DNA of 64,000 bases from Pseudanabaena sp. PCC 6802 (GTDB taxonomy: Bacteria; Cyanobacteriota; Cyanobacteriia; Pseudanabaenales; Pseudanabaenaceae), in assembly GCF_000332175.1 (NCBI RefSeq), contig NZ_KB235914.1, forward strand, positions 1,185,966 through 1,249,965, read 5' to 3'. A program made the position numbers and the translations under genes. Below, piece by piece: positions 1 to 64,000 of the stretch. The notes under the pieces are model-generated. The model saw only the letters and a program-made list of their open reading frames with translations. It was not told where the DNA came from and searched no databases. Numbering within the stretch: position 1 is the first letter of the stretch; each line of letters opens with the position of its first letter.

Positions 1-242
1 TTCCCGTGTGGTTGGAATACGAACTGGTTGGAGTTGTCGAGCAGTGGGCGCTGGGGATGGAGTGGGTAGATCTATGCAGTCGTACTAATCTAGATGAGGG
101 CGATCTCGTGAGAATATTGCGACGGACATTGGATATACTCTGTCAAATTCCCTATGTTCCGCATTTGTCAAATCAACTGATTCAAAATGCCAAACGCGCC
201 ATTCAGTTGATCGATCGCTTCCCTGTTAATGAGATAATTTAG
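1..242 (+). CDS. Ski2-like DEAD/DEAH-box RNA helicase, C-terminal end (partial)
   Basis: The gene begins before the window; the reading frame is open from base 3 to a TAG at 240-242. The visible 80 residues look like the DSHCT domain that closes Ski2/Mtr4-type helicases: a W-x-x-G-x-x-W stretch, then an acidic E-G-D-L-V-R-x-L-R-R turn and a D-I-L-C-Q-I helix, ending in an R-F-P-V tail. In this family the domain packs against the helicase core and helps guide RNA. The core motifs lie outside the window, so the assignment rests on this tail alone. Confidence 0.72.
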   Translation, partial: PVWLEYELVGVVEQWALGMEWVDLCSRTNLDEGDLVRILRRTLDILCQIPYVPHLSNQLIQNAKRAIQLIDRFPVNEII

Positions 243-295
243 CGAGTCTAGTTTATACCCCCAACCCCCATAATCCAATCAAAGCGAGGTCTTCA

Positions 296-2917
296 ATGCG
301 ACAAAGTTTTTTTTGCCAACTTGCATTTCTAAGTACGGTACTGGCATCCGGTATGTATTCCCTACCTGCAACTGCTGAGATTCAACCAACAGAAATTAAC
401 GATCGGCAAATAGAAGTCGCATCCCCGCAACTAGAAGTAGCCCAAACATCTCTTCCTGCAATTAATCCAATTACCAAGCCGCTTACCAATTCAACTACCA
501 ATTTCACTAGGCGATCGCCACTCCCAGTCCAGTCTCAAATTGTGACCGTAGTGCGAGATAGTACGGTGGAGTGGACTAATATCGCTACAACCCTACAGGG
601 AACTAATTACAAAGTCCTATCTCTAGAGAATCTCAACAAGCAAGCACTTAGCGATGTGGGATTTCTACTGCTACCCAACCTGGAAACTATTTCCAGCGCT
701 CAAGTGGAGGTCTTAAAAGAATGGGTTGCCAGTGGCGGCAAGTTAATCGTTACTGGCTCGCTCGGACGTAAATCTACACCTGACGTTCAGGCTAAACTGC
801 GCAGTCTCTTGGGGGGATATTGGAGCAGCCATTTGGGCGAACCGACGAATCTGGTGGTGCGATCGCAAGCAGACAACAGATGGGCGCTCTCAATCCCCAA
901 GGTCAGTACGACCATTGTTGATAGTGGGGGCACGCTGGTGGCAACAGACCGCAATAGCGTAGCTGTTGCTTCCTGGAGCGGTAATTCAGCGGCAGTTTTA
1001 GCTAATCAGAACATCTTATTTCTCGGGTGGCAGTGGGGCACGGCAAAGGAACGCCAGGTTTACGATCGCAGTTGGTTAGCTGCTGCCGTTAACCGTTTCA
1101 CCGCAGTTAACTCTACTCAGTCCAATCCCGATATACCTGCGATCGCGACGCCAGAACCTCGCATTAGTACAAACGAAGCAACCTACATGCGTCAGGATTT
1201 ACAGGAGGCGATCGGTCGGATTGAAAGTGGAATTGCCAGCGCCCAAATCGCAAATCTCAATTCGCAGAGTAGATCTACGGTTGCATCCTTCAGTAAGCCT
1301 GGTTCGCTGCCATCGATCGTCGCTGCCAAACAGTTTATTAATGATATGCCAGACTCGATCCGCGATGGTAAATATGGCGAAGTTAGAATGCAGTGGCAAC
1401 AAATCAGACAAAACCTTGCCAAAGATTATCCGATGAATCCGCTAACCGCCTTACCAGAGGTGAGAGCCATCTGGCTAGATCGCGGTACGATTGTGTCAGC
1501 GCGATCGGAGCGTCAACTGGCATTAGTGTTCGATCGCATGGCAGCGGCTGGCGTTAATACGGTTTTTCTGGAAACTGTCAATGCTGGCTATCCCATTTAT
1601 CCCAGTAGTGTCGCTCCCCAACAAAACCCCCTTATACGCGGCTGGGATCCTCTTGCCACTGCTGTAAAGTTAGCCCACGAGCGCAAGATGGAACTACATG
1701 CTTGGGTATGGGTATTTAGCGCTGGCAATCGCCGTCATAACCTGTTGATTGGCAAACCATCCGACTATATTGGCCCAGTTTTAGAAGTTCATCCCGACTG
1801 GGCAAATCGCAGTCAAAATGGTGAGATATTTACACCGGAAGGGAAACCATTCCTCGATCCGGCGAATCCCCAGGTGCAAGACTATTTATTGAGACTCTAT
1901 CGAGAGATTGTCACTCGCTATAAAGTCGATGGTATCCATCTTGACTATATTCGCTATCCCCGTCAAGAGTTCGGAGCGGATTTTGGGTTTAGCGTTGCCA
2001 GTCGCAGCCAGTTTCAAGCTTTGACTGGTGTCGATCCAGTCAGCATTACCGTAAATCATCCCTCATTGTGGCGGATGTGGACGGAGTTCCGCGCCCAACA
2101 AGTCAATCAATTTGTAGCGCGCGTATCGAAAGAGATGAAACAACTCAAACCCGATCTGACGATCTCCGCAGCCGTATTTCCCTGGCGCAATGCGGAAAGA
2201 ATGAATACAATCCAGCAAGATTGGGAAGTATGGATAGCGAAAGGGGATGTGGATCTGATCGTGCCGATGACCTATGCATCCGATACCAGCAGTTTCCTCC
2301 GCCAGCAGGTGCAACCTACTCTAGCTAGCATTACTCAGTCACCCGTGCTCTTTTTGCCAGGAGTACTGCTAAGAGATATCCAGGACACCGAGTTGTTAGA
2401 TCGAATCCAGGCAGTGCGAGATCTCCCATCGGGCGGCTATTCTCTGTTTGCTGCCGAGCATTTGCACCCCAGTTTTGAGCGTTTGTTTAAATACACTAAG
2501 ACGGGGCAAGATTCGCAGATTCTGCCACACCGGAAGCCATTCGCTGCTGCCATGTCGCGCTATGCCATGCTCAAACAGGAGTGGGATGCTTTAGTCAAAA
2601 TGGATAGCATCCTGGTAAAAGGAGAGAATCTACAAATATGGCAAGCCCAGTCCGAGACTTTATCGCAGGCACTGTCAACCTTGAACCAACAACCCAGTCA
2701 AGCGAATCTCAAAACGGCAATGTCGGCGCTGACAAAAATGTCTTCTGGTTTACCTACCTGGATGCGGGATGAGAAAACCGAGCGCCCCTATCGCATTGCT
2801 GCCTGGTCAAATCGTCTCTCTGCGATCGCTGCTTTACTGCGTTACGGCGATCGCCGCTCTATGTTTCAAAGCACCCCTACCGCCGCCATAACTCGCACTT
2901 CCAATGCATCCAACTAA
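296..2917 (+). CDS. Exported family-10-like glycosyl hydrolase (GHL10/DUF187)
   Basis: Protein of 873 aa with an N-terminal signal peptide (hydrophobic stretch at about residues 6-25, then ...PATAE). Residues ~75-270 resemble a ThuA/glutamine-amidotransferase-like beta/alpha domain. Residues ~390-720 carry the GHL10 (PF02638) barrel: 'VRAIWLDRG' at its start, 'AAGVNTVFLETVNAGYP', 'HAWVWVF', 'VDGIHLDYIRYPR' with the expected acidic residues, and 'VPMTYA' near the end. Enzymes of this family are thought to hydrolyse cell-wall or extracellular glycans; the substrate is unknown. A GAGG lies about 8 bases before the ATG. The gene ends 4 bp inside the convergent CPBP protease gene. Confidence 0.85.
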   Translation: MRQSFFCQLAFLSTVLASGMYSLPATAEIQPTEINDRQIEVASPQLEVAQTSLPAINPITKPLTNSTTNFTRRSPLPVQSQIVTVVRDSTVEWTNIATTLQGTNYKVLSLENLNKQALSDVGFLLLPNLETISSAQVEVLKEWVASGGKLIVTGSLGRKSTPDVQAKLRSLLGGYWSSHLGEPTNLVVRSQADNRWALSIPKVSTTIVDSGGTLVATDRNSVAVASWSGNSAAVLANQNILFLGWQWGTAKERQVYDRSWLAAAVNRFTAVNSTQSNPDIPAIATPEPRISTNEATYMRQDLQEAIGRIESGIASAQIANLNSQSRSTVASFSKPGSLPSIVAAKQFINDMPDSIRDGKYGEVRMQWQQIRQNLAKDYPMNPLTALPEVRAIWLDRGTIVSARSERQLALVFDRMAAAGVNTVFLETVNAGYPIYPSSVAPQQNPLIRGWDPLATAVKLAHERKMELHAWVWVFSAGNRRHNLLIGKPSDYIGPVLEVHPDWANRSQNGEIFTPEGKPFLDPANPQVQDYLLRLYREIVTRYKVDGIHLDYIRYPRQEFGADFGFSVASRSQFQALTGVDPVSITVNHPSLWRMWTEFRAQQVNQFVARVSKEMKQLKPDLTISAAVFPWRNAERMNTIQQDWEVWIAKGDVDLIVPMTYASDTSSFLRQQVQPTLASITQSPVLFLPGVLLRDIQDTELLDRIQAVRDLPSGGYSLFAAEHLHPSFERLFKYTKTGQDSQILPHRKPFAAAMSRYAMLKQEWDALVKMDSILVKGENLQIWQAQSETLSQALSTLNQQPSQANLKTAMSALTKMSSGLPTWMRDEKTERPYRIAAWSNRLSAIAALLRYGDRRSMFQSTPTAAITRTSNASN

Positions 2918-3513
2918 TCAACTTTGATATTTCCCTTTTTCAGTTTTAATTTCCAAATCAAGCCAGACACGGAATTAGTCAGGACATGGGCAACAATTGC
3001 GGGGAAAAGACTCCCAGTAAGTAAAGTCATAGTACCCAGACAAACTCCGATCGCCATTGCCCAGAGCGCATAACGCCATTGTTGCAGGTTAAACATGTGC
3101 AGGCTGCCGAAGACAATACTGCTAATCGCCACGGCGATCGCATTCATACCCAGACCTGGCAGAGCAACACCTCGAAATAATAATTCCTCGCTAATCCCAG
3201 GTAACAAGCCCAACCAGATCAGATCGGGCATCTCTAAAGGTTTGAGTACCATTTCTAGATAGACATCTGCTGACTTGCGATATTCCGCCCAGAATTCATA
3301 AATCAAACTGCTCGTGAGCGTAATCGCAGCACCTATTCCAACTCCTAATAGCAAATTTGGGAACGAAAGGTTCAGAGGCACAATTGATACAGATAGCGCG
3401 TACATCCAAATTTTGGCAATTATCAAAAGGACGATTGCCGTTACCGCCATAGCAAATAGAATTTGCGATCGCGTCATTGTTGGTGTTTCTGGTGAGTTAT
3501 CCATGTTGTCCAT
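2914..3513 (-). CDS. CPBP (CAAX/Abi-type) intramembrane metalloprotease
   Basis: Membrane protein of 199 aa with about five hydrophobic segments. It has the family's catalytic motifs: 'SEELLFRG' (the E-E-x-x-x-R motif) near residue 110, and 'FGSLHMFN' (the F-x-x-x-H motif) near residue 140. Known relatives are glutamate-type intramembrane proteases that process prenylated proteins, mature peptides or give bacteriocin self-immunity. Its target here is unknown. It is the last gene of a minus-strand run (permease, aminotransferase, this gene) with 26 nt between it and the aminotransferase. The first ATG is used; a second ATG three codons in is equally possible. It overlaps the end of the glycosyl hydrolase gene tail to tail. 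Confidence 0.85.
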   Translation of the reverse strand: MDNMDNSPETPTMTRSQILFAMAVTAIVLLIIAKIWMYALSVSIVPLNLSFPNLLLGVGIGAAITLTSSLIYEFWAEYRKSADVYLEMVLKPLEMPDLIWLGLLPGISEELLFRGVALPGLGMNAIAVAISSIVFGSLHMFNLQQWRYALWAMAIGVCLGTMTLLTGSLFPAIVAHVLTNSVSGLIWKLKLKKGNIKVD

Positions 3514-3539
3514 GTCCGGCTGTGCCTTTAACTGAATAT

Positions 3540-4694
3540 TTAAAGCTCATTTTTTAGCACTGATACTAACCGATCTATGTCATCTTCGGTAGTGAGATAG
3601 TGAACTGAGGCTCTCAGACATTCTGGATCTGGTATGGAACGAATCAGAATTCGTTGCTCGAATTCCAATTTGTGCATAACCCGTGCAGGAGAGCGATCCT
3701 CAACTGTGAATGCTACCAGGCCTGCTACTGGAGGTGTATCTCGCAAACACCTGACTTGCGGAATAGCCATCAACTCTTGCCATAGCAAGCGGCTGAGTTG
3801 GCAGATGCGCGCATAACGTTCGCTGCGATCGCCCCAGGCGTTGGCATGGGCGATTGCTACCCTTAAAGCCCCGTACAGGGGATAGGCCGAACTCGCCACC
3901 TCAAATTTCTGCCCGTCAGGCTGCCATTGCACGTTTGGCGTGCCGCTGACCGTGCTGCGCCAGCCAATGAATGTTGGTAGAGACTGCTGGAATACTTCTG
4001 GACGCACGTACAAACCGCCTACGCCCAAGGGGCCGCACCACCACTTATGTCCCGTGAATGCATAAAAATCCGCTTCTAGATCTGCTAGGTCTAGAGGTAA
4101 AACCCCAACGGACTGAGCGGCATCGACAGCGACTAAAATTCCATGAGTATGACAGGCTTGACAGATTTGTTTGAGCGGGACGACCTGACCCGTATTCCAG
4201 CAAATATGACTTACTACCACCATGCGGGTGCGCGGGTGGAGATGTTGTACGAGTGCTTCTACAGCATCGGCATCGCTGCGGTTCAGGGTTTGTCGCAGTG
4301 GGAAGTAGCTCAACTCGATGCCAAATCTCGATCTTAATTGCGTGGCGATCGCGATGATGCCGGGATGTTCGCAATCGGATAGCAATAGGCGATCGCCCTC
4401 CTGCCAATCTACGCTCCAAAGAGCGATGTTACAGCCGACAGTGGTATCTTCGGTCAGCGAGATGGTTTTGGCATCAACTTGCAACTCAGCGGCGATCGCC
4501 TCCCGCAGTAACTTTGCCTCCTCCATATCCCAGTTATTAGCAGCGATGGAAAATGCGCCCAGAGTTTCAATCTTCTGATAATTTTGGGCAATTCGCTCGA
4601 TCGCCGCTTGGCACATCGGCCCCTGTCCGCCGTAGTTGAAGTAGGTACGATTTTGGAGAGCAGGATAGTGAGATCGGTGCGTCAGGATATTCAT
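3540..4694 (-). CDS. Class V aminotransferase (cysteine-desulfurase-like fold, PLP-dependent)
   Basis: Protein of 384 aa with the class V pattern. It begins with the 'YFNYGGQGPM' substrate-entry segment, has 'SHICWNTGQVVPL' and 'VDAAQSVG' (cofactor aspartate and following Q), and the PLP-binding lysine in 'FTGHKWWCGPLGVGGLYV' near residue 220. The cysteine-containing active-site loop typical of true NifS/IscS is not evident, so it is better called an isopenicillin-N-epimerase/Csd-like aminotransferase of unknown substrate. It starts 14 nt after the ABC-2 permease gene on the same strand and probably shares its transcript. Confidence 0.85.
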   Translation of the reverse strand: MNILTHRSHYPALQNRTYFNYGGQGPMCQAAIERIAQNYQKIETLGAFSIAANNWDMEEAKLLREAIAAELQVDAKTISLTEDTTVGCNIALWSVDWQEGDRLLLSDCEHPGIIAIATQLRSRFGIELSYFPLRQTLNRSDADAVEALVQHLHPRTRMVVVSHICWNTGQVVPLKQICQACHTHGILVAVDAAQSVGVLPLDLADLEADFYAFTGHKWWCGPLGVGGLYVRPEVFQQSLPTFIGWRSTVSGTPNVQWQPDGQKFEVASSAYPLYGALRVAIAHANAWGDRSERYARICQLSRLLWQELMAIPQVRCLRDTPPVAGLVAFTVEDRSPARVMHKLEFEQRILIRSIPDPECLRASVHYLTTEDDIDRLVSVLKNEL

Positions 4695-4708
4695 TGCGCC
4701 TCAGGAGC

Positions 4709-5482
4709 TTAAAACTGCCGATTGGAGAACACCAGAATGGCGATCGCCAGTACCAGCAAAGCATAGCTCAAAGTGTAAATGCCATTGTTAAACAAGTCAC
4801 CAACGGCTGGCAAAATACCATAGACAGCTTCATTTTTCAGATTGGAGCGCGACAGATCCGGTAGCACTAAATACATAGCGCGGGTAAACGCTTGGAAACC
4901 CTCGCTTTTGGAAATTTCGCCCAGCGCTAATAGATCTCGGCTGAAATTGCCCACCAAATAGGTGGCGAGCGTCATCATCGATGCTAGCAAAGAGCTGGTG
5001 AACGTGCCAAATAAAATGGCAAAGGCGCTCAATAGCATCAGTTGCCAAAAGGCGAAAAAGCTGGACACGGCGATCGCATGGGGTGCAACTGGAATATTTC
5101 TAATCGCGGTAAACCCTAGAAAAATGGCTGACATGATCGCTACTAATACAGCGATCACCGCTGATATGCCCAGATGTTTGCCCAAGATAAACTCAGAACG
5201 CCTGATCGGCTTCGCTACCAGGATAAAAACCGTGCGTTTATCGATTTCGCGATTAACTAAATTGCTACCCACAAATGCTGCGACGATTAGCCCAAATAGC
5301 TCGATCGCCGCCATGCCAAAATCAGCCGTGAATTTGTCTTCACCTCCCGCTGCTAAATGCGGTAGCAGAGTAACTGCTGCCACTAAGACAATCGTAAACA
5401 GCACGACTAGATAAAGTACCTGTTCGCGCACGGTTTCGCGAAACACGTTACTGGCAATGGCGATAACCCGACCGAAATTCAT
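4709..5482 (-). CDS. ABC-2 type transporter permease
   Basis: Protein of 257 aa with about six hydrophobic segments. It matches the cyanobacterial ABC-2 permease type that begins with 'R-V-x-A-I-A-x-N-V-F-R-E-T-V-R-E' and carries 'NREIDKRTVFILVAKPIRR' after the second membrane segment. Such permeases pair with an ATPase subunit; none is encoded next to it here, so the partner must lie elsewhere. It is the first gene of the minus-strand run followed by the aminotransferase and the CPBP protease. The substrate cannot be told from the sequence. Confidence 0.85.
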   Translation of the reverse strand: MNFGRVIAIASNVFRETVREQVLYLVVLFTIVLVAAVTLLPHLAAGGEDKFTADFGMAAIELFGLIVAAFVGSNLVNREIDKRTVFILVAKPIRRSEFILGKHLGISAVIAVLVAIMSAIFLGFTAIRNIPVAPHAIAVSSFFAFWQLMLLSAFAILFGTFTSSLLASMMTLATYLVGNFSRDLLALGEISKSEGFQAFTRAMYLVLPDLSRSNLKNEAVYGILPAVGDLFNNGIYTLSYALLVLAIAILVFSNRQF

Positions 5483-5798
5483 ATGTCTTTGCTATCCTAC
5501 TAAGCTGCGGCAATTGGTTAGGCAGCGATCGACCTCAACCTACGTTAAGCATATAGCCTCTCGATCGCACTGGTCGAATTAAGCATACTTATGTATCATC
5601 TTACGTTTATGTATCTCAGACTTTAGCCAATAGCCAATGCGAAGTTATCTAAGAAAATAGTTATTTGAAGAAATCTTGAATCTTGCAGCAATTAGTATGG
5701 CTATTGGTAGCATAAAGATGGAATCAGCAGTAATATAGCTGCTTACCAGCGTCAGAGCATAGCTCGCTTCCCGTTTTGAATAGTTCGAGGCTCCTGTG
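5483..5798. other. Intergenic region between divergent permease and kinase genes
   Basis: No convincing gene. It must hold the divergent promoters. A 9-bp inverted repeat, CCAATAGCC at 5627-5635 and GGCTATTGG at 5699-5707, could form a stem around a 63-nt loop. GAGG at 5787-5790 is the likely ribosome-binding site of the kinase. Confidence 0.5.
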
Positions 5799-8700
5799 AT
5801 GGCTACTTCAATGCCTACAGAAGATGATGTTGCGCTAGTTGTTGGGATTGGTGCGTCTGCGGGTGGGCTAGATGCCTTTTCGGAACTGCTCAGCCATCTG
5901 CCAACGGATACAGGCATGGTGTTTGTCCTGGTGCAGCATCTCTCGCCCGGACAGGAAAGCCTGTTAAGCGAGTTATTGGGGCGTACGACTCGAATGCCAG
6001 TTGCAACCGCAGAACAGGGCATGGTGGTACAGCCCAATCACGTATATGTGATTCCCCCCAATGTCCAGATGACGATCGCCCAGGGGCAGTTACAGTTGGC
6101 GGTTTGCGACCAGGCTCAGGGGCGGGTCAAGACCATCGATCTGTTTTTCCAGTCGTTAGCGGCGGATCGAAAAAATAAAGCGATCGCGATCGTCCTATCG
6201 GGTAGCAATAACGACGGAGCCTTGGGAATTCAGGCGATCCGGGAAGAGGGAGGCATTGTCTTTGCCCAGGATCTTAGCAGCGATCCCCCCTTTTCCGATA
6301 TTGACCTGCTGAGTTGCCGCAATGTCTTAATTTACTTTAAGCAGTCGCTGCAAAAGCGAGTTCTATCGTTCTTCCACTACAGTCTCAAACCCACAGGTTT
6401 TTTAATTTTGGGCAATTCCGAGAGTCTGGGAGACACGATCGATATGTTTGATGTGTTTGATGCGCCAGCGAAGATCTATACTCGCCGTGCGGTGCCCTCT
6501 CATCTCAACTTCGATTTCATCGCCAGCTACTATCCCAGAGAAACAGATATGGAAGCGCGGCAGGGCTTTTCCGCCACCCGGAATCGCACCAATCTCCAGC
6601 AATGGGCCGACCAGATCGTCCTCAGCCGCTTCGGTCCGGCGGGTGCGATCGTGAACGAGCAGCTAGAAATTCTGCAATTTCGCGGCGACACCAGCCCCTA
6701 TCTCAGAATCCCGGCAGGCGAACCCAGCTATAACCTGTTGAAGATGCTGCGTCCCAGTTTATCGATCGACGTGCGGATGGCCATTGAAGAAGCCAAGCAG
6801 CAGGGAACGGCGACCCGACGGCGGGGGTTAAAGCTCCAGGACTTAACCGAAACCGATCTGTCTGTGGAGGTAATTCCCTTCCACACCTCGACCGCCCCCG
6901 ATCGCTGTTATCTGATCGTGTTCGAGCGCGAGTCGCCCGAACCCACTGCAATCGTCTCCGACCTGGCAGCAGAAACGGAAGCGGAACTGTTTGAGACCAA
7001 CCCTGAGATCCTGCGACTGCGCCAGGAACTGGCTGCCAGCCGTCAGGAGTTGCTCGATGCCCAAACGCTGTTGCATCTCACCATTGAAGAGAAAGAAGCC
7101 ACCAATCAACAACTGCTCGCAGCCAATGAAGAAATCCTGTCCAGCAACGAAGAACTGAAAAGCACCAACGAAGAACTGCAAACTGCGAAGGAAGAAATTC
7201 AATCTGCCAACGAAGAACTGAAAACCACCAATGAGGAACTGCAAAATCGCAACATCGAAGCCCGTCGGGCGAACGATGACTTAATGAACCTGATCGATAA
7301 TGTCAATATCCCTATCTTGATGTTGTCGGACGATCTTCGCATCCGCCGCTTTACTCCATCCGCCCAGGCCATATTTAACCTGATTCCAACGGATGTCGGA
7401 CGACCAATCGGCGATCTGCGGTTTGATATTATCGCCCCCGACTTGGAAGTGCTAGTGTCCAATACGATCGCCATTCTGAATCCGATCGAACGCGAGGTGC
7501 AGGATCGGCAAGGACATTGGTACGTGTTGCGGATTCGCCCTTACCGCACCGTTGAGAATCAAATTCTGGGGGCGATTGTTGCCCTGGTGGACATTGACAA
7601 TCTCAAGCAAACGGAACAAAGCCTGCGCCTGACTCAGGCACAATTGGAAACCGAACTCGATGCCATCAATCAGGTGCAGGAGCTGAGTTTGCAATTATTC
7701 TCTTCCCTGGATCTCGATCTCATCCTGAATCAAGTCCTGGATGCCGCCATGGGCTTGCTCCATGCTGATATGGGCAATATCCAACTCCTCGACCGCCAGC
7801 GGGGCGTACTGGAGATTGTCTCCCATCAAGGCTTTGGTTCTGAGTTTCTCGACTATTTCCGCGAAGTGGGGGCTGATGATGGCACGGCTTGCAGTCGAGC
7901 ATTGAAGTCCGGTCAACGGGCGATTGTTGAGGACGTACAGACTGACACTGAGTATGCGCCCCACCTTCAGATTGCAGCGGCGGCTGGCTATCGAGCCGTA
8001 CAGTCAACGCCGCTAATCGGTCGCCAGGGGGAATTACTGGGGGTGCTTTCGACCCATTTCCGGCAGCCCCACCGTCCCGCAGAGCGGGAGTTGCGGATGC
8101 TGGATCTTTACGGGCGGATGGTCGCGACCGCGATCTCCCTGATTCAGATCGAGCAAGAGAAACAAGCCCTGGTGGAGCGAGAGCAAAGATCCTTGAGCGA
8201 ACAAGTCCAGGTCGCTCAGGCGGCGAATGCCAGTAAGGATGAGTTTCTCGCCATGCTTTCCCACGAGCTACGCACCCCCTTAACCAGCATCATGAGTTGG
8301 GTTCAGATGATGGCGCGGGGGCTATTGAACGCAGACCAGCAGCAGCAGGCGATCGCTGCGATTCGCGACAGTGCCTTGACCCAAACCAACCTGATCGAAG
8401 ACCTGCTGGATGTTTCCCGCATTGTGCAGCAGCGCTTTCAGATTACCCCCCAACCCTGCGACCTGATGCAACTCTTGCAGCAGGCGATCGCCCAGGTACA
8501 GCCCCAGATAGAGGAAAAGGGATTACACCTGGAGGTTGACCTCCAGCCTTGTCCAGAACGGCTGAATCTCGATCCAAGCCGCATCAGTCAGGCTTTCTCG
8601 AATTTACTGTCAAACGCCATTAAATTTACGCCTAGTGGCGGCAGCATCGCCGTGCGGTCGATCGACGCGATCGCTCAGGTGCAGGTGCGGGTAAGCGACA

Positions 8701-9335
8701 CCGGACGGGGCATTGCTCCCGATCTGTTACCCCACATTTTTGAGCGGTTTCGTCAAGCGGATTCCTCTAACACTCGGCGGGAAGGCGGCTTGGGGCTGGG
8801 ACTTTTCCTGGCGCGATCGTTTATCGAAGCCCACGGGGGAACGATTGTCGCCAACAGTTCCGGGGAAGGACAGGGTGCAACCTTCACCCTTAACCTACCC
8901 AAGGCGATCGCTCAAGCGGTACCATCCTCTCCGCCACCGCCAGCAACGGAGATCGACCTGAATGGCATCAGCATTTTGCTGATCGATGACGATGAAATGA
9001 CCTCGATCGCAATTTCCTTTACCCTGGAACGATTTGGCGCAACCGTGACCGCCGCACGTTCTGCTCCAGAGGCATTGGAAAGGCTCACCCAAATACTACC
9101 GGACTTGATCGTCAGTGACATTGGCTTACCCGATGTCAATGGTTATGACCTGATGCGACAAATCAGAGCCTTGCCACCCGAGCAAGGCGGACAACTGCCA
9201 GCGATCGCCCTCTCAGGCTATGCCGATCGGCAAACTGCGATCGCGGCGCTGGAGGCAGGCTTTCAAACTCACCTGAGCAAGCCAGTCGATATAGACGAAC
9301 TGATAGCCTGTGTATCAAATCTTGTCCGACGCTAA
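5799..9335 (+). CDS. Hybrid histidine kinase with collapsed CheB-CheR module, PAS, GAF, HisKA, HATPase and receiver
   Basis: Domains in order (1,178 aa): CheB methylesterase-like (~12-155) with the catalytic Ser in 'GASAGG', His in 'QHLSPG' and Asp in 'NNDGALG'; then, at the 'FAQD / LSSDPPF' join, only the C-terminal part of a CheR methyltransferase ('DIDLLSCRNVLIYF', 'GFLILGNSESLG', ~158-235); a NEEL-rich coiled coil (~410-490); PAS (~495-600); GAF (~635-770); HisKA with 'SHELRTPLTS' (~825); HATPase with 'NLLSNAIKFTPSGG' and 'GLGLGLFLAR'; and a receiver with phospho-acceptor Asp in 'VSDIGLPD' (~1060-1178). The family normally has a whole CheR with a SAM-binding G-x-S-x-G-E-E motif, which is absent here. 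The ATG at 5799 is preferred over GTG 5796 because of GAGG 8 nt upstream. No chemotaxis genes are adjacent. Confidence 0.9.
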   Translation: MATSMPTEDDVALVVGIGASAGGLDAFSELLSHLPTDTGMVFVLVQHLSPGQESLLSELLGRTTRMPVATAEQGMVVQPNHVYVIPPNVQMTIAQGQLQLAVCDQAQGRVKTIDLFFQSLAADRKNKAIAIVLSGSNNDGALGIQAIREEGGIVFAQDLSSDPPFSDIDLLSCRNVLIYFKQSLQKRVLSFFHYSLKPTGFLILGNSESLGDTIDMFDVFDAPAKIYTRRAVPSHLNFDFIASYYPRETDMEARQGFSATRNRTNLQQWADQIVLSRFGPAGAIVNEQLEILQFRGDTSPYLRIPAGEPSYNLLKMLRPSLSIDVRMAIEEAKQQGTATRRRGLKLQDLTETDLSVEVIPFHTSTAPDRCYLIVFERESPEPTAIVSDLAAETEAELFETNPEILRLRQELAASRQELLDAQTLLHLTIEEKEATNQQLLAANEEILSSNEELKSTNEELQTAKEEIQSANEELKTTNEELQNRNIEARRANDDLMNLIDNVNIPILMLSDDLRIRRFTPSAQAIFNLIPTDVGRPIGDLRFDIIAPDLEVLVSNTIAILNPIEREVQDRQGHWYVLRIRPYRTVENQILGAIVALVDIDNLKQTEQSLRLTQAQLETELDAINQVQELSLQLFSSLDLDLILNQVLDAAMGLLHADMGNIQLLDRQRGVLEIVSHQGFGSEFLDYFREVGADDGTACSRALKSGQRAIVEDVQTDTEYAPHLQIAAAAGYRAVQSTPLIGRQGELLGVLSTHFRQPHRPAERELRMLDLYGRMVATAISLIQIEQEKQALVEREQRSLSEQVQVAQAANASKDEFLAMLSHELRTPLTSIMSWVQMMARGLLNADQQQQAIAAIRDSALTQTNLIEDLLDVSRIVQQRFQITPQPCDLMQLLQQAIAQVQPQIEEKGLHLEVDLQPCPERLNLDPSRISQAFSNLLSNAIKFTPSGGSIAVRSIDAIAQVQVRVSDTGRGIAPDLLPHIFERFRQADSSNTRREGGLGLGLFLARSFIEAHGGTIVANSSGEGQGATFTLNLPKAIAQAVPSSPPPPATEIDLNGISILLIDDDEMTSIAISFTLERFGATVTAARSAPEALERLTQILPDLIVSDIGLPDVNGYDLMRQIRALPPEQGGQLPAIALSGYADRQTAIAALEAGFQTHLSKPVDIDELIACVSNLVRR

Positions 9336-9461
9336 CATTTGCAATGCAAGCTGACACACTAGTTCTATACTCAGAAGTGATGCCCCAAAAGAAAAAGATT
9401 TATTGGGCGATCGCCCAGAAGAATAAATAGACTTCTCGCCAACCAGGATTAGAGGGAGCAA

Positions 9462-9989
9462 ATGGCACCATTAAAGCTGCATATTGGCGGTAAGCGATCG
9501 CACCCGGAATGGAAAATCCTCGATATCGAAGCACGTCCAGAGGTTGACTATGTCTGCGATGCCTCAAACCTGAGTTTATTTGCGGATGAATCCGTAGATT
9601 CAATTTATGCCAGCCACATACTCGAACATTTTCACTACGGGTTGAATGATGAACTGGTAAAAACCCTACAGGAATGGCATCGCGTGCTTCAACCCGGCGG
9701 TAAGCTGATGATTAGCGTTCCCGATCTTGAGGTTTTATGCAAGCTCTTTCTTTACCCAGCCGTCGATCCCAGTACGCGATTTTATTTAATGAGAATCATG
9801 TTTGGCGGTCAGAGCAATCCACATGATATCCATAGGGTGGGATTTGACTTCACAATTCTAACAAGTTACCTAACTCAAGTTGGATTTCGAGATTGTCAGC
9901 GCGTAGAGGAATTCAATTTGTTTCAGGACTGTAGCAGTATGCGCGTATTGGGAAATCTCATCAGCCTTAATGCGATCGCTACTAAGTAA
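9462..9989 (+). CDS. SAM-dependent methyltransferase (class I, Methyltransf_11-like)
   Basis: Protein of 175 aa. The N-terminus 'LKLHIGGK' stands where the first glycine-rich strand-loop of class I methyltransferases usually lies. 'DYVCDASNLSLFADESVDSIYASHILEHF' has the acidic strand end and the family's S-H-x-L-E-H-F motif, and 'EWHRVLQPGGKLMISVPDLE' is the typical post-IV segment. Proteins of this shape are often next to glycan synthesis genes, but here the gene stands alone between a kinase and lepA. GGAG precedes the ATG by about 4 bases. The substrate is unknown. Confidence 0.78.
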   Translation: MAPLKLHIGGKRSHPEWKILDIEARPEVDYVCDASNLSLFADESVDSIYASHILEHFHYGLNDELVKTLQEWHRVLQPGGKLMISVPDLEVLCKLFLYPAVDPSTRFYLMRIMFGGQSNPHDIHRVGFDFTILTSYLTQVGFRDCQRVEEFNLFQDCSSMRVLGNLISLNAIATK

Positions 9990-10134
9990 TACCGCTACCT
10001 TCCAAATCCCTCTTGGGAGATTTCTCAAAGAAACCATAGCCATGCTGTAGGGGCAGATTTTACCGTCAATCTACAACCAGAACCATTGGATTTTGACAAA
10101 ACCTTACGGGGATTTTACGTGCACATAACCGGAC

Positions 10135-11949
10135 TTAACTGTTCTGGTTGAGTTGCAAAATAGCCATAAAGGCTTCCTGTGGCACATCAACGGTGCCGAT
10201 CGCTTTCATGCGTTTTTTCCCTTCCTTTTGTTTCTCCAAAAGCTTGCGTTTGCGCGAAATGTCGCCGCCATAGCATTTGCTCAGCACGTTCTTGCGCATA
10301 GCGGGAATGTTCTCCCTCGATAAAATTTTAGAGCCGATTGCTGCTTGGATCGGAATTTGGAACTGATGTCGGGGGATCAGTTCTTTCAGCTTAGACACCA
10401 AAGCCCGACCGACATTGTAGGCTTTATCTCGATGGACTATGCAGGCCAGCGAATCTACCGGATCGTCATTGACGAGAATATCTAACTTCACCAGATCGTT
10501 AACACGATAGCCAATGAGATGGTATTCCATGCTGGCGTAGCCTTTGGTGCGAGATTTCATCTGATCGAAGAAATCGGTCACGATTTCCGCCAGCGGTACT
10601 TCATAAATTAGAGTGGTGCGCTCCTTGGTGATATATTTCATGTCCTTGTAAATGCCGCGTCGCGCCTCGCACAGCTCCATCAACGTCCCAATATAGGTTT
10701 GGGGTGTCATGATCTCTAGCTTGATGTACGGCTCCTCGATCTGCTCCCGTTCTTGTGGAGGGGGCAGTTCGCCAGGGTTATCTATATAAACCACCTCACC
10801 CTTGACTTTGGTAACTCGGTAGATCACGGAAGGGGCAGTAATAATTAAATCCAGGTTATATTCCCGCTCCAGCCGTTCCTGCACGATTTCCATGTGCAGC
10901 AACCCCAAAAAACCGCATCGAAAGCCAAAACCCATCGCGTTAGAAGTCTCTGGTTCGTAGCTCAGCGCTGCATCGTTTAACTTGAGCTTGACTAATGCTT
11001 CCCGCAAGTCCTCAAACTGGTCGGCATCGGTGGGAAACAATCCGCAAAATACCATTGGCTTTGCTTCCTCATAGCCGGGTAGAGGGGCGGCGGCAGGGGT
11101 CAGCGCCAGTGTAATCGTATCGCCGACGCGGGCATGTTCGACCGTCTTGATCGCAGCGGCCAGGTAGCCCACTTCACCAGCATGCAGTTCGTTTACCTGT
11201 ACCTGATTGGGTGCCAGTACCCCCAACTCGTCGATCTCATACTCCTGGCCTGATGCCATAAATTTAATGCGATCGCCTTTACGGACATTGCCATCCATGA
11301 CGCGAAAATAAACAATTACCCCCCTGTAAGCATCGTAATAGCTGTCAAAAATTAGAGCGCGTAAGGGATCGCTCGTCGTGTCGCATGGCGGTGGCACGAG
11401 CTGCACCACCGACTCTAAAATCTCAGGAATACCGATGCCTTCTTTCGCAGAGGCTCTCACTGCTGCCGAGCAATCTAGCCCGATGAGCTGCTCGATCTCG
11501 GTGGCGATTCTCTCTGGCTCTGCCCCAGGTAGATCGATTTTATTTAATACCGGAATAATTTCCAGGTTATTTTCCAGCGCTAAATAAACATTAGCCAGGG
11601 TTTGCGCCTCAACGCCCTGCGAAGCGTCCACCACCAGCAGCGCCCCTTCGCAGGCAGCTAGCGATCGCGATACCTCATAGGAAAAATCCACATGTCCCGG
11701 CGTGTCAATTAAATTGAGGACGTAATTTTGCCCGTCTTGCGCTTGGTAATTCATCCGCGCTGCTTGCAGCTTGATCGTGATCCCCCGCTCGCGCTCCAAC
11801 TCCATATTGTCGAGAAACTGTTCTTTCATTTCTCGATCGGCCACAGTGCCCGTAAACTGCAATAGTCTATCTGCTAAGGTAGACTTGCCATGATCGATAT
11901 GTGCGATGATGGAGAAGTTGCGGATTCTAGAGACGGGTACGTCAGTCAT
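10135..11949 (-). CDS. lepA: Elongation factor 4 (LepA) translational GTPase
   Basis: Protein of 604 aa, the normal LepA length. It starts '[26 protein letters not shown]' in style, with the P-loop H-I-D-H-G-K-S-T near residue 17. The switch region has '[12 protein letters not shown]', G3 is 'DTPGHVDF' and G4 is 'NKIDLPGA'. The LepA-specific C-terminal domain ends with '...[17 protein letters not shown]' and '[12 protein letters not shown]'. LepA acts on the ribosome, where it is linked to back-translocation and late 30S assembly. It is divergent from infB across a 320-bp gap. Confidence 0.97.
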
Positions 11950-12269
11950 AAACTACAAAAATATTTGTTTAGATCCTAACCCACCTAATGTAACTATATG
12001 TAAATAACTCACAGTTTATATGTAATTTAAGGGTTAGCAATTAAGCAGTTAGGAACTAAGTGTAAGGATAATGTAAGGGCGATCGACACAGATCCCTTAT
12101 TATTTTGATGGTTTCATAGGTCATAATGGTTAACAGTTATAGGATTGTCCATCTAGCCTACATAACTTTAATCTATCTAATCGGTAATACCGCTCCTTAA
12201 ACGTTAAATCTAGCAATACAGGCAGCAGTTTTTATGTAAATCAATCGTTAAACAGGGCAGAAGAGTTAA
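11950..12269. other. Divergent lepA/infB intergenic region
   Basis: A 320-bp AT-rich stretch without a gene. It must hold the promoters of both translation factors. Several TATAAT-like and TGTAA-rich sites are present but none stands out with a well spaced -35 box. GAAGAG lies 6-11 bases before the infB ATG. Confidence 0.45.
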
Positions 12270-15200
12270 ATGAGCATCGGCGGTAAAGTCAGAGTTTACG
12301 AGTTAACACGGGAACTAAATTTGGAGACAAAAGATATTTTGGCAATTTGCGAACAGTTAAATATTGCCGTTAAAAGCCACAGCAGTACGATAACAGAGTC
12401 TGAAGCAAATCTCATTCGCGCCGCCGCTCCCGAACGGAGATCGGTTGCCTCCACCCCTGCGCCCAAACATCGGGAAGCAGCCAGGGAGACTGCAAAAGAA
12501 CCAGTAGATAAAGATCTTCGCCCTGCCAAACAGCAAATCGTAACTGTAAGCAAGCCTGCTGCCAATCTTGCTGCCCCTCCTGTTGCGATGCCGGTACGTC
12601 CCCATAAGCCATCAGCACCAATCGAGCTGCAAGTAACCGCAGAAGAGCAGCCCGAGTTTGTCTCAGTGCCTGCTGATAAAACCACCGATCTCGAAGATGC
12701 TGCTACTCTACAGATCGCACAGCCACCAGCTCGACATGCTGGCGCTGCCAACGTCAGTTCGCCTGAGGATGTTAAAGCTGGGGTCGAATTAGTTTCCGAA
12801 ACAGCCGCCGGAGCTTCTGAAAACACTGATGTAGTGGTAGAAGATGTAGTTGCAAAGGTCGATGCTCCCCCTAAAACTCCTTTGGTACAGAAACCTGCGC
12901 CTGCACGAGAGGCCGCCTTGCCACCAGAACCACTTAAGCCAATTGCTTCTAGCGACTCTAAGCGCGCCCCTAAGTCTCCGCAGGCAAGTGCAAGCGCCAG
13001 CAAGCCCATGCTTACTAAGGCTCCCACAAGACAGCACAAACCCCAAGAGATACTTGCCGAAGCAGCATCCACCAGGTCTGAGGTCAAGTCCGAGGCCAAC
13101 TCTGAAGCTAGGTTTGAGGAAAAATCCTCAGATAAACCACCTGCTAAAGGTGTAGCTAAGCCGATATCGGAAAGACCAAAGCCAGTTGTGCGCAGCCATG
13201 GCGCTCCTCCCAAAGACATACAGACACCCAGACGACCTCAGGTTAACCGTCCAACCCCGGTGAAGGATGCAGTACTGATCGAACGTGGCATAACCGCACC
13301 CAACGATCCCCCCAGGCAGCTCCGAGCCCCGATCGCCCCACAGCGCCCCGAGCGCCCCGAGCGTCCGGAAAAGTCAGACCGCCCGGAAAGGCCAACCCTT
13401 GTTTCTCCCGTGCGTGGGGATAAACCCGGCATCGGTGCTCCAGCGCTCGCGATCGGCGAGCCCGGTAGCGATCGCGGGCTCAGTCGTCCTGGTAAGCGTA
13501 ACAAGTCTAAAAAAGACGATGACGATCAAGAAATGCTGGAGCTTAGAGAAAAGGCAGCTCGCCTGAATAAGCCCAAGCGCTATCTGCAAGCGATCGAGGA
13601 CGACGATATTATTGAGGAACTCGAAGAAGACGTGCCTCAGATTAGCCTGTCGCTAGCCAGACCAACAGCGCGTCCTAAGCAAAGGATGGCAAAGCCAGCC
13701 GCAGCTACAAGTATTGCCAAGCCTGGAGCCGACAAGTCAACTCGCAAGTCGCGCGATCGTCGCTCCCTACAAGAAGTTGTGGTAGAGAAACCAACTAAGT
13801 TAATCCTGCAAAGCAGCATTACCGTCCAGGAGTTAGCTAACCAGCTCATGCTGCCCGAGACTGATATTATTCGCACGCTCTTTATAAAGGGAGTGATGGT
13901 AAATATCAACCAAACCCTCGACATTCCCACTGCGAGTATGGTAGCGATCGAGTTAGGTTTTGAAGTCGAAGAATCCGAGGCCGATGCCCCAGCGCGTAAG
14001 GTAACTGAGATGATTGAGGTGCAGGATCTAGAAAGCCTGCAAAAACGTCCGCCCGTCGTCACGATTATGGGACATGTCGATCACGGCAAGACCACGTTGC
14101 TGGATTCCATTCGCAAGAGTAAAGTGGCTCAAGGTGAAGCGGGCGGTATTACCCAACACATCGGTGCCTATCATGTTGATGTAGAGCATAATGGCACTAA
14201 AGAGCAAATAGTCTTTCTCGATACACCAGGTCACGAGGCATTTACCGCTATGCGGGCGCGCGGCGCGCGGGTTACTGATGTAGCGGTACTTGTAGTGGCG
14301 GCGGACGATGGCGTACAGCCGCAAACCATTGAAGCAATCAGTCACGCCCGTGCGGCCAAGGTGCCAATCATCGTTGCCATCAACAAAGTTGATAAACTAG
14401 AAGCTCAGCCCGATCGCATTCGTCAAGAGCTAACCGAACATGGCCTGGTAGATGAAGAATGGGGCGGCGAGACCATTATGGTACCAGTGAGCGCGATCAA
14501 GGGTGAAAACCTCGATACTTTGCTGGAAATGATTTTATTGGTAGCAGAAGTTGAGGATCTGCGAGCTAATCCCAACCGCACGGCTCGCGGTACGGTAATC
14601 GAAGCTAATTTGGATAAAGCGCGCGGACCAGTGGCAACGCTACTAGTCCAGAACGGTACGCTGCGAATTGGCGACGTGCTGCTGGCAGGGGCATCCTTTG
14701 GCAAGGTGCGCGCCATGATCGACGACCAGGGTAAGCGCGTTGAAGAGGCATCGCCATCATTTGCCGTTGAGGTACTTGGTCTAAGCGATGTCCCTGCGGC
14801 TGGAGATGAGTTTGAGGTATTTACCGACGAGAAGCTGGCAAGGGCAACCGCTAGCGATCGCGCCTCACAGCAGCGTCAGTCTCGCTTGCAACAGTCGATG
14901 GCATCGCGGCGGGTAACCCTGGGCACCGTTTCCGCTCAAGCCCAGGAAGGGGAGCTGAAGGAATTAAACCTCATCCTCAAAGCCGACGTTCAAGGTTCGG
15001 TGGAGGCTATTCTCAACGCGCTCGAACAATTACCCCAACAGGAAGTACAGCTTCGCGTGCTACTCGCGGGTGCGGGTGAGATCACCGAAAATGATGTGGA
15101 CTTAGCAGCAGCTAGTTCTGCCGTGATTATTGGATTTAATACAACCATGGCAACTGGCGCGCGACAAGCAGCCGATGAATTAGGCGTTGATGTCCGCGAC

Positions 15201-15572
15201 TACAACATTATCTACAAGCTCTTGGAAGATATTCAGGGAGCGATGGAAGGTTTGTTAGAGCCGGAGTTGGTTGAAGAGCACCTCGGTATAGCCGAAGTCC
15301 GCGCCATTTTCCCAATTGGCAAAGGTGTGGTGGCTGGTTGCTACGTCCAGTCCGGCAAGCTCATTCGCAACTGTAAGGTCAGGGTGAACCGCAACGGTAA
15401 CCCGATCCACGAGGCACCACTTGACTCGCTCAAACGCATGAAAGATGATGTTAAGGAAGTAGCAGCCGGGTTTGAGTGCGGTGTTTCCTTGCCAAAGTTC
15501 AACGATTGGCAAGAGGGCGATCGGATCGAAGCTTTCCGTCTTGTTACCAAGCGTCGTACGCTTTCTACTTAG
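12270..15572 (+). CDS. infB: Translation initiation factor IF-2
   Basis: Protein of 1,100 aa. It places initiator fMet-tRNA on the 30S subunit and drives subunit joining with GTP. The IF2_N segment is at the start ('[18 protein letters not shown]'-like). Residues ~60-510 are a long, charged, Pro/Ala/Lys-rich linker that includes an R-P-E-R-P-E-R repeat near residues 363-377. The second IF2_N segment follows at ~515-560. The G domain has 'GHVDHGKTT' (~603), 'DTPGHEAF' and 'NKVD', then the C-terminal domains II-IV. The linker makes it long, as is usual in cyanobacteria. It is here separated from nusA, with which infB is often clustered. Confidence 0.97.
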
Positions 15573-15664
15573 GGAATTGCGTGAAAATAAGATCCCCACG
15601 ATGTGTTACGGCTAACGTCTAACACATCGTGCGGTTGGCACATTTGTTTACACTAATTGGAGCC

Positions 15665-15856
15665 ATGACACCTACATCTATCAAAGACAAAGTTGCAGCG
15701 ATCGCATCAAAGCGTAGCTCTTTAGTACAACTCTCCCTACGCAGCGATCTTGGCAACCTACGCATAGACGTAACTCAAGCCCTTGAAGAAATTGACGATC
15801 TGCTGCAAGAATTTAAAAACACTTTTCCCGATTGTCCGATTGACGATCTGGTATAG
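15665..15856 (+). CDS. Small conserved-looking protein downstream of infB, unknown function
   Basis: Sixty-three residues, chosen from the ATG at 15665 because TTGGAG lies 4 bases before it; a longer frame upstream has no ribosome-binding site. The protein is mostly helical and acidic at its end, with 'LGNLRIDVTQALEEIDDLLQEF' as the central helix. No family is recognised. It is 92 nt after infB on the same strand and could be co-transcribed. The stop is 3 bp before the first 113-bp TATAGC repeat. Confidence 0.6.
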   Translation: MTPTSIKDKVAAIASKRSSLVQLSLRSDLGNLRIDVTQALEEIDDLLQEFKNTFPDCPIDDLV

Positions 15857-15859
15857 CTA

Positions 15860-15972
15860 TATAGCGCTTTGCAATTGAGAACGGGTTTTATTTTTGGGGT
15901 GAAGGGGTGGAACCCCTTCTTGGGGGCAACGCCCCCAAACCCCCTACCTCTTACGATCTGAAAACCGCTATA
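15860..15972 (+). repeat. TATAGC-ended repeat, family A copy 1 (113 bp)
   Basis: Begins TATAGCGCTTTGCAATTGAG and ends ATCTGAAAACCGCTATA, giving imperfect inverted ends (TATAGCG...CGCTATA). Inside are two strong palindromes, GAAGGGG-TGGAA-CCCCTTC and TTGGGGGCAACGCCCCCAA. The other copies are at 23478-23590 (opposite orientation) and 55916-56028; all three are 113 bp. It looks like a non-autonomous mobile repeat. Confidence 0.85.
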
Positions 15973-16042
15973 GCTAACAGGCTCGGTACGGGGGGTGGGG
16001 GTAGAGCTATTTACGAGAAACCTTCCTAAAAGCCTGTTATAT
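15969..16042. repeat. Second small inverted-repeat element joined to family A copy 1
   Basis: Shares the TATA end of the preceding repeat. It has perfect 9-bp inverted arms, TAACAGGCT at 15975-15983 and AGCCTGTTA at 16031-16039, around a G-rich core (GGGGGGTGGGGG). The arms resemble the AAGCCTGTT near the end of family B copies, so this is probably a diverged family B member. Confidence 0.5.
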
Positions 16043-16068
16043 TTGCTGCGCGCGTACCAAATACATTT

Positions 16069-17574
16069 ATGTCTTCCGACGATCCAGACTTGCTAATTGC
16101 CCGTTGCAATCGGGCGATCGAAGTCGATGCCGAAGCCTATGAAGCTTGGTATACGCGCGGCACGGCATTATTTGAATTAGGCCGTTATGATGAGGCGATC
16201 GCCAGTTGGTGTAAGACTCTAGCAATTCAGCCCGCGCATTATCAAGCTTGGTATCGTTATGGCACGACCCTCGATCGCTTAGGTCAATACGAGAGTGCCA
16301 TTACCAACTTGGAGCGGGCAATTGCTCTGGAGCCAGGTTTTGCGCCAGCTTATAACGCGAAGGGAATGGCTCTCGATCGTTTGGAAAAATATCACGAGTC
16401 CGTTACTTGTTACGCTAAAGCGATCGCTCTCAATCCCAAATTCTACGAAGCCCATAACAATCTGGGACTGGCTTTATGCGGCTTGGGGCAGTTAGAAAAA
16501 GCGATTGTGAATTTCGATCGGGCGATCGCCCTCAAGCCCGACTATCACGAAGCTTTTAATAACCGAGGTGTTGCCTATTTCGATTTAGGTCAAATTTCCG
16601 CTGCCATCTCGGACTACGATACCGCCCTGAAGATTTTGCCTGCCTATGCGGTTGCATTCCAGAATAAAGGCTTGGCAATTATGGAAACGGGCAAATATGG
16701 GGAAGCGATCGCCATATTTGAGCAAGTCTTGACGCTAGATCCAGATTTTTACGAGGCATGGCACTATCGCGGCGTAGCACTTTCATCTCTGGGTTACTAC
16801 AACAAGGCAGTGGATAGCTATGCCAAAGCAGTGGCAATGGAACCGATGTTTCACGATGCCTGGTACAGCATGGGCTGCACTTTAGGCAATATGGGCAAAT
16901 ATGCAGAAGCCTTAGCTAGCTTCGATCGCGCCGTGACGACAAAGTTAGATGATAGCAAATCCTGGTGCGCTCGCGGCAAAACCCTGGCCAGTTTGGGGAA
17001 ATACGAGGAGGCGATCGCCAATTACAAACGCGGGTTACAGTGCAACCCCAACGATGCTGAAGCTTTGTACCATCAAGGGAGTGCGTGCGCGCATCTCGGA
17101 CGATATCCCGAAGCGATCGCCGCCTACGATCTGGCCTCGATCGCGAATCCCAGCCTATACGAAGCTCACTATAATCGCGGTACCGTCCTGGCACGCTTAG
17201 GTAAACATGCAGAAGCAATCGCAGCTTATGACCTGGCAATTGCACTGAACGATAGCGATCCGGAAATCTGGAACAATCGCGGCATCGCTTTATATAGCAC
17301 CGAGCAATTTGAAGAAGCGATCGCTGCCTACGACCGCGCCTTAGAGTTGCAGCCAGATCTTTACCAAGCCTGGAATAATCGCGGACATGCCCTGGATACG
17401 CTGGGACGAGATCGCGAAGCCATCGTTAGTTACAACAAAGCCTTAGCGATCGCCCCGAACTACAAAACTGCTAGAGACAATCGCAGTTACTTGTATTGGC
17501 AGTTGCGACGGCAGAGGTTCGATCGCTTTTGTCGCGAGATTGGGCGGAGATTGGGATTTGGGGCTGGGGTTTAG
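16069..17574 (+). CDS. TPR-repeat protein (about 13-14 TPRs)
   Basis: Protein of 501 aa made almost entirely of 34-residue TPR units with the W-Y-x-x-G-x-x-L-x-x-L-G-x-Y-x-E-A-I-x-x-Y-x-x-A-L-x-x-x-P pattern, from residue ~5 to ~480. There is no signal peptide or enzymatic domain. The tail is basic and aromatic-rich ('RQRFDRFCREIGRRLG'). TPR arrays are protein-binding scaffolds; the partner is not apparent. No strong ribosome-binding site precedes the ATG. It is one of five TPR-array proteins in this window. Confidence 0.88.
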   Translation: MSSDDPDLLIARCNRAIEVDAEAYEAWYTRGTALFELGRYDEAIASWCKTLAIQPAHYQAWYRYGTTLDRLGQYESAITNLERAIALEPGFAPAYNAKGMALDRLEKYHESVTCYAKAIALNPKFYEAHNNLGLALCGLGQLEKAIVNFDRAIALKPDYHEAFNNRGVAYFDLGQISAAISDYDTALKILPAYAVAFQNKGLAIMETGKYGEAIAIFEQVLTLDPDFYEAWHYRGVALSSLGYYNKAVDSYAKAVAMEPMFHDAWYSMGCTLGNMGKYAEALASFDRAVTTKLDDSKSWCARGKTLASLGKYEEAIANYKRGLQCNPNDAEALYHQGSACAHLGRYPEAIAAYDLASIANPSLYEAHYNRGTVLARLGKHAEAIAAYDLAIALNDSDPEIWNNRGIALYSTEQFEEAIAAYDRALELQPDLYQAWNNRGHALDTLGRDREAIVSYNKALAIAPNYKTARDNRSYLYWQLRRQRFDRFCREIGRRLGFGAGV

Positions 17575-17639
17575 CATTTGTGAAGGATGCTTGTATTTGA
17601 TGCGAAGATTATCGAACAAATGCTAAACCCTTACCGAGG

Positions 17640-17674
17640 GATGGGTGATGGGTGATGGATGATGGGTGATGGGG
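17640..17674. repeat. Heptanucleotide tandem repeat (GATGGGT)n
   Basis: Five consecutive 7-mers: GATGGGT, GATGGGT, GATGGAT, GATGGGT, GATGGGG. This is the short tandemly repeated type common between cyanobacterial genes. It sits about 40 bp before the reductase start. Confidence 0.8.
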
Positions 17675-17712
17675 CAGTTACTTGCCCGCACATAATAGGG
17701 CAAAATAAACGA

Positions 17713-18624
17713 ATGCCTCAATCTGATTTTGCTATGTTTAGCCACGCGATCGCTCGCCATGAATTCTTGCTGACTGCGGAAATTTCGCCACCTAAGGGTG
17801 CGGACGTGCAGAATATGGTAGAGAAGGCACAGTTACTTAAGGGTCGCGTCCATGCGATTAATATCACGGATTCTAGTCGGGCAGTTCTGGGCATGAGTCC
17901 GTTGGCAGCGACGGTAATTTTGCAGCAACGGGTGGGAGTAGAGACGATTTGTCAGATGGCTTGTCGCGATCGCAATCGTATTGCCATACAGGGAGATTTG
18001 TTGGGGGCGGAGGCGCTGGGGATTAGAAATATTCTGGCTCTGACGGGCGATCCGGTCAAAGCGGGAGATCATCCCAATGCCAGGGCGGTATTCGATCTAG
18101 AGGCTGTGCGTTTATTGCAATCGATCGCTAAACTCAACCAGGGTTTGGACGCTAACGATAAGCCCCTGCCACAGGGGGGGACGAATTTATTTGCTGGAGC
18201 CGCTGTCGATCCGCAATCGCCAAGCTGGTCGGGCTTGCAGCGGCGGTTTGAACGCAAACTGGCGGCGGGGGCGCAGTTCTTTCAGAGTCAACTGATTACG
18301 GATTTCGATCGCCTGGCTAAATTTATGGACTCGATCGGGAATCAGGGGAATAAACCGATCTTGGCAGGTGTTTTCCTGCTGAAATCTGCGAAAAATGCCA
18401 TGTTTATTAATAAATACGTGCCTGGTGTCAATATCCCCGACTCCATCATCGATCGCCTTGCCAAAGCCAAAGTACCTTTACAAGAAGGAATTGCGATCGC
18501 TGCCGAGCAGGTAAAGGCAGCCAAAGAAATATGCCAGGGCGTGCATCTGATGGCGGTGAAGGCAGAACATTTAATTCCGCAAATTCTCGATCTAGCGGGC
18601 ATACCGCCAATTACGAACATATAG
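17713..18624 (+). CDS. Methylenetetrahydrofolate reductase family protein
   Basis: Protein of 303 aa from the ATG at 17713; upstream extension to 17659 reads through the heptanucleotide repeat and is unlikely. Family marks are 'LTAEISPPKGAD' near the start (the catalytic Glu of MTHFR lies in such an E-x-x-P-P), 'INITDSSRAVLGMSPLA', 'ALGIRNILALTGDPVKAGDHPNA' and 'GAQFFQSQLITDFDRL' (the F-x-x-T/S-Q strand). The enzyme reduces 5,10-methylene-THF to 5-methyl-THF for methionine synthesis. The stop codon TAG (18622-18624) lies inside the left end of the TATAGC repeat that begins at 18620. Neighbours are unrelated. Confidence 0.85.
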   Translation: MPQSDFAMFSHAIARHEFLLTAEISPPKGADVQNMVEKAQLLKGRVHAINITDSSRAVLGMSPLAATVILQQRVGVETICQMACRDRNRIAIQGDLLGAEALGIRNILALTGDPVKAGDHPNARAVFDLEAVRLLQSIAKLNQGLDANDKPLPQGGTNLFAGAAVDPQSPSWSGLQRRFERKLAAGAQFFQSQLITDFDRLAKFMDSIGNQGNKPILAGVFLLKSAKNAMFINKYVPGVNIPDSIIDRLAKAKVPLQEGIAIAAEQVKAAKEICQGVHLMAVKAEHLIPQILDLAGIPPITNI

Positions 18625-18705
18625 CCATAGACAGATCTGTTAGGAAAGGGGGTGTGGGGGTGCAGCCCCCACGCGCACCCCATCCTAAGCCTGTTGGCAG
18701 CTATA
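18620..18705 (+). repeat. TATAGC-ended repeat, family B copy 1 (86 bp)
   Basis: TATAGCCATAGACAGATCTG at the left, CCTGTTGGCAGCTATA at the right, and a GC-rich stem GTGGGGGTGCAGCCCCCAC inside. It matches 24222-24316. Its left end supplies the stop codon of the reductase gene. Confidence 0.8.
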
Positions 18706-18831
18706 AGTGGCGATTCCTAGTTGGAAGTGCGGTAACCCCAAAAGCCAAGGTACACAGAACCGAACCAAGTACATGAGATATCTGTGATAGCTTACAAATG
18801 AAGAGAAATCTTCAAGTTAAGTAAACCAAAT

Positions 18832-18848
18832 CTTCCTTAATCAGGAGG
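18832..18848 (+). promoter_or_regulatory. Candidate RNA thermometer hiding the hsp20 ribosome-binding site
   Basis: CTTCCT (18832-18837), loop TAATC, AGGAGG (18843-18848). The six pairs (one G-U) fold the whole Shine-Dalgarno sequence into a short hairpin 6 bases before the ATG. Synechocystis hsp17 is known to use a simple 5'-UTR thermometer of this kind. The folding was worked out by eye. Confidence 0.55.
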
Positions 18849-18854
18849 TCAAGT

Positions 18855-19292
18855 ATGTCGCTCATTCGTTGGGAACCGTTTAGGGAAATTGATAGCCTTC
18901 AGAGGGAAATGAACCGCTTGTTCGATACCATGCTTCCGACTACAGGTAGAGAACTGGGAACTTTTATCCCGCCGGTGGAATTAAAAGAAACTCCTGAAGC
19001 TTTCCAACTCAAGCTAGAGGTACCTGGCATCGAAGCCAAGGATCTAGACATTGAGGTAACAGCGGATAGCATATCCATTAGCGGCGAACGCAAATCCGAA
19101 ACAGAAACAGAAGAAAAAGGATACAAGCGTACTGAGTTTCGCTACGGTCAATTCCGTCGGGTCATTCCTCTGACCGCACACGTTCAGAACGATAAGGTAG
19201 AAGCAGAATACAAAGATGGTATTCTCAACCTCAGCTTACCAAAAGCTGAACCGGAAAAGACAAAAGTCGTGAAGGTCAATGTAGCTAGCTAA
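18855..19292 (+). CDS. Small heat-shock protein Hsp20/HspA
   Basis: Protein of 145 aa, typical of cyanobacterial HspA. It starts 'SLIRWEPFREIDSLQREMNRLFD'. The alpha-crystallin domain runs ~45-135 ('PPVELKETPEAFQLKLEVPG', 'DISGERK'-like 'ISISGERKSE', 'YGQFRRVIPL', and 'DGILNLSLPKAEPEK'). It binds unfolding proteins and, in cyanobacteria, membranes and phycobilisome parts under heat. A perfect AGGAGG precedes the ATG by 6 bases but is in a predicted hairpin. Confidence 0.95.
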   Translation: MSLIRWEPFREIDSLQREMNRLFDTMLPTTGRELGTFIPPVELKETPEAFQLKLEVPGIEAKDLDIEVTADSISISGERKSETETEEKGYKRTEFRYGQFRRVIPLTAHVQNDKVEAEYKDGILNLSLPKAEPEKTKVVKVNVAS

Positions 19293-19300
19293 CCTGGATA

Positions 19301-19400
19301 GGGGCGGGATGTATAGGGTTGAGTATTTAGCACGGTAAGTGAAAAAATTTAATTGTGCTAGGATCTAGCCCCAGGAGGTCGATCGCTCTTATCCCGTCCC
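19301..19400 (+). other. Structured leader region before queE
   Basis: GGGGCGGGAT (19301-19310) can pair with ATCCCGTCCC (19391-19400), enclosing a second stem TAGCAC (19328-19333)/GTGCTA (19355-19360). An AGGAGG at 19373-19378 is inside the fold and 35 nt from the queE ATG, with no start codon at proper distance. I see no match to the known preQ1 riboswitch classes. Confidence 0.35.
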
Positions 19401-19413
19401 GCACCAATCGGCT

Positions 19414-20040
19414 ATGCCATTTGCAGAATTAGAATTTCCCATCCACGAAACCTTTCAAAGTACCGTTCAAGGTGAAGGTTTCTGGGTGGGCTCGTTAGTT
19501 GATTTCATTCGTCTAGCTGGCTGTCCGGTTGGCTGCCCCTGGTGCGACACCGGGTACAGTGATGGTGGCAAACATACACCGAGAGAAATGCGATCGCTCT
19601 CGGAATTACTCAAAGAGATCGAATCCCCCCGAGTTGTAATTAGCGGCGGCGAACCATTTATCCACAGGCATCTGCCGGATCTGGTAAGGGCAATCTTAGA
19701 TCTGGGCAAGCAAGTTAGCATCGAAACCTCTGGTGCATTTTGGCAAGACGTGGCACCGGAAACCTGGATTACACTTTCACCCAAACAACATGTCAATGCC
19801 AATTTCCCCGTGCAGGTAGCATTTTGGGAGCGAGCCAATGAAATCAAGTTGGTGATTAGTACGGGCAAGGAATTAGACTATTACCAGGATTACTTAAATA
19901 TTGCGTCCGATCGCCCCATCTTTCTCCAACCGGAATGGCACGAGCGCGATCGCACCATTCCTATAATCGCGAACATGCTGCGCCAAAAACACTCCTACCG
20001 ACTTTCACTTCAGACCCATAAGTATATAGGTGTGGCATGA
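19414..20040 (+). CDS. queE: 7-carboxy-7-deazaguanine synthase (QueE)
   Basis: Radical-SAM enzyme of 208 aa that makes CDG from 6-carboxytetrahydropterin in queuosine/deazaguanine synthesis. 'ETFQSTVQGEGFWVG' is the family start. The cluster-binding cysteines are in 'CPVGCPWCDT' (C-x3-C-x2-C, ~38-45), followed by 'VVISGGEPF', the SAM-binding GGEP motif. The next gene, queD, overlaps by 4 bp (ATGA), so the two are translationally coupled and carry consecutive pathway steps. No good ribosome-binding site lies just before the ATG. Confidence 0.93.
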   Translation: MPFAELEFPIHETFQSTVQGEGFWVGSLVDFIRLAGCPVGCPWCDTGYSDGGKHTPREMRSLSELLKEIESPRVVISGGEPFIHRHLPDLVRAILDLGKQVSIETSGAFWQDVAPETWITLSPKQHVNANFPVQVAFWERANEIKLVISTGKELDYYQDYLNIASDRPIFLQPEWHERDRTIPIIANMLRQKHSYRLSLQTHKYIGVA

Positions 20041-20459
20041 GCGATCGCTGGATAATTGGTAAAGAATTTCGATTTGAAGCCGCCCACGAACTGCCCCACC
20101 ATGACGGCAAATGCGCCCGCTTGCACGGGCATAGCTGGCGCGGCGTAGTTTATGTCAGCGGTACCATTCTTAATGATGGCGCAAAATCCGGCATGGTAAT
20201 GGACTACGGCGACATTAAGCAATTCCTGCAACCACTGCTAGACGAATATTTAGACCATCATTTCCTTAATAAGACCACTGGACTCGAAAGTCCAACCAGC
20301 GAGGAAATAGCACGATGGATTTTCGAGCAACTAGAACAACGGGGCTTGCCTGGACTCGTAGCGGTCAAGATTGATGAAACTTGCACCTCAACCTGCTTGT
20401 ACGCTCGTTCGGATCGCTTGCTATGGCAAATTCTGAGAGAAGACGCAGTAGTCTTTTAA
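20037..20459 (+). CDS. queD: 6-carboxy-5,6,7,8-tetrahydropterin synthase (QueD)
   Basis: Protein of 140 aa of the PTPS/QueD family. 'FEAAHELPHHDGKCARLHGHSW' has the zinc histidines (one in AAH, two in HGH) and the catalytic Cys in 'GKCARLHGH', the QueD signature. 'MVMDYGDIK', 'LDHHFLN' and the C-terminal 'IDETCTSTCLY' carry the remaining catalytic Asp/His and substrate-binding Glu. It supplies QueE with substrate from dihydroneopterin triphosphate. It overlaps queE by 4 bp and is followed by a terminator. Confidence 0.94.
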   Translation: MSDRWIIGKEFRFEAAHELPHHDGKCARLHGHSWRGVVYVSGTILNDGAKSGMVMDYGDIKQFLQPLLDEYLDHHFLNKTTGLESPTSEEIARWIFEQLEQRGLPGLVAVKIDETCTSTCLYARSDRLLWQILREDAVVF

Positions 20460-20481
20460 TTGTTCATAGACTACACTTTAC

Positions 20482-20509
20482 AAAACTTATCTTCATAATT
20501 AAGTTTTTC
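20482..20509 (+). terminator. Rho-independent terminator after queD
   Basis: AAAACTTA (20482-20489), 10-nt loop, TAAGTTTT (20500-20507), then TCT. AT-only stem apart from one C-G pair but with a U run, 22 nt after the queD stop. Confidence 0.55.
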
Positions 20510-20695
20510 TTGGCTGAAAAGGGTCGATTTTCTGGTCTGATAGATTAAGCAGCCTTTTATACTTGTGCGATATAGGTTGAATTATTGACGGCTTGCCCAG
20601 CAACTTGTCTGGTTGTTTGTGAAATTGTCATAATTCAAGCGAATGCCGCGCCTCATAAATTCATGTTTTTTATATATAAACGAAAAGGTAAATAA

Positions 20696-23437
<2,742 letters not shown>

Positions 23438-23477
23438 AACAGCACGGTTCCTAAGTCCTAAAGTGATTTAGCATCGC

Positions 23478-23590
23478 TATAGCGGTTTTCAGATGAAAAC
23501 GAGAAGGGGGTTTGGGGGCGTTGCCCCCAAGAAGGGGTGGAACCCCTTCACCCCATAAACTAACCCCTTTCTCAATTGCAAAGCGCTATA
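23478..23590 (-). repeat. TATAGC-ended repeat, family A copy 2 (113 bp)
   Basis: Reverse orientation relative to copies 1 and 3: TATAGCGGTTTTCAGATG at the left and CAATTGCAAAGCGCTATA at the right. It has the same two internal palindromes and lies 40 bp after the apcE stop. Confidence 0.85.
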
Positions 23591-23690
23591 GCGCTACGAA
23601 GTCCTGTTAGGGAGAGGTGAAGCGGTTCCCACGCTCTTGCGCAGCTCTCACACCTTCCTCTAAAACCAGGTGGCTTGGGGCTGTATGTTT

Positions 23691-23722
23691 AGAGGGCACA
23701 TCGTAAGATGTGCCCTCTTTTT
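23691..23722 (+). terminator. Strong rho-independent terminator between apcE and groES
   Basis: A perfect 12-bp stem, AGAGGGCACATC (23691-23702) / GATGTGCCCTCT (23707-23718), GTAA tetraloop, then TTTT. It ends transcription from the apcE side before the groES promoter. Confidence 0.9.
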
Positions 23723-23783
23723 AGTTTTTCCTCGATCGCAGGTACGGGAACCCGAATCGCTTGGGTGCAAAATTTGCAGTATA

Positions 23784-23811
23784 TTAGCACTCGATACAGG
23801 TAGAGTGCTAA
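23784..23811 (+). promoter_or_regulatory. CIRCE operator (HrcA site) of groESL
   Basis: TTAGCACTC (23784-23792), spacer of 10 bases, GAGTGCTAA (23803-23811). Both arms match the CIRCE consensus perfectly; the spacer is one base longer than the usual nine. HrcA bound here represses groESL until heat stress. Confidence 0.9.
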
Positions 23812-23882
23812 GTCGCGTAACGCAGTAGTTGCACGCGCGCAAAGCCATTACAAAGTCTCAAAATTTCAGGGAGGTCTATACT

Positions 23883-24194
23883 GTGGCATCGTTAACGCTG
23901 CAAGGAAGTAAGCTGCAACCATTGGGCGATCGCCTGCTGGTTAAAGTAGTTGCCAAAGAAGAGAAAACTGCTGGTGGCATTTTCTTGCCAGATACTGCAA
24001 AGGAAAAATCACAGGTGGGTGAGGTTGCGGCTGTTGGCCCCGGAGCGCTCAGCGATAAGGGCGATCGCGTGGCCTTGGAAGTAAAAGTAGGCGATCGGGT
24101 GATGTACTCCAAGTATGCGGGTACCGAACTCAAGGTTGACAATGTCGATTACCTGCTCCTCAGTGAAAAAGATATCCTGGCGATTGTGGAATAG
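23883..24194 (+). CDS. groES: Co-chaperonin GroES (Cpn10)
   Basis: Protein of 103 aa from GTG 23883, chosen because GGGAGG lies 8 bases upstream and the length and start ('[21 protein letters not shown]') fit the family; the frame is open further upstream without a ribosome-binding site. The mobile loop is '[19 protein letters not shown]', and '[14 protein letters not shown]' and '[13 protein letters not shown]' close the beta barrel. It caps GroEL during protein folding. CIRCE lies 70 nt upstream. Confidence 0.96.
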
Positions 24195-24221
24195 AGACTC
24201 GTTTAGTTAGCTACTCCTAGT

Positions 24222-24316
24222 TATAGCCGACAGATCTGTTATGACAGGGGGTGTGGGGGCGCAGCCCCCACGCAGGGGTGAAACTCCTGCACCCCGTCCT
24301 AAGCCTACTGGCTATA
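24222..24316 (+). repeat. TATAGC-ended repeat, family B copy 2 (95 bp)
   Basis: TATAGCCGACAGATCTGTTA at the left, CCTACTGGCTATA at the right, with the GTGGGGGCGCAGCCCCCAC stem inside. It lies within the 197-bp spacer between groES and groEL, inside the operon. Confidence 0.8.
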
Positions 24317-24361
24317 GCTATAACTAACCTCAGGAGCTAGCAATCAATGACAGCAAACTAA

Positions 24362-26053
<1,692 letters not shown>

Positions 26054-26087
26054 TACCAAATCCGCACGAATTGTCCCTCTATATTGC

Positions 26088-26138
26088 CTGGCGACTAGAA
26101 GTCGCGGCTATACAAATAAAGTCTGCGTAGGCAGACTG
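26088..26138 (+). repeat. Intergenic repeat family C, copy 1
   Basis: CTGGCGACTAGAAGTCGCGG followed by ACAAATAAAGTCTGC and a short stem GTCTGC-GTAG-GCAGAC. A close relative is at 31613-31664. Similar short repeats are widespread in cyanobacterial intergenic DNA. Confidence 0.65.
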
Positions 26139-26186
26139 CGAGCAAAGGGGTAACAGATCGAGGTTTAGTATCGCCTAAATTATTGA

Positions 26187-26222
26187 CACTATGGGGATGC
26201 ATGACATCCCCATAGTGTTTTT
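26187..26222 (+). terminator. groEL terminator, overlapping the end of the convergent deacetylase gene
   Basis: A perfect 13-bp stem CACTATGGGGATG (26187-26199) / CATCCCCATAGTG (26205-26217) with a 5-nt loop, then TTTTTAT. The last eight codons and stop of the minus-strand deacetylase form part of the stem. Confidence 0.85.
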
Positions 26223-26866
26223 ATAGTGACAAATTTGTAATCGCGTTCCAGCAATCGCGGCACGAGTTGTGCAGTGGTCTCTGCCACATCCTGACCGCCA
26301 TGCATGCCATCGTGTAAAACAATAATCGAGCCATTTTGCACCTGCCGCATGACTCGTTGCACCACAGTCCTGACCCCTGGTCTCGTCCAGTCCTCGGGTA
26401 CTACGCTCCACATTACGGGGCGATATTGCCACTGATGTAATAGTTTCAGCGTTTTTGGTGTAAATACACCGTTGGGGGGTCTGACATCTCGTATTTGTGT
26501 GGAGTCAAGATCGCAGGCTCTGGCGATCGCTATCCGAGTTTTTGTTAAGTTTTGTTGCAATATTTCGGGTTGTAATAGCGGGAAATTGCTGTGATCGTAT
26601 CCGTGCAATCCCAGCCAATGCCCTTGCTGGGAAACGGATCTAGCTACTTCTGGGGCGCGATCGACGCATGCACCTAACCAAAAAAAGTTACCCACTATAC
26701 CATATTTTTCTAATACCTGAAGCAAAGCAGGCGTATGACTGGGATGTGGGCCATCGTCGAAGGTCAGAGCGATCGCCTTACTATTGCGATCGCCCGACCA
26801 AAGGCAATTAGGAAATAACGGCTGTAAAACGCGGTATATCAAGGGGTAGAGCGGCGCAAACTGCAT
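26189..26866 (-). CDS. Polysaccharide deacetylase (NodB domain, CE4)
   Basis: Protein of 225 aa. An N-terminal hydrophobic helix (~5-22) suggests membrane association. CE4 motifs are 'ALTFDDGPHPS' (motif 1, catalytic Asp and metal Asp), 'HWLGLHGYDHSNF' (motif 2, metal His), 'VRPPNGVF' (motif 3, R-P-P/R-P-x-G), 'DW' in motif 4 and 'IIVLHDGMHGG' (motif 5, catalytic His). It should remove acetyl groups from peptidoglycan or an exopolysaccharide. It stands alone on the minus strand between groEL and a divergent exported protein. Confidence 0.88.
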   Translation of the reverse strand: MQFAPLYPLIYRVLQPLFPNCLWSGDRNSKAIALTFDDGPHPSHTPALLQVLEKYGIVGNFFWLGACVDRAPEVARSVSQQGHWLGLHGYDHSNFPLLQPEILQQNLTKTRIAIARACDLDSTQIRDVRPPNGVFTPKTLKLLHQWQYRPVMWSVVPEDWTRPGVRTVVQRVMRQVQNGSIIVLHDGMHGGQDVAETTAQLVPRLLERDYKFVTIKTLWGCHASP

Positions 26867-26982
26867 TAATATTGCCCAATTGCTGCTAATTATCGCTTCG
26901 GAGCGGGATTATGGTAATCTTTATAGTAAGTGCTTAAATACCAACACAACTGGTGTAAGTAGATATTGAGGAGTTAAGCAAG

Positions 26983-27537
26983 ATGATTAAAAGATTTACA
27001 CTATCAATTTTAGCTAGCATCGCTGCTCTAGCAGCCGCGCCAGCTTTCGCTGCCCCCGAACCCGAGTATATCGACAGCAGCTCAATGCAGGTAATCGAAA
27101 AAATTGACGGTAACATTGTTACCTTCAAAGATAGCCAGGGGACATCCAGAGATTATTATGTACCCACCTGGATGTTTAGTAAATACGATCTTAAAGTTGG
27201 TACCTCTGCCACTCTTTACAACAAAAATGTCATCCAAGGTATCTATAGCGGGGGCGCTGTTGAGGTGACTAAACCTGGCGTACCCGAAACACCAGATGTT
27301 TTTGCCGTTCACGATACCCGCAAGTGGTGCACGTCCATAGAAAGCCCTGCCAGCGTCGGCCTTAAGTCCGGTTCGCGGGTTTGGTACAAGCCCGAGTGCT
27401 GCCTGTCTACGATTCCTGTAGTCGGTGCGATGTCCTTCTATGTGAAGAAGGAAATTGTAGTTGAGAAATCGGAGCCACCTGTCATTCCTCCCGCACCCGC
27501 CGCGCCCGCGCCCGCACCCGTACCTCGTACCTGGTAA
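26983..27537 (+). CDS. Exported protein of unknown function, Pro-rich tail
   Basis: Protein of 184 aa with a clear signal peptide (KR, hydrophobic core to ~20, cleavage near 'APAFAAPEP'). The mature part has a small beta-rich domain ('VIEKIDGNIVTFKDSQG', 'YYVPTWMFSKYDLKVGT'), four cysteines (two adjacent in 'PECCLS') that may form disulfides, and a C-terminal P-A-P repeat that probably spans or contacts the cell wall. No known family is recognised. GAGG precedes the ATG by 11 nt. A stem-loop follows. Confidence 0.75.
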   Translation: MIKRFTLSILASIAALAAAPAFAAPEPEYIDSSSMQVIEKIDGNIVTFKDSQGTSRDYYVPTWMFSKYDLKVGTSATLYNKNVIQGIYSGGAVEVTKPGVPETPDVFAVHDTRKWCTSIESPASVGLKSGSRVWYKPECCLSTIPVVGAMSFYVKKEIVVEKSEPPVIPPAPAAPAPAPVPRTW

Positions 27538-27581
27538 TTGCAGGCTGCGTTTGGCTAATCGCATTAATTCAATCTCTAAAG

Positions 27582-27622
27582 ATATCCCCAGGGAAGCTAG
27601 TTAAAAGTTTCCTTGGGGATAT
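27582..27622. terminator. Bidirectional stem-loop between convergent genes
   Basis: ATATCCCCAGGGAA (from 27582) pairs with TTTCCTTGGGGATAT (27608-27622) around a 12-nt loop. The T runs on either side are weak. It lies between the stops of the exported protein gene and the L,D-transpeptidase gene. Confidence 0.6.
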
Positions 27623-27628
27623 TTGCAA

Positions 27629-28213
27629 TCAATGCTCGACCAGTACCTCAGTACCTTCTGCGACCATGTCGTACATGGCGCGGATATCGGCATTGCGCAT
27701 CCTGATGCAGCCGTGAGACACAGCTTGCCCGATTACCGACTCATTGGGCGTACCGTGAAATGCGGCGTAGTTGCGCCCATCGGTATAAAAGTCGATCGCC
27801 CGTTCCCCCATCGGATTATTACGACCTGGTGGAATCACATCCCCCGTCCAAGGATTTTTCCAGGCAGGATTTTTTTCCATGCGCAGGATTTTAAACTTGC
27901 CCCTGGGGGTTTCCCAACCTGCTCTACCCACCGCTACTGGATAGCTTACCTTCACCTCATCACCTTGGTAGACGTAGACCCGTCGCTCGCCCAAGCGGAC
28001 TACCAACCGAGTATCCGCTGCTGCTAGCATGGCGCTAGCATCGAGTGGGGGCAATTCTGGTTTAAAAGTAGATGGCTCTGGTAATAAAGCGACGCTACTC
28101 GACGGTGTTTTTGCCCCTGTGTTAGCGCTACTGGGAAGTTGTGTGGAACAGAGTGCTGCAGATACAGCTAGGCAAATCAAAGTAGATCGCCTCAGCGAAG
28201 ATTTCCCTGTCAT
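27629..28213 (-). CDS. L,D-transpeptidase (YkuD domain), exported
   Basis: Protein of 194 aa with a signal peptide (~8-30, cleavage after 'PSSAN'). The YkuD domain runs ~68-194: 'VVRLGERRVYVYQGDEV', 'YPVAVGRAGWETPRG' and the active site 'FHGTPNES...VSHGCIRM' with the catalytic His and Cys. Such enzymes form 3-3 peptidoglycan cross-links or attach proteins to the wall, in the periplasm. It is divergent from the following TPR gene. Confidence 0.93.
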   Translation of the reverse strand: MTGKSSLRRSTLICLAVSAALCSTQLPSSANTGAKTPSSSVALLPEPSTFKPELPPLDASAMLAAADTRLVVRLGERRVYVYQGDEVKVSYPVAVGRAGWETPRGKFKILRMEKNPAWKNPWTGDVIPPGRNNPMGERAIDFYTDGRNYAAFHGTPNESVIGQAVSHGCIRMRNADIRAMYDMVAEGTEVLVEH

Positions 28214-28447
28214 TGCTAGAATATTCCATTAAATTTTTAACCTTGCAGATCTAGGGTAGCATTAAGAATTCTAGGAAAATGCATATCGCCAGACCCAAAT
28301 TTGGTTGTTTGTCTAATTTCATTAAGCTATTATTTGGGGCACGCTATCCTAATATTAGGGGTCGGTAACGATCGCTCCCAAAAAGCACTATCCTTGGCTA
28401 CTTGCTTTAGACTGTATTTGATTCTGGACTATTGCCCAAGCAGGACT

Positions 28448-29398
28448 ATGATTTTAGATAAATTAACCAAAGTTGTGGGGATTAATATTGTGCGACATCG
28501 CTCTTACTTCGCTGCTATTTTAGTTGCCCTAGGCTGTGGCGTGGCACCTGTGGGTGTTGCGGCAGTCAATGCCCAAGCTCTAGTACCCCATGCCATAAAA
28601 TTGAATTTTGGCAATTTAGAGGAACAGGGTATAGCTCTGGCTAGAGATGCCGCGCAACTGGCGCAATTCGAGCAATACGATCTCGCACTCCCCCGCGCTC
28701 GCTTGGCCGTACAACTAGCGCCCCAAGCCTATCAAACCCAAGCTGTCCTGGGCAGTCTGTATCTGCGTAAAGAGGACTATGCCAAAGCGATCGCTTCTCT
28801 AAGTACGGCGCATAACCTCAAGAAAGATAACCCCGCAATTTTGTTTAGCCTCGGCTCTGCCCATCTCCGCAAGGGTGACTATCCTAAGGCTATTGAAAAG
28901 ATCAAGCAAGGTTTGGTAATTGCCCCCAAAGAACCAACTGCAATCTTCGATCTAGGAAATGCCTATTACATGTCTAAACGCTACGATGAAGCAGTGGTCG
29001 AGTTTGCGCGCGTTTACGAAATAGAGAAAAAATTCTGGGCAGCCACCAACAATATTGGTCTGGTGGAATACGAACGCGGCAATCCCGATAAAGCTGTTAA
29101 ACAATGGGAAAAGGCGATCGAACAGGCTGCTGTTGCTGAAGATAAAGCCGCCGAACCCAAACTCGCTCTTGCGGTCGCTTTTTACACCAAAGGCGATCGC
29201 GACAAAGGTATAAAAGCAGCCATAGAGGCACTCAAGATCGATCCTCGCTATGGCAAAGAAGATTTTCTCAAGGAAAATCTCTGGCAAGATAAACTGATGG
29301 CCGATACCCGAAGCATGTTTCAGAATCCAGCCCTCAAGGATTCTTTGAACCAGAGCGAGCTTTCGACAAAGCGCGCGCCAACCAGGCAATCGCCGTAG
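28448..29398 (+). CDS. Exported TPR-repeat protein
   Basis: Protein of 316 aa from ATG 28448; an upstream extension in frame is unlikely because the 28448 start gives a good signal peptide (hydrophobic 'YFAAILVALGCGVAPVGVAA', cleavage near 'NAQA'). About five TPRs follow (~70-260; 'AKAIASLSTAHNLKKDNP', 'PKAIEKIKQGLVIAPKEP', 'DEAVVEFARVYEIEKK', 'DKAVKQWEKAIEQ'). Resembles periplasmic or thylakoid-lumen TPR scaffold proteins of cyanobacteria. Partner unknown. Confidence 0.82.
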   Translation: MILDKLTKVVGINIVRHRSYFAAILVALGCGVAPVGVAAVNAQALVPHAIKLNFGNLEEQGIALARDAAQLAQFEQYDLALPRARLAVQLAPQAYQTQAVLGSLYLRKEDYAKAIASLSTAHNLKKDNPAILFSLGSAHLRKGDYPKAIEKIKQGLVIAPKEPTAIFDLGNAYYMSKRYDEAVVEFARVYEIEKKFWAATNNIGLVEYERGNPDKAVKQWEKAIEQAAVAEDKAAEPKLALAVAFYTKGDRDKGIKAAIEALKIDPRYGKEDFLKENLWQDKLMADTRSMFQNPALKDSLNQSELSTKRAPTRQSP

Positions 29399-29460
29399 GT
29401 ATGTTTTTTTAGCGTTCAGCTTTCAGTTGTTTGAAAATCAGAACTTATGCAACTCAGATC

Positions 29461-29526
29461 CTCCCTCCCCCTTTAAAGGGGGCTTTATTTAGAATTCCCG
29501 CCTTTTGAAGGGGGCTAAGGGGGATC
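29461..29526 (+). repeat. Intergenic repeat with CCCTTTAAAGGGGGC palindrome
   Basis: CCCCCTTTAAAGGGGG, then a second half ending GAAGGGGGCTAAGGGGGATC. It is a familiar cyanobacterial intergenic repeat type; only one copy is visible here. Confidence 0.55.
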
Positions 29527-29642
29527 GATCTTACTCTCAGCACGCAAATGTGAAGTCCTGCAAAACATACTGATGCCCGCTGTATGGCTGGTGTTTTATT
29601 GCGAAGAATAGCTGTCAGATCGAGGCATCAATTTTAGAGTTT

Positions 29643-30734
29643 ATGAATATCAAAAATCTTATTTCCTACGGTTTGCTTGTTTTCGTCCCCATCTCGATCG
29701 CCGCTCACTTCCTGGGCTGGGGTTCTTTAATAGTATTCATGACTTCGGCATTGGCAATTGTGCCCTTAGCGAGTTGGCTCAGCACGGCAACGGAGGAAAT
29801 AGCTGTAGTACTGGGGCCGTCCTGGGGCGGTTTGCTGAACGCCACGTTTGGTAATGCCACAGAACTAATTATTGCTATAGTCGCGCTAAATGCCGGACTG
29901 GTCAGCGTGGTGAAAGCCAGCATTACGGGGTCGATTATTGGCAACTTGCTGCTGGTGATGGGGTTGTCGATGTTCCTGGGCGGTCTGTACTATAAGGAGC
30001 AAGAATTTCAACCGCTATTTGCCAGAGTGAACGCCTCGATTATGAACCTGGCAGTGGTGTCGATTTTGCTGCCGACGGCTGTGAATTTTACGTCAAGCGG
30101 GATTCCTGAATCGACTTTGCAAAGCTTGTCTGTAGCCGTTGCAGTCGTGTTAATTCTGGTATATGTCTCGACTTTGTTCTTTTCTATGAAGACGCACAGC
30201 TATCTCTATGACGTGGGCGTAGCGGAAATTTCTGAGGCTGAAGGCACGTGCGAACATCCCGAACAGAAGGTCAATCTATGGTTATGGGTAGGGGTGCTCC
30301 TGGTGGTGACGGTTCTGGTGGCGATCGAGTCCGAACTATTAGTAGATACGCTTGAGGAAGCAACTTCGCGCTTGGGGCTAACCGCGTTATTTACGGGCGT
30401 AATTCTCTTGCCGATTATCGGTAATGCTGCCGAACATACCACTGCTGTGACCGTAGCGATGAAAAACAAGATGGAGTTATCCGTATCCGTCGCCGTCGGC
30501 TCCAGCATGCAAATCGCTCTATTTGTGGGGCCAGTCTTAGTCTTAGCGGGATGGCTGATGGGACAGCCGATGGATCTGAATTTCAATCCATTTGAACTGG
30601 TGGCGGTGGCAGTGGCGGTATTGATTGCCAACTCGATTAGTTCTGATGGGCGATCGAACTGGCTGGAGGGTATGTTACTGCTCGCCACCTACGTTATTTT
30701 GGGTTTAGCTTTTTACTTCCATCCAGTTGCATGA
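29643..30734 (+). CDS. Calcium/proton antiporter (CAX, CaCA superfamily)
   Basis: Membrane protein of 363 aa with about 11 hydrophobic segments. It has the two inverted alpha repeats of CAX exchangers: 'GNATELIIAIVALNAG' (~75-90) and 'GNAAEHTTAVTVAMKNKM' (~260-277), each with the ion-binding acidic residue, plus a central acidic loop ('EISEAEGTCEHPE'). It should export Ca2+ in exchange for H+. The gene stands alone; the convergent GvpF/L gene ends 21 nt after its stop. Confidence 0.93.
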   Translation: MNIKNLISYGLLVFVPISIAAHFLGWGSLIVFMTSALAIVPLASWLSTATEEIAVVLGPSWGGLLNATFGNATELIIAIVALNAGLVSVVKASITGSIIGNLLLVMGLSMFLGGLYYKEQEFQPLFARVNASIMNLAVVSILLPTAVNFTSSGIPESTLQSLSVAVAVVLILVYVSTLFFSMKTHSYLYDVGVAEISEAEGTCEHPEQKVNLWLWVGVLLVVTVLVAIESELLVDTLEEATSRLGLTALFTGVILLPIIGNAAEHTTAVTVAMKNKMELSVSVAVGSSMQIALFVGPVLVLAGWLMGQPMDLNFNPFELVAVAVAVLIANSISSDGRSNWLEGMLLLATYVILGLAFYFHPVA

Positions 30735-30755
30735 GCAACAACTAAAGTTCAAGAG

Positions 30756-31508
30756 CTACTCATCCATCTTGACGAAATTAAATGGGGCGGTAAAGTTGTT
30801 GTAACGGATGCGCAGGCGGTTGTCGAACTTGGCATCGAGAGCGTCGATCGCTTTGGCAAATTCCGGTTCGCGCTCCCAGTCTATTAGGAAGGCGGCATTG
30901 TAGAGCATGTTGGCGGTTAGTAGCTCTCCCTCTACGTATTCGTGGCTGAGGGGTTGCAGGACGCTGAGAAAGGAGTCGATCGTTTCTTGCTTATGGTCTT
31001 CCAGGGCTTCTTCTAGTTCTCTACCAATGGAGATCGCCTCGTCCATACTGAGCATCTTTCCTGCCATTGCTTCGCGCTTTTCCTTGAGATCGGCATTGGC
31101 TTCCAAAACGAGATTTAATTCCTTAAGTTCGTCCCAGAATAATTTGATGCCGACTTCGCGCTTGCCAATTAGCTTCTGGAGCAAAGCTTGCAACTTATCT
31201 TGATGTCCGGCAATTAGATCGCGATCGACCTGTTCCCAGTCTTCTACTACCAGGCCAAACTGTAAGGGCAGGGGGACGGCTTTCTTGACACCTACGGCTT
31301 CCATCACTGCTTCGATCGCTTTTTCATGGGCGAGCAGGTTAGCGCGGCTGGCGAGGTAGCGTTCCTGTTGGGCTTCGCTGTAGAACACGACAAAAGGTGA
31401 TAGCACTTTAGACTCTATGGGCTGACTATCTATCCCCTTTGTGGCGATCGCTGGAGGTAGATCCTTTTCATGCAGGATGGCATAGAGATATAAGCCCATT
31501 AAACTCAC
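30756..31508 (-). CDS. GvpL/GvpF family gas-vesicle protein (orphan)
   Basis: Protein of 250 aa of the GvpF/L family. 'GLYLYAI' is the usual start, followed by 'VVFYSEA', 'LLAHEKAIEAVMEA...AVPLPLQFGLVV' and a C-terminal helical half ending 'IRYNNFTAPFNFV', which is the family's last motif. GvpF/L are minor gas-vesicle assembly proteins that bind GvpA. No gvpA, gvpC, gvpN or other gvp gene is in the window, so the gene is isolated. It may have another job or belong to a cluster elsewhere. Confidence 0.85.
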   Translation of the reverse strand: MSLMGLYLYAILHEKDLPPAIATKGIDSQPIESKVLSPFVVFYSEAQQERYLASRANLLAHEKAIEAVMEAVGVKKAVPLPLQFGLVVEDWEQVDRDLIAGHQDKLQALLQKLIGKREVGIKLFWDELKELNLVLEANADLKEKREAMAGKMLSMDEAISIGRELEEALEDHKQETIDSFLSVLQPLSHEYVEGELLTANMLYNAAFLIDWEREPEFAKAIDALDAKFDNRLRIRYNNFTAPFNFVKMDE

Positions 31509-31612
31509 CCAAATTAGTTTCAGTACAAGATTAGATTAGCATTGGTATTTGTTTAATGTGCTGGTAGGACGTTAACCTTATATTTGCGATCGCGGCTTAT
31601 CGTAAATTTTAT

Positions 31613-31664
31613 CTGGCGGCTGGAAGTCGCGGCTCAACAAACAAAGTCTGCTTGCGCGGACTTT
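31613..31664 (+). repeat. Intergenic repeat family C, copy 2
   Basis: CTGGCGGCTGGAAGTCGCGG then ACAAACAAAGTCTGC and the short stem GTCTGC-TTGC-GCGGAC. Matches 26088-26138. Confidence 0.65.
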
Positions 31665-31700
31665 GGGAAAAGGCAAATTCAACTATGAGGGAAAGTTATA

Positions 31701-32639
31701 ATGCCATTGCATCGTAGTTCTGGACGATGGCAGCTTGGTTTGGTGCTGGCACTTTTAACCGTTGTTCTCTGGGGAGTGCTGGCTGTTGCCCTCAAAATAA
31801 TCCTGGGTGTCCTGGATGCCTATACGCTTACCTGGTTTCGCTTTCTGGTTTCTTTTATCCTTCTGGGAGCGTATTTGACCGCTACGCGGCAATTGCCTAA
31901 CCTCAAGCAATTAAAGGCGGCATTGGGTTTGCTGGCGATCGCTACGCTCGGTCTGGCAAGCAACTACATCTTATTTGTCTCGGGGTTGAACTTGACCACG
32001 CCGAATAATTCGCAGGTGTTGATCCAACTGGCGGGACTGATGTTTGGCGTGGGATCGCTGGTGGTGTTTAGGGAGCGCTACACCAAACTGCAATGGGTGG
32101 GGGTGGGCGTGATGGTGACGGGTTTGTCGATGTTTTTTAACGAGCAGTTGAAAATTTTACTGACGGCTGCTTCGGCTACCTATTTAATGGGGAGTGCGTT
32201 GCTGGTGGTGGCGGCGATTACCTGGGCAATCTATGCGATCGCCCAGAAGCAGCTTTTGCAACACCTGTCTTCTGCGGCAATTATGCTGTGCATTTATGGC
32301 AGTTCGGTATTGTTGTTTAGCCCGATGGCAACCCCCGCTAAAATTCTGGCGGTAGCGGTCAATCCTTGGCAAATGGGGCTACTGGCATTTTGTGCGCTCA
32401 ACACGTTGCTTGCCTACGGCGCGTTTGCGGAGTCTCTGGAGCATTGGGAAGCTTCGCGGGTGAGTGCGGTGTTGAGCCTGACACCTTTGGTAACTTTATG
32501 CTCGACCTCAATTTTGCCGCTACTCTGGCACAATTCTCCGCTTGTCGATCCGCTCACCCCCCTGGGTTGGCTCGGTGCGGTATTTGTCGTGACGGGTTCC
32601 CTAACGGTTTCGCTGGGTGGCAGGCATAAGAGTCGGTAG
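31701..32639 (+). CDS. DMT-superfamily (EamA) transporter
   Basis: Membrane protein of 312 aa with ten hydrophobic segments in two EamA repeats (~15-145 and ~160-300). 'LTVVLWGVLAVALKI' at the start and 'AITWAIYAIAQKQLL' at the start of the second half are typical. Members export amino acids, metabolites or nucleotide sugars; the substrate is not readable from sequence. A GGAAAG precedes the ATG. Confidence 0.85.
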   Translation: MPLHRSSGRWQLGLVLALLTVVLWGVLAVALKIILGVLDAYTLTWFRFLVSFILLGAYLTATRQLPNLKQLKAALGLLAIATLGLASNYILFVSGLNLTTPNNSQVLIQLAGLMFGVGSLVVFRERYTKLQWVGVGVMVTGLSMFFNEQLKILLTAASATYLMGSALLVVAAITWAIYAIAQKQLLQHLSSAAIMLCIYGSSVLLFSPMATPAKILAVAVNPWQMGLLAFCALNTLLAYGAFAESLEHWEASRVSAVLSLTPLVTLCSTSILPLLWHNSPLVDPLTPLGWLGAVFVVTGSLTVSLGGRHKSR

Positions 32640-32768
32640 GATCGCGATGGAGTTTGGGGGAGGCACGAGGCGCTGCCCCTACAAGCTGGCAATTCCCATC
32701 GCATTGCCAAAAAATATTTTGTAATAATTACCGCCCATTGGTGTATCATCAGAAAAGTCTGAAATTAA

Positions 32769-32840
<72 letters not shown>

Positions 32841-32852
32841 TTGCTTCTAGCC

Positions 32853-35648
32853 TTATATTCCTAACTGCCTCTTTAGCTCTTCAGGCACATTTTTGGCTGT
32901 CTCAAGTCCCCGCGCATCTTCCCAATTTGTCTCTCTTTCCGAAATATCATCATTACCCCAACTAATATTTTCTAGGTCTGCGCCACTGAGGTCTGCGCCA
33001 CGGAGGTCTGCGCCACGGAGGTCTGCGCCACGGAGGTCTGCGCCACGGAGGTCTGCGCCACTGAGGTCTGCGCCAATGAGGTCTGCGCCAATGAGGTCTG
33101 CGCCAATGAGGTCTGCGCCACTGAGGTCTGCGCCACTGAGGAATTTACCGACTGTCTCACCAAATGCTTTCCTCCCAATGCAATAGCTGTAGCCGATAAT
33201 TTTTAACAAGCGATCTGCCTCAAACCCCTCTTTACTGTTCTCTCCACAGGGATAAAAAGCAATTTTATCTTTCAGTTCGTCTTTATCTTTGGCATAGCGA
33301 TTCAACTCCAAAAGTAAGATCGTGACATTCAAGCCTGTAAAAATATCTACCTGTCGCAAGCCCAACGATCCATCTCGATCTTTAAGTTGTTCCTTCAATA
33401 ACCGCATTTTCTTTTGCGGTAGATTCTCATCGGGTGGTGCGTCTATAAATTCTCCATTGCACCAGCGCAGATAAAATCCCTCTAGTCGCTTGAAAAGGCT
33501 AACAGGAGCAAAATCATCACTTTTTATTAATAATGCCATCAGATATTCCACGATCTCTGGAGTCAAATCACCATAACCCAATAGATCGTAAATCTGCGAA
33601 TCCATATCCTTCGTATCCAGGTTAAATTCTTTGCCCTTTCTACCTGGAACTGTCCATTCTTCAATACTCTCTTTTAATCGTTCCGCGCATAAAAACTCAC
33701 CAAAGCTCTTGTGAACGAATTCTACCGAGCCTTCTTTACCACTCGCGGGTTGCAAATAAAATGTTGCCAAAGCATTCTTGATGGCATCATCTCCTTGCTT
33801 TTTGCGAGCATCTTCAAGTTTCGTTCCTGCCTCTGTATCTTTCAGTCGCTCTGCAATTGTAGCTATTGGTGCAGATTCACCACCTGCCTGCACCACGCAC
33901 AACCCTGCCTCCATCAAAATTCGTCTGAGGGTTGCAGTCTCCATATCAGTGATTTCTTTGTTGACATCTTGCCCAGATGGATCGCAGCGTTGTTTGGTTA
34001 ATATCCAATCAATAGCTTTTTCGTAGATGAGGACTTTGGCATTAACTGCGCTGATCCCTGCAAATGTCTCGGTTGCGATCTCGCCATCTCGATGCATACC
34101 TGCAAGCAGGTATATTAATAGCGGTTCTCTAGCTAATTCTTTGACTCGTTCGGGACAATTATCACTTTCTAAGAAAGACTGAAATGCAGATGCCGTGCGT
34201 TCTCCCTCCAGCACTGCCCACTTACCTAACCAACGATGTTGAAGGTCTGCATCCATTGGTTGTATCTCTACTCGCTCGAAGTTTTGGGGTAGCAAGCGCT
34301 CAATACCGTGTAAAGCTAGTTGTCTCCCGGTAACCAGGAAGCGATGCTGCATGTCCTTGCTCTGAGCGCACTCACGCTGAAACGCTCCTGCCTGCTTGAG
34401 AAATTGCTCTAAGCCACCACTGGTTCTACCCTCCATCAATAGTTCATCAAAGCCATCCAGCAAAAATAAGAAGCGCGTATTGCGATCGGTCAGCCAGCCA
34501 TCATCATTCTTCGCAAAATCTGCTGACACAGCTTCTCGTAACGTGTTTTCAAAGCTCTGTTGCAGGTTCGGGATATCTCGCAGGCGAATCAAAATAGGAG
34601 TCCAGAGGGGATGCAAATTTTCTCGCACCCAATTGGCAAATATTTTGCAAAACGCACTTTTCCCTCGCCCTGGCCCTCCCTGAATAAACATCACTCGATC
34701 CGATCTCTGTACGTCCAAAAGTAACTCTTCAGCCCAATTCGCTAGATCGAAGGGGCTTTGCTCGATTTCGTTGCCACTATTATCTTCAACACTTCTGACC
34801 AGATTGCCATTCTTATCTACCTTCAATGCCTTCATCGGCACGTAGATATCCTGGAGCGCAAATTTACCATCAATGACCTTCCACCTGTTCTGAAGTATGG
34901 CGGTAGTAGGATGGGGCGATATATATTCGGTCAGATAATCCTCAAGGCTCTGCTGGTTTTCCAGCATTTCCTTACCGCCATTGCGATATAGCTCGGCCAG
35001 CGGTTTAATGGCATCGCCTTTACTTACCTCTGCCAAAACCTGATTGACATACCAATGCGCATTCCATGCCACTCTTTCTGCCAGACTTTTTGCCCTATCG
35101 ACATAAATGCCTGCTTTCTGAATATTTTCCGTCAGGTACTCGTTAAATTTGGTTGCCAGTTTTGATTCATGAAAGCAGGTGATTGCTTTTTGAGCTTCCC
35201 CCTCACTAAGCTCGATCGCCTCCAATTGCTTACCAACTTTCACCTGGCTCAGCCTTTCGTATAATTCTTTCTGCTCAGGAGCTTTTATGATGGTGGCATA
35301 GCTTTTCCAGTAAGCTATCATGCTGACGATTACAACACTATCAGCGAGCGTTGGTTCTTCTTTTGTTTTTTCGGCATAGAATTTCGTCAGAGCGATCGCT
35401 ATATTCGCAAATGGCACCAATCCACCTAGCAATTTAGCTTCCGGCGAAGTCAATATTTCCAGCAGGGAAGCCGTATTTTCTTGCTCTAGGAAAGGTTTCA
35501 ACCACTCTACCTTTTTACCTTCTTCATCTACAGTCCCCGCAAGCTCAATTAGCTCTTTCCCAGTGTCTAAGCCCTTTTCTGTTACTTCTGCTGGCTTTAC
35601 AAGTTCCCGTATGTCAGTTGTCAAAAACTGCCAAAGTTTTGTTACCAT
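32853..35648 (-). CDS. NACHT-type STAND NTPase with C-terminal pentapeptide repeats
   Basis: Protein of 931 aa. The N-terminal ~300 residues are helical and match no family I know. The NACHT domain follows, with Walker A '[10 protein letters not shown]' (~335) and Walker B '[10 protein letters not shown]' (~400), then a helical region ('[18 protein letters not shown]' is the typical post-NACHT helix). Eleven tandem pentapeptides of the (S/R/I)GADL type follow (~845-900), then a short tail. NACHT proteins sense a trigger and oligomerise; many bacterial ones defend against phages. Pentapeptide repeats form a beta helix that may serve as sensor or effector. It lies beside tRNA-Asn, a common site for acquired genes. 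Confidence 0.88.
32974..33138 (-). repeat. Eleven 15-bp tandem repeats coding for pentapeptides
   Basis: AGGTCTGCGCCACTG-type units (plus-strand view) repeated 11 times with differences only at one or two bases (CTG, CGG, ATG). Near identity at DNA level points to recent expansion or gene conversion. Confidence 0.9.
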
Positions 35649-35727
35649 CCCAGTTCGATCCTAATTCCCAGTTATTTTTAGCTACACTAGCAATACGATC
35701 AGCCTACAGAATTAATCCTATCGCTTT

Positions 35728-35934
35728 ATGCCTGAAGTTATTGAGATCCCCATCGAACTAACCCAGTTCCAGCTACCCCAAGCAGTTCAAGCACGACTTC
35801 AATCCTTGCTAGATTACCAAGATGCGGGCAATGTCCTGTCCTCAGCAGAACGTCAGGAAGCAGAAGGACTGGTCGAGTTATCAGAATTCCTGTCCTTACT
35901 GCATCTGCGCGCTCAACGAGTTACCAATCCATGA
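35728..35934 (+). CDS. Small protein, possible antitoxin-like, unknown function
   Basis: Sixty-eight residues. It has a hydrophobic start ('IEIPIELTQFQLPQAVQARLQSLLD') and an acidic helical end ('SSAERQEAEGLVELSEFLSLLHLRAQR'). I recall small cyanobacterial proteins of this pattern upstream of HNH nucleases, but no nuclease is present here, so the antitoxin idea is weak. Its stop overlaps the cytochrome c6 start by 4 bp (ATGA), so the two are translationally coupled. Confidence 0.6.
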   Translation: MPEVIEIPIELTQFQLPQAVQARLQSLLDYQDAGNVLSSAERQEAEGLVELSEFLSLLHLRAQRVTNP

Positions 35935-36281
35935 TAAAGACGATCGCCAGACTACTTTCTATCCTATTCCTCACCATAGCCGCGCTAAATCTAACCTGCA
36001 CTTCGCCCGCGATCGCGGCAGATTTGGCTCGTGGTGCTGAGATATTCAACGCCAATTGCGCTGGCTGTCACGCCAACGGTGGCAATATCGTGCGGCGCAA
36101 TAAGACACTCAAACTTAAAGCGCTCTCAAAATTTGGAATGGATTCTGTCGCCGCGATCGCCGAAATCGTTGCCAAGGGCAAAAACAACATGTCAGCCTAC
36201 AAAGAACGCCTGAGCGATCGGGAGATCGAAGACGTGGCTACCTATGTCCTGACCCAAGCCGAATCTGGCTGGCGAAATTAA
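35931..36281 (+). CDS. petJ: Cytochrome c6
   Basis: Protein of 116 aa: a signal peptide (~1-30, cleavage near 'SPAIAA') and an ~86-residue mature protein. The haem site is 'NCAGCHANGGN' (C-x-x-C-H) and the distal ligand is Met in 'GKNNMSAYK'. 'EIEDVATYVLTQAESGW' is the usual C-terminal helix. It carries electrons from cytochrome b6f to photosystem I, or to oxidase, in the thylakoid lumen; it replaces plastocyanin when copper is low. The start overlaps the small upstream gene by 4 bp. Confidence 0.93.
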   Translation: MIKTIARLLSILFLTIAALNLTCTSPAIAADLARGAEIFNANCAGCHANGGNIVRRNKTLKLKALSKFGMDSVAAIAEIVAKGKNNMSAYKERLSDREIEDVATYVLTQAESGWRN

Positions 36282-36349
36282 TTGGGTTACTAGAGAGAGG
36301 TGAGAGTCAGGAGGGCGATCGCTTTGGACTTATCCTATCAGTGTTGCAA

Positions 36350-37081
36350 TTACTTCATCGAAGCGAGCGACAGCGTGTAGACACCCATCTGATTGGGCAC
36401 TCTATCCCAGCGATCTTCAATCTTGCCCTTAGATAAACTCTTGGTCACGCGATCCTTGGCGATTTTCAGTTGATTCCCTGACAAGGAACCGTATAGTGTA
36501 TCGACCACGCTGTCAGCGCTCACGGGTTTGCCCTTATTAGACTCCAGGACTGAGCCGATCGCATCGAGCATGGTGAGACTGCCATAGGGAGCTTTCATAG
36601 TGAGTTTGCCGTTTCTACCACCTTTCCCCTTTGGCACTGCTGCCACAGCTTTTGCTGCTACCTTGGTTGCTTTTCCCTTCGGAGGAGCGACAGAAATAAT
36701 CTCAGCCCGTTTTGACTTAGCTGGTGCTTTGGTAATCGCTGCTGCTGCCGCCTTAGGAGCTTTAGTTAAGGCTTGAGGAGCAGCTTTTGCTGGTTTCGGA
36801 GCTTTTGCAGGCTTAGCTGGCGCTGGTTCCACCGATTCCGGCACCTTGACTGCTGTTGCTTTTGGCTGTGCGGGCACGCTAACCGTCTCCAAAGCGAAGC
36901 TTTTTGGAGTTACGGGAACGCTTTGGAGCAGGGCATCGATATGCTTCAGTTGCGAACGCGCATTGGAGGCCAAGCTTTCGTATTCTGCTGCCAGATTATT
37001 ATAGTGAACGCGCAATGTATCCAGCGCAAAACTTGCAGCTTTGGAGGAGAGACTAGGTAAAGTTCCAGATTTCATAGACAT
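36350..37081 (-). CDS. Histone H1-like Lys/Ala/Pro-rich protein
   Basis: About 243 aa from ATG 37081 (ATG 37075 and 37102-region starts are possible; none has a clear ribosome-binding site). Residues ~1-55 are helical ('SFALDTLRVHYNNLAAEYESLASNARSQLKHI'). Residues ~65-165 are a basic A-K-P linker like the tail of histone H1. Residues ~165-240 look like a winged-helix fold ('YGSLTMLDAIGSVLESNKGKPVSADSVVDTLYG...GVYTLSL'). The layout suggests a DNA-binding, nucleoid-associated protein, but no family name is certain. Confidence 0.65.
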   Translation of the reverse strand: MSMKSGTLPSLSSKAASFALDTLRVHYNNLAAEYESLASNARSQLKHIDALLQSVPVTPKSFALETVSVPAQPKATAVKVPESVEPAPAKPAKAPKPAKAAPQALTKAPKAAAAAITKAPAKSKRAEIISVAPPKGKATKVAAKAVAAVPKGKGGRNGKLTMKAPYGSLTMLDAIGSVLESNKGKPVSADSVVDTLYGSLSGNQLKIAKDRVTKSLSKGKIEDRWDRVPNQMGVYTLSLASMK

Positions 37082-37416
37082 AATCCATAGAAGTAACAAC
37101 AAAAATTTTGCGAGCTAGCACGTGGAATAATCCCTGTTGACCTGTAAGCATCTTCATACCTAAGTGTCGCAGAGACAAAGCGCCAAACATAGTTCTGTCT
37201 CCTTCTGCTTGAAGGAGAGATGCTTACTGCTCAGAAAAAAGGGGATCGAAGGCTTCCACGTAACATGAGTTGATCCGAAGAGTTTGAGAAAAATCCAGTT
37301 TTTTGTACTTTACTCCGATCGGTATAGCAGAGATTCTATCACGAAGAAACTCTAAATCAATAGATTTTCAGTTTTTGTGAGAAGGAAAGATCGCAAAGAG
37401 GCGAATCCCCTAAACA
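37082..37416. other. Intergenic region between two minus-strand genes
   Basis: A 335-bp gap without a gene. It must hold the promoter of the histone-like gene. An 8-bp hairpin, TCTCCTTC (37198-37205)/GAAGGAGA (37211-37218), is not followed by a T run. Nothing else stands out. Confidence 0.45.
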
Positions 37417-39498
37417 TCAGAGTCCATTCCCAATCATAATGAATGGTGCCCAGTAGTAAGGATGATCTAAATATTCAGTCACGGTCACTGGCAATCGGTC
37501 GGCTATATTTTTAGCAATCCGCTCGCCTTCAGTGCCAAGCACGCCATAGTTACCTGTAATTAGAGCGATTTGGGCTTGACGCAACGCTTCTGCTTTTGTC
37601 ATATTCGGTCGCTTCAGTATTGTATAAAAAATATCCATTAATGCTTGGGTGCCGCCATCATCCACTGCCCATAGAGAAGCGATCGCTGCTCTTGCTCCTC
37701 CTTGCTGCATCAGATAGCCAAAGCCCAAAATTTCTTCTCCGTTGCCTAAGGTTTCGCCCTGGGCGGTATCGCAGGCACTAAGAACGACCAGATCGACATT
37801 CTTGAGCGACCAGTTGCGCACATCGGCAAGGGTGAGGCGCTCGCCATTGCCAAACAAAATGAACGAATCCTCGGGTTTACCTGGCATAAATACGGCGTGG
37901 GTTGCCATGTGAACCAGTGAGTGATTGCGCAATTGCCGTTGTGTAGATTCTGGACTGAAATCCGCATCCAGTAGCTGCACGCTATCAGGAATGATTTGGG
38001 TTAGAGCCTCTACTTCACGCCGTGCGAAGGGCAGTCCAGAGAAACTAAAGGGGCGATCGCCTATCTTGAAACTCAAGCGTTGCGTCGCCGCACCCGCCAG
38101 GATGCTACGGCTTGTGGGAGTCTGTAAACTAAAGTCTTGCAGGCTCGCTGCCGTAATATTATTGATGCGATATTTTTGAACCAGCCATTCCCTGCCATTA
38201 TGGAGTGCTGCTAGTGGCACATAACGCAGTTGACCATAGGGGGCATATAAGATGGTCTTGGCGTTGACTCTGTCCAGCTCGTCAGCGATCGGCTGGATTA
38301 ACCAGTTGTAGAGTTTTTGCCCCGATCTTTTAGCATCGATTGAGGGATCGTAAACAGTCTCTAAGGCATTGCGGAATTCCTTAATCGCTTGACTCAGTTC
38401 TGCCCGGCTCACCCTGGCGGTGCGCCGAATTGGTTCGGCATCGGACGTAACTAAAATCAACTCCAGGCGATCGTCCTGAATGAGGGGGTACAATAGCACG
38501 GCATTGCGATCCTGAGCGCGCAGGTCAGATTGCAGCTTTTTGAGGGATGCTTCGCTTACAGCTTTAGCTAAACTCGCTACGTTGGGACTGTTAATGAACT
38601 GCTTGAATTCCTTGCTATCTTCTATCTGTTGCGCTTGCAGTTTATTAATTCGCTCTACCTGCTCGGCACTGCGTTGACTTTCTGGTGTGCGACGCAGTGC
38701 ATTCAACTCAGTCTGAATTTGCGCCGATCGCTCTTCCATCTGGTTGTACTTAACGTAAAGCTGCTGCTGTTCTGCCGTCAAACTGGCGATTGTTTCCGTT
38801 CCCACCTTTGGTGCCGTGACATTACCCAAATATCCGTCCAGTTCTTTGACAATTGCCAAGTCCAGAGTTTGTCTGGCCTCCAGGATCCTGCCTTCACGTA
38901 AAAGCAGATCGACCGCACTACTAAGTGAAGCCGTCCCCGTCAGCGAGTTGGGGTTGGAAACGCTAGACAAACTGGAAAGGTTACTCAGTCCCGCCTGAAT
39001 TGCTACTTCTGAAGCTGTTTTGAGATCGACACCGGGATTGGGCGACGCTGCTGCTGTGGTGGTACTGTTTTGAGGTTGGCTGGGGTTCTGAGGATTGCCA
39101 CCGTTTTGATGTGAGGTTTCACTCCCATTACCAGTAGGGGACGGATTCAGAGACACGCCGCTATCATTTCCGCTTTTAACATCTGTTTTAACAACATCAG
39201 CCGCACGACTGTCCACTGCGAGGATATTGCGGTGGTCTCTAATGTTGGCTTGAATGCTTTCCAGTGATGGGTTCGGATCGAATCTTACTGCTTGCCTGGG
39301 ATCTACTCGAAAGGCGATCGCGCTGAAGAAATTACTGGCTCTGTCGTTGAGGTTCAGAGCAAATAGCTGGCTATTATCAAAAAAGGCATCCGCCAGGATA
39401 TTACCATCACTTCTGAGAATGGTAGCGCCGCCGCTTTGAATTGGTTGTTGGGGGTTGTTGAGTGCCAGGATATCTATTCCCTGCGCCCCTTCCAACAA
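37417..39498 (-). pseudogene. FHA-CHAT protein, 3' part (CHAT protease half) cut off by IS
   Basis: The frame continues the FHA gene: removing the IS and one target copy joins '...VRAGGTLL' to 'LEGAQGIDILALNN' in phase. It is 692 aa: end of the FHA region, a linker (~95-160, Asn/Ser/Pro-rich), helical region with a coiled coil (~225-320), and the CHAT domain (~345-690). The CHAT caspase-like dyad is intact: His in 'LVHMATHAVF' and Cys in 'VVLSACDTAQG'. The fragment could still be expressed from TTG 39498 but would lack the signal peptide and secretion domain, so secretion is lost. Confidence 0.9.
39493..39498. repeat. Target-site duplication (left)
   Basis: CAACAA directly before the left IS end; the same six bases follow the right end at 40983-40988. 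Confidence 0.9.
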
Positions 39499-40982
39499 CT
39501 GGAGTTTAGACTAAAAGGCAACAAGAAGCATCTCGCTAGATAGAAACTAGCGAGAGAGAGGATAAAAGGGAAGAAGTTGAGCTAAGCAGTTGCAGCGGAA
39601 GCTTTTTTGAGGGGCTTGGCATAGCGTTTTTTGACAGTAGGATAACGAATCCGTTGGGTTCGTTTTTTCCCAAGAGGCCAACCTGGAGACTTACCGCGAG
39701 GTTTAGGGTCAGGGGAAGGAGAGCCAATCCTGACCAAAACTAAAGCAAAAGCATTTGCAACTCGACCAGGAGACAATTTAGTCATCGGTTTCTGCCAAGG
39801 CAGAGGAGAGTCTTGGACAAGTTCACGAGCGAGCCACAATTGCCAAGTAAGTAAAGGCATCAAGTCCGACCAAGTCTCCATCTGAGCAGGGGTAGAAAGC
39901 TGAGGGATTGTCCAATGGAGACGTTGACGCACCAAGCGATACCAATGCTCAATGGCAAATCTGCGCAGATATTTTTGCCATACCTCACTCAAGATTGGCT
40001 CGTCTTTAGCGACCCAAATCAACCACAGGGGTTTCGATTCAGGCATATCAAGACGTTCGACCAGAATGAGTGTAAAGGGATGGTCTGCGGCTTGCTTTAA
40101 GTGCAGGTTTGGCCATCGACGAATTTGCAATCGTCCCAGTTTAGGCTCTGCAATTGTGATGTCTGCTTGGGGAATAGACCAAGTGTCAGAGTCTTTGAGG
40201 CTAAATTTCTCTCCATGCTTATGGGGTCGCCCATGCCCCTCGTAATCCTTTGGGGCATGATACAGAACCCGGTTGGGGCGTAGCCTGAGCAGCTTGATAC
40301 ACGGGATGTCTGCTGTTTGCTGCAAAAATGGTGCGCACCCATACTCGCCATCCCCCAGGAAAAGCACAGTCCCAGGAATTTCCGCACAAACCAAGCGTAA
40401 CTGACTAGCGGCTTTCTGAATCGGGTTCTCGAAACTGGTGATCCGCTCATGCCGCAACGGTAAGGCAAAACTCCCTTCTGACTCTGGAATCCAGGCAATT
40501 GTGCTGTATCCTTGCCCCACCGTAACAGGTTTGCTTCCTACTCCCGGTTGAGGTTGATGTTCGTAGGTGCGTTCTTGTAATGTCACCGCATAGGGACGCG
40601 ACCAGGCTGTATGGTCGCCCGCCAATATCGTCACCTCTGCTGCCGGCATTTGCTGTATGTATTGCTTCATCAAGTCTTCACGTGGAGGATGACTATCTTG
40701 CAGTGCTTCATAGATACTCGACCACTCCCTCCGAAATAATGGGCTTAACGAAAGTTCCACAAACGATGAAACACTCCGACTCGTCAGTACCGCATCCATC
40801 AAGTCGAACAGCGCATCTCTCCCGTTCCCTATAATTTCGTACGTGTACTTGCGAAATTGCTCAAGTTTATCCAAACTAATCATGATGAAGCTGTTGATTT
40901 TATAGTCTTTTCAGCTTCCATCATCAAGCGGTCAGTCTGCAATGGCTGGCTGCTTTTTACCACTTTTTAGTCTAAACTCCAG
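39499..40982 (-). mobile_element. Insertion sequence, 1,484 bp, in the FHA-CHAT gene
   Basis: Perfect 18-bp inverted ends CTGGAGTTTAGACTAAAA (39499-39516 and complement at 40965-40982), 6-bp duplication CAACAA, and a single transposase gene on the minus strand. Codon phase shows that the IS entered an otherwise intact gene. The intact transposase and perfect ends suggest that it is recent. Confidence 0.92.
39582..40883 (-). CDS. DDE transposase of the insertion sequence
   Basis: Protein of 433 aa. The likely DDE acids are in 'LAGDHTAWSRP' (~100), 'LFLGDGEYGCA' (~185) and 'RRFAIEHWYRLVRQRL' (~310), the spacing of RNase H-like transposases. The start 'ISLDKLEQFRKYTYE' and the basic C-terminus are as in a transposase group common in cyanobacteria that I place near IS701; family is not sure. 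No frameshift or truncation is seen. Confidence 0.9.
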   Translation of the reverse strand: MISLDKLEQFRKYTYEIIGNGRDALFDLMDAVLTSRSVSSFVELSLSPLFRREWSSIYEALQDSHPPREDLMKQYIQQMPAAEVTILAGDHTAWSRPYAVTLQERTYEHQPQPGVGSKPVTVGQGYSTIAWIPESEGSFALPLRHERITSFENPIQKAASQLRLVCAEIPGTVLFLGDGEYGCAPFLQQTADIPCIKLLRLRPNRVLYHAPKDYEGHGRPHKHGEKFSLKDSDTWSIPQADITIAEPKLGRLQIRRWPNLHLKQAADHPFTLILVERLDMPESKPLWLIWVAKDEPILSEVWQKYLRRFAIEHWYRLVRQRLHWTIPQLSTPAQMETWSDLMPLLTWQLWLARELVQDSPLPWQKPMTKLSPGRVANAFALVLVRIGSPSPDPKPRGKSPGWPLGKKRTQRIRYPTVKKRYAKPLKKASAATA

Positions 40983-42095
40983 CAACAAGAGAGTGCCGCC
41001 CGCTCTAACTACAGCAGGTGCATTCAAGCTATCTCTTACATTTACGTTTTGTCCTGCCTTCAGAGTTAAATTATTCTGCACTTGTACGTTTGGCACGAGC
41101 AAATTGATATTACCCTGCGCGATCGCCTGGGCATTCCCTGTTGTCAAAGATTTAATCGCGACATCACCGGGGTTAACTCTGACCCTACCTGTAGTTTCAA
41201 ATTGCCCCGTGGGAGAAAGAATCGTCGCCAGCCCCGTACTGGCAGAATTAGGTATTAACTGCAGCGAACCATTGGGATTCAATACCACCTGTCCCGCCTC
41301 CGACACGTTCGAGTTGCCTGTCAGCAGGCTAGCTAACTGCGGCAGTTCTGTAATATTGCCCGTCCATTGTCGTCCCAATGTCCCAGAGCCTATAGTGAAA
41401 CCCGTCACCAAACCCGGCGATCGCAAAACTACGGTATTATTCCCAGCGATCGCCCCCAGATCGACGGAGCCATTGGGAGCAGTCAAACTGCCAGTGCTAA
41501 CTACGCTACCAGCCATGAGGCTGATATTTTCTCCCGATCTCACAGACAAGTTGCCCTGGTTGATAATTGCAGCCGGTCGCTCGACCGCAAACTGCATGTT
41601 AATCGGGTCTGTATTTGGGAATGTAGAATTGCGAGGATCGCTGGAAAAGATTTCTCCGCCAGAAAAACCAATATTTGGTGCGGTGGTCGCATAAAACGAT
41701 TTACCCACATCGAGACTGGCATTAGGACCAAACACGATGCCGTTGGGATTGATCAAGAAGAAATTAGCATTGGGGAAATCGCGACTGCTTTGAATTCTAC
41801 CAAGGATTGCGGAAGGACTGTCCCCTGAAACCCGATTAATAATATTGCGAATGCTCAACCCATCAACGCGGGAATTTCCCACACCAAACGTCACGCCTGA
41901 TTCCGGAACGTTGAATCTTTCAAAACTATGAAAGAGATTATTGCCCCTAACCGTACCTCTCCCATTGGGGACAACCAGTCTCCCATCGATCGCCAACGAG
42001 CTAGTACTACCATCGGTCTTGATGTTCTGAGCTTGAGCGGCGGACTCAATCCCTAAAACTATCGAGCATAAAACTAGCAACCAACAGAAACGCAT
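40932..42095 (-). pseudogene. FHA-CHAT protein, 5' part (signal peptide and FHA secretion domain)
   Basis: Frame of 387 aa; the last ~17 residues are coded by the IS. Signal peptide ~1-22 ('...AAQAQ'). The filamentous-haemagglutinin N-terminal (TPS) domain spans ~25-165: 'NIKTDGS', 'LFHSFERFNVPESGVTFGV', 'NIINRVSGDSPSAILGRIQ', 'NFFLINPNGIVFGPNASLDVGKSFYATTA' with the N-P-N-G motif. A beta-helix stretch follows. The intact precursor would be 1,062 aa with a C-terminal CHAT domain. No ShlB-type pore gene is nearby. A DUF928 gene lies upstream, a frequent neighbour of such genes. Confidence 0.9.
40983..40988. repeat. Target-site duplication (right)
   Basis: CAACAA directly after the right IS end, matching 39493-39498. 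Confidence 0.9.
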
Positions 42096-42240
42096 ATTAA
42101 TTCCACCCGTAAATTTTTTTCAGATCTCTACCCAATATCTAGCAAAAAGCTCCTCAAACCTAAGATCTGTAATAGGGAGGAGCAGTAAATGTGAAATAAT
42201 TTTAATTTCGGCAAAGTCTTATTTCAGAATCGAGCGAGGC

Positions 42241-43047
42241 TTAGCGAGGCAAGACGTTAGACTTGGTTTTACTAGCGACAATTTGCTCTAGCGAATAGCT
42301 AATACTTGCTTCTTTGGGTAACTCTCTAGGCTCTTTGGCTTTTTCGACCTTAGCTAAACCAGAAATGAGGTCTAACATGGCAGGTTTCAAGCTGGGGCTG
42401 CGATCGTAGTTGAGGGCAATATCCAGCGCGTCGTACCACAATCCTGCCTCAGCATAGAGATTAATTTTCTGAGATGGAGCATTAACATTCGCAAGTTTTT
42501 GCTGCAAGCTAGCAGACAGCTCGGTTAGCTGAATTGGATTGCGAATCCAGCGATTTTTAGAATTACTCTGCAGGTCGCATGTCAGAACCACCTGCCAAGC
42601 ATAGGTTTTGCCCTTGACCAACCCCGCTTTATCTTTAGGCAATTTAAACGAATTAATTCCTCCAGAATTAACTAATTTCTCCTGCACTAGCGGTTCGGCC
42701 TTAAAGCTATTTTGCTGCGGATCGTACTCGTATAGTGAAAACTGCACGGGTACGGGCGTTGCATCGTAGGCGTACCAGGCGAACGTTGGATGGCTAGATG
42801 CGGTTTTGCCCATATAGCTGACAGGTGCGAGAGCAATCATCCCTGTATAATCGCGCGTGGCATTAGCACTGAGAGTGCTGCAAGGTGCCCTGCGACCAGC
42901 CGTACTTCCCCTAGTGCGTGGGGGAACCTGATCGGAAGGGGGGATATAGGCAGCTAGAGCAACCGCAGGCATCATCAGGGCAAGACAGGATGCCATTCCG
43001 GCTGCGATTCGATTGCTGAGGTACTTAAACATATTAAACATCCTCAA
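42241..43047 (-). CDS. DUF928 exported protein
   Basis: Protein of 268 aa. A signal peptide covers ~1-33 ('...MMPAVALAA'). The DUF928 family pattern follows: 'PPRTRGSTAGRRAP' (G-R-R-x-G/P), 'LAPVSYMGKTASSHPTFAWY', 'SLYEYD', 'YAWQVVLTCD' and 'LYAEAGLWYDALDIALNY'. The family is confined mainly to cyanobacteria, often beside CHAT, CHASE2 and FHA genes; the function is unknown. It is 145 nt upstream of the broken FHA-CHAT gene on the same strand and may have served the same surface system. A structured leader with a terminator lies about 100 nt upstream. Confidence 0.85.
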   Translation of the reverse strand: MRMFNMFKYLSNRIAAGMASCLALMMPAVALAAYIPPSDQVPPRTRGSTAGRRAPCSTLSANATRDYTGMIALAPVSYMGKTASSHPTFAWYAYDATPVPVQFSLYEYDPQQNSFKAEPLVQEKLVNSGGINSFKLPKDKAGLVKGKTYAWQVVLTCDLQSNSKNRWIRNPIQLTELSASLQQKLANVNAPSQKINLYAEAGLWYDALDIALNYDRSPSLKPAMLDLISGLAKVEKAKEPRELPKEASISYSLEQIVASKTKSNVLPR

Positions 43048-43146
43048 ATCTTAGGCATCTAACGGGCATCTAACGGGTATCTATCTCTAGGATATCTAAT
43101 ATACCCATATACCTGCCACTATCATACAGGCTTATTCAAGAAATAT

Positions 43147-43207
43147 AAAAAAGAAGCCCAACGATGCTGAGCCTCTGGAAGAAGACCATATAGGGTGGCA
43201 AGGTCTT
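43147..43207 (-). ncRNA. Candidate small RNA or attenuated leader of the DUF928 gene
   Basis: On the minus strand: stem AAGACC (43207-43202) / GGTCTT (43187-43182), a short single strand, then stem AGGCTCAGC (43174-43166) / GTTGGGCTT (43162-43154) with an ATC loop and CTTTTTT. This is a standard terminator, yet no minus-strand gene ends here; the next minus-strand gene starts 100 nt further on. Confidence 0.4.
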
Positions 43208-43360
43208 TAATACTTATATTCTCTCAGGCTGAAAAGCAAATCGCATTCACTATTTGCGCTAATTTCCATACCAATGTAAGAAGAATTTCATGCGGCAAGT
43301 TGTTGTTTTATATTCAGAAAACTGCACGTACTCCTTAAGGCCGATCCGCATAGTAACTTA

Positions 43361-43386
43361 TGTTACGTGGAACTGTTACGTGGAAC
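43361..43386. repeat. 13-bp tandem duplication
   Basis: TGTTACGTGGAAC twice in direct succession, about 180 bp before cobQ. Could be a doubled regulatory site. Confidence 0.6.
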
Positions 43387-43410
43387 TATAATCTCTCCTG
43401 ACCCGCGTGT

Positions 43411-43499
43411 AACCCTATAATAAGGGGTCGCAGGGGCGCAGCCCCCGTTCTGGTTCTGTTCCCCCTCTCCCTGAGGGAGAAGGGCTAGGGGTGAGGGTT
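43411..43499. repeat. Small inverted-repeat element upstream of cobQ
   Basis: AACCCT at the left and AGGGTT at the right, with GGGGCGCAGCCCCC and CTCCCTGAGGGAG palindromes inside. Only one copy in this window. Confidence 0.45.
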
Positions 43500-43567
43500 T
43501 CATTATCTTCTACGTAAGGCCATTAGTAATTAGAAGCGAACAATCTAAATTTAGTATCGCAATATTT

Positions 43568-45034
43568 ATGCCAGCAATTATGGTAGTGGGAACTGCATCC
43601 AATGCCGGTAAGTCATTGATTTGTGCAGCACTCTGTCGCATCTTCGCTCAGCGTGGGTTGCGAGTTAGTCCTTTCAAGGGACAAAACATGGCGCTTAACT
43701 CCTATGTCACCCACGATGGTGGCGAAATTGGTTATGCCCAAGCAGTACAAGCTTGGGCTGCACGGGTGGAACCATCTGTAGAAATGAACCCCATTTTGTT
43801 GAAACCACAGGGTGACATGACTTCTCAAGTCATTTTCCTAGGGCAAGCAGTTGGAGCGACCAGAGCAGATGAATATTATCAAAATTACTTCGATCCAGGC
43901 TGGCAATGTATTACGAGATCGTTACAAAAACTAGAAACAAGTTTCGATCTGATCGTTTGCGAAGGGGCGGGCAGTCCCGCTGAGGTGAATCTGAAGCATC
44001 GCGATTTGACTAATATGCGCGTAGCGCAGCATCTCAACGCTACGACACTGCTAGTTGTAAATATCGATCTTGGTGGTGCCTTTGCCCATGTCGTCGGAAC
44101 GTTGCAGCTACTCACTGCTGATGAGCGATCGCTAATTAAAGGCATTATTATCAACAAGTTTCGGGGACAGCGATCGCTGCTGCAATCTGGTATTGATTGG
44201 CTGGAGGAGTATACGGGCATTCCCGTAATTGGCGTAATTCCCTATCTGGATATTGCTTTTCCAGCGGAAGATTCCGTCAGTTTATTCGAGCGTCGCAGTC
44301 GTTTAGTTCCCGCTGAGATTGAGATTGCGGTTTTGCGATTGCCACGCATTTCTAATTTCACCGATTTCGATCCGCTGATCGCCGAACCAACTGTGGATGT
44401 GCGATATGTGATGCCACCGGAGAGTCTAGGGCAACCCGATGCCGTAATTCTACCAGGTTCAAAAACGACGATCGCCGATCTATTAGTTTTACAGGAAACC
44501 GGAACGATCGATCGCTTGCGCGATTACGTGCGCTCGGGAGGTACCATTATGGGAATTTGCGGCGGGATGCAAATGTTAGGGGAAGCGATCGCCGATCCCG
44601 ATGGGAAAGAAGGGCAATCGGGAATCTATGCTGGTTTGGGAATGCTACCAATTAATACAACTATTTCTGCACGCAAAATTCTGAGGCAGCGCCAAGCGCG
44701 ATCGCTTTATCCGTGCGAAGCGATCGTATCTGGTTACGAGATTCATCAGGGGATATCGGATTTTAGCAGTGACTCCCTCACGACTTCGCCTCTATTCGAC
44801 GATCCGGATTTGGGAATGGTGTCAGCTAATCAAAAGGTTTTGGGAACATATCTACACGGTATATTCGACAACGGCAAATGGCGTCGCAGTTGGCTCAATC
44901 TCCTGCGCGATCGCAAAGGCTTAGCACCATTACCCATAGAAATTAGCGATTACCACATCCAGAGAGATCTGATCTTTGAACGATTGGCCGAAGCGATCGC
45001 TCCCCATCTCAACTTAGAGATATTAAAGCTCTAG
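43568..45034 (+). CDS. cobQ: Cobyric acid synthase (CobQ)
   Basis: Protein of 488 aa, the normal length. It amidates adenosyl-cobyrinate a,c-diamide in B12 synthesis. The N-terminal synthetase domain has 'VVGTASNAGKSLICAALCRIF' (P-loop like), 'FKGQNMALNS' and 'ILLKPQGDMTSQV'. The C-terminal glutamine amidotransferase domain has the nucleophile Cys in 'MGICGGMQMLG' (~330), 'SGYEIHQG' and the His of 'GTYLHGIFDN' (~425). Other cobalamin genes are not adjacent. No strong ribosome-binding site precedes the ATG. Confidence 0.95.
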   Translation: MPAIMVVGTASNAGKSLICAALCRIFAQRGLRVSPFKGQNMALNSYVTHDGGEIGYAQAVQAWAARVEPSVEMNPILLKPQGDMTSQVIFLGQAVGATRADEYYQNYFDPGWQCITRSLQKLETSFDLIVCEGAGSPAEVNLKHRDLTNMRVAQHLNATTLLVVNIDLGGAFAHVVGTLQLLTADERSLIKGIIINKFRGQRSLLQSGIDWLEEYTGIPVIGVIPYLDIAFPAEDSVSLFERRSRLVPAEIEIAVLRLPRISNFTDFDPLIAEPTVDVRYVMPPESLGQPDAVILPGSKTTIADLLVLQETGTIDRLRDYVRSGGTIMGICGGMQMLGEAIADPDGKEGQSGIYAGLGMLPINTTISARKILRQRQARSLYPCEAIVSGYEIHQGISDFSSDSLTTSPLFDDPDLGMVSANQKVLGTYLHGIFDNGKWRRSWLNLLRDRKGLAPLPIEISDYHIQRDLIFERLAEAIAPHLNLEILKL

Positions 45035-45137
45035 AGACAGCCGATCCCCGATCGAAATATGGTGTTACTGCGCAGTGAAGTAAATTGAAGCGTTAAGATC
45101 TTGAAGAGGAAGCTTTTCTAGATTCAGCAAGGTAGCT

Positions 45138-46412
45138 ATGAAAATCCACCAGCTAGAAGTTAAAAATTTCCGAGGTTTTGAGCGCGAAACGTTTCGTTTC
45201 TCCGATCGGTTTAATTTGCTAATTGGCGATAATGGCTCAGGTAAAACTGCTGTATTAGATGCATTAGCGATCGCAGCAGGCACTTTTTCTGAAAGATTTG
45301 TTGGACTCCGACATAATATTTATGATGATAAGTCCAGAATCCGGGATACTGACATTCGTCAAGTAAACCTTAAAAACGGACAAAATTTGAGTAGGGAGTA
45401 CCAGTATCCAGTTGAAGTTTCTTGCCAAGCCGTAATTAATGATCGGGAAATTAGTTGGACAAAATCAGTTGTCTATAACGTTCGTTCCATTACACACGAA
45501 ATTTCAATAGCCTTGCAACAAATTCAAGCAAAGGTTCAAGCTGGCGAGCACATTACCTTGCCATTAATTGTCTACTATGGAACAGGTCGTCTTTGGCAGA
45601 AGAAAAAGCGCAATGAAATAGAATTACCCAATTCGATTCCCCGTACATTTGTATACGAAGATTGCCTCGATCCCAGATCTAACCTAATTTTAGACTGGTT
45701 TAAAGTAGTTGATATTCCTTTCCTTCAGGAGCAAAATGCTTTTGTTTTACTAAATGTCGTAGAAGAAGCACTATCAATCTGTGACGTTGAAGGTTGGCAA
45801 AGTTTTACCTACAATAAACGAGAAGATAATCTTATTGCTACTGCTAAAGATAGCCGCACCTTTCCTTTTGACATGCTAAGTGATGGCATCCGAAATATGC
45901 TAGGGATGGTAGCTGATATCGCTTTTCGTGCAGCAGTTTTAAATCCTCACTTAGGATCGGAAGCAGCAAGGAAAACCCCAGGTATTGTACTAATCGATGA
46001 AATCGATCTGCATTTACACCCAAAATGGCAGCGACGAGTTGTCGAGGATTTAAAGCGAACTTTTCCTGAAATTCAATTTTTTGCTACTACTCATTCGCCA
46101 TTTATGATTCAATCTCTTCGTCTTGGGGAACTCATTAATCTAGATCGAAGACCTGGAGAGTATTACAACAAAAGCATTGAGGACATTGCCGAAGATGTCA
46201 TGGGCGTAGAGCTACCCCAGCATAGTGAGCGATGGCAAGATATGATGAAAGCGGCTGAGGAATATTATCGCGTACTGCAAGCATCTCAGGAAGCTAGTCC
46301 AGAGGAAGTTGAGAGACTAAAGGTAAAACTTGATGAATTGTCAATGCCCTACAGCGACGATCCTGCTTATCATGCTTTCCTGAAAATGGAAAGAACTGCT
46401 GCGGGTCTGTGA
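45138..46412 (+). CDS. SMC/OLD-like AAA ATPase, PtuA-type (Septu-like)
   Basis: Protein of 424 aa with an ABC/SMC-like ATPase core: 'KIHQLEVKNFRGFE', Walker A 'LIGDNGSGKTAVLDALAI' (~33-50), signature-like 'DMLSDGIRNMLGMVADI', Walker B 'GIVLIDEIDLHLHPKWQRRVVEDL' (~300) and H-loop 'FFATTHSPFMI'. The middle region is not recognised. An HNH gene begins 9 nt downstream, the arrangement of Septu (PtuA ATPase + PtuB nuclease) anti-phage systems. Defence role is inferred from this pairing. AT content is higher than in cobQ. Confidence 0.82.
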   Translation: MKIHQLEVKNFRGFERETFRFSDRFNLLIGDNGSGKTAVLDALAIAAGTFSERFVGLRHNIYDDKSRIRDTDIRQVNLKNGQNLSREYQYPVEVSCQAVINDREISWTKSVVYNVRSITHEISIALQQIQAKVQAGEHITLPLIVYYGTGRLWQKKKRNEIELPNSIPRTFVYEDCLDPRSNLILDWFKVVDIPFLQEQNAFVLLNVVEEALSICDVEGWQSFTYNKREDNLIATAKDSRTFPFDMLSDGIRNMLGMVADIAFRAAVLNPHLGSEAARKTPGIVLIDEIDLHLHPKWQRRVVEDLKRTFPEIQFFATTHSPFMIQSLRLGELINLDRRPGEYYNKSIEDIAEDVMGVELPQHSERWQDMMKAAEEYYRVLQASQEASPEEVERLKVKLDELSMPYSDDPAYHAFLKMERTAAGL

Positions 46413-46421
46413 TCGAGAATT

Positions 46422-47117
46422 ATGAGACCAATTGAGCGTGGTAATACTCCAACAGATAACGCGGGCAGCCCAAGACGATTTCAAGAATACCAGAATGCGC
46501 GGGGAGACTTAATTGATAGGCTGGGAGAATATTGCTCCTACTGTGAAATGCACCTTGATGCCTCTTTAGCAGTCGAGCACGTACAACCAAAATCCTTAAA
46601 TGTTGACCTAGAATTAGAGTGGAATAATTTTCTGTTAGGATGCTCCAATTGCAACTCCACGAAAAAGGATAAGTCGATTAACTTGGATGATTACTACTGG
46701 CCCGATCGCGATAATACCTATCGTGCATTTGAGTACAGCAAGGGTGGATTTGTAAGTGTAAGTTCGAGTTTGACAGAACCTGAAAGACAACGCGCTCGGG
46801 CAACAATTGAGTTAACAGGCTTGGACAAAATATCCCTAAATAATTTGCACAGGAGCGATCGCAGGCAAATTAACCGACGTGAGGCATGGGATATTGCTGA
46901 AAGGTCTCTCAAAAATTTAAATCAACGCGATAGTCTGGAAATGCGGGAGCAAATTGTGGAGACAGCCATAGCAAAAGGATTTTGGTCTATTTGGATGACC
47001 GTTTTTCGGGACGATCCAGATATGCTCGATCGATTTATTAATGCTTTCCCTGGCACATGCAAAAATTGTTTCGATCTCCAGGGTAAGCCTACATCCCGAC
47101 CCGGAGGAATGCTTTAA
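46422..47117 (+). CDS. HNH endonuclease, TIGR02646/PtuB-like
   Basis: Protein of 231 aa. The zinc-finger HNH core is at ~38-85: 'YCSYCEMHLDASLAVEHVQPKS' (C-x-x-C then E-H), 'LEWNNFLLGCSNCNSTKKDK' (N and C-x-x-C). A second cysteine pair, 'CKNC', is near the C-terminus. It follows the ATPase gene by 9 nt, so the two are probably co-transcribed. In Septu, the ATPase controls the nuclease, which cuts DNA on infection. Exact subtype is not settled. Confidence 0.82.
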   Translation: MRPIERGNTPTDNAGSPRRFQEYQNARGDLIDRLGEYCSYCEMHLDASLAVEHVQPKSLNVDLELEWNNFLLGCSNCNSTKKDKSINLDDYYWPDRDNTYRAFEYSKGGFVSVSSSLTEPERQRARATIELTGLDKISLNNLHRSDRRQINRREAWDIAERSLKNLNQRDSLEMREQIVETAIAKGFWSIWMTVFRDDPDMLDRFINAFPGTCKNCFDLQGKPTSRPGGML

Positions 47118-47297
47118 TTCATATTGCTTTAGTATCCAGCGTGCGATCGTAGCCTGAAATGAAACGCGGTGTCGCAGGGATGTTATTAACGCAGCGCAAT
47201 AATTGAAAAGGTCAGCACTACATCAATCTGTAAGCTCGCATTAACAAAGAGCTAGCTGGTTTAGCTAGCCAAACTGGAATCTTTTTCCCTTGAGGGT

Positions 47298-47438
47298 TTA
47301 GTATCTGCTGCGGCGATCGCCACTTCTAACAGGGATAGGAACCAGTTCTGGCTCAGGCTGTCTTTGTCCCACTAAGGTTTCGAGTACGCGCTTGAATACT
47401 TCACCCAAATTTCTCAAAACTCTTTTGATAGATTTCAC
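47298..47438 (-). CDS. Small 46-residue basic protein, unknown function
   Basis: A GTG start at 47438 and TAA at 47298-47300 give 46 residues: a basic amphipathic helix (SIKRVLRNLGEVFKRVLETL), then 'GQRQPEPELVPIPVRSGDRR'. The helix-plus-'LVPIPVR' pattern resembles short cyanobacterial hypotheticals. GGGG lies 11-14 nt before the start, a weak ribosome-binding site. It is downstream of cinA on the same strand. There is also nothing else in 47118-47473. Confidence 0.5.
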   Translation of the reverse strand: MKSIKRVLRNLGEVFKRVLETLVGQRQPEPELVPIPVRSGDRRSRY

Positions 47439-47473
47439 TATTAGTAGTCCCCTATCATATCTGGCTAATTTTA

Positions 47474-48733
47474 TTAACCTATCATAACAAAACTTTTTCT
47501 TAAATGGTTAAGTGCGGAGTAAACGCTCATCCTTCTGACCCAATTTCTACCTCTAGACGGACTAAACTGATGCTTAATTGCCCGTACTTCACCATCAGGA
47601 TTGGCAATGCCAATATAAACCAAGCCAACTGGCTTGGTTTCAGAGCCACCATCTGGCCCTGCAATTCCTGTAATGCTTATGCCCCAATCACTCTGCAATT
47701 TTTGCTTTACACCCCGAGCCATCTGGATCGCGACGGTCTCGCTTACAGCTCCTTGCTCGGCTAAGTCTGCGGCTGATACCCCTAATTGCTCGATTTTGAC
47801 AGAATTACTGTAGCTGATGATGCCGCCCAGGAAGTAATCGGAACTACCTGGTATTTCCGTAAGCATCTCTCCTAGCCAACCGCCAGTGCATGACTCAGCT
47901 ACAGCCAGGGTTTGGTTGTGCTGCCTTAGATATTGCCCTGCCACGCTCGCCAGCGTGTCGTCATCTTTGCCAAAGCAATGCTCGCCAGTCAGTTGCAAAA
48001 TTTCAGCTTCAATGGGGGCGATTAACTCTAGCGCCTCTGCGATCGTGCTGGCGCGGGCAGTTATCCGCAAGCGTGCTTGTCCGTAACTAGCATAGGGGGC
48101 AACCGTCGGGTTAGACAGATTAAACAGGTGGTTGACGCGTTCTGAGAGGGCAGATTCGCTAATTCCAAAATATAATAGCTCTCGGGAATGAAAAATTGCT
48201 TCCAGCCAGCCTCGCGATCGCAATAGATCGGGCACTGTTGCTTCCCACATGGCATGTAGCTCGAACGGTACGCCGGGGAAAGTCAGGATTAATAATGTCG
48301 GTCTGGGCTGCCAAATCATGCCAGGGGCAGAACCAACCGGATTTGGTAATGTGTCGGCTCCCTCCGGTAAGAGTGCCTGCTTGCGATTGTTCTCGGTAAT
48401 TTTTTGACCAGTATAGGCAAATTTTCGCTGAATATCTGCCCATAACTCCGGACGTTCCACTAAGGGTGTAGCAAAAAAGTCGGCGATCGCTGCTGTGGTC
48501 AGATCGTCTGGTGTGGGGCCAAGCCCACCCGTAGTGATAATCAGGTTACTGCGTCCGGCAGCGATCGCCAGTACTTTTTGCAAGCGTTCGGAGTTATCCC
48601 CGACCACGGTTTGATAGAAATGAGGTATGCCAAGCTGCGCTAGCTGTTGCGCTAGGTATTGCGCATTGCTATTCAGGATTTCTCCCAGCAATAACTCCGT
48701 ACCGACGCAAATAATTTCAGCGCTGATATTCAT
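47474..48733 (-). CDS. cinA: Competence/damage-inducible protein CinA
   Basis: Protein of 419 aa. The N-terminal MoCF-like domain (~1-170) starts 'ISAEIICVGTELLLGEILNSN' and has 'ITTGGLGPTPDDLTT'. The C-terminal CinA deamidase domain (~260-415) has 'LAVAESCTGGWLGEMLTEIPGSSDYFLGGIISYSN' and 'SITGIAGPDGG'. Such proteins hydrolyse ADP-ribose and recycle NMN by deamidation. It starts 5 nt after the rpsU stop and belongs to the ffh-rpsP-khpA-rpsU-cinA minus-strand run. Confidence 0.95.
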   Translation of the reverse strand: MNISAEIICVGTELLLGEILNSNAQYLAQQLAQLGIPHFYQTVVGDNSERLQKVLAIAAGRSNLIITTGGLGPTPDDLTTAAIADFFATPLVERPELWADIQRKFAYTGQKITENNRKQALLPEGADTLPNPVGSAPGMIWQPRPTLLILTFPGVPFELHAMWEATVPDLLRSRGWLEAIFHSRELLYFGISESALSERVNHLFNLSNPTVAPYASYGQARLRITARASTIAEALELIAPIEAEILQLTGEHCFGKDDDTLASVAGQYLRQHNQTLAVAESCTGGWLGEMLTEIPGSSDYFLGGIISYSNSVKIEQLGVSAADLAEQGAVSETVAIQMARGVKQKLQSDWGISITGIAGPDGGSETKPVGLVYIGIANPDGEVRAIKHQFSPSRGRNWVRRMSVYSALNHLRKSFVMIG

Positions 48734-48738
48734 GACAG

Positions 48739-48921
48739 TTATATGTAAGTGCGGCGACGTTTCCGTGCAGCTTCTTCCTTACGTTTGCGGCTGAGACTGG
48801 GCTTTTCATAGCGCTCCCGCCGTCTTACCTCAGCTAAGATGCCAGCTTTCAGGATCTTTTTTTTGAACCGTCTTAGTGCAGATTCAATTGACTCGTTTTC
48901 GCCTAGGCGAACTTCGGCCAT
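48739..48921 (-). CDS. rpsU: 30S ribosomal protein S21
   Basis: Sixty residues: '[22 protein letters not shown]' and a very basic tail '[14 protein letters not shown]', as in all S21 proteins. S21 sits near the anti-Shine-Dalgarno end of 16S rRNA and helps initiation. Its first 38 bp overlap the 3' end of khpA in another frame. A near-perfect Shine-Dalgarno sequence lies 9 nt upstream, inside khpA. Confidence 0.97.
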
Positions 48922-49210
48922 GACTGTGCTTCACCTCCTTATCTGCATGTTTATCTCCAGGATTAGGATCGTATACATCAAGGTGCACGACCTGATTGGC
49001 AGATTGTGCTGCGGTATTCACCACCGTGCGAATAGCTTGGAGAGTGCGCCCGTTACGCCCCACAACCCTGCCTCTGTCAGCAGGATCGAAAGCGACTCGC
49101 ACTCGCAGGCGATCGCCTTTAGAATTTGTTTCACAGTCGAGCCTGAGAGCATCTTGGCTATCTAGCAAAGGCTCGATCAGAAACTTAACCAGGGCAAGAT
49201 AATCAGGCAC
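48884..49210 (-). CDS. khpA: KH-domain RNA-binding protein KhpA
   Basis: Protein of 108 aa. The KH domain (~1-85) has '[19 protein letters not shown]', '[29 protein letters not shown]' with the G-R-N-G loop that grips RNA. The last ~25 residues are a basic tail partly encoded over rpsU. In cyanobacteria and Gram-positives, KhpA lies between rpsP and later genes, as here. It overlaps rpsP by 8 bp and rpsU by 38 bp. Confidence 0.93.
48931..48940 (-). promoter_or_regulatory. Strong ribosome-binding site of rpsU
   Basis: AAGGAGGTGA on the minus strand, ten bases complementary to the 16S rRNA end, 9 nt before the rpsU ATG and within the khpA coding region. It allows independent initiation of rpsU in the overlap. 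Confidence 0.85.
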
Positions 49211-49451
49211 GCACTAAATCAAAAACTTTGGCCTTATCTAAAATGCGACGAACAGTATCGGTTGGCTGGGCCCCTTGCTGCAGTCTCGTGACGATCGCGG
49301 GAACGTCCAGGCGCGTTTCGTGGGTACGCGGATTGTAGACACCCAGTTCTTCTAGGGGACGGGCATCGCGCCGCGTGGTGCTTTGAATAGCAACGATGCG
49401 ATAGCTTGGCTCGCGCTTTTTGCCGAAGCGCTTTAATCTCAACTTGACCAT
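49203..49451 (-). CDS. rpsP: 30S ribosomal protein S16
   Basis: Eighty-two residues: '[39 protein letters not shown]' is the S16 signature. S16 is an early 30S assembly protein. It follows ffh by 86 nt and overlaps khpA by 8 bp at its end. Confidence 0.97.
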
Positions 49452-49537
49452 GTATTTAGAGTTTGTTTGAATTAGTCCGCAATGTTAGATTAAGTTGCGA
49501 TCTCTTAGTCTAGCAGATTAATTTTGAATTCTTAAGC

Positions 49538-50962
49538 CTACAGTTCGCCAAAGCCTTTCTTTTTCTTTTTTTTCTTGCCGTAGTTGATCCCAGGTGGACT
49601 GTTGGGGGTTGGCATTCCGGGACCCGGCATACCAGGGAAACTGGGCATGCCAGGCAAATTGGGCATTTTGCCTTGTCCCATTTGTTGCATCATGGCACGC
49701 ATGCGCTGAAAGTCAGCCACCAGCTTAGTAACATCTTGAGTCTTGTAGCCCGAACCTTTGGCAATCCGTTGCTTGCGACTGGGGCTTTTGGCAATTAGGT
49801 CTGGATCTTGACGCTCCTCTTTGGTCATGGAGCCGATCATGGCTTCGCAGCGCTTGAGTTGCTTTTCCGCTTCCTGAAGCTGGCTATCATTCACCTTCAT
49901 GCCAGGGATCATTTTGATCAAGCTACCAAACGAACCCATGCTTTTCATCATGCGGGTATTTTTGAGGAAGTCGTTAAAGTCAAACCTCGCAGCCAGAATT
50001 TTTTCCTGTAACTTAGCGGCATCGGCAAGATCGATTTCTTCCGTTGCTTTTTCAACTAGAGTAACAACATCGCCCATACCTAAAATGCGCGATGCCATCC
50101 GCTCGGGGTAGAACGGCTGCAACGCTTCCACCTTTTCACCCACACCAACAAATTTAATCGGCTGCCCGGAAATCTCCCGTACCGACAGAGCCGCACCACC
50201 ACGGGTGTCGCCATCGAGCTTCGTGAGAATCGCGCCCGTAATACCTATTTGCTCGTGAAAAGTGCGGGTGAGGTTAGCGGCTTCCTGGCCAGTCATGGCA
50301 TCCACCACCAGCAGTACTTCATGGGGATTAATGGCCTGCTTAATTCTGGATAGTTCTGCCATCATATCCCGGTCGATTTGCAGGCGACCGGCGGTATCGA
50401 CGATGACGGTATCTATACCTTGTTCTTTAGCTTTAGCAACACCTTGCTTGGCAATTTCAACCGGATCGGAGTCCGTTCCCATTTCAAACACTGGGACATT
50501 AATTTGTTTACCCAAGGTTATTAATTGATCGATCGCCGCCGGTCGGTACACGTCCGTCGCCACCAGCATAGTACTGCGATCTTGCTTGCGCAGGTGCAGC
50601 GCCAGTTTAGCAGTTGCCGTAGTTTTCCCCGTACCCTGCAAGCCTGCCATTAAAACAACCGTGGGCGGCGTATTCGCTTCAGCGAGGGGATGGTTGGACT
50701 CACCCATAAGTTGTACCAGCTCATCGTAGACGATCTTGATAAACTGCTGCGCTGGGCTAACTCCCGCCACTACTTCGGCACCTAGAGCTTCCTCGCTGAT
50801 GCGCTCGACCACCGCCTTGACCACGCTGAGATTCACATCAGCTTCTAATAAAGCCCGACGCACCTCCCGAATTGCACTTTGAATATTAGCCTCGCTAATT
50901 TTGTCTTGACCGCGCAGCTTGCGCCAGGCAGCCTCAAACTTTTCGGTGATTTCATCGAACAT
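49538..50962 (-). CDS. ffh: Signal recognition particle protein Ffh (SRP54)
   Basis: Protein of 474 aa. The N domain is at the start ('LTEKFEAAWRKLRGQDKI'-like). The GTPase domain has 'GLQGTGKTTATAKLALHL' (~105), 'DVYRPAA', 'DTAGRLQID' and 'TKLDGDTRGG'. The methionine-rich M domain (~320-430) has 'GMGDVVTLVEKA' and 'RKQRIAKGSG'. The tail is Gly/Pro/Met-rich and ends with seven lysines plus 'GFGEL'. It binds signal sequences and 4.5S RNA for co-translational targeting. First gene of the minus-strand cluster; divergent from the TPR gene. Confidence 0.97.
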   Translation of the reverse strand: MFDEITEKFEAAWRKLRGQDKISEANIQSAIREVRRALLEADVNLSVVKAVVERISEEALGAEVVAGVSPAQQFIKIVYDELVQLMGESNHPLAEANTPPTVVLMAGLQGTGKTTATAKLALHLRKQDRSTMLVATDVYRPAAIDQLITLGKQINVPVFEMGTDSDPVEIAKQGVAKAKEQGIDTVIVDTAGRLQIDRDMMAELSRIKQAINPHEVLLVVDAMTGQEAANLTRTFHEQIGITGAILTKLDGDTRGGAALSVREISGQPIKFVGVGEKVEALQPFYPERMASRILGMGDVVTLVEKATEEIDLADAAKLQEKILAARFDFNDFLKNTRMMKSMGSFGSLIKMIPGMKVNDSQLQEAEKQLKRCEAMIGSMTKEERQDPDLIAKSPSRKQRIAKGSGYKTQDVTKLVADFQRMRAMMQQMGQGKMPNLPGMPSFPGMPGPGMPTPNSPPGINYGKKKKKKKGFGEL

Positions 50963-51063
50963 ATATTTTTATTCTTTGCCCTAGGATTGACTGGTGGGTT
51001 GAGATCTCTTACAAATATGCCTTAAATAGCCTTTACTTTGATTCTAGATGTTTTGCGATCGCC

Positions 51064-53154
51064 ATGAATAAACAAGCCCTAGAAAACGCCAAATTAGCCA
51101 GCAACTATCACCAACAGGGGCAACTACAAGCGGCGATCGCCCACTATCAAAAAGCGATCGCGTTTCAGCATGACTTTGTGGCGGCGCACTGGAATTTAGG
51201 TAGCATTTTGCAGGAACAGGGCGATCCCGAAGCGGGTTTGAGCCACCAACTGCAAGCTTTAGAAATAAAGCCGGACTTACTCAATCCTCAGCAACATTAC
51301 CAAATGGGCAGAGGGTTTATGCAAAGTGGCAAACTGGATGCCGCGATCGCCTGCTACCAGAGGGCATTACGGCAGAAACCGGATTACATTGAAGTACTTG
51401 CCGCTCTCGGCACTATATATGGCAGGCAGGGGAATTTAGATTTATCGGTGCAATATTGGCAACAACTGATCGCCATAAATCCGGCGCTCGCCGAAGCGCA
51501 CTATAACCTGGGCATTACATTTTGCCGTCAAGAACGCTTTGAAGCCGCGATCGCTGCTTTTCAGAGAGCGATTCATCTGCAACCTGACCTGGATGCCGCC
51601 CACTTTAGTTTGGGCGATGTTTTTTTGCAAATTGGTAATCTCGACGTAGCGATCGCTCACTTGGAAACCACAATCGATTTGCAACCCAACTGCGCTCAGG
51701 CATATAACAGCTTGGGATTGGCACTTAGTAGAAAATTGCAGGTAGAGCAGGCGGTGGCGATGTACGAACGCGCGATCGCGATCGCGCCCGATCTAGCGCA
51801 AGCGCATTGCAATCTTGCGGATGTTTTGCTCCAGCAGGAAAAACTGGATGAAGCGATCGCGGCTTGCCGTCAAGCGATTGCCCTGAAGCCAGATCTGGCA
51901 GCAGCATATTCCAATCTTGGCGTTGCTCTGATGCGTCAGGGGCAGTTAGAGGAGGCGATCGCTGCTTGCTCCGAAGCAATTAAGCTGCAGCCTAATTTGG
52001 CAGCCGCTCATAGCAATCTCGGTGAGGTTTTATTTAAACAGGACAGGTTAGATGAGGCGATTGCTGCCTACGAAAAAGCAATTGCACTCGACCCCAACTT
52101 AGGCGATGCCCATTGCAATTTGGGTGTAGCGCTGTGCGAACTAAATCGCATTGACGCAGCCCTGAAGCATTTACACAAAGCAGTGAGCTTGCAGCCCGAT
52201 GATGCCATTTCCCATGTCAATCTGGGCATGACCCAAATCCTGATCGGTGATTTCGCCAATGGTTTAGTTGAGTACGAATGGCGCTGGCAACAAAAGGATG
52301 TGCCATCCCCCAAGTTTACGCAGCCACTATGGGATGGTTCGGAATTAGCGGGAAAAACTATCTTACTTTGGGCAGAACAGGGATTGGGCGACACTTTGCA
52401 ATTCATTCGTTATGCGCCATCGATCGCCCAAAAGGGAGGTAGGGTAATCGCGAGTTGTCCAGTGACTTTGGTACGCTTAGTAGCGAGCGTGCCAGGTGTA
52501 GAGATGGCGATCGCGGAAGGCGAACCGCTACCAGCATTTGACGTTCACGCCCAAATGCTGAGCTTGCCCAGGCTGCTCGATACAACCGTCTCGAACATTC
52601 CTAGTATTCCAGTTCCCTATATTCCAGCCGATCTATGGCAGCATAAAGATATCTCTAGGGAATCCCTCTGCGATCGCGCCCTCAACGTAGGCATTGTTTG
52701 GGCGAGCGGCTATCGCCAAAGAGAGGACTCTCTGCGGTTCTATCACAAAAAATCCTGTCCGTTATCGCTAATGATACAATTGCTAGAATTACCCCACGTA
52801 CATCTTTATAGTTTGCAAGTAGGGCGTAATGCTAACGATCTCGATGGGCTAGGAGAATTTAGCGATCGCTTGCACAATTGGAGTCCCTTAATCCGAGATT
52901 TTGCAGATACAGCCGCGCTCGCGAATCAATTAGATTTAGTGATTTCTGTAGATACGGCGATCGTGCATCTAGTAGGCGCTATGGGCAAGCCCGTCTGGAC
53001 GCTTTTACCTTTCGCTCCCGATTGGCGCTGGTTTTTAGATCGCGAAGATACGCCCTGGTATCCCACGATGCGATTATTTCGCCAAACAGAACGAGGGGAT
53101 TGGGATGGGGTAATGCGGCGAGTTTATGATGCCTTGAAAACTTTTCAGCTATGA
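51064..53154 (+). CDS. TPR protein with C-terminal GT-B-like (glycosyltransferase-9/SPINDLY-type) domain
   Basis: Protein of 696 aa. Residues ~1-400 are about 11-12 TPR units ('A-x-x-x-Y-x-x-A-I-x-L-x-P'). Residues ~405-690 are the conserved C-terminal domain of this cyanobacterial TPR type: 'GLVEYEWRW', 'WDGSELAGKTILLWAEQGLGDTLQFIRYAP', 'ASCPVTLVRLVASVPGV', 'VGIVWASGYRQR', and 'DTAALANQLDLVISVDTAIVHLVGAMGKPVWTLLPFAPDWRW'. The fold is GT-B like, but a donor is not known. The next gene is a paralogue 22 nt after it. Confidence 0.85.
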   Translation: MNKQALENAKLASNYHQQGQLQAAIAHYQKAIAFQHDFVAAHWNLGSILQEQGDPEAGLSHQLQALEIKPDLLNPQQHYQMGRGFMQSGKLDAAIACYQRALRQKPDYIEVLAALGTIYGRQGNLDLSVQYWQQLIAINPALAEAHYNLGITFCRQERFEAAIAAFQRAIHLQPDLDAAHFSLGDVFLQIGNLDVAIAHLETTIDLQPNCAQAYNSLGLALSRKLQVEQAVAMYERAIAIAPDLAQAHCNLADVLLQQEKLDEAIAACRQAIALKPDLAAAYSNLGVALMRQGQLEEAIAACSEAIKLQPNLAAAHSNLGEVLFKQDRLDEAIAAYEKAIALDPNLGDAHCNLGVALCELNRIDAALKHLHKAVSLQPDDAISHVNLGMTQILIGDFANGLVEYEWRWQQKDVPSPKFTQPLWDGSELAGKTILLWAEQGLGDTLQFIRYAPSIAQKGGRVIASCPVTLVRLVASVPGVEMAIAEGEPLPAFDVHAQMLSLPRLLDTTVSNIPSIPVPYIPADLWQHKDISRESLCDRALNVGIVWASGYRQREDSLRFYHKKSCPLSLMIQLLELPHVHLYSLQVGRNANDLDGLGEFSDRLHNWSPLIRDFADTAALANQLDLVISVDTAIVHLVGAMGKPVWTLLPFAPDWRWFLDREDTPWYPTMRLFRQTERGDWDGVMRRVYDALKTFQL

Positions 53155-53176
53155 GTAAATCGACAGGAGTAAACCG

Positions 53177-55174
53177 ATGACTAATTTGTCTGAAGCTGAG
53201 ATTTACTTCGAGGAAGGCAATCGACTGAATCGCCAGAATCAGTTGGAGGCGGCGGTGAAAAACTATCAACAGTCGATCGCGCTGCAACCAGATATGGCAA
53301 AAGCGTACGGCAACCTGGGCTTAACTTTGAGCCGACTGGGGCAGTTAGCAGCAGCGACCAGCAGTTACAAACAGGCGATCGCATTAGAACCAAATAATAT
53401 TGACATCCGCTACAATCTGGGCGCGATCCTGCTAAAGCAGAATCTCCTCACTGAAGCCGAGCAAACCTTTAGGGCAATCTTGCAGATTATCCCAAATCAT
53501 AGTAATGCCTTAGTTAGCCTGGGCAATATCTTCATGCAGCAAAATCGACTAGATGAAGCAACTAACATCTATCACCAGCTTGTAGAACTTCATCCCACAC
53601 TTGCGGATCTGCGCTACAATCTTGCCGTTTTGATGTACCAACAAGGTAGGCTGGACGAGGCAACTTCCCATTTGCGATCGATCTTACTCATCGATCCCAA
53701 CCATATAGGCTGCTATTTCAGTCTGGGTAATATTTTAGTCGAACAAAATCGATATGACGAAGCGATCGCCAATTATCACCAGGCTTTGCAGCTTAAACCC
53801 AATGACTCACTCATTCACTTCAAGTTAGGTAATGCCTTAGCCCAACAAGAGAAATTCCCAGAAGCAATTAGTAATTATCAGAGTGCCATTCAGCATCAAC
53901 CCCATTATGTCGATGCCTACCAAAACCTCGGGATCGTTCTGCGCAAACTGGAAAGATTCGAGGAAGCGATCGCTGCCTATCAGAGCGTTTTGCAGATCGC
54001 TCCCAACCACCACGAGGTTTTCTATAATTTAGGGAATACATACCTCGACTTAGATCGATGCGATCGGGCGATCGCCTGCTATCAACGCGCAATTCAAATC
54101 TCTCCCAACTTCGCCCAGGCTCTCAATAGTTTGGGTACCGCCTACCGCCAGCAAGGTAGATTGAACGAAGCGATCGCCTGCATCGAAAGAGCGATCGCTA
54201 TCCACAGCGATTATACCGAAGCGCACTTTAATCTGGCTAGCACTTTGTTATTGGCTGGCGATCTGCAACGAGGGTTTGCGGAATTTGAGTATCGTCTCAA
54301 GAGTCAGAATTTTGCCGATGTATATCAATCTTTTCAACAACCGCAATGGGATGGTTCGCCATTAGAAGGGAAGACTATTCTGCTCTATAGCGATGCGGCT
54401 TTGGGCGATACCATACAGGCAGTACGGTATATCCCGCAGGTTGTGGAGCGCGGTGGACGGGTGATTTTGCGCAGCAAAGAGAGTTTTCGGCGGTTATTGC
54501 AAAATAGCGCAGATGTAGATCGCTTTATTGCCGAAGAAGACGATCTGCCAGATTTCGAGGTATTTGCCCCATTACTCAGCCTCCCTCACATACTCGACAC
54601 GACTCTAGAGACAATTCCCAATGGAGTTCCCTATATCTTTCCCCTGAGCTGCGCATGCGATCTGCCCTGCCCTATCCCAGATGCTATGAAAGTTGGTATT
54701 GTCTGGTCTAGCGGTTATCGCAGTGCATCCTACGAGTTGAAAAAATTCTATCGCCATAAATCCTGCGATCTTTCACTGTTCGAGCCAATTCTCTCTATGT
54801 CAAATATTTGTTTCTATAGTTTGCAAGTCGGGCAGAATGTTGAGGCAATTAGAGAGTTTAGCGATCGCCCCCACATTATTGACCTAAGCGATAAAATCCA
54901 TGATTTTGCAGACACTGCGAATATTATCTCTCAGTTGGATCTGGTAATTACGGTCGATACTGCCGTGGCGCACTTGGCGGGTGCGATGGCAAAACCTGTA
55001 TGGGTGTTGATTCCTTTTGTGCCGGACTGGCGCTGGATGTTAGGACGCGATGATAGTCCCTGGTATCCAACCATGCGACTGTTTCGACAAAAACAGATTG
55101 GCGACTGGCAGGAAGTTTTCGGCAGAGTACATGATGCCTTAAGTCAATATAAAATACCAGTATCGAATTTTTGA
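53177..55174 (+). CDS. Second TPR protein with GT-B-like domain (paralogue)
   Basis: Protein of 665 aa with the same layout: about 11 TPRs (~1-370), then the same C-terminal domain ('WDGSPLEGKTILLYSDAALGDTIQAVRYIPQ', 'VGIVWSSGYRS', 'VITVDTAVAHLAGAMAKPVWVLIPFVPDWRWMLGRDDSPWYPTMRLFRQ'). The two proteins are clearly paralogous, in tandem, and probably one operon (22-nt gap; the upstream AGGAG of 'GACAGGAGTAAACCG' serves its ATG). Amino-acid differences are spread over the whole length, so the duplication is not recent. Confidence 0.85.
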   Translation: MTNLSEAEIYFEEGNRLNRQNQLEAAVKNYQQSIALQPDMAKAYGNLGLTLSRLGQLAAATSSYKQAIALEPNNIDIRYNLGAILLKQNLLTEAEQTFRAILQIIPNHSNALVSLGNIFMQQNRLDEATNIYHQLVELHPTLADLRYNLAVLMYQQGRLDEATSHLRSILLIDPNHIGCYFSLGNILVEQNRYDEAIANYHQALQLKPNDSLIHFKLGNALAQQEKFPEAISNYQSAIQHQPHYVDAYQNLGIVLRKLERFEEAIAAYQSVLQIAPNHHEVFYNLGNTYLDLDRCDRAIACYQRAIQISPNFAQALNSLGTAYRQQGRLNEAIACIERAIAIHSDYTEAHFNLASTLLLAGDLQRGFAEFEYRLKSQNFADVYQSFQQPQWDGSPLEGKTILLYSDAALGDTIQAVRYIPQVVERGGRVILRSKESFRRLLQNSADVDRFIAEEDDLPDFEVFAPLLSLPHILDTTLETIPNGVPYIFPLSCACDLPCPIPDAMKVGIVWSSGYRSASYELKKFYRHKSCDLSLFEPILSMSNICFYSLQVGQNVEAIREFSDRPHIIDLSDKIHDFADTANIISQLDLVITVDTAVAHLAGAMAKPVWVLIPFVPDWRWMLGRDDSPWYPTMRLFRQKQIGDWQEVFGRVHDALSQYKIPVSNF

Positions 55175-55228
55175 GTAACAGTAATGAGGGAATGAAAGCT
55201 GCCCTGTAACTGGACATCTTCAGAGAGT

Positions 55229-55840
55229 TTATATTCCTTCTTCTAAAATTTCTCGGACAGTTAATTGCAATTCTGGGAAGGCTTTAGAGATAATTACTTC
55301 GGAATCTCTAAAGACCGTGCGTTGATATTTACCTGTTTCGTCAAGATTGTGAACGAATACTGTGGGTTGTTTGGGCTTGCCCAAAAACTCAATTCCGCCT
55401 ATGCCAAGGTAGTCAACAATCCAATACTCTGGAATGCCAAGTCTTTCGTACTCATCCAGTTTATCGATGTAGTCATCTTGCCAATTGGAAGACACGATTT
55501 CTACTGCCAATTGAATCGGCTCGGTTAGGGCAGAATATGCTTTGCGATTGGATTTCCAAAGTGTCCGATCGACTACGCTGACATCGGGATTGCGGCCTCG
55601 TTCCTCTCCATCCTTAGTCAATACTGCCAGCAGAACTCTACCTGTAACTAAATAGTTTAAGTTGAGGCGCTTGGACTCTTCTTTAAATCGATCGGCAATA
55701 AATTCTGCGAGCAGATCGTGTTCCCTTGTGGCTCTCATCTCAACGATTTCTCCATCCACAAGTTCGTAGATACCTTGTCCATCCGGGTACTGTTCGAGAA
55801 ATTCATCAAAGGCGAGCTTGCGCGATTTTGTCTGCGTCAT
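55229..55840 (-). CDS. Uma2-family (DUF820) restriction-endonuclease-fold protein
   Basis: Protein of 203 aa. It has the Uma2 pattern: 'FDEFLEQYPDGQGIYELVDGEIVEM' at the start, 'DVSVVD', 'LAVEIVSSNWQDDYIDKLDEYERLGIPEYWIVDYLGIGGIEF' with the PD-(D/E)xK-like acidic residues. The family is very expanded in cyanobacteria; function is unclear, nuclease is inferred from fold. It stands alone. Confidence 0.88.
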   Translation of the reverse strand: MTQTKSRKLAFDEFLEQYPDGQGIYELVDGEIVEMRATREHDLLAEFIADRFKEESKRLNLNYLVTGRVLLAVLTKDGEERGRNPDVSVVDRTLWKSNRKAYSALTEPIQLAVEIVSSNWQDDYIDKLDEYERLGIPEYWIVDYLGIGGIEFLGKPKQPTVFVHNLDETGKYQRTVFRDSEVIISKAFPELQLTVREILEEGI

Positions 55841-55915
55841 GGCGCTTTTCCTTAGCTAAGGAGAACCACTATTCACTAGCTATATTAGCAGGATTTGCAC
55901 AAAAGGGGGTGTAGT

Positions 55916-56028
55916 TATAGCGTTTTTCAATTGAGAACAGGTTTTATCGACGGGGTGAAGGGGTGGAACCCCTTCTTGGGGGCAACGCCCCCAAACCCCC
56001 TTCTCGTTTTCATCTGAAAACCGCTATA
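55916..56028 (+). repeat. TATAGC-ended repeat, family A copy 3 (113 bp)
   Basis: TATAGCGTTTTTCAATTGAG at the left, ATCTGAAAACCGCTATA at the right, with the same inner palindromes as copies at 15860 and 23478. It lies between the Uma2 gene and the TPR gene. Confidence 0.85.
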
Positions 56029-56097
56029 TACCAAATTTGAACAGTAAAAACGACAGATTATTGCAAGCGATCGCTCAAATCAGAAAGGTTAGTATCA

Positions 56098-59000
56098 TCA
56101 AGACCTGCTCAGTTCATCTAATAACGCCTGAAATCGTGGATCGGAGCGAATACGATCGAAATCTGAATCCGTTCTTGCCAAGTTTTGATACTCTTCAGGA
56201 TTGAGTTGAATTGCTTTCTGTAAATTCTCAATTGCTGGCTCGATTTCACCCTGCAAAGCGTAAGCACAAGCTTTATTATAAAGAGTTTTTGGATTGTCAG
56301 GTTTAATTTGCAAGGCTTTGTCATAAGTAGCGATCGCCTCTTCATAACGGCCCAGTTTAGCTAATCCTATGCCTTTGTTATTCAAAATTTCATGGTCTGG
56401 TTTGATTGCCAAGGCTCGATCATAGGCAGCGATCGCTTCTTCATCTCTACCTAAATTAGCTAAAGCAATACCTCGATTAGACCATACATAATAGTAGTCG
56501 GACTTGAGTTCTATTGCTTTGTCATAGGATGCGATCGCTTCTTCATGTCTGCCTAAATTAGCTAGAGCAGCACCTCGATTAGACCAAGCATCACTGTAGT
56601 CAGGTTTGAGTTCTACCGCTTTGTCATAGGAAGCGATCGCTTCCTCATATCTATCTAAACTAGCGAAAGAGACACCTTGACCGTACCATGATAGATGGCA
56701 ATTAGACTGATGAGTAATAGCATTATGGTAAGAAGAAAGAGCTTCATCATGTCTGACTAACTTCCTAAGAACATCACCTCGCTCACACCATGAACTGTGA
56801 TGACTTGGATCGATTTGAAGGGCTTGGTCAAAAGAGGCAAGTGCTTCCTCATGTCGATTCAACATGTATAAAGCATAACTTCGCTTATACCATGCATAGT
56901 GATAATTGGGTTGAATTTCAAGTGCTCGATCGCAGCTATCAATTGTTTCTTCGTAACGATTTAAGTTACATAAAGCCCATGCACGATTCCCTAATGCTTT
57001 GTAGTAGTCAGGCTTAATTTCTAATGCTTTATCAAAAGCAGCGAGTGCTTCCTTATTGTTGCCTAGTTTAGCTAGAGCTTTGCCTCGACCATGCCACGCA
57101 TAATGGTAGTCAGGTTTGATTTCTACCGCTTTGTCATAGGATGCCAGTGCTTCCTCATATTTCTCTAAGTTGACTAGAGCAGCACCACGGTTGTTCCATG
57201 CAGTATGGTCATCAGATTTGAATTCTATAGCTTTGCTATAGGAGATAATAGCTTCTTCATATCTACCTAAATTAGCTAAAACAAAACCTTTAACACGCCA
57301 TACATTAGGGTCATTAGGTTTGAGTTGTAAAGCCTTGTCACAGGAGTCAATTGCCTCTTCATGCCTACCTAAGTTGGTAAGAGCATTGCCGCGATTAAGC
57401 CAAGCGTAATAATCTGGTTTAAGTGCTATAACTTTGTCATAAGAAGCGATCGCTTCTTCATGTCTGCCTAAATTGGCTAGAGCAATACCTCGGTTGTGCC
57501 AGGCAGTGTGGTCGTCAGATTTGAGTTCTACAGCCCTGTCATAGGAGGTAAGTGCTTCTTCATGTCTGCCTAAATTAGCTAGAGCAATACCTCGGTTATG
57601 CCAGGCATTTTGGTAATCAGGTTTGAGTTCTATAGCCTTAGCATAGGAGATAATCGCTTCTTCATGCCTACCTAAACTGGTTAGAGCATCGCCGCGACTA
57701 GACCAACTATAAAAATAATCTGGTTTAAGTGCTATAGCTTTGGCATAAGAAGTGATCGCTTCTTCATATCTGCCTAAATTAGCTAGAGCAATACCTCGGT
57801 TATGCCAGGCATTTTGGTAATCAGGTTTGAATTTTATAGCCTTGTCATAGGAGGCGATCGCTTCTTCATGACGACCCAGGTTAGCTAGAGAAATACCTTG
57901 ATTAAGCCACGCACTATCTTTGTTAGGTGTTATAGCTAGAATGAAACTATAGCATTCAAGCGCCTCCTCATACCTCCTTAATTGACTTAGAGCTTTAGCT
58001 TTGTTAGACCATGCTGCAGAGCAATCATATTTCGACTCTATGGCTTTATCACAAGCAGAGATAGCCTCTTCATACCTTCCTAAGTTCATAAGATCCCAGC
58101 ATTGGTTGCACCATATCCAATGATAGCTAGGGGCACTCGGCAACACCGTGTCAATGTAGGGGGAAAACGGCTGCTCAAAGCCAATTAGCCCCTTTATGGA
58201 ATGACCTTGGTCCAGCCATGCATTTTGAACTGGCAATAACTTGTCATAAGGGGCAATTACCTGCTCGTGACGAGTTAGATTACTAGAAGCAATGTCTCGA
58301 TTAATCTGTGCATCACGGAAGTCAGGTTTGATTTTTAGGGTCTCGTCATAGGAGGCGATCGCTTCTATATACTTGCCCAAGTTTGATAAGGCATTGCCTC
58401 GCTTGTAGAACGCGAGGTAATGGTTTGGTTCAATGTCTACTACCTTGTTATAAGAGGCGATCGCTTGTTCATATCTGTCTAAGTTACCTAAGGCAATGCC
58501 TCGATTGAACCAAGCTTGGTAATGATCTGGTTTGATTTTTAAGACTTTGTCATAGGATGCAATTGCTTCTTCATCTTCACTGCTTAGGGCAAAAATATAA
58601 CCTTGCTCAAATAAAAGCTTTACTCGGCGATCCAAGGTTTGATTTGGTTCGTTCAGTAGTTTTCCAATTTCTATGATTCGGTTATTGCATTGCCGGGAAT
58701 TCCAGTTTGAGTATTCTTTGAAATCTCCTTCTAAGACAATTTGGGGAAATTCTCGATCTACGAATTCTTTGGTATGAAATTCAGTTACACTTGAATTCCA
58801 GTCAAAGAAATCTGGGGCACGATGGATAAAATATTTGATCGCAAATCGAGGCAAGAGAAAAACAAAACAGATGTTGGGAAAATGGTCGCGAAAATTTTCG
58901 CGCTGCCAATTTAAATGTGCAAGAACTGGAGGAACAGTATCTAGCTTATAGTAATCACCTTGACCGCCATAGCCTGGGCGAATGTATGCATCTAGAGATT

Positions 59001-59289
59001 TTTCTAGCCCAGATATAAATAGAATATCAATTTTATCGTGGTTGGGAAGATCTACTACACGATTGTAGAGATTGTCTATTGGCTGGTCTAATGGCAAGAC
59101 TTCAATAATTTTATGGGAAACATCTTGCCTTATTCTTTTAATTAATTTCTCTCCTTCTACTAAGGTTACACAACGAACAAAGTATAAGCCAAATCCTTTG
59201 CGACGGCGCAGCGATCTCATCAGAGCTTTATATTCTTCCTCTGGATTTGTTTGCATATGCTTATCCCAATCAATTGTTGCTGTCCCCAT
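56098..59289 (-). CDS. Giant TPR protein with unrecognised N-terminal domain
   Basis: Protein of 1,063 aa. Residues ~1-215 form an alpha/beta domain I cannot name ('KGFGLYFVRCVTLVEGEKLIKRIRQD', 'KIDILFISGLEKSLD', 'FPNICFVFLLPRFAIKYFIHRAPDFFDW'). Residues ~225-1000 are about 22 near-perfect 34-residue TPRs ('AWHNRGIALANLGRHEEAIASYDKAIELKPDY'). The last TPRs are followed by 'YQNLARTDSDFDRIRSDPRFQALLDEL'. No catalytic motif is seen. It starts 20 nt inside the ATPase gene, so the two are coupled in translation. The likely role is the partner or sensor of that ATPase. Confidence 0.8.
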   Translation of the reverse strand: MGTATIDWDKHMQTNPEEEYKALMRSLRRRKGFGLYFVRCVTLVEGEKLIKRIRQDVSHKIIEVLPLDQPIDNLYNRVVDLPNHDKIDILFISGLEKSLDAYIRPGYGGQGDYYKLDTVPPVLAHLNWQRENFRDHFPNICFVFLLPRFAIKYFIHRAPDFFDWNSSVTEFHTKEFVDREFPQIVLEGDFKEYSNWNSRQCNNRIIEIGKLLNEPNQTLDRRVKLLFEQGYIFALSSEDEEAIASYDKVLKIKPDHYQAWFNRGIALGNLDRYEQAIASYNKVVDIEPNHYLAFYKRGNALSNLGKYIEAIASYDETLKIKPDFRDAQINRDIASSNLTRHEQVIAPYDKLLPVQNAWLDQGHSIKGLIGFEQPFSPYIDTVLPSAPSYHWIWCNQCWDLMNLGRYEEAISACDKAIESKYDCSAAWSNKAKALSQLRRYEEALECYSFILAITPNKDSAWLNQGISLANLGRHEEAIASYDKAIKFKPDYQNAWHNRGIALANLGRYEEAITSYAKAIALKPDYFYSWSSRGDALTSLGRHEEAIISYAKAIELKPDYQNAWHNRGIALANLGRHEEALTSYDRAVELKSDDHTAWHNRGIALANLGRHEEAIASYDKVIALKPDYYAWLNRGNALTNLGRHEEAIDSCDKALQLKPNDPNVWRVKGFVLANLGRYEEAIISYSKAIEFKSDDHTAWNNRGAALVNLEKYEEALASYDKAVEIKPDYHYAWHGRGKALAKLGNNKEALAAFDKALEIKPDYYKALGNRAWALCNLNRYEETIDSCDRALEIQPNYHYAWYKRSYALYMLNRHEEALASFDQALQIDPSHHSSWCERGDVLRKLVRHDEALSSYHNAITHQSNCHLSWYGQGVSFASLDRYEEAIASYDKAVELKPDYSDAWSNRGAALANLGRHEEAIASYDKAIELKSDYYYVWSNRGIALANLGRDEEAIAAYDRALAIKPDHEILNNKGIGLAKLGRYEEAIATYDKALQIKPDNPKTLYNKACAYALQGEIEPAIENLQKAIQLNPEEYQNLARTDSDFDRIRSDPRFQALLDELSRS
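57565..57626 (-). repeat. 62-bp direct repeat in the TPR gene (first copy)
   Basis: Identical over 62 bp to 57769-57830, offset by 204 bp, that is two 34-codon TPR units. It marks a recent duplication of repeats in the gene. Confidence 0.85.
57769..57830 (-). repeat. 62-bp direct repeat in the TPR gene (second copy)
   Basis: Second copy of the block at 57565-57626. Confidence 0.85.
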
Positions 59290-60610
59290 GATTTTCCAGT
59301 TCTTCTAATGCAATCTTGAAGCCATCAAGCGCCCTAATCAAAGGGTGTATGTCATACCAGCTTTTTAATTCATCATCAGCATCTAAATAACGGTACTCAT
59401 AGATACAACGCTTACCCAAAAGCAGTCGATGAATGTCGTCATTCAGAATCTTTTTAGTTTTAAATACTTTTGCTAAAGATTTCCACTCGCTATCATTAAT
59501 AGCTTCAGCGTAAGTATTTCGAGCTTCAGATATCGCCCTTTGCACAGCTCTTTGGGAAATTGGCAACTTATCTGTCCAGTCGATAGCCGTTTGAATCATT
59601 TGCATCAAGTTCCGCACGTGACCGCCGCTCATGATGCAGAGGCGTTCGAGTATTTCCGAGCCTTCAAATACCTCTTTATCCAAAGATGTAGCTAGTTTTG
59701 GATCTACGATTTTTATCCTTTTGGCAATTGTCTCTCGGAACTTTTGCATGCCTTCTACATTGACACTATCATCTAGATTGCGTACCATCACCATTGGCAG
59801 CACATCAGGCTTGCTCTCATAATTATCATCAAACTTGGTCGCACGGCTAGACAGTACCATCGAAATTGGAACGGTATAAATGACGTGGCATTCCAGACCC
59901 TTTAGTTGTTCGCTACGATTCAAAAAAATTTCATCGTGGTTGTTCTGTCCGTCCGTTATCTTTTCTACAGTGCGATCTAGACTGTCAGCAATTACCACTA
60001 AACCTGCGTATTTTTCCTTTTCTAGTTCTTTTTTTGCTACTTTAATAAATTCATTTAATGCTTTTACTAGCGAGACTGTATTGTCATTTACCTGCTGCCG
60101 TACCTTGGCTCTAATATCGGGAACTGCCCTGAGGTTAGCGGAAATTTTGGCAAATTGAGAAATTTGCTGCTCTAGGGTCAATGTGTCAAATTCAACCTCA
60201 GTTAAGGCTAGCTCTTTTAGTGATTGCCACCGATCTTTCATCCATTGCAGCAGTGGATTATATCCTACTTCAAGCTTGTAACTACTGACCAAACGGCGCG
60301 TGCAGGCAAGCAAAATATCAGCATATTCGGTATCTTGCGGTTCGATGTCCTCCTCCGCTGCAAAATACACGACAAAATACTGCTTTTTTTCTAAATGCTT
60401 TTTTAGTTGCAATAACTCTGTGGACTTGCCCACACCTCGGTGTCCCGTATAGAGTTGGCAAGTAGGTTGTTTAGAGCGCACGATCCGATTGCCTAACTCT
60501 CTATGAGCGCTCCAGCCTCCTCGTACGCTTTCGTAGTCCACATACGCACTTGGTTCAGGTGGTTCTGAAGGCTCAAAGGCGCTATAGATCTCGGTAAGTA
60601 TATCTGCCAT
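59270..60610 (-). CDS. P-loop ATPase of AAA/STAND type coupled to the giant TPR gene
   Basis: Protein of 446 aa from ATG 60610; a longer TTG frame to 60655 is less likely. Start 'DILTEIYSAFEPSEPPE', 'FYVDYESVRGG'-like entry, Walker A 'GHRGVGKSTELLQLKKHL' (~58-75), Walker B 'AGLVVIADSLDRT' (~205) and the 'GGHVRNLMQMIQTA' helix (~340) typical of ORC/KAP-like AAA ATPases. The C-terminal part looks like a winged helix ('LLLGKRCIYEYRYLD...WYDIHPLIRAL'). The next gene overlaps by 20 bp. The pair has the look of an NTPase-sensor conflict module; this is inference. Confidence 0.78.
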   Translation of the reverse strand: MADILTEIYSAFEPSEPPEPSAYVDYESVRGGWSAHRELGNRIVRSKQPTCQLYTGHRGVGKSTELLQLKKHLEKKQYFVVYFAAEEDIEPQDTEYADILLACTRRLVSSYKLEVGYNPLLQWMKDRWQSLKELALTEVEFDTLTLEQQISQFAKISANLRAVPDIRAKVRQQVNDNTVSLVKALNEFIKVAKKELEKEKYAGLVVIADSLDRTVEKITDGQNNHDEIFLNRSEQLKGLECHVIYTVPISMVLSSRATKFDDNYESKPDVLPMVMVRNLDDSVNVEGMQKFRETIAKRIKIVDPKLATSLDKEVFEGSEILERLCIMSGGHVRNLMQMIQTAIDWTDKLPISQRAVQRAISEARNTYAEAINDSEWKSLAKVFKTKKILNDDIHRLLLGKRCIYEYRYLDADDELKSWYDIHPLIRALDGFKIALEELENHGDSNN

Positions 60611-60834
60611 CGGTGTTGAGTATAGAATCGGATTTGTAAGGTTCCTAACTCCCAAATTCTAACCCGATTTGTCAAGTGAGGTATATGTCAAGCTGTTTTT
60701 TAAACGTGGAACCCTATACAGAGCCGAGGTTGCTGCCCTAACTCAGAATAGCCCCACCGCGATCGGGTCAATTTCTGCGGTGATGAGACGATCGCAGTTA
60801 AGTTATGCTGTTAAGACTGAACGATCTGTGTGGT

Positions 60835-62835
60835 ATGGTAGCGACTTTAACATCTCCTCTGGTATTTCCTCTGGCTGCTGTCGTAGGACAGGAGGCAATT
60901 AAAACGGCTTTGTTACTGGCGGCGGTAGATCCGGGACTGGGGGGCGTGGCGATCGCGGGACGTAGGGGTACGGCTAAGTCGGTGCTGGCACGGGGACTGC
61001 ACGCACTCCTGCCGCCAATTGAAGTCGTAGTTGGCTCGTTCAGTAACTGCGATCCGACCAAACCGGAAACTTGGGAAGATAATTTGAGCGATCGCCTGGG
61101 CGATCGTGACATGGAAACCAAGGTTATTCCCGCGCCATTCGTGCAAATTCCGCTGGGAGTGACCGAAGATCGCCTGCTGGGTTCTGTGGATGTGAGCAAG
61201 TCGGTGCAGCAGGGAGAGACGGTATTTCAGCCTGGACTATTGGCGGAGGCAAATCGGGGCGTATTGTACGTGGACGAAATTAATCTGCTGGATACGCAGA
61301 TTTCCAACCTGTTATTGTCAACCCTGAGTACGGGCTATAACCAGATCGAGCGTGAAGGTATTAGCTTTCAACATCCCTGCCAGCCATTGCTAATTGCCAC
61401 CTACAATCCCGAAGAAGGCGATATCGGCGCGCATTTACTAGATCGGATTGCGATTACGCTATCGGCGGATGGCGTGTTGGGGCTGGACGAGCGCGTGGAA
61501 GCGGTGGATATGGCGATCGCCTATGCCAACAATCCAGAGGGCTTCCTGTCTCAGTTTGATGAGGATATTGAGAATCTGCGCACGCAAATTATCCTGGCGC
61601 GGGAATGGTTGAAGGACGTGTCTGCCACCGCCGACCAGGTGAAATACCTCGTGAACGAGGCAATCCGTGGTGGCGTGCAGGGACATCGAGCCGAACTATT
61701 TGCCCTGCGCGTGGCGAAAGCCCATGCTGCTATAGATGGTAGAACTAATCTCAATGCCGACGATCTGCGTAAGGCGGTGGAATTGGTAATCGTGCCGCGT
61801 GCCACAATTTTGCAGGAACAGCCGCCAGAGCAACAACCGCAGTCTCCACCACCGCCACCGCCCGAAAATTCCGAGCAGCCCGACGAGCCGCAGGATGAGG
61901 ATGAGGACGAACCGCAAGAAGAGGTAGAACCGCCCAGCCTGCCAGAGGAATTTGTCTTCGATCCCGAGGGCGTAATTCTCGATCCGGAGGTGATGTATTT
62001 CGCCCAGTCGCTCAAGCGTCAGGGTAAGTCCGGCTCGCGCAGCATGGTATTCTCGCAGGAACGGGGTCGATATATCAAGCCAGTGATGCCGCAGGGTAAG
62101 AGCGATCGCATTGCTGTTGATGCCACGTTGCGTGCCTGTGCGCCTTACCAAAAGGCGCGGCGCAGTCGCCATCCCGATCGCAAAGTGATTGTCGAAAATG
62201 TGGATATGCGAGCGAAACGCTTGGCTCGTAAAGCGGGGGCGCTGGTAGTATTCGTAGTGGATGCCTCTGGCTCGATGGCGTTGAATCGGATGCAGTCCGC
62301 CAAGGGTGCAGTGCTGCGCCTTTTGACGGAAGCATATCAAAACCGCGACCAGATTGCTTTGATTCCCTTCCGAGGCGAACGGGCAGAGGTCTTGCTGCCA
62401 CCCACGCGCTCGATTGAAGCGGCGAGGAGGAGATTGGATTTGTTACCCTGTGGAGGTGGTTCGCCCTTGGCACACGGTCTGACGCAGGCGGTTAGAGTGG
62501 GACTCAACGCGCAGCAGTCCGGCGACGTGGGGCAGGTGATGCTGGTAGCAATCACCGACGGGCGCGGTAATATTCCGCTCTCGCGATCGCTAGGCGAACC
62601 AGCCGATCCAAATATCAAACCCGATATCAAAGCAGAGTTGTTGGATATTGCCAAAAAGATTCGGGTGCTAGGCTTATCTCTGTTAGTGATAGATACGGAA
62701 AACAAGTTTGTTTCAACTGGCTTTGCGAAAGAGTTAGCCCAGAATGCTGGCGGCAAATATTATCATCTACCGAAAGCAACTGATGCGGCGATCGCGGCTA
62801 TGACCCGCAACGCGATTAACGACATGCGCAGTTGA
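60835..62835 (+). CDS. chlD: Magnesium-chelatase subunit ChlD
   Basis: Protein of 666 aa from ATG 60835, chosen because family members start shortly before '[13 protein letters not shown]'; an in-frame ATG lies at 60805. The N-terminal AAA domain (~1-330) has '[19 protein letters not shown]' (a degenerate Walker A) and '[12 protein letters not shown]'. A Pro/Glu/Asp-rich linker (~335-375) follows, then a von Willebrand A domain (~475-660) with MIDAS '[20 protein letters not shown]'. With ChlI and ChlH it inserts Mg2+ into protoporphyrin IX, the first step to chlorophyll. ChlI and ChlH genes are not adjacent. Confidence 0.96.
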
Positions 62836-62893
62836 TGATGAGTAGCAGTGACTAGCTTTTCAGCTTGAGACACTGCTAAAATGCTAAACTTGA

Positions 62894-63259
62894 ATGCGAT
62901 TAGTGTTTCATAATTCTGTGGCTGAAATCTCCAAAGAGGCTATTGGCAAAATTTTAGAATTGATGGGTAGGCTATCAATGTTAATAGATGCAGCTTCATC
63001 TATAGAGTTATCTATTTTTAATAATTATGGTGAAACTGAGGAAATAGTCTACGTGTTAGAGCAACTACAAAACACTAAGGAGAGGGGAATTTCCGCTTAT
63101 TCAAGGCTTTCTACTCTTCTGTTAAAAGTGTCTGAGGTTCAACCATCTGCGCCTATGGTTATGATGGAGATGTTAGCCAAAGCCATGGAGCAAGCCCAGG
63201 CTACTGTTGACGCTGGAGAAGCAACTGTTAGAGAAGCAAGAAATGATTGGAGTATGTAA
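62894..63259 (+). CDS. Small helical protein, unknown function
   Basis: Protein of 121 aa, mostly helical ('AIGKILELMGRLSMLIDAA', 'MVMMEMLAKAMEQAQATVDAGEATVREARNDW'). No known motif, signal or membrane segment. Its TAA shares a base with the next gene's ATG (TAATG), so the two are coupled. The AT-richness of this and the following genes differs from chlD, which suggests a horizontally acquired segment. Confidence 0.55.
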   Translation: MRLVFHNSVAEISKEAIGKILELMGRLSMLIDAASSIELSIFNNYGETEEIVYVLEQLQNTKERGISAYSRLSTLLLKVSEVQPSAPMVMMEMLAKAMEQAQATVDAGEATVREARNDWSM

Positions 63260-63450
63260 TGACTACACCTGTTATACCAGATCCTCAAAAAGTTCAGAAA
63301 ACTGTAGTTAAGTTGCAGGAAGTTTGCCAGCAATTTGACGCGCTGAACTTTACACTTGATGAATTAATTGCACAAGTTGATGCAGAAATACAAAATAGCC
63401 CCTTGACGATTTACCATCTTAGGAAAAATCGCGAACCGCAAAGCGCATAG
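63259..63450 (+). CDS. Small protein coupled to the preceding gene, unknown function
   Basis: Sixty-three residues from ATG 63259, which overlaps the preceding stop by one base. Helical: 'VQKTVVKLQEVCQQFDALNFTLDELIAQVDAEI', with a basic tail. No family recognised. The tight coupling suggests a two-protein unit, for instance a toxin-antitoxin or adaptor pair, but no toxin fold can be named. Confidence 0.5.
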   Translation: MTTPVIPDPQKVQKTVVKLQEVCQQFDALNFTLDELIAQVDAEIQNSPLTIYHLRKNREPQSA

Positions 63451-63567
63451 CGCTCGCATGCAATGAAATGGGGGTTTACGCTATGGATTATGGAGTAAAG
63501 ATTGTTGCCGTTCGGTGATGCAAACCGTTCGCTTTATTTCTTGGCGGGTACTGTACTTTACACTTCT

Positions 63568-64000
63568 ATGAACCTTTTGGAAGCACGTAATAAAATTAAC
63601 TCTCTAATGTCAGTATTTGTTACGCAAGTGAAAGGTGCAACAGTAATGGGACAAACGGACATCAATCGAGTTGCGGAAATGATGCTTATTCCATTGTTTG
63701 CGGAGGTGTACGGCTTTAAGGCACTTAAAAACTTGAACACTGATAAGGATAATCACCCAGCAATTGATTTGGGTGATGAAACTGCTAAGGTGTGCGTTCA
63801 AGTCACGTCAACATCTGACATAGAAAAAGTGAAATCTTCTTTACGAAAATTTGTGGAATACAAGTTTTATGAAAAGTACGATCGATTGATCGTTTACATC
63901 CTAACAGAAAAGCAAAAATCATACTCAAGTAAAGCTTTTACGAATATTATTCAAGGGAAATTCAAGTTTGACTCAAAGAAAGATATTCAGGATTCCTCTA
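63568..64000 (+). CDS. SMEK-domain protein, N-terminal part (runs off the window)
   Basis: 144 codons open to the window end without a stop. It matches the pattern of the SMEK domain: 'DINRVAEMMLIPLFAEVYGF', 'LNTDKDNHPAIDLGDETAKVCVQVTSTSDIEKVKSSLRKF' and 'YDRLIVYILTEKQK', where the D, Q-V and K positions look like a restriction-endonuclease-fold active site. SMEK domains are found at the N-terminus of bacterial conflict proteins, often with STAND NTPases. No strong ribosome-binding site is seen. The second domain lies beyond the window. Confidence 0.72.
   Translation, partial: MNLLEARNKINSLMSVFVTQVKGATVMGQTDINRVAEMMLIPLFAEVYGFKALKNLNTDKDNHPAIDLGDETAKVCVQVTSTSDIEKVKSSLRKFVEYKFYEKYDRLIVYILTEKQKSYSSKAFTNIIQGKFKFDSKKDIQDSS

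Follow-up and report, generated by a model that had tools for sequence, protein, structure and literature searches.

A gene of 1178 codons at positions 5799-9335 of the window (the whole 64,000-nt stretch of Pseudanabaena sp. PCC 6802 DNA analysed here) encodes a collapsed derivative, not a full member, of the CheB-CheR-PAS hybrid histidine kinases. The collapsed variant is new; the architecture itself is known, and such kinases are widespread in cyanobacteria. In the reading that we regard as likely, a typical kinase of ~1425 aa would have been shortened to the 1178-aa form by one genuine, evolutionarily recent deletion of ~740 nt, through slippage or illegitimate recombination between short in-phase F-A-Q-D (CheB end) and F-A-x-Q-D (CheR) sequences. 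The product would have a dead methyltransferase and a doubtful methylesterase, and its coiled coil, PAS, GAF, kinase and receiver domains would most likely still function as a cytosolic sensor kinase. The features of the gene are as follows.

5799..9335, + strand: collapsed CheB-CheR-PAS hybrid histidine kinase gene, 1178 aa (ORF call and Pfam)
5841..6269, + strand: CheB methylesterase domain, residues 15-157, without the C-terminal 30 profile positions (Pfam)
6258..6275, + strand: putative deletion junction GTCTTTGCCCAGGATCTT, CheB FAQD meeting CheR FAxQDL (sequence and alignments)
6270..6470, + strand: CheR C-terminal stub, residues 158-224 (PF01739 126-193 of 195; Pfam)
6999..7268, + strand: coiled-coil signalling segment (ANEEILSSNEELKSTNEELQTAKEEIQ; alignment)
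7281..7598, + strand: PAS domain (PF13596; Pfam)
7707..8135, + strand: GAF domain (PF13185; Pfam)
8235..8423, + strand: HisKA dimerisation and phosphoacceptor domain (Pfam)
8571..8906, + strand: HATPase_c domain (Pfam)
8973..9314, + strand: response regulator receiver domain (Pfam)

The frame is open throughout, with no stop or frameshift, and Pfam orders its domains as CheB, CheR, PAS_10, GAF, HisKA, HATPase_c and receiver, the last five each being near full length. A coiled coil with NEEL repeats precedes PAS, and HisKA, HATPase_c and receiver are all present. CheB matches its profile from position 1 to 144 of 174 (PF01339, residues 15-160, E 8e-45), with the aligned triad residues present but profile positions 145-174 absent. 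No complete CheR was found in the protein: PF03705 is missing, and PF01739 is matched only over positions 126-193 of 195, at residues 158-224. The preliminary description had placed the break in CheB at GIVFAQD, directly adjoining SDPPFSDIDLLSCRN, and this is exact; the Pfam match to CheB ends at 144 of 174 and that to CheR starts at 126 of 195.

Comparison with intact relatives defines what is missing. The closest full-length homologues among the matches listed, L070 (genome G061, 1417 aa) and L071 (G112, 1421 aa), have the domain order of the window protein through to the receiver and share with it the GAF, HisKA, HATPase and receiver domains. Both contain CheB (1-174 of 174), CheR_N and CheR (2-193 of 195) in full, in agreement with the earlier view that the family form is a full CheB and a full CheR followed by coiled coil and PAS, whereas the window protein lacks these complete domains. 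In common with the cyanobacterial CheB-CheR-PAS kinases it has the N-terminal part of CheB, the C-terminal part of CheR, the coiled coil and PAS. A further relative is found on a plasmid of Nostoc sp. UHCC 0302 (WP_341532095.1, annotated as 'chemotaxis protein CheB'). Absent from the window protein are ~248 residues, comprising the CheB C-terminus, the linker, the whole of CheR_N and those two thirds of CheR that bind SAM. In 56 intact loci, a set in which a few entries are repeated views of one gene, 241-261 residues separate the CheB and CheR sites, and the F-to-F distance amounts to 741-744 nt in the three nearest of the intact genes, which puts the loss near 0.74 kb instead of the ~1 kb first proposed. 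The loss from CheB takes in its last 30 profile positions (Pfam 145-174), including a conserved MP...A.G motif, and the CheR columns of (V/P)GC.TGEE and of the acidic TD loop F.TD, the motifs by which CheR binds SAM, are gaps in the alignment. Window residues 14-161 match the CheB structure 1CHD (12-162) and residues 168-218 the CheR structure 1AF7 (214-264), with 1A2O and 5FTW as further structures of the respective families; in an intact homologue the match to 1CHD extends as far as 196 and that to 1AF7 covers 12-258, and those additional parts are absent from the window protein. Alignment with full-length cyanobacterial relatives, the comparison suggested at the outset, supports an in-frame collapse that removes the methyltransferase core: the CheB C-terminus, the CheR N-terminus and the SAM motif are gone, as first described, with the frame and the kinase domains intact. 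To judge by its sequence, the methyltransferase is dead, both the SAM-binding core and CheR_N having been lost.

At the junction (~6258-6275) the sequence reads GTC TTT GCC CAG GAT CTT. Relatives mostly have GG(I/V)TFAQ at the CheB end and, in equal codon phase, C(V/I)FA(R/K/Q)(Q/H)(N/D)L at the CheR site, and FAQD stands at the CheB end of all three closest intact genes; joining the CheB end to the CheR site yields GGIVFAQDLSSDPPFS. The reading frame would thus have been kept because the F-A-Q-D and F-A-x-Q-D motifs at the two end points lie in one codon phase. Words common to both sites in register measure 2-8 nt in intact relatives, a length that slippage or illegitimate recombination could use. 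Against background, the similarity of the 18-nt sites is not significant in L070 (6-7 of 18 matches) and is mixed in L071 (11 and 5 of 18 matches in the two registers), so that the claim made here is limited to a shared motif and words of 2-8 nt, not a proven repeat. The residue preceding FAQ is V in the window, as in CheR, and T in 54 of 55 other CheBs, and the junction motif is one residue shorter than every CheR motif seen; the joint is therefore either not a simple single crossover or has been retouched by substitution. Two 21-nt arms (window 5846-5866 and 6574-6594), complementary to 86%, form an inverted repeat around the junction region, probably by chance.

Matching words of at most 8 nt at the ends in intact relatives also make an assembly collapse unlikely. 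It could be supposed that the assembler, or a sequencing error, skipped 0.74 kb of a gene that is in reality full length, as a single assembly stands behind the short form and an intact downstream frame could also result by a one-in-three chance. Such an artefact is nevertheless highly improbable, since the few nucleotides that the end points share in relatives fall far short of a read or k-mer, the 6-contig assembly has a completeness of 99.7%, and the CheR core occurs nowhere else in it.

In the host genome (5.62 Mb, 6 contigs, 99.7% complete) no second CheB or CheR was found. Relocation of the lost CheR core within that genome was considered and rejected, the core being found nowhere else there. 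Six MCP signalling domains (L077-L082; G000 C5:3752811-3756650, C1:465942, C5:1798198, C5:1143710, C5:1148612) are present in the host genome, though its sole CheB/CheR matches are those of the collapsed gene.

Homologues of the gene are common in cyanobacteria, with some match in 43 of 58 close relatives when lone CheB or CheR domains are counted, and with a match at E <= 1e-20 in 193 of 388 members of the class. A short-form orthologue would be expected near the top of the listed matches. Among those listed from 538 distinct cyanobacterial genomes, the window alone gave a contiguous match across the junction, and the many orthologues of the same short form that, according to the preliminary description, would have indicated an old architecture did not appear. 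A match in G183 (13-246) only seemed to span the junction, its CheB alignment having been falsely continued into the C-terminus of CheB itself; the gene there is full length. Plasmids gave no short form among 20 listed of 197 records, where matches consisted of two pieces or one domain, and neither did contigs of the viral collection (0 of 6), in which the CheB and CheR motifs lie ~400 residues apart as in intact genes. Among the matches listed from the 538 genomes, these comparisons support the view that the short form is not an established architecture. It might still be an old sub-architecture of a clade outside the sample, as the genomes searched included no congener and close relatives were thus absent from the comparison; with no contiguous match listed from the family, the class, or the orders of G347, G061 and G112, however, we consider this quite unlikely.

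The domains that remain are well preserved. Mean identity to 14 outgroup sequences is 0.60 for the window CheB and 0.55-0.58 for that of three intact ingroup genes; for the stub the values are 0.575 and 0.56-0.60, and PAS, HK and RR are about equal between the window and the intact genes. All columns invariant in relatives are kept in CheB (39 of 39) and in the CheR stub (19 of 19), the stub is 62-77% identical to the three closest intact homologues, and in the downstream domains the window gene is about as similar to intact orthologues as these are to one another. No faster evolution of CheB or of the stub was seen relative to the intact ingroup genes with these 14 outgroup sequences, which suggests that the deletion is probably recent or that the remains are still selected; a single sequence fits both equally, and we take the deletion to be probably recent. 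Perhaps it was even to the cell's advantage to have the kinase without its methylation module, with the chimera under selection. The good preservation of CheB and stub would suit such an adaptive loss, as would the lack of any other CheR/CheB in a genome with six MCP-type signalling domains, but recency accounts equally for the conservation, the form is known from a single genome and intact relatives are widespread, which leaves this proposal improbable.

The putative catalytic residues of the window CheB, Ser20, His47 and Asp139, fall on GAS, QH and NDGA of 1CHD, the motifs that hold the CheB triad, and the statement that CheB Ser, His and Asp are retained is thereby confirmed. The accompanying statement that only methyltransfer is clearly lost was too generous, as CheB also lacks Pfam positions 145-174 with the MP...A.G motif. 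Given the loss of these conserved C-terminal elements, methylesterase activity is not to be assumed and appears doubtful, while the kinase is probably working. The structure predicted for the chimera has pLDDT 70-87 over most of its CheB core (residues 8-157), which matches 1CHD and 3SFT, and the CheR stub lies below 50 without a confident fold. The matching CheR segment reaches ~55-70 in an intact relative modelled on a similarly shallow alignment, where the CheB elements lost in the window are predicted as helix-strand-helix with pLDDT 83-90; with just two models compared, both built from shallow alignments, this is only suggestive.

The best match to the window CheB among the matches listed comes from G347, a genome of another order (77% identity; support in the CheB tree 0.93). 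Its gene (L036:1498-2016) is a 172-aa frame in which CheB residues 1 to ~131 are followed directly by a receiver tail, and which lacks both the catalytic Asp of CheB and any kinase. The C-terminal tail is far closer to that of the window protein than to those of L070 or L071, and together with the tree support this makes it most likely the orthologue of the window gene. The G347 joint reads AAAGCGATCGCCCTATCAGGCTACGCC, and its counterparts in the window, AAAGCGATCGCGATCGTCCTATCGGG in CheB and CCAGCGATCGCCCTCTCAGGCTATGCC in the receiver, both contain HIP1:

6180..6187, + strand: HIP1 octamer GCGATCGC in CheB, at the G347 joining site (comparison with G347)
9201..9208, + strand: HIP1 octamer GCGATCGC in the receiver domain, at the other end of the G347 deletion (comparison with G347)

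HIP1 is thus found at the G347 joint and at both parental sites, insofar as the window gene stands for its parent, and not in this arrangement at the window's own junction. The octamer is abundant in the 64-kb window (116 copies vs 1.5 expected by shuffling), as is typical of cyanobacteria. A link between HIP1 and excision has been reported (Robinson et al. 1997, as cited in PMC4390886), and HIP1-promoted excision as outlined in that citation would take place between GCGATCGC copies, as the G347 joint suggests. The window's own deletion differs from the process so cited (Robinson et al. 1997) in that its joint is not at HIP1; the HIP1 copy in CheB lies ~70 nt upstream of the junction, and HIP1 was rejected as its end point. 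Like the window gene, the G347 orthologue has an apparent in-frame internal deletion at a short, putative repeat, but this deletion is larger, running from CheB to the receiver tail. The missing middle of the gene was not found elsewhere in the G347 genome, which has two other CheR genes.

With its nearest relative gutted by a different in-frame deletion, the gene family can apparently become shorter through loss of internal segments between brief sequence matches, and it is this pair of different collapses, in genes so closely related, that stands out most. One could see in it a gene in early decay, with the kinase already out of use and the G347 remnant as a later stage. The reduction of the nearest orthologue to 172 aa, the disappearance of its middle from the G347 genome, and the fact that a very recent event would leave the same open frame and kept columns are all compatible with decay; the open frame of 1178 aa, the complete kinase and receiver and the retention of almost all invariant columns of relatives make a pseudogene rather unlikely. 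A more general proposal, that the lineage repeatedly sheds domains by in-frame deletions at short in-phase repeats (protein-motif or HIP1) and that the kinase of the window form works while its truncated CheB and CheR stub serve sensory or regulatory, non-enzymatic roles, is put forward tentatively, as something we also hold to be rather doubtful. If true, it would provide natural domain-deletion variants.

No publications on the role of the methyl-writing and methyl-erasing halves, or on the architecture, were found in a limited open-access search, and the natural in-frame loss of one half in a genome without another CheR is a ready-made test of the kinase's need for these halves. The G347 collapse, joined at a HIP1 octamer, would be a natural example of HIP1 as an intragenic deletion end point. 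G126 (C1:4243130-4246785) has a CheB frame (269 aa) and, ~2.7 kb away on the same strand, a CheR-kinase frame (1172 aa), and this homologue may have been split by an insertion.
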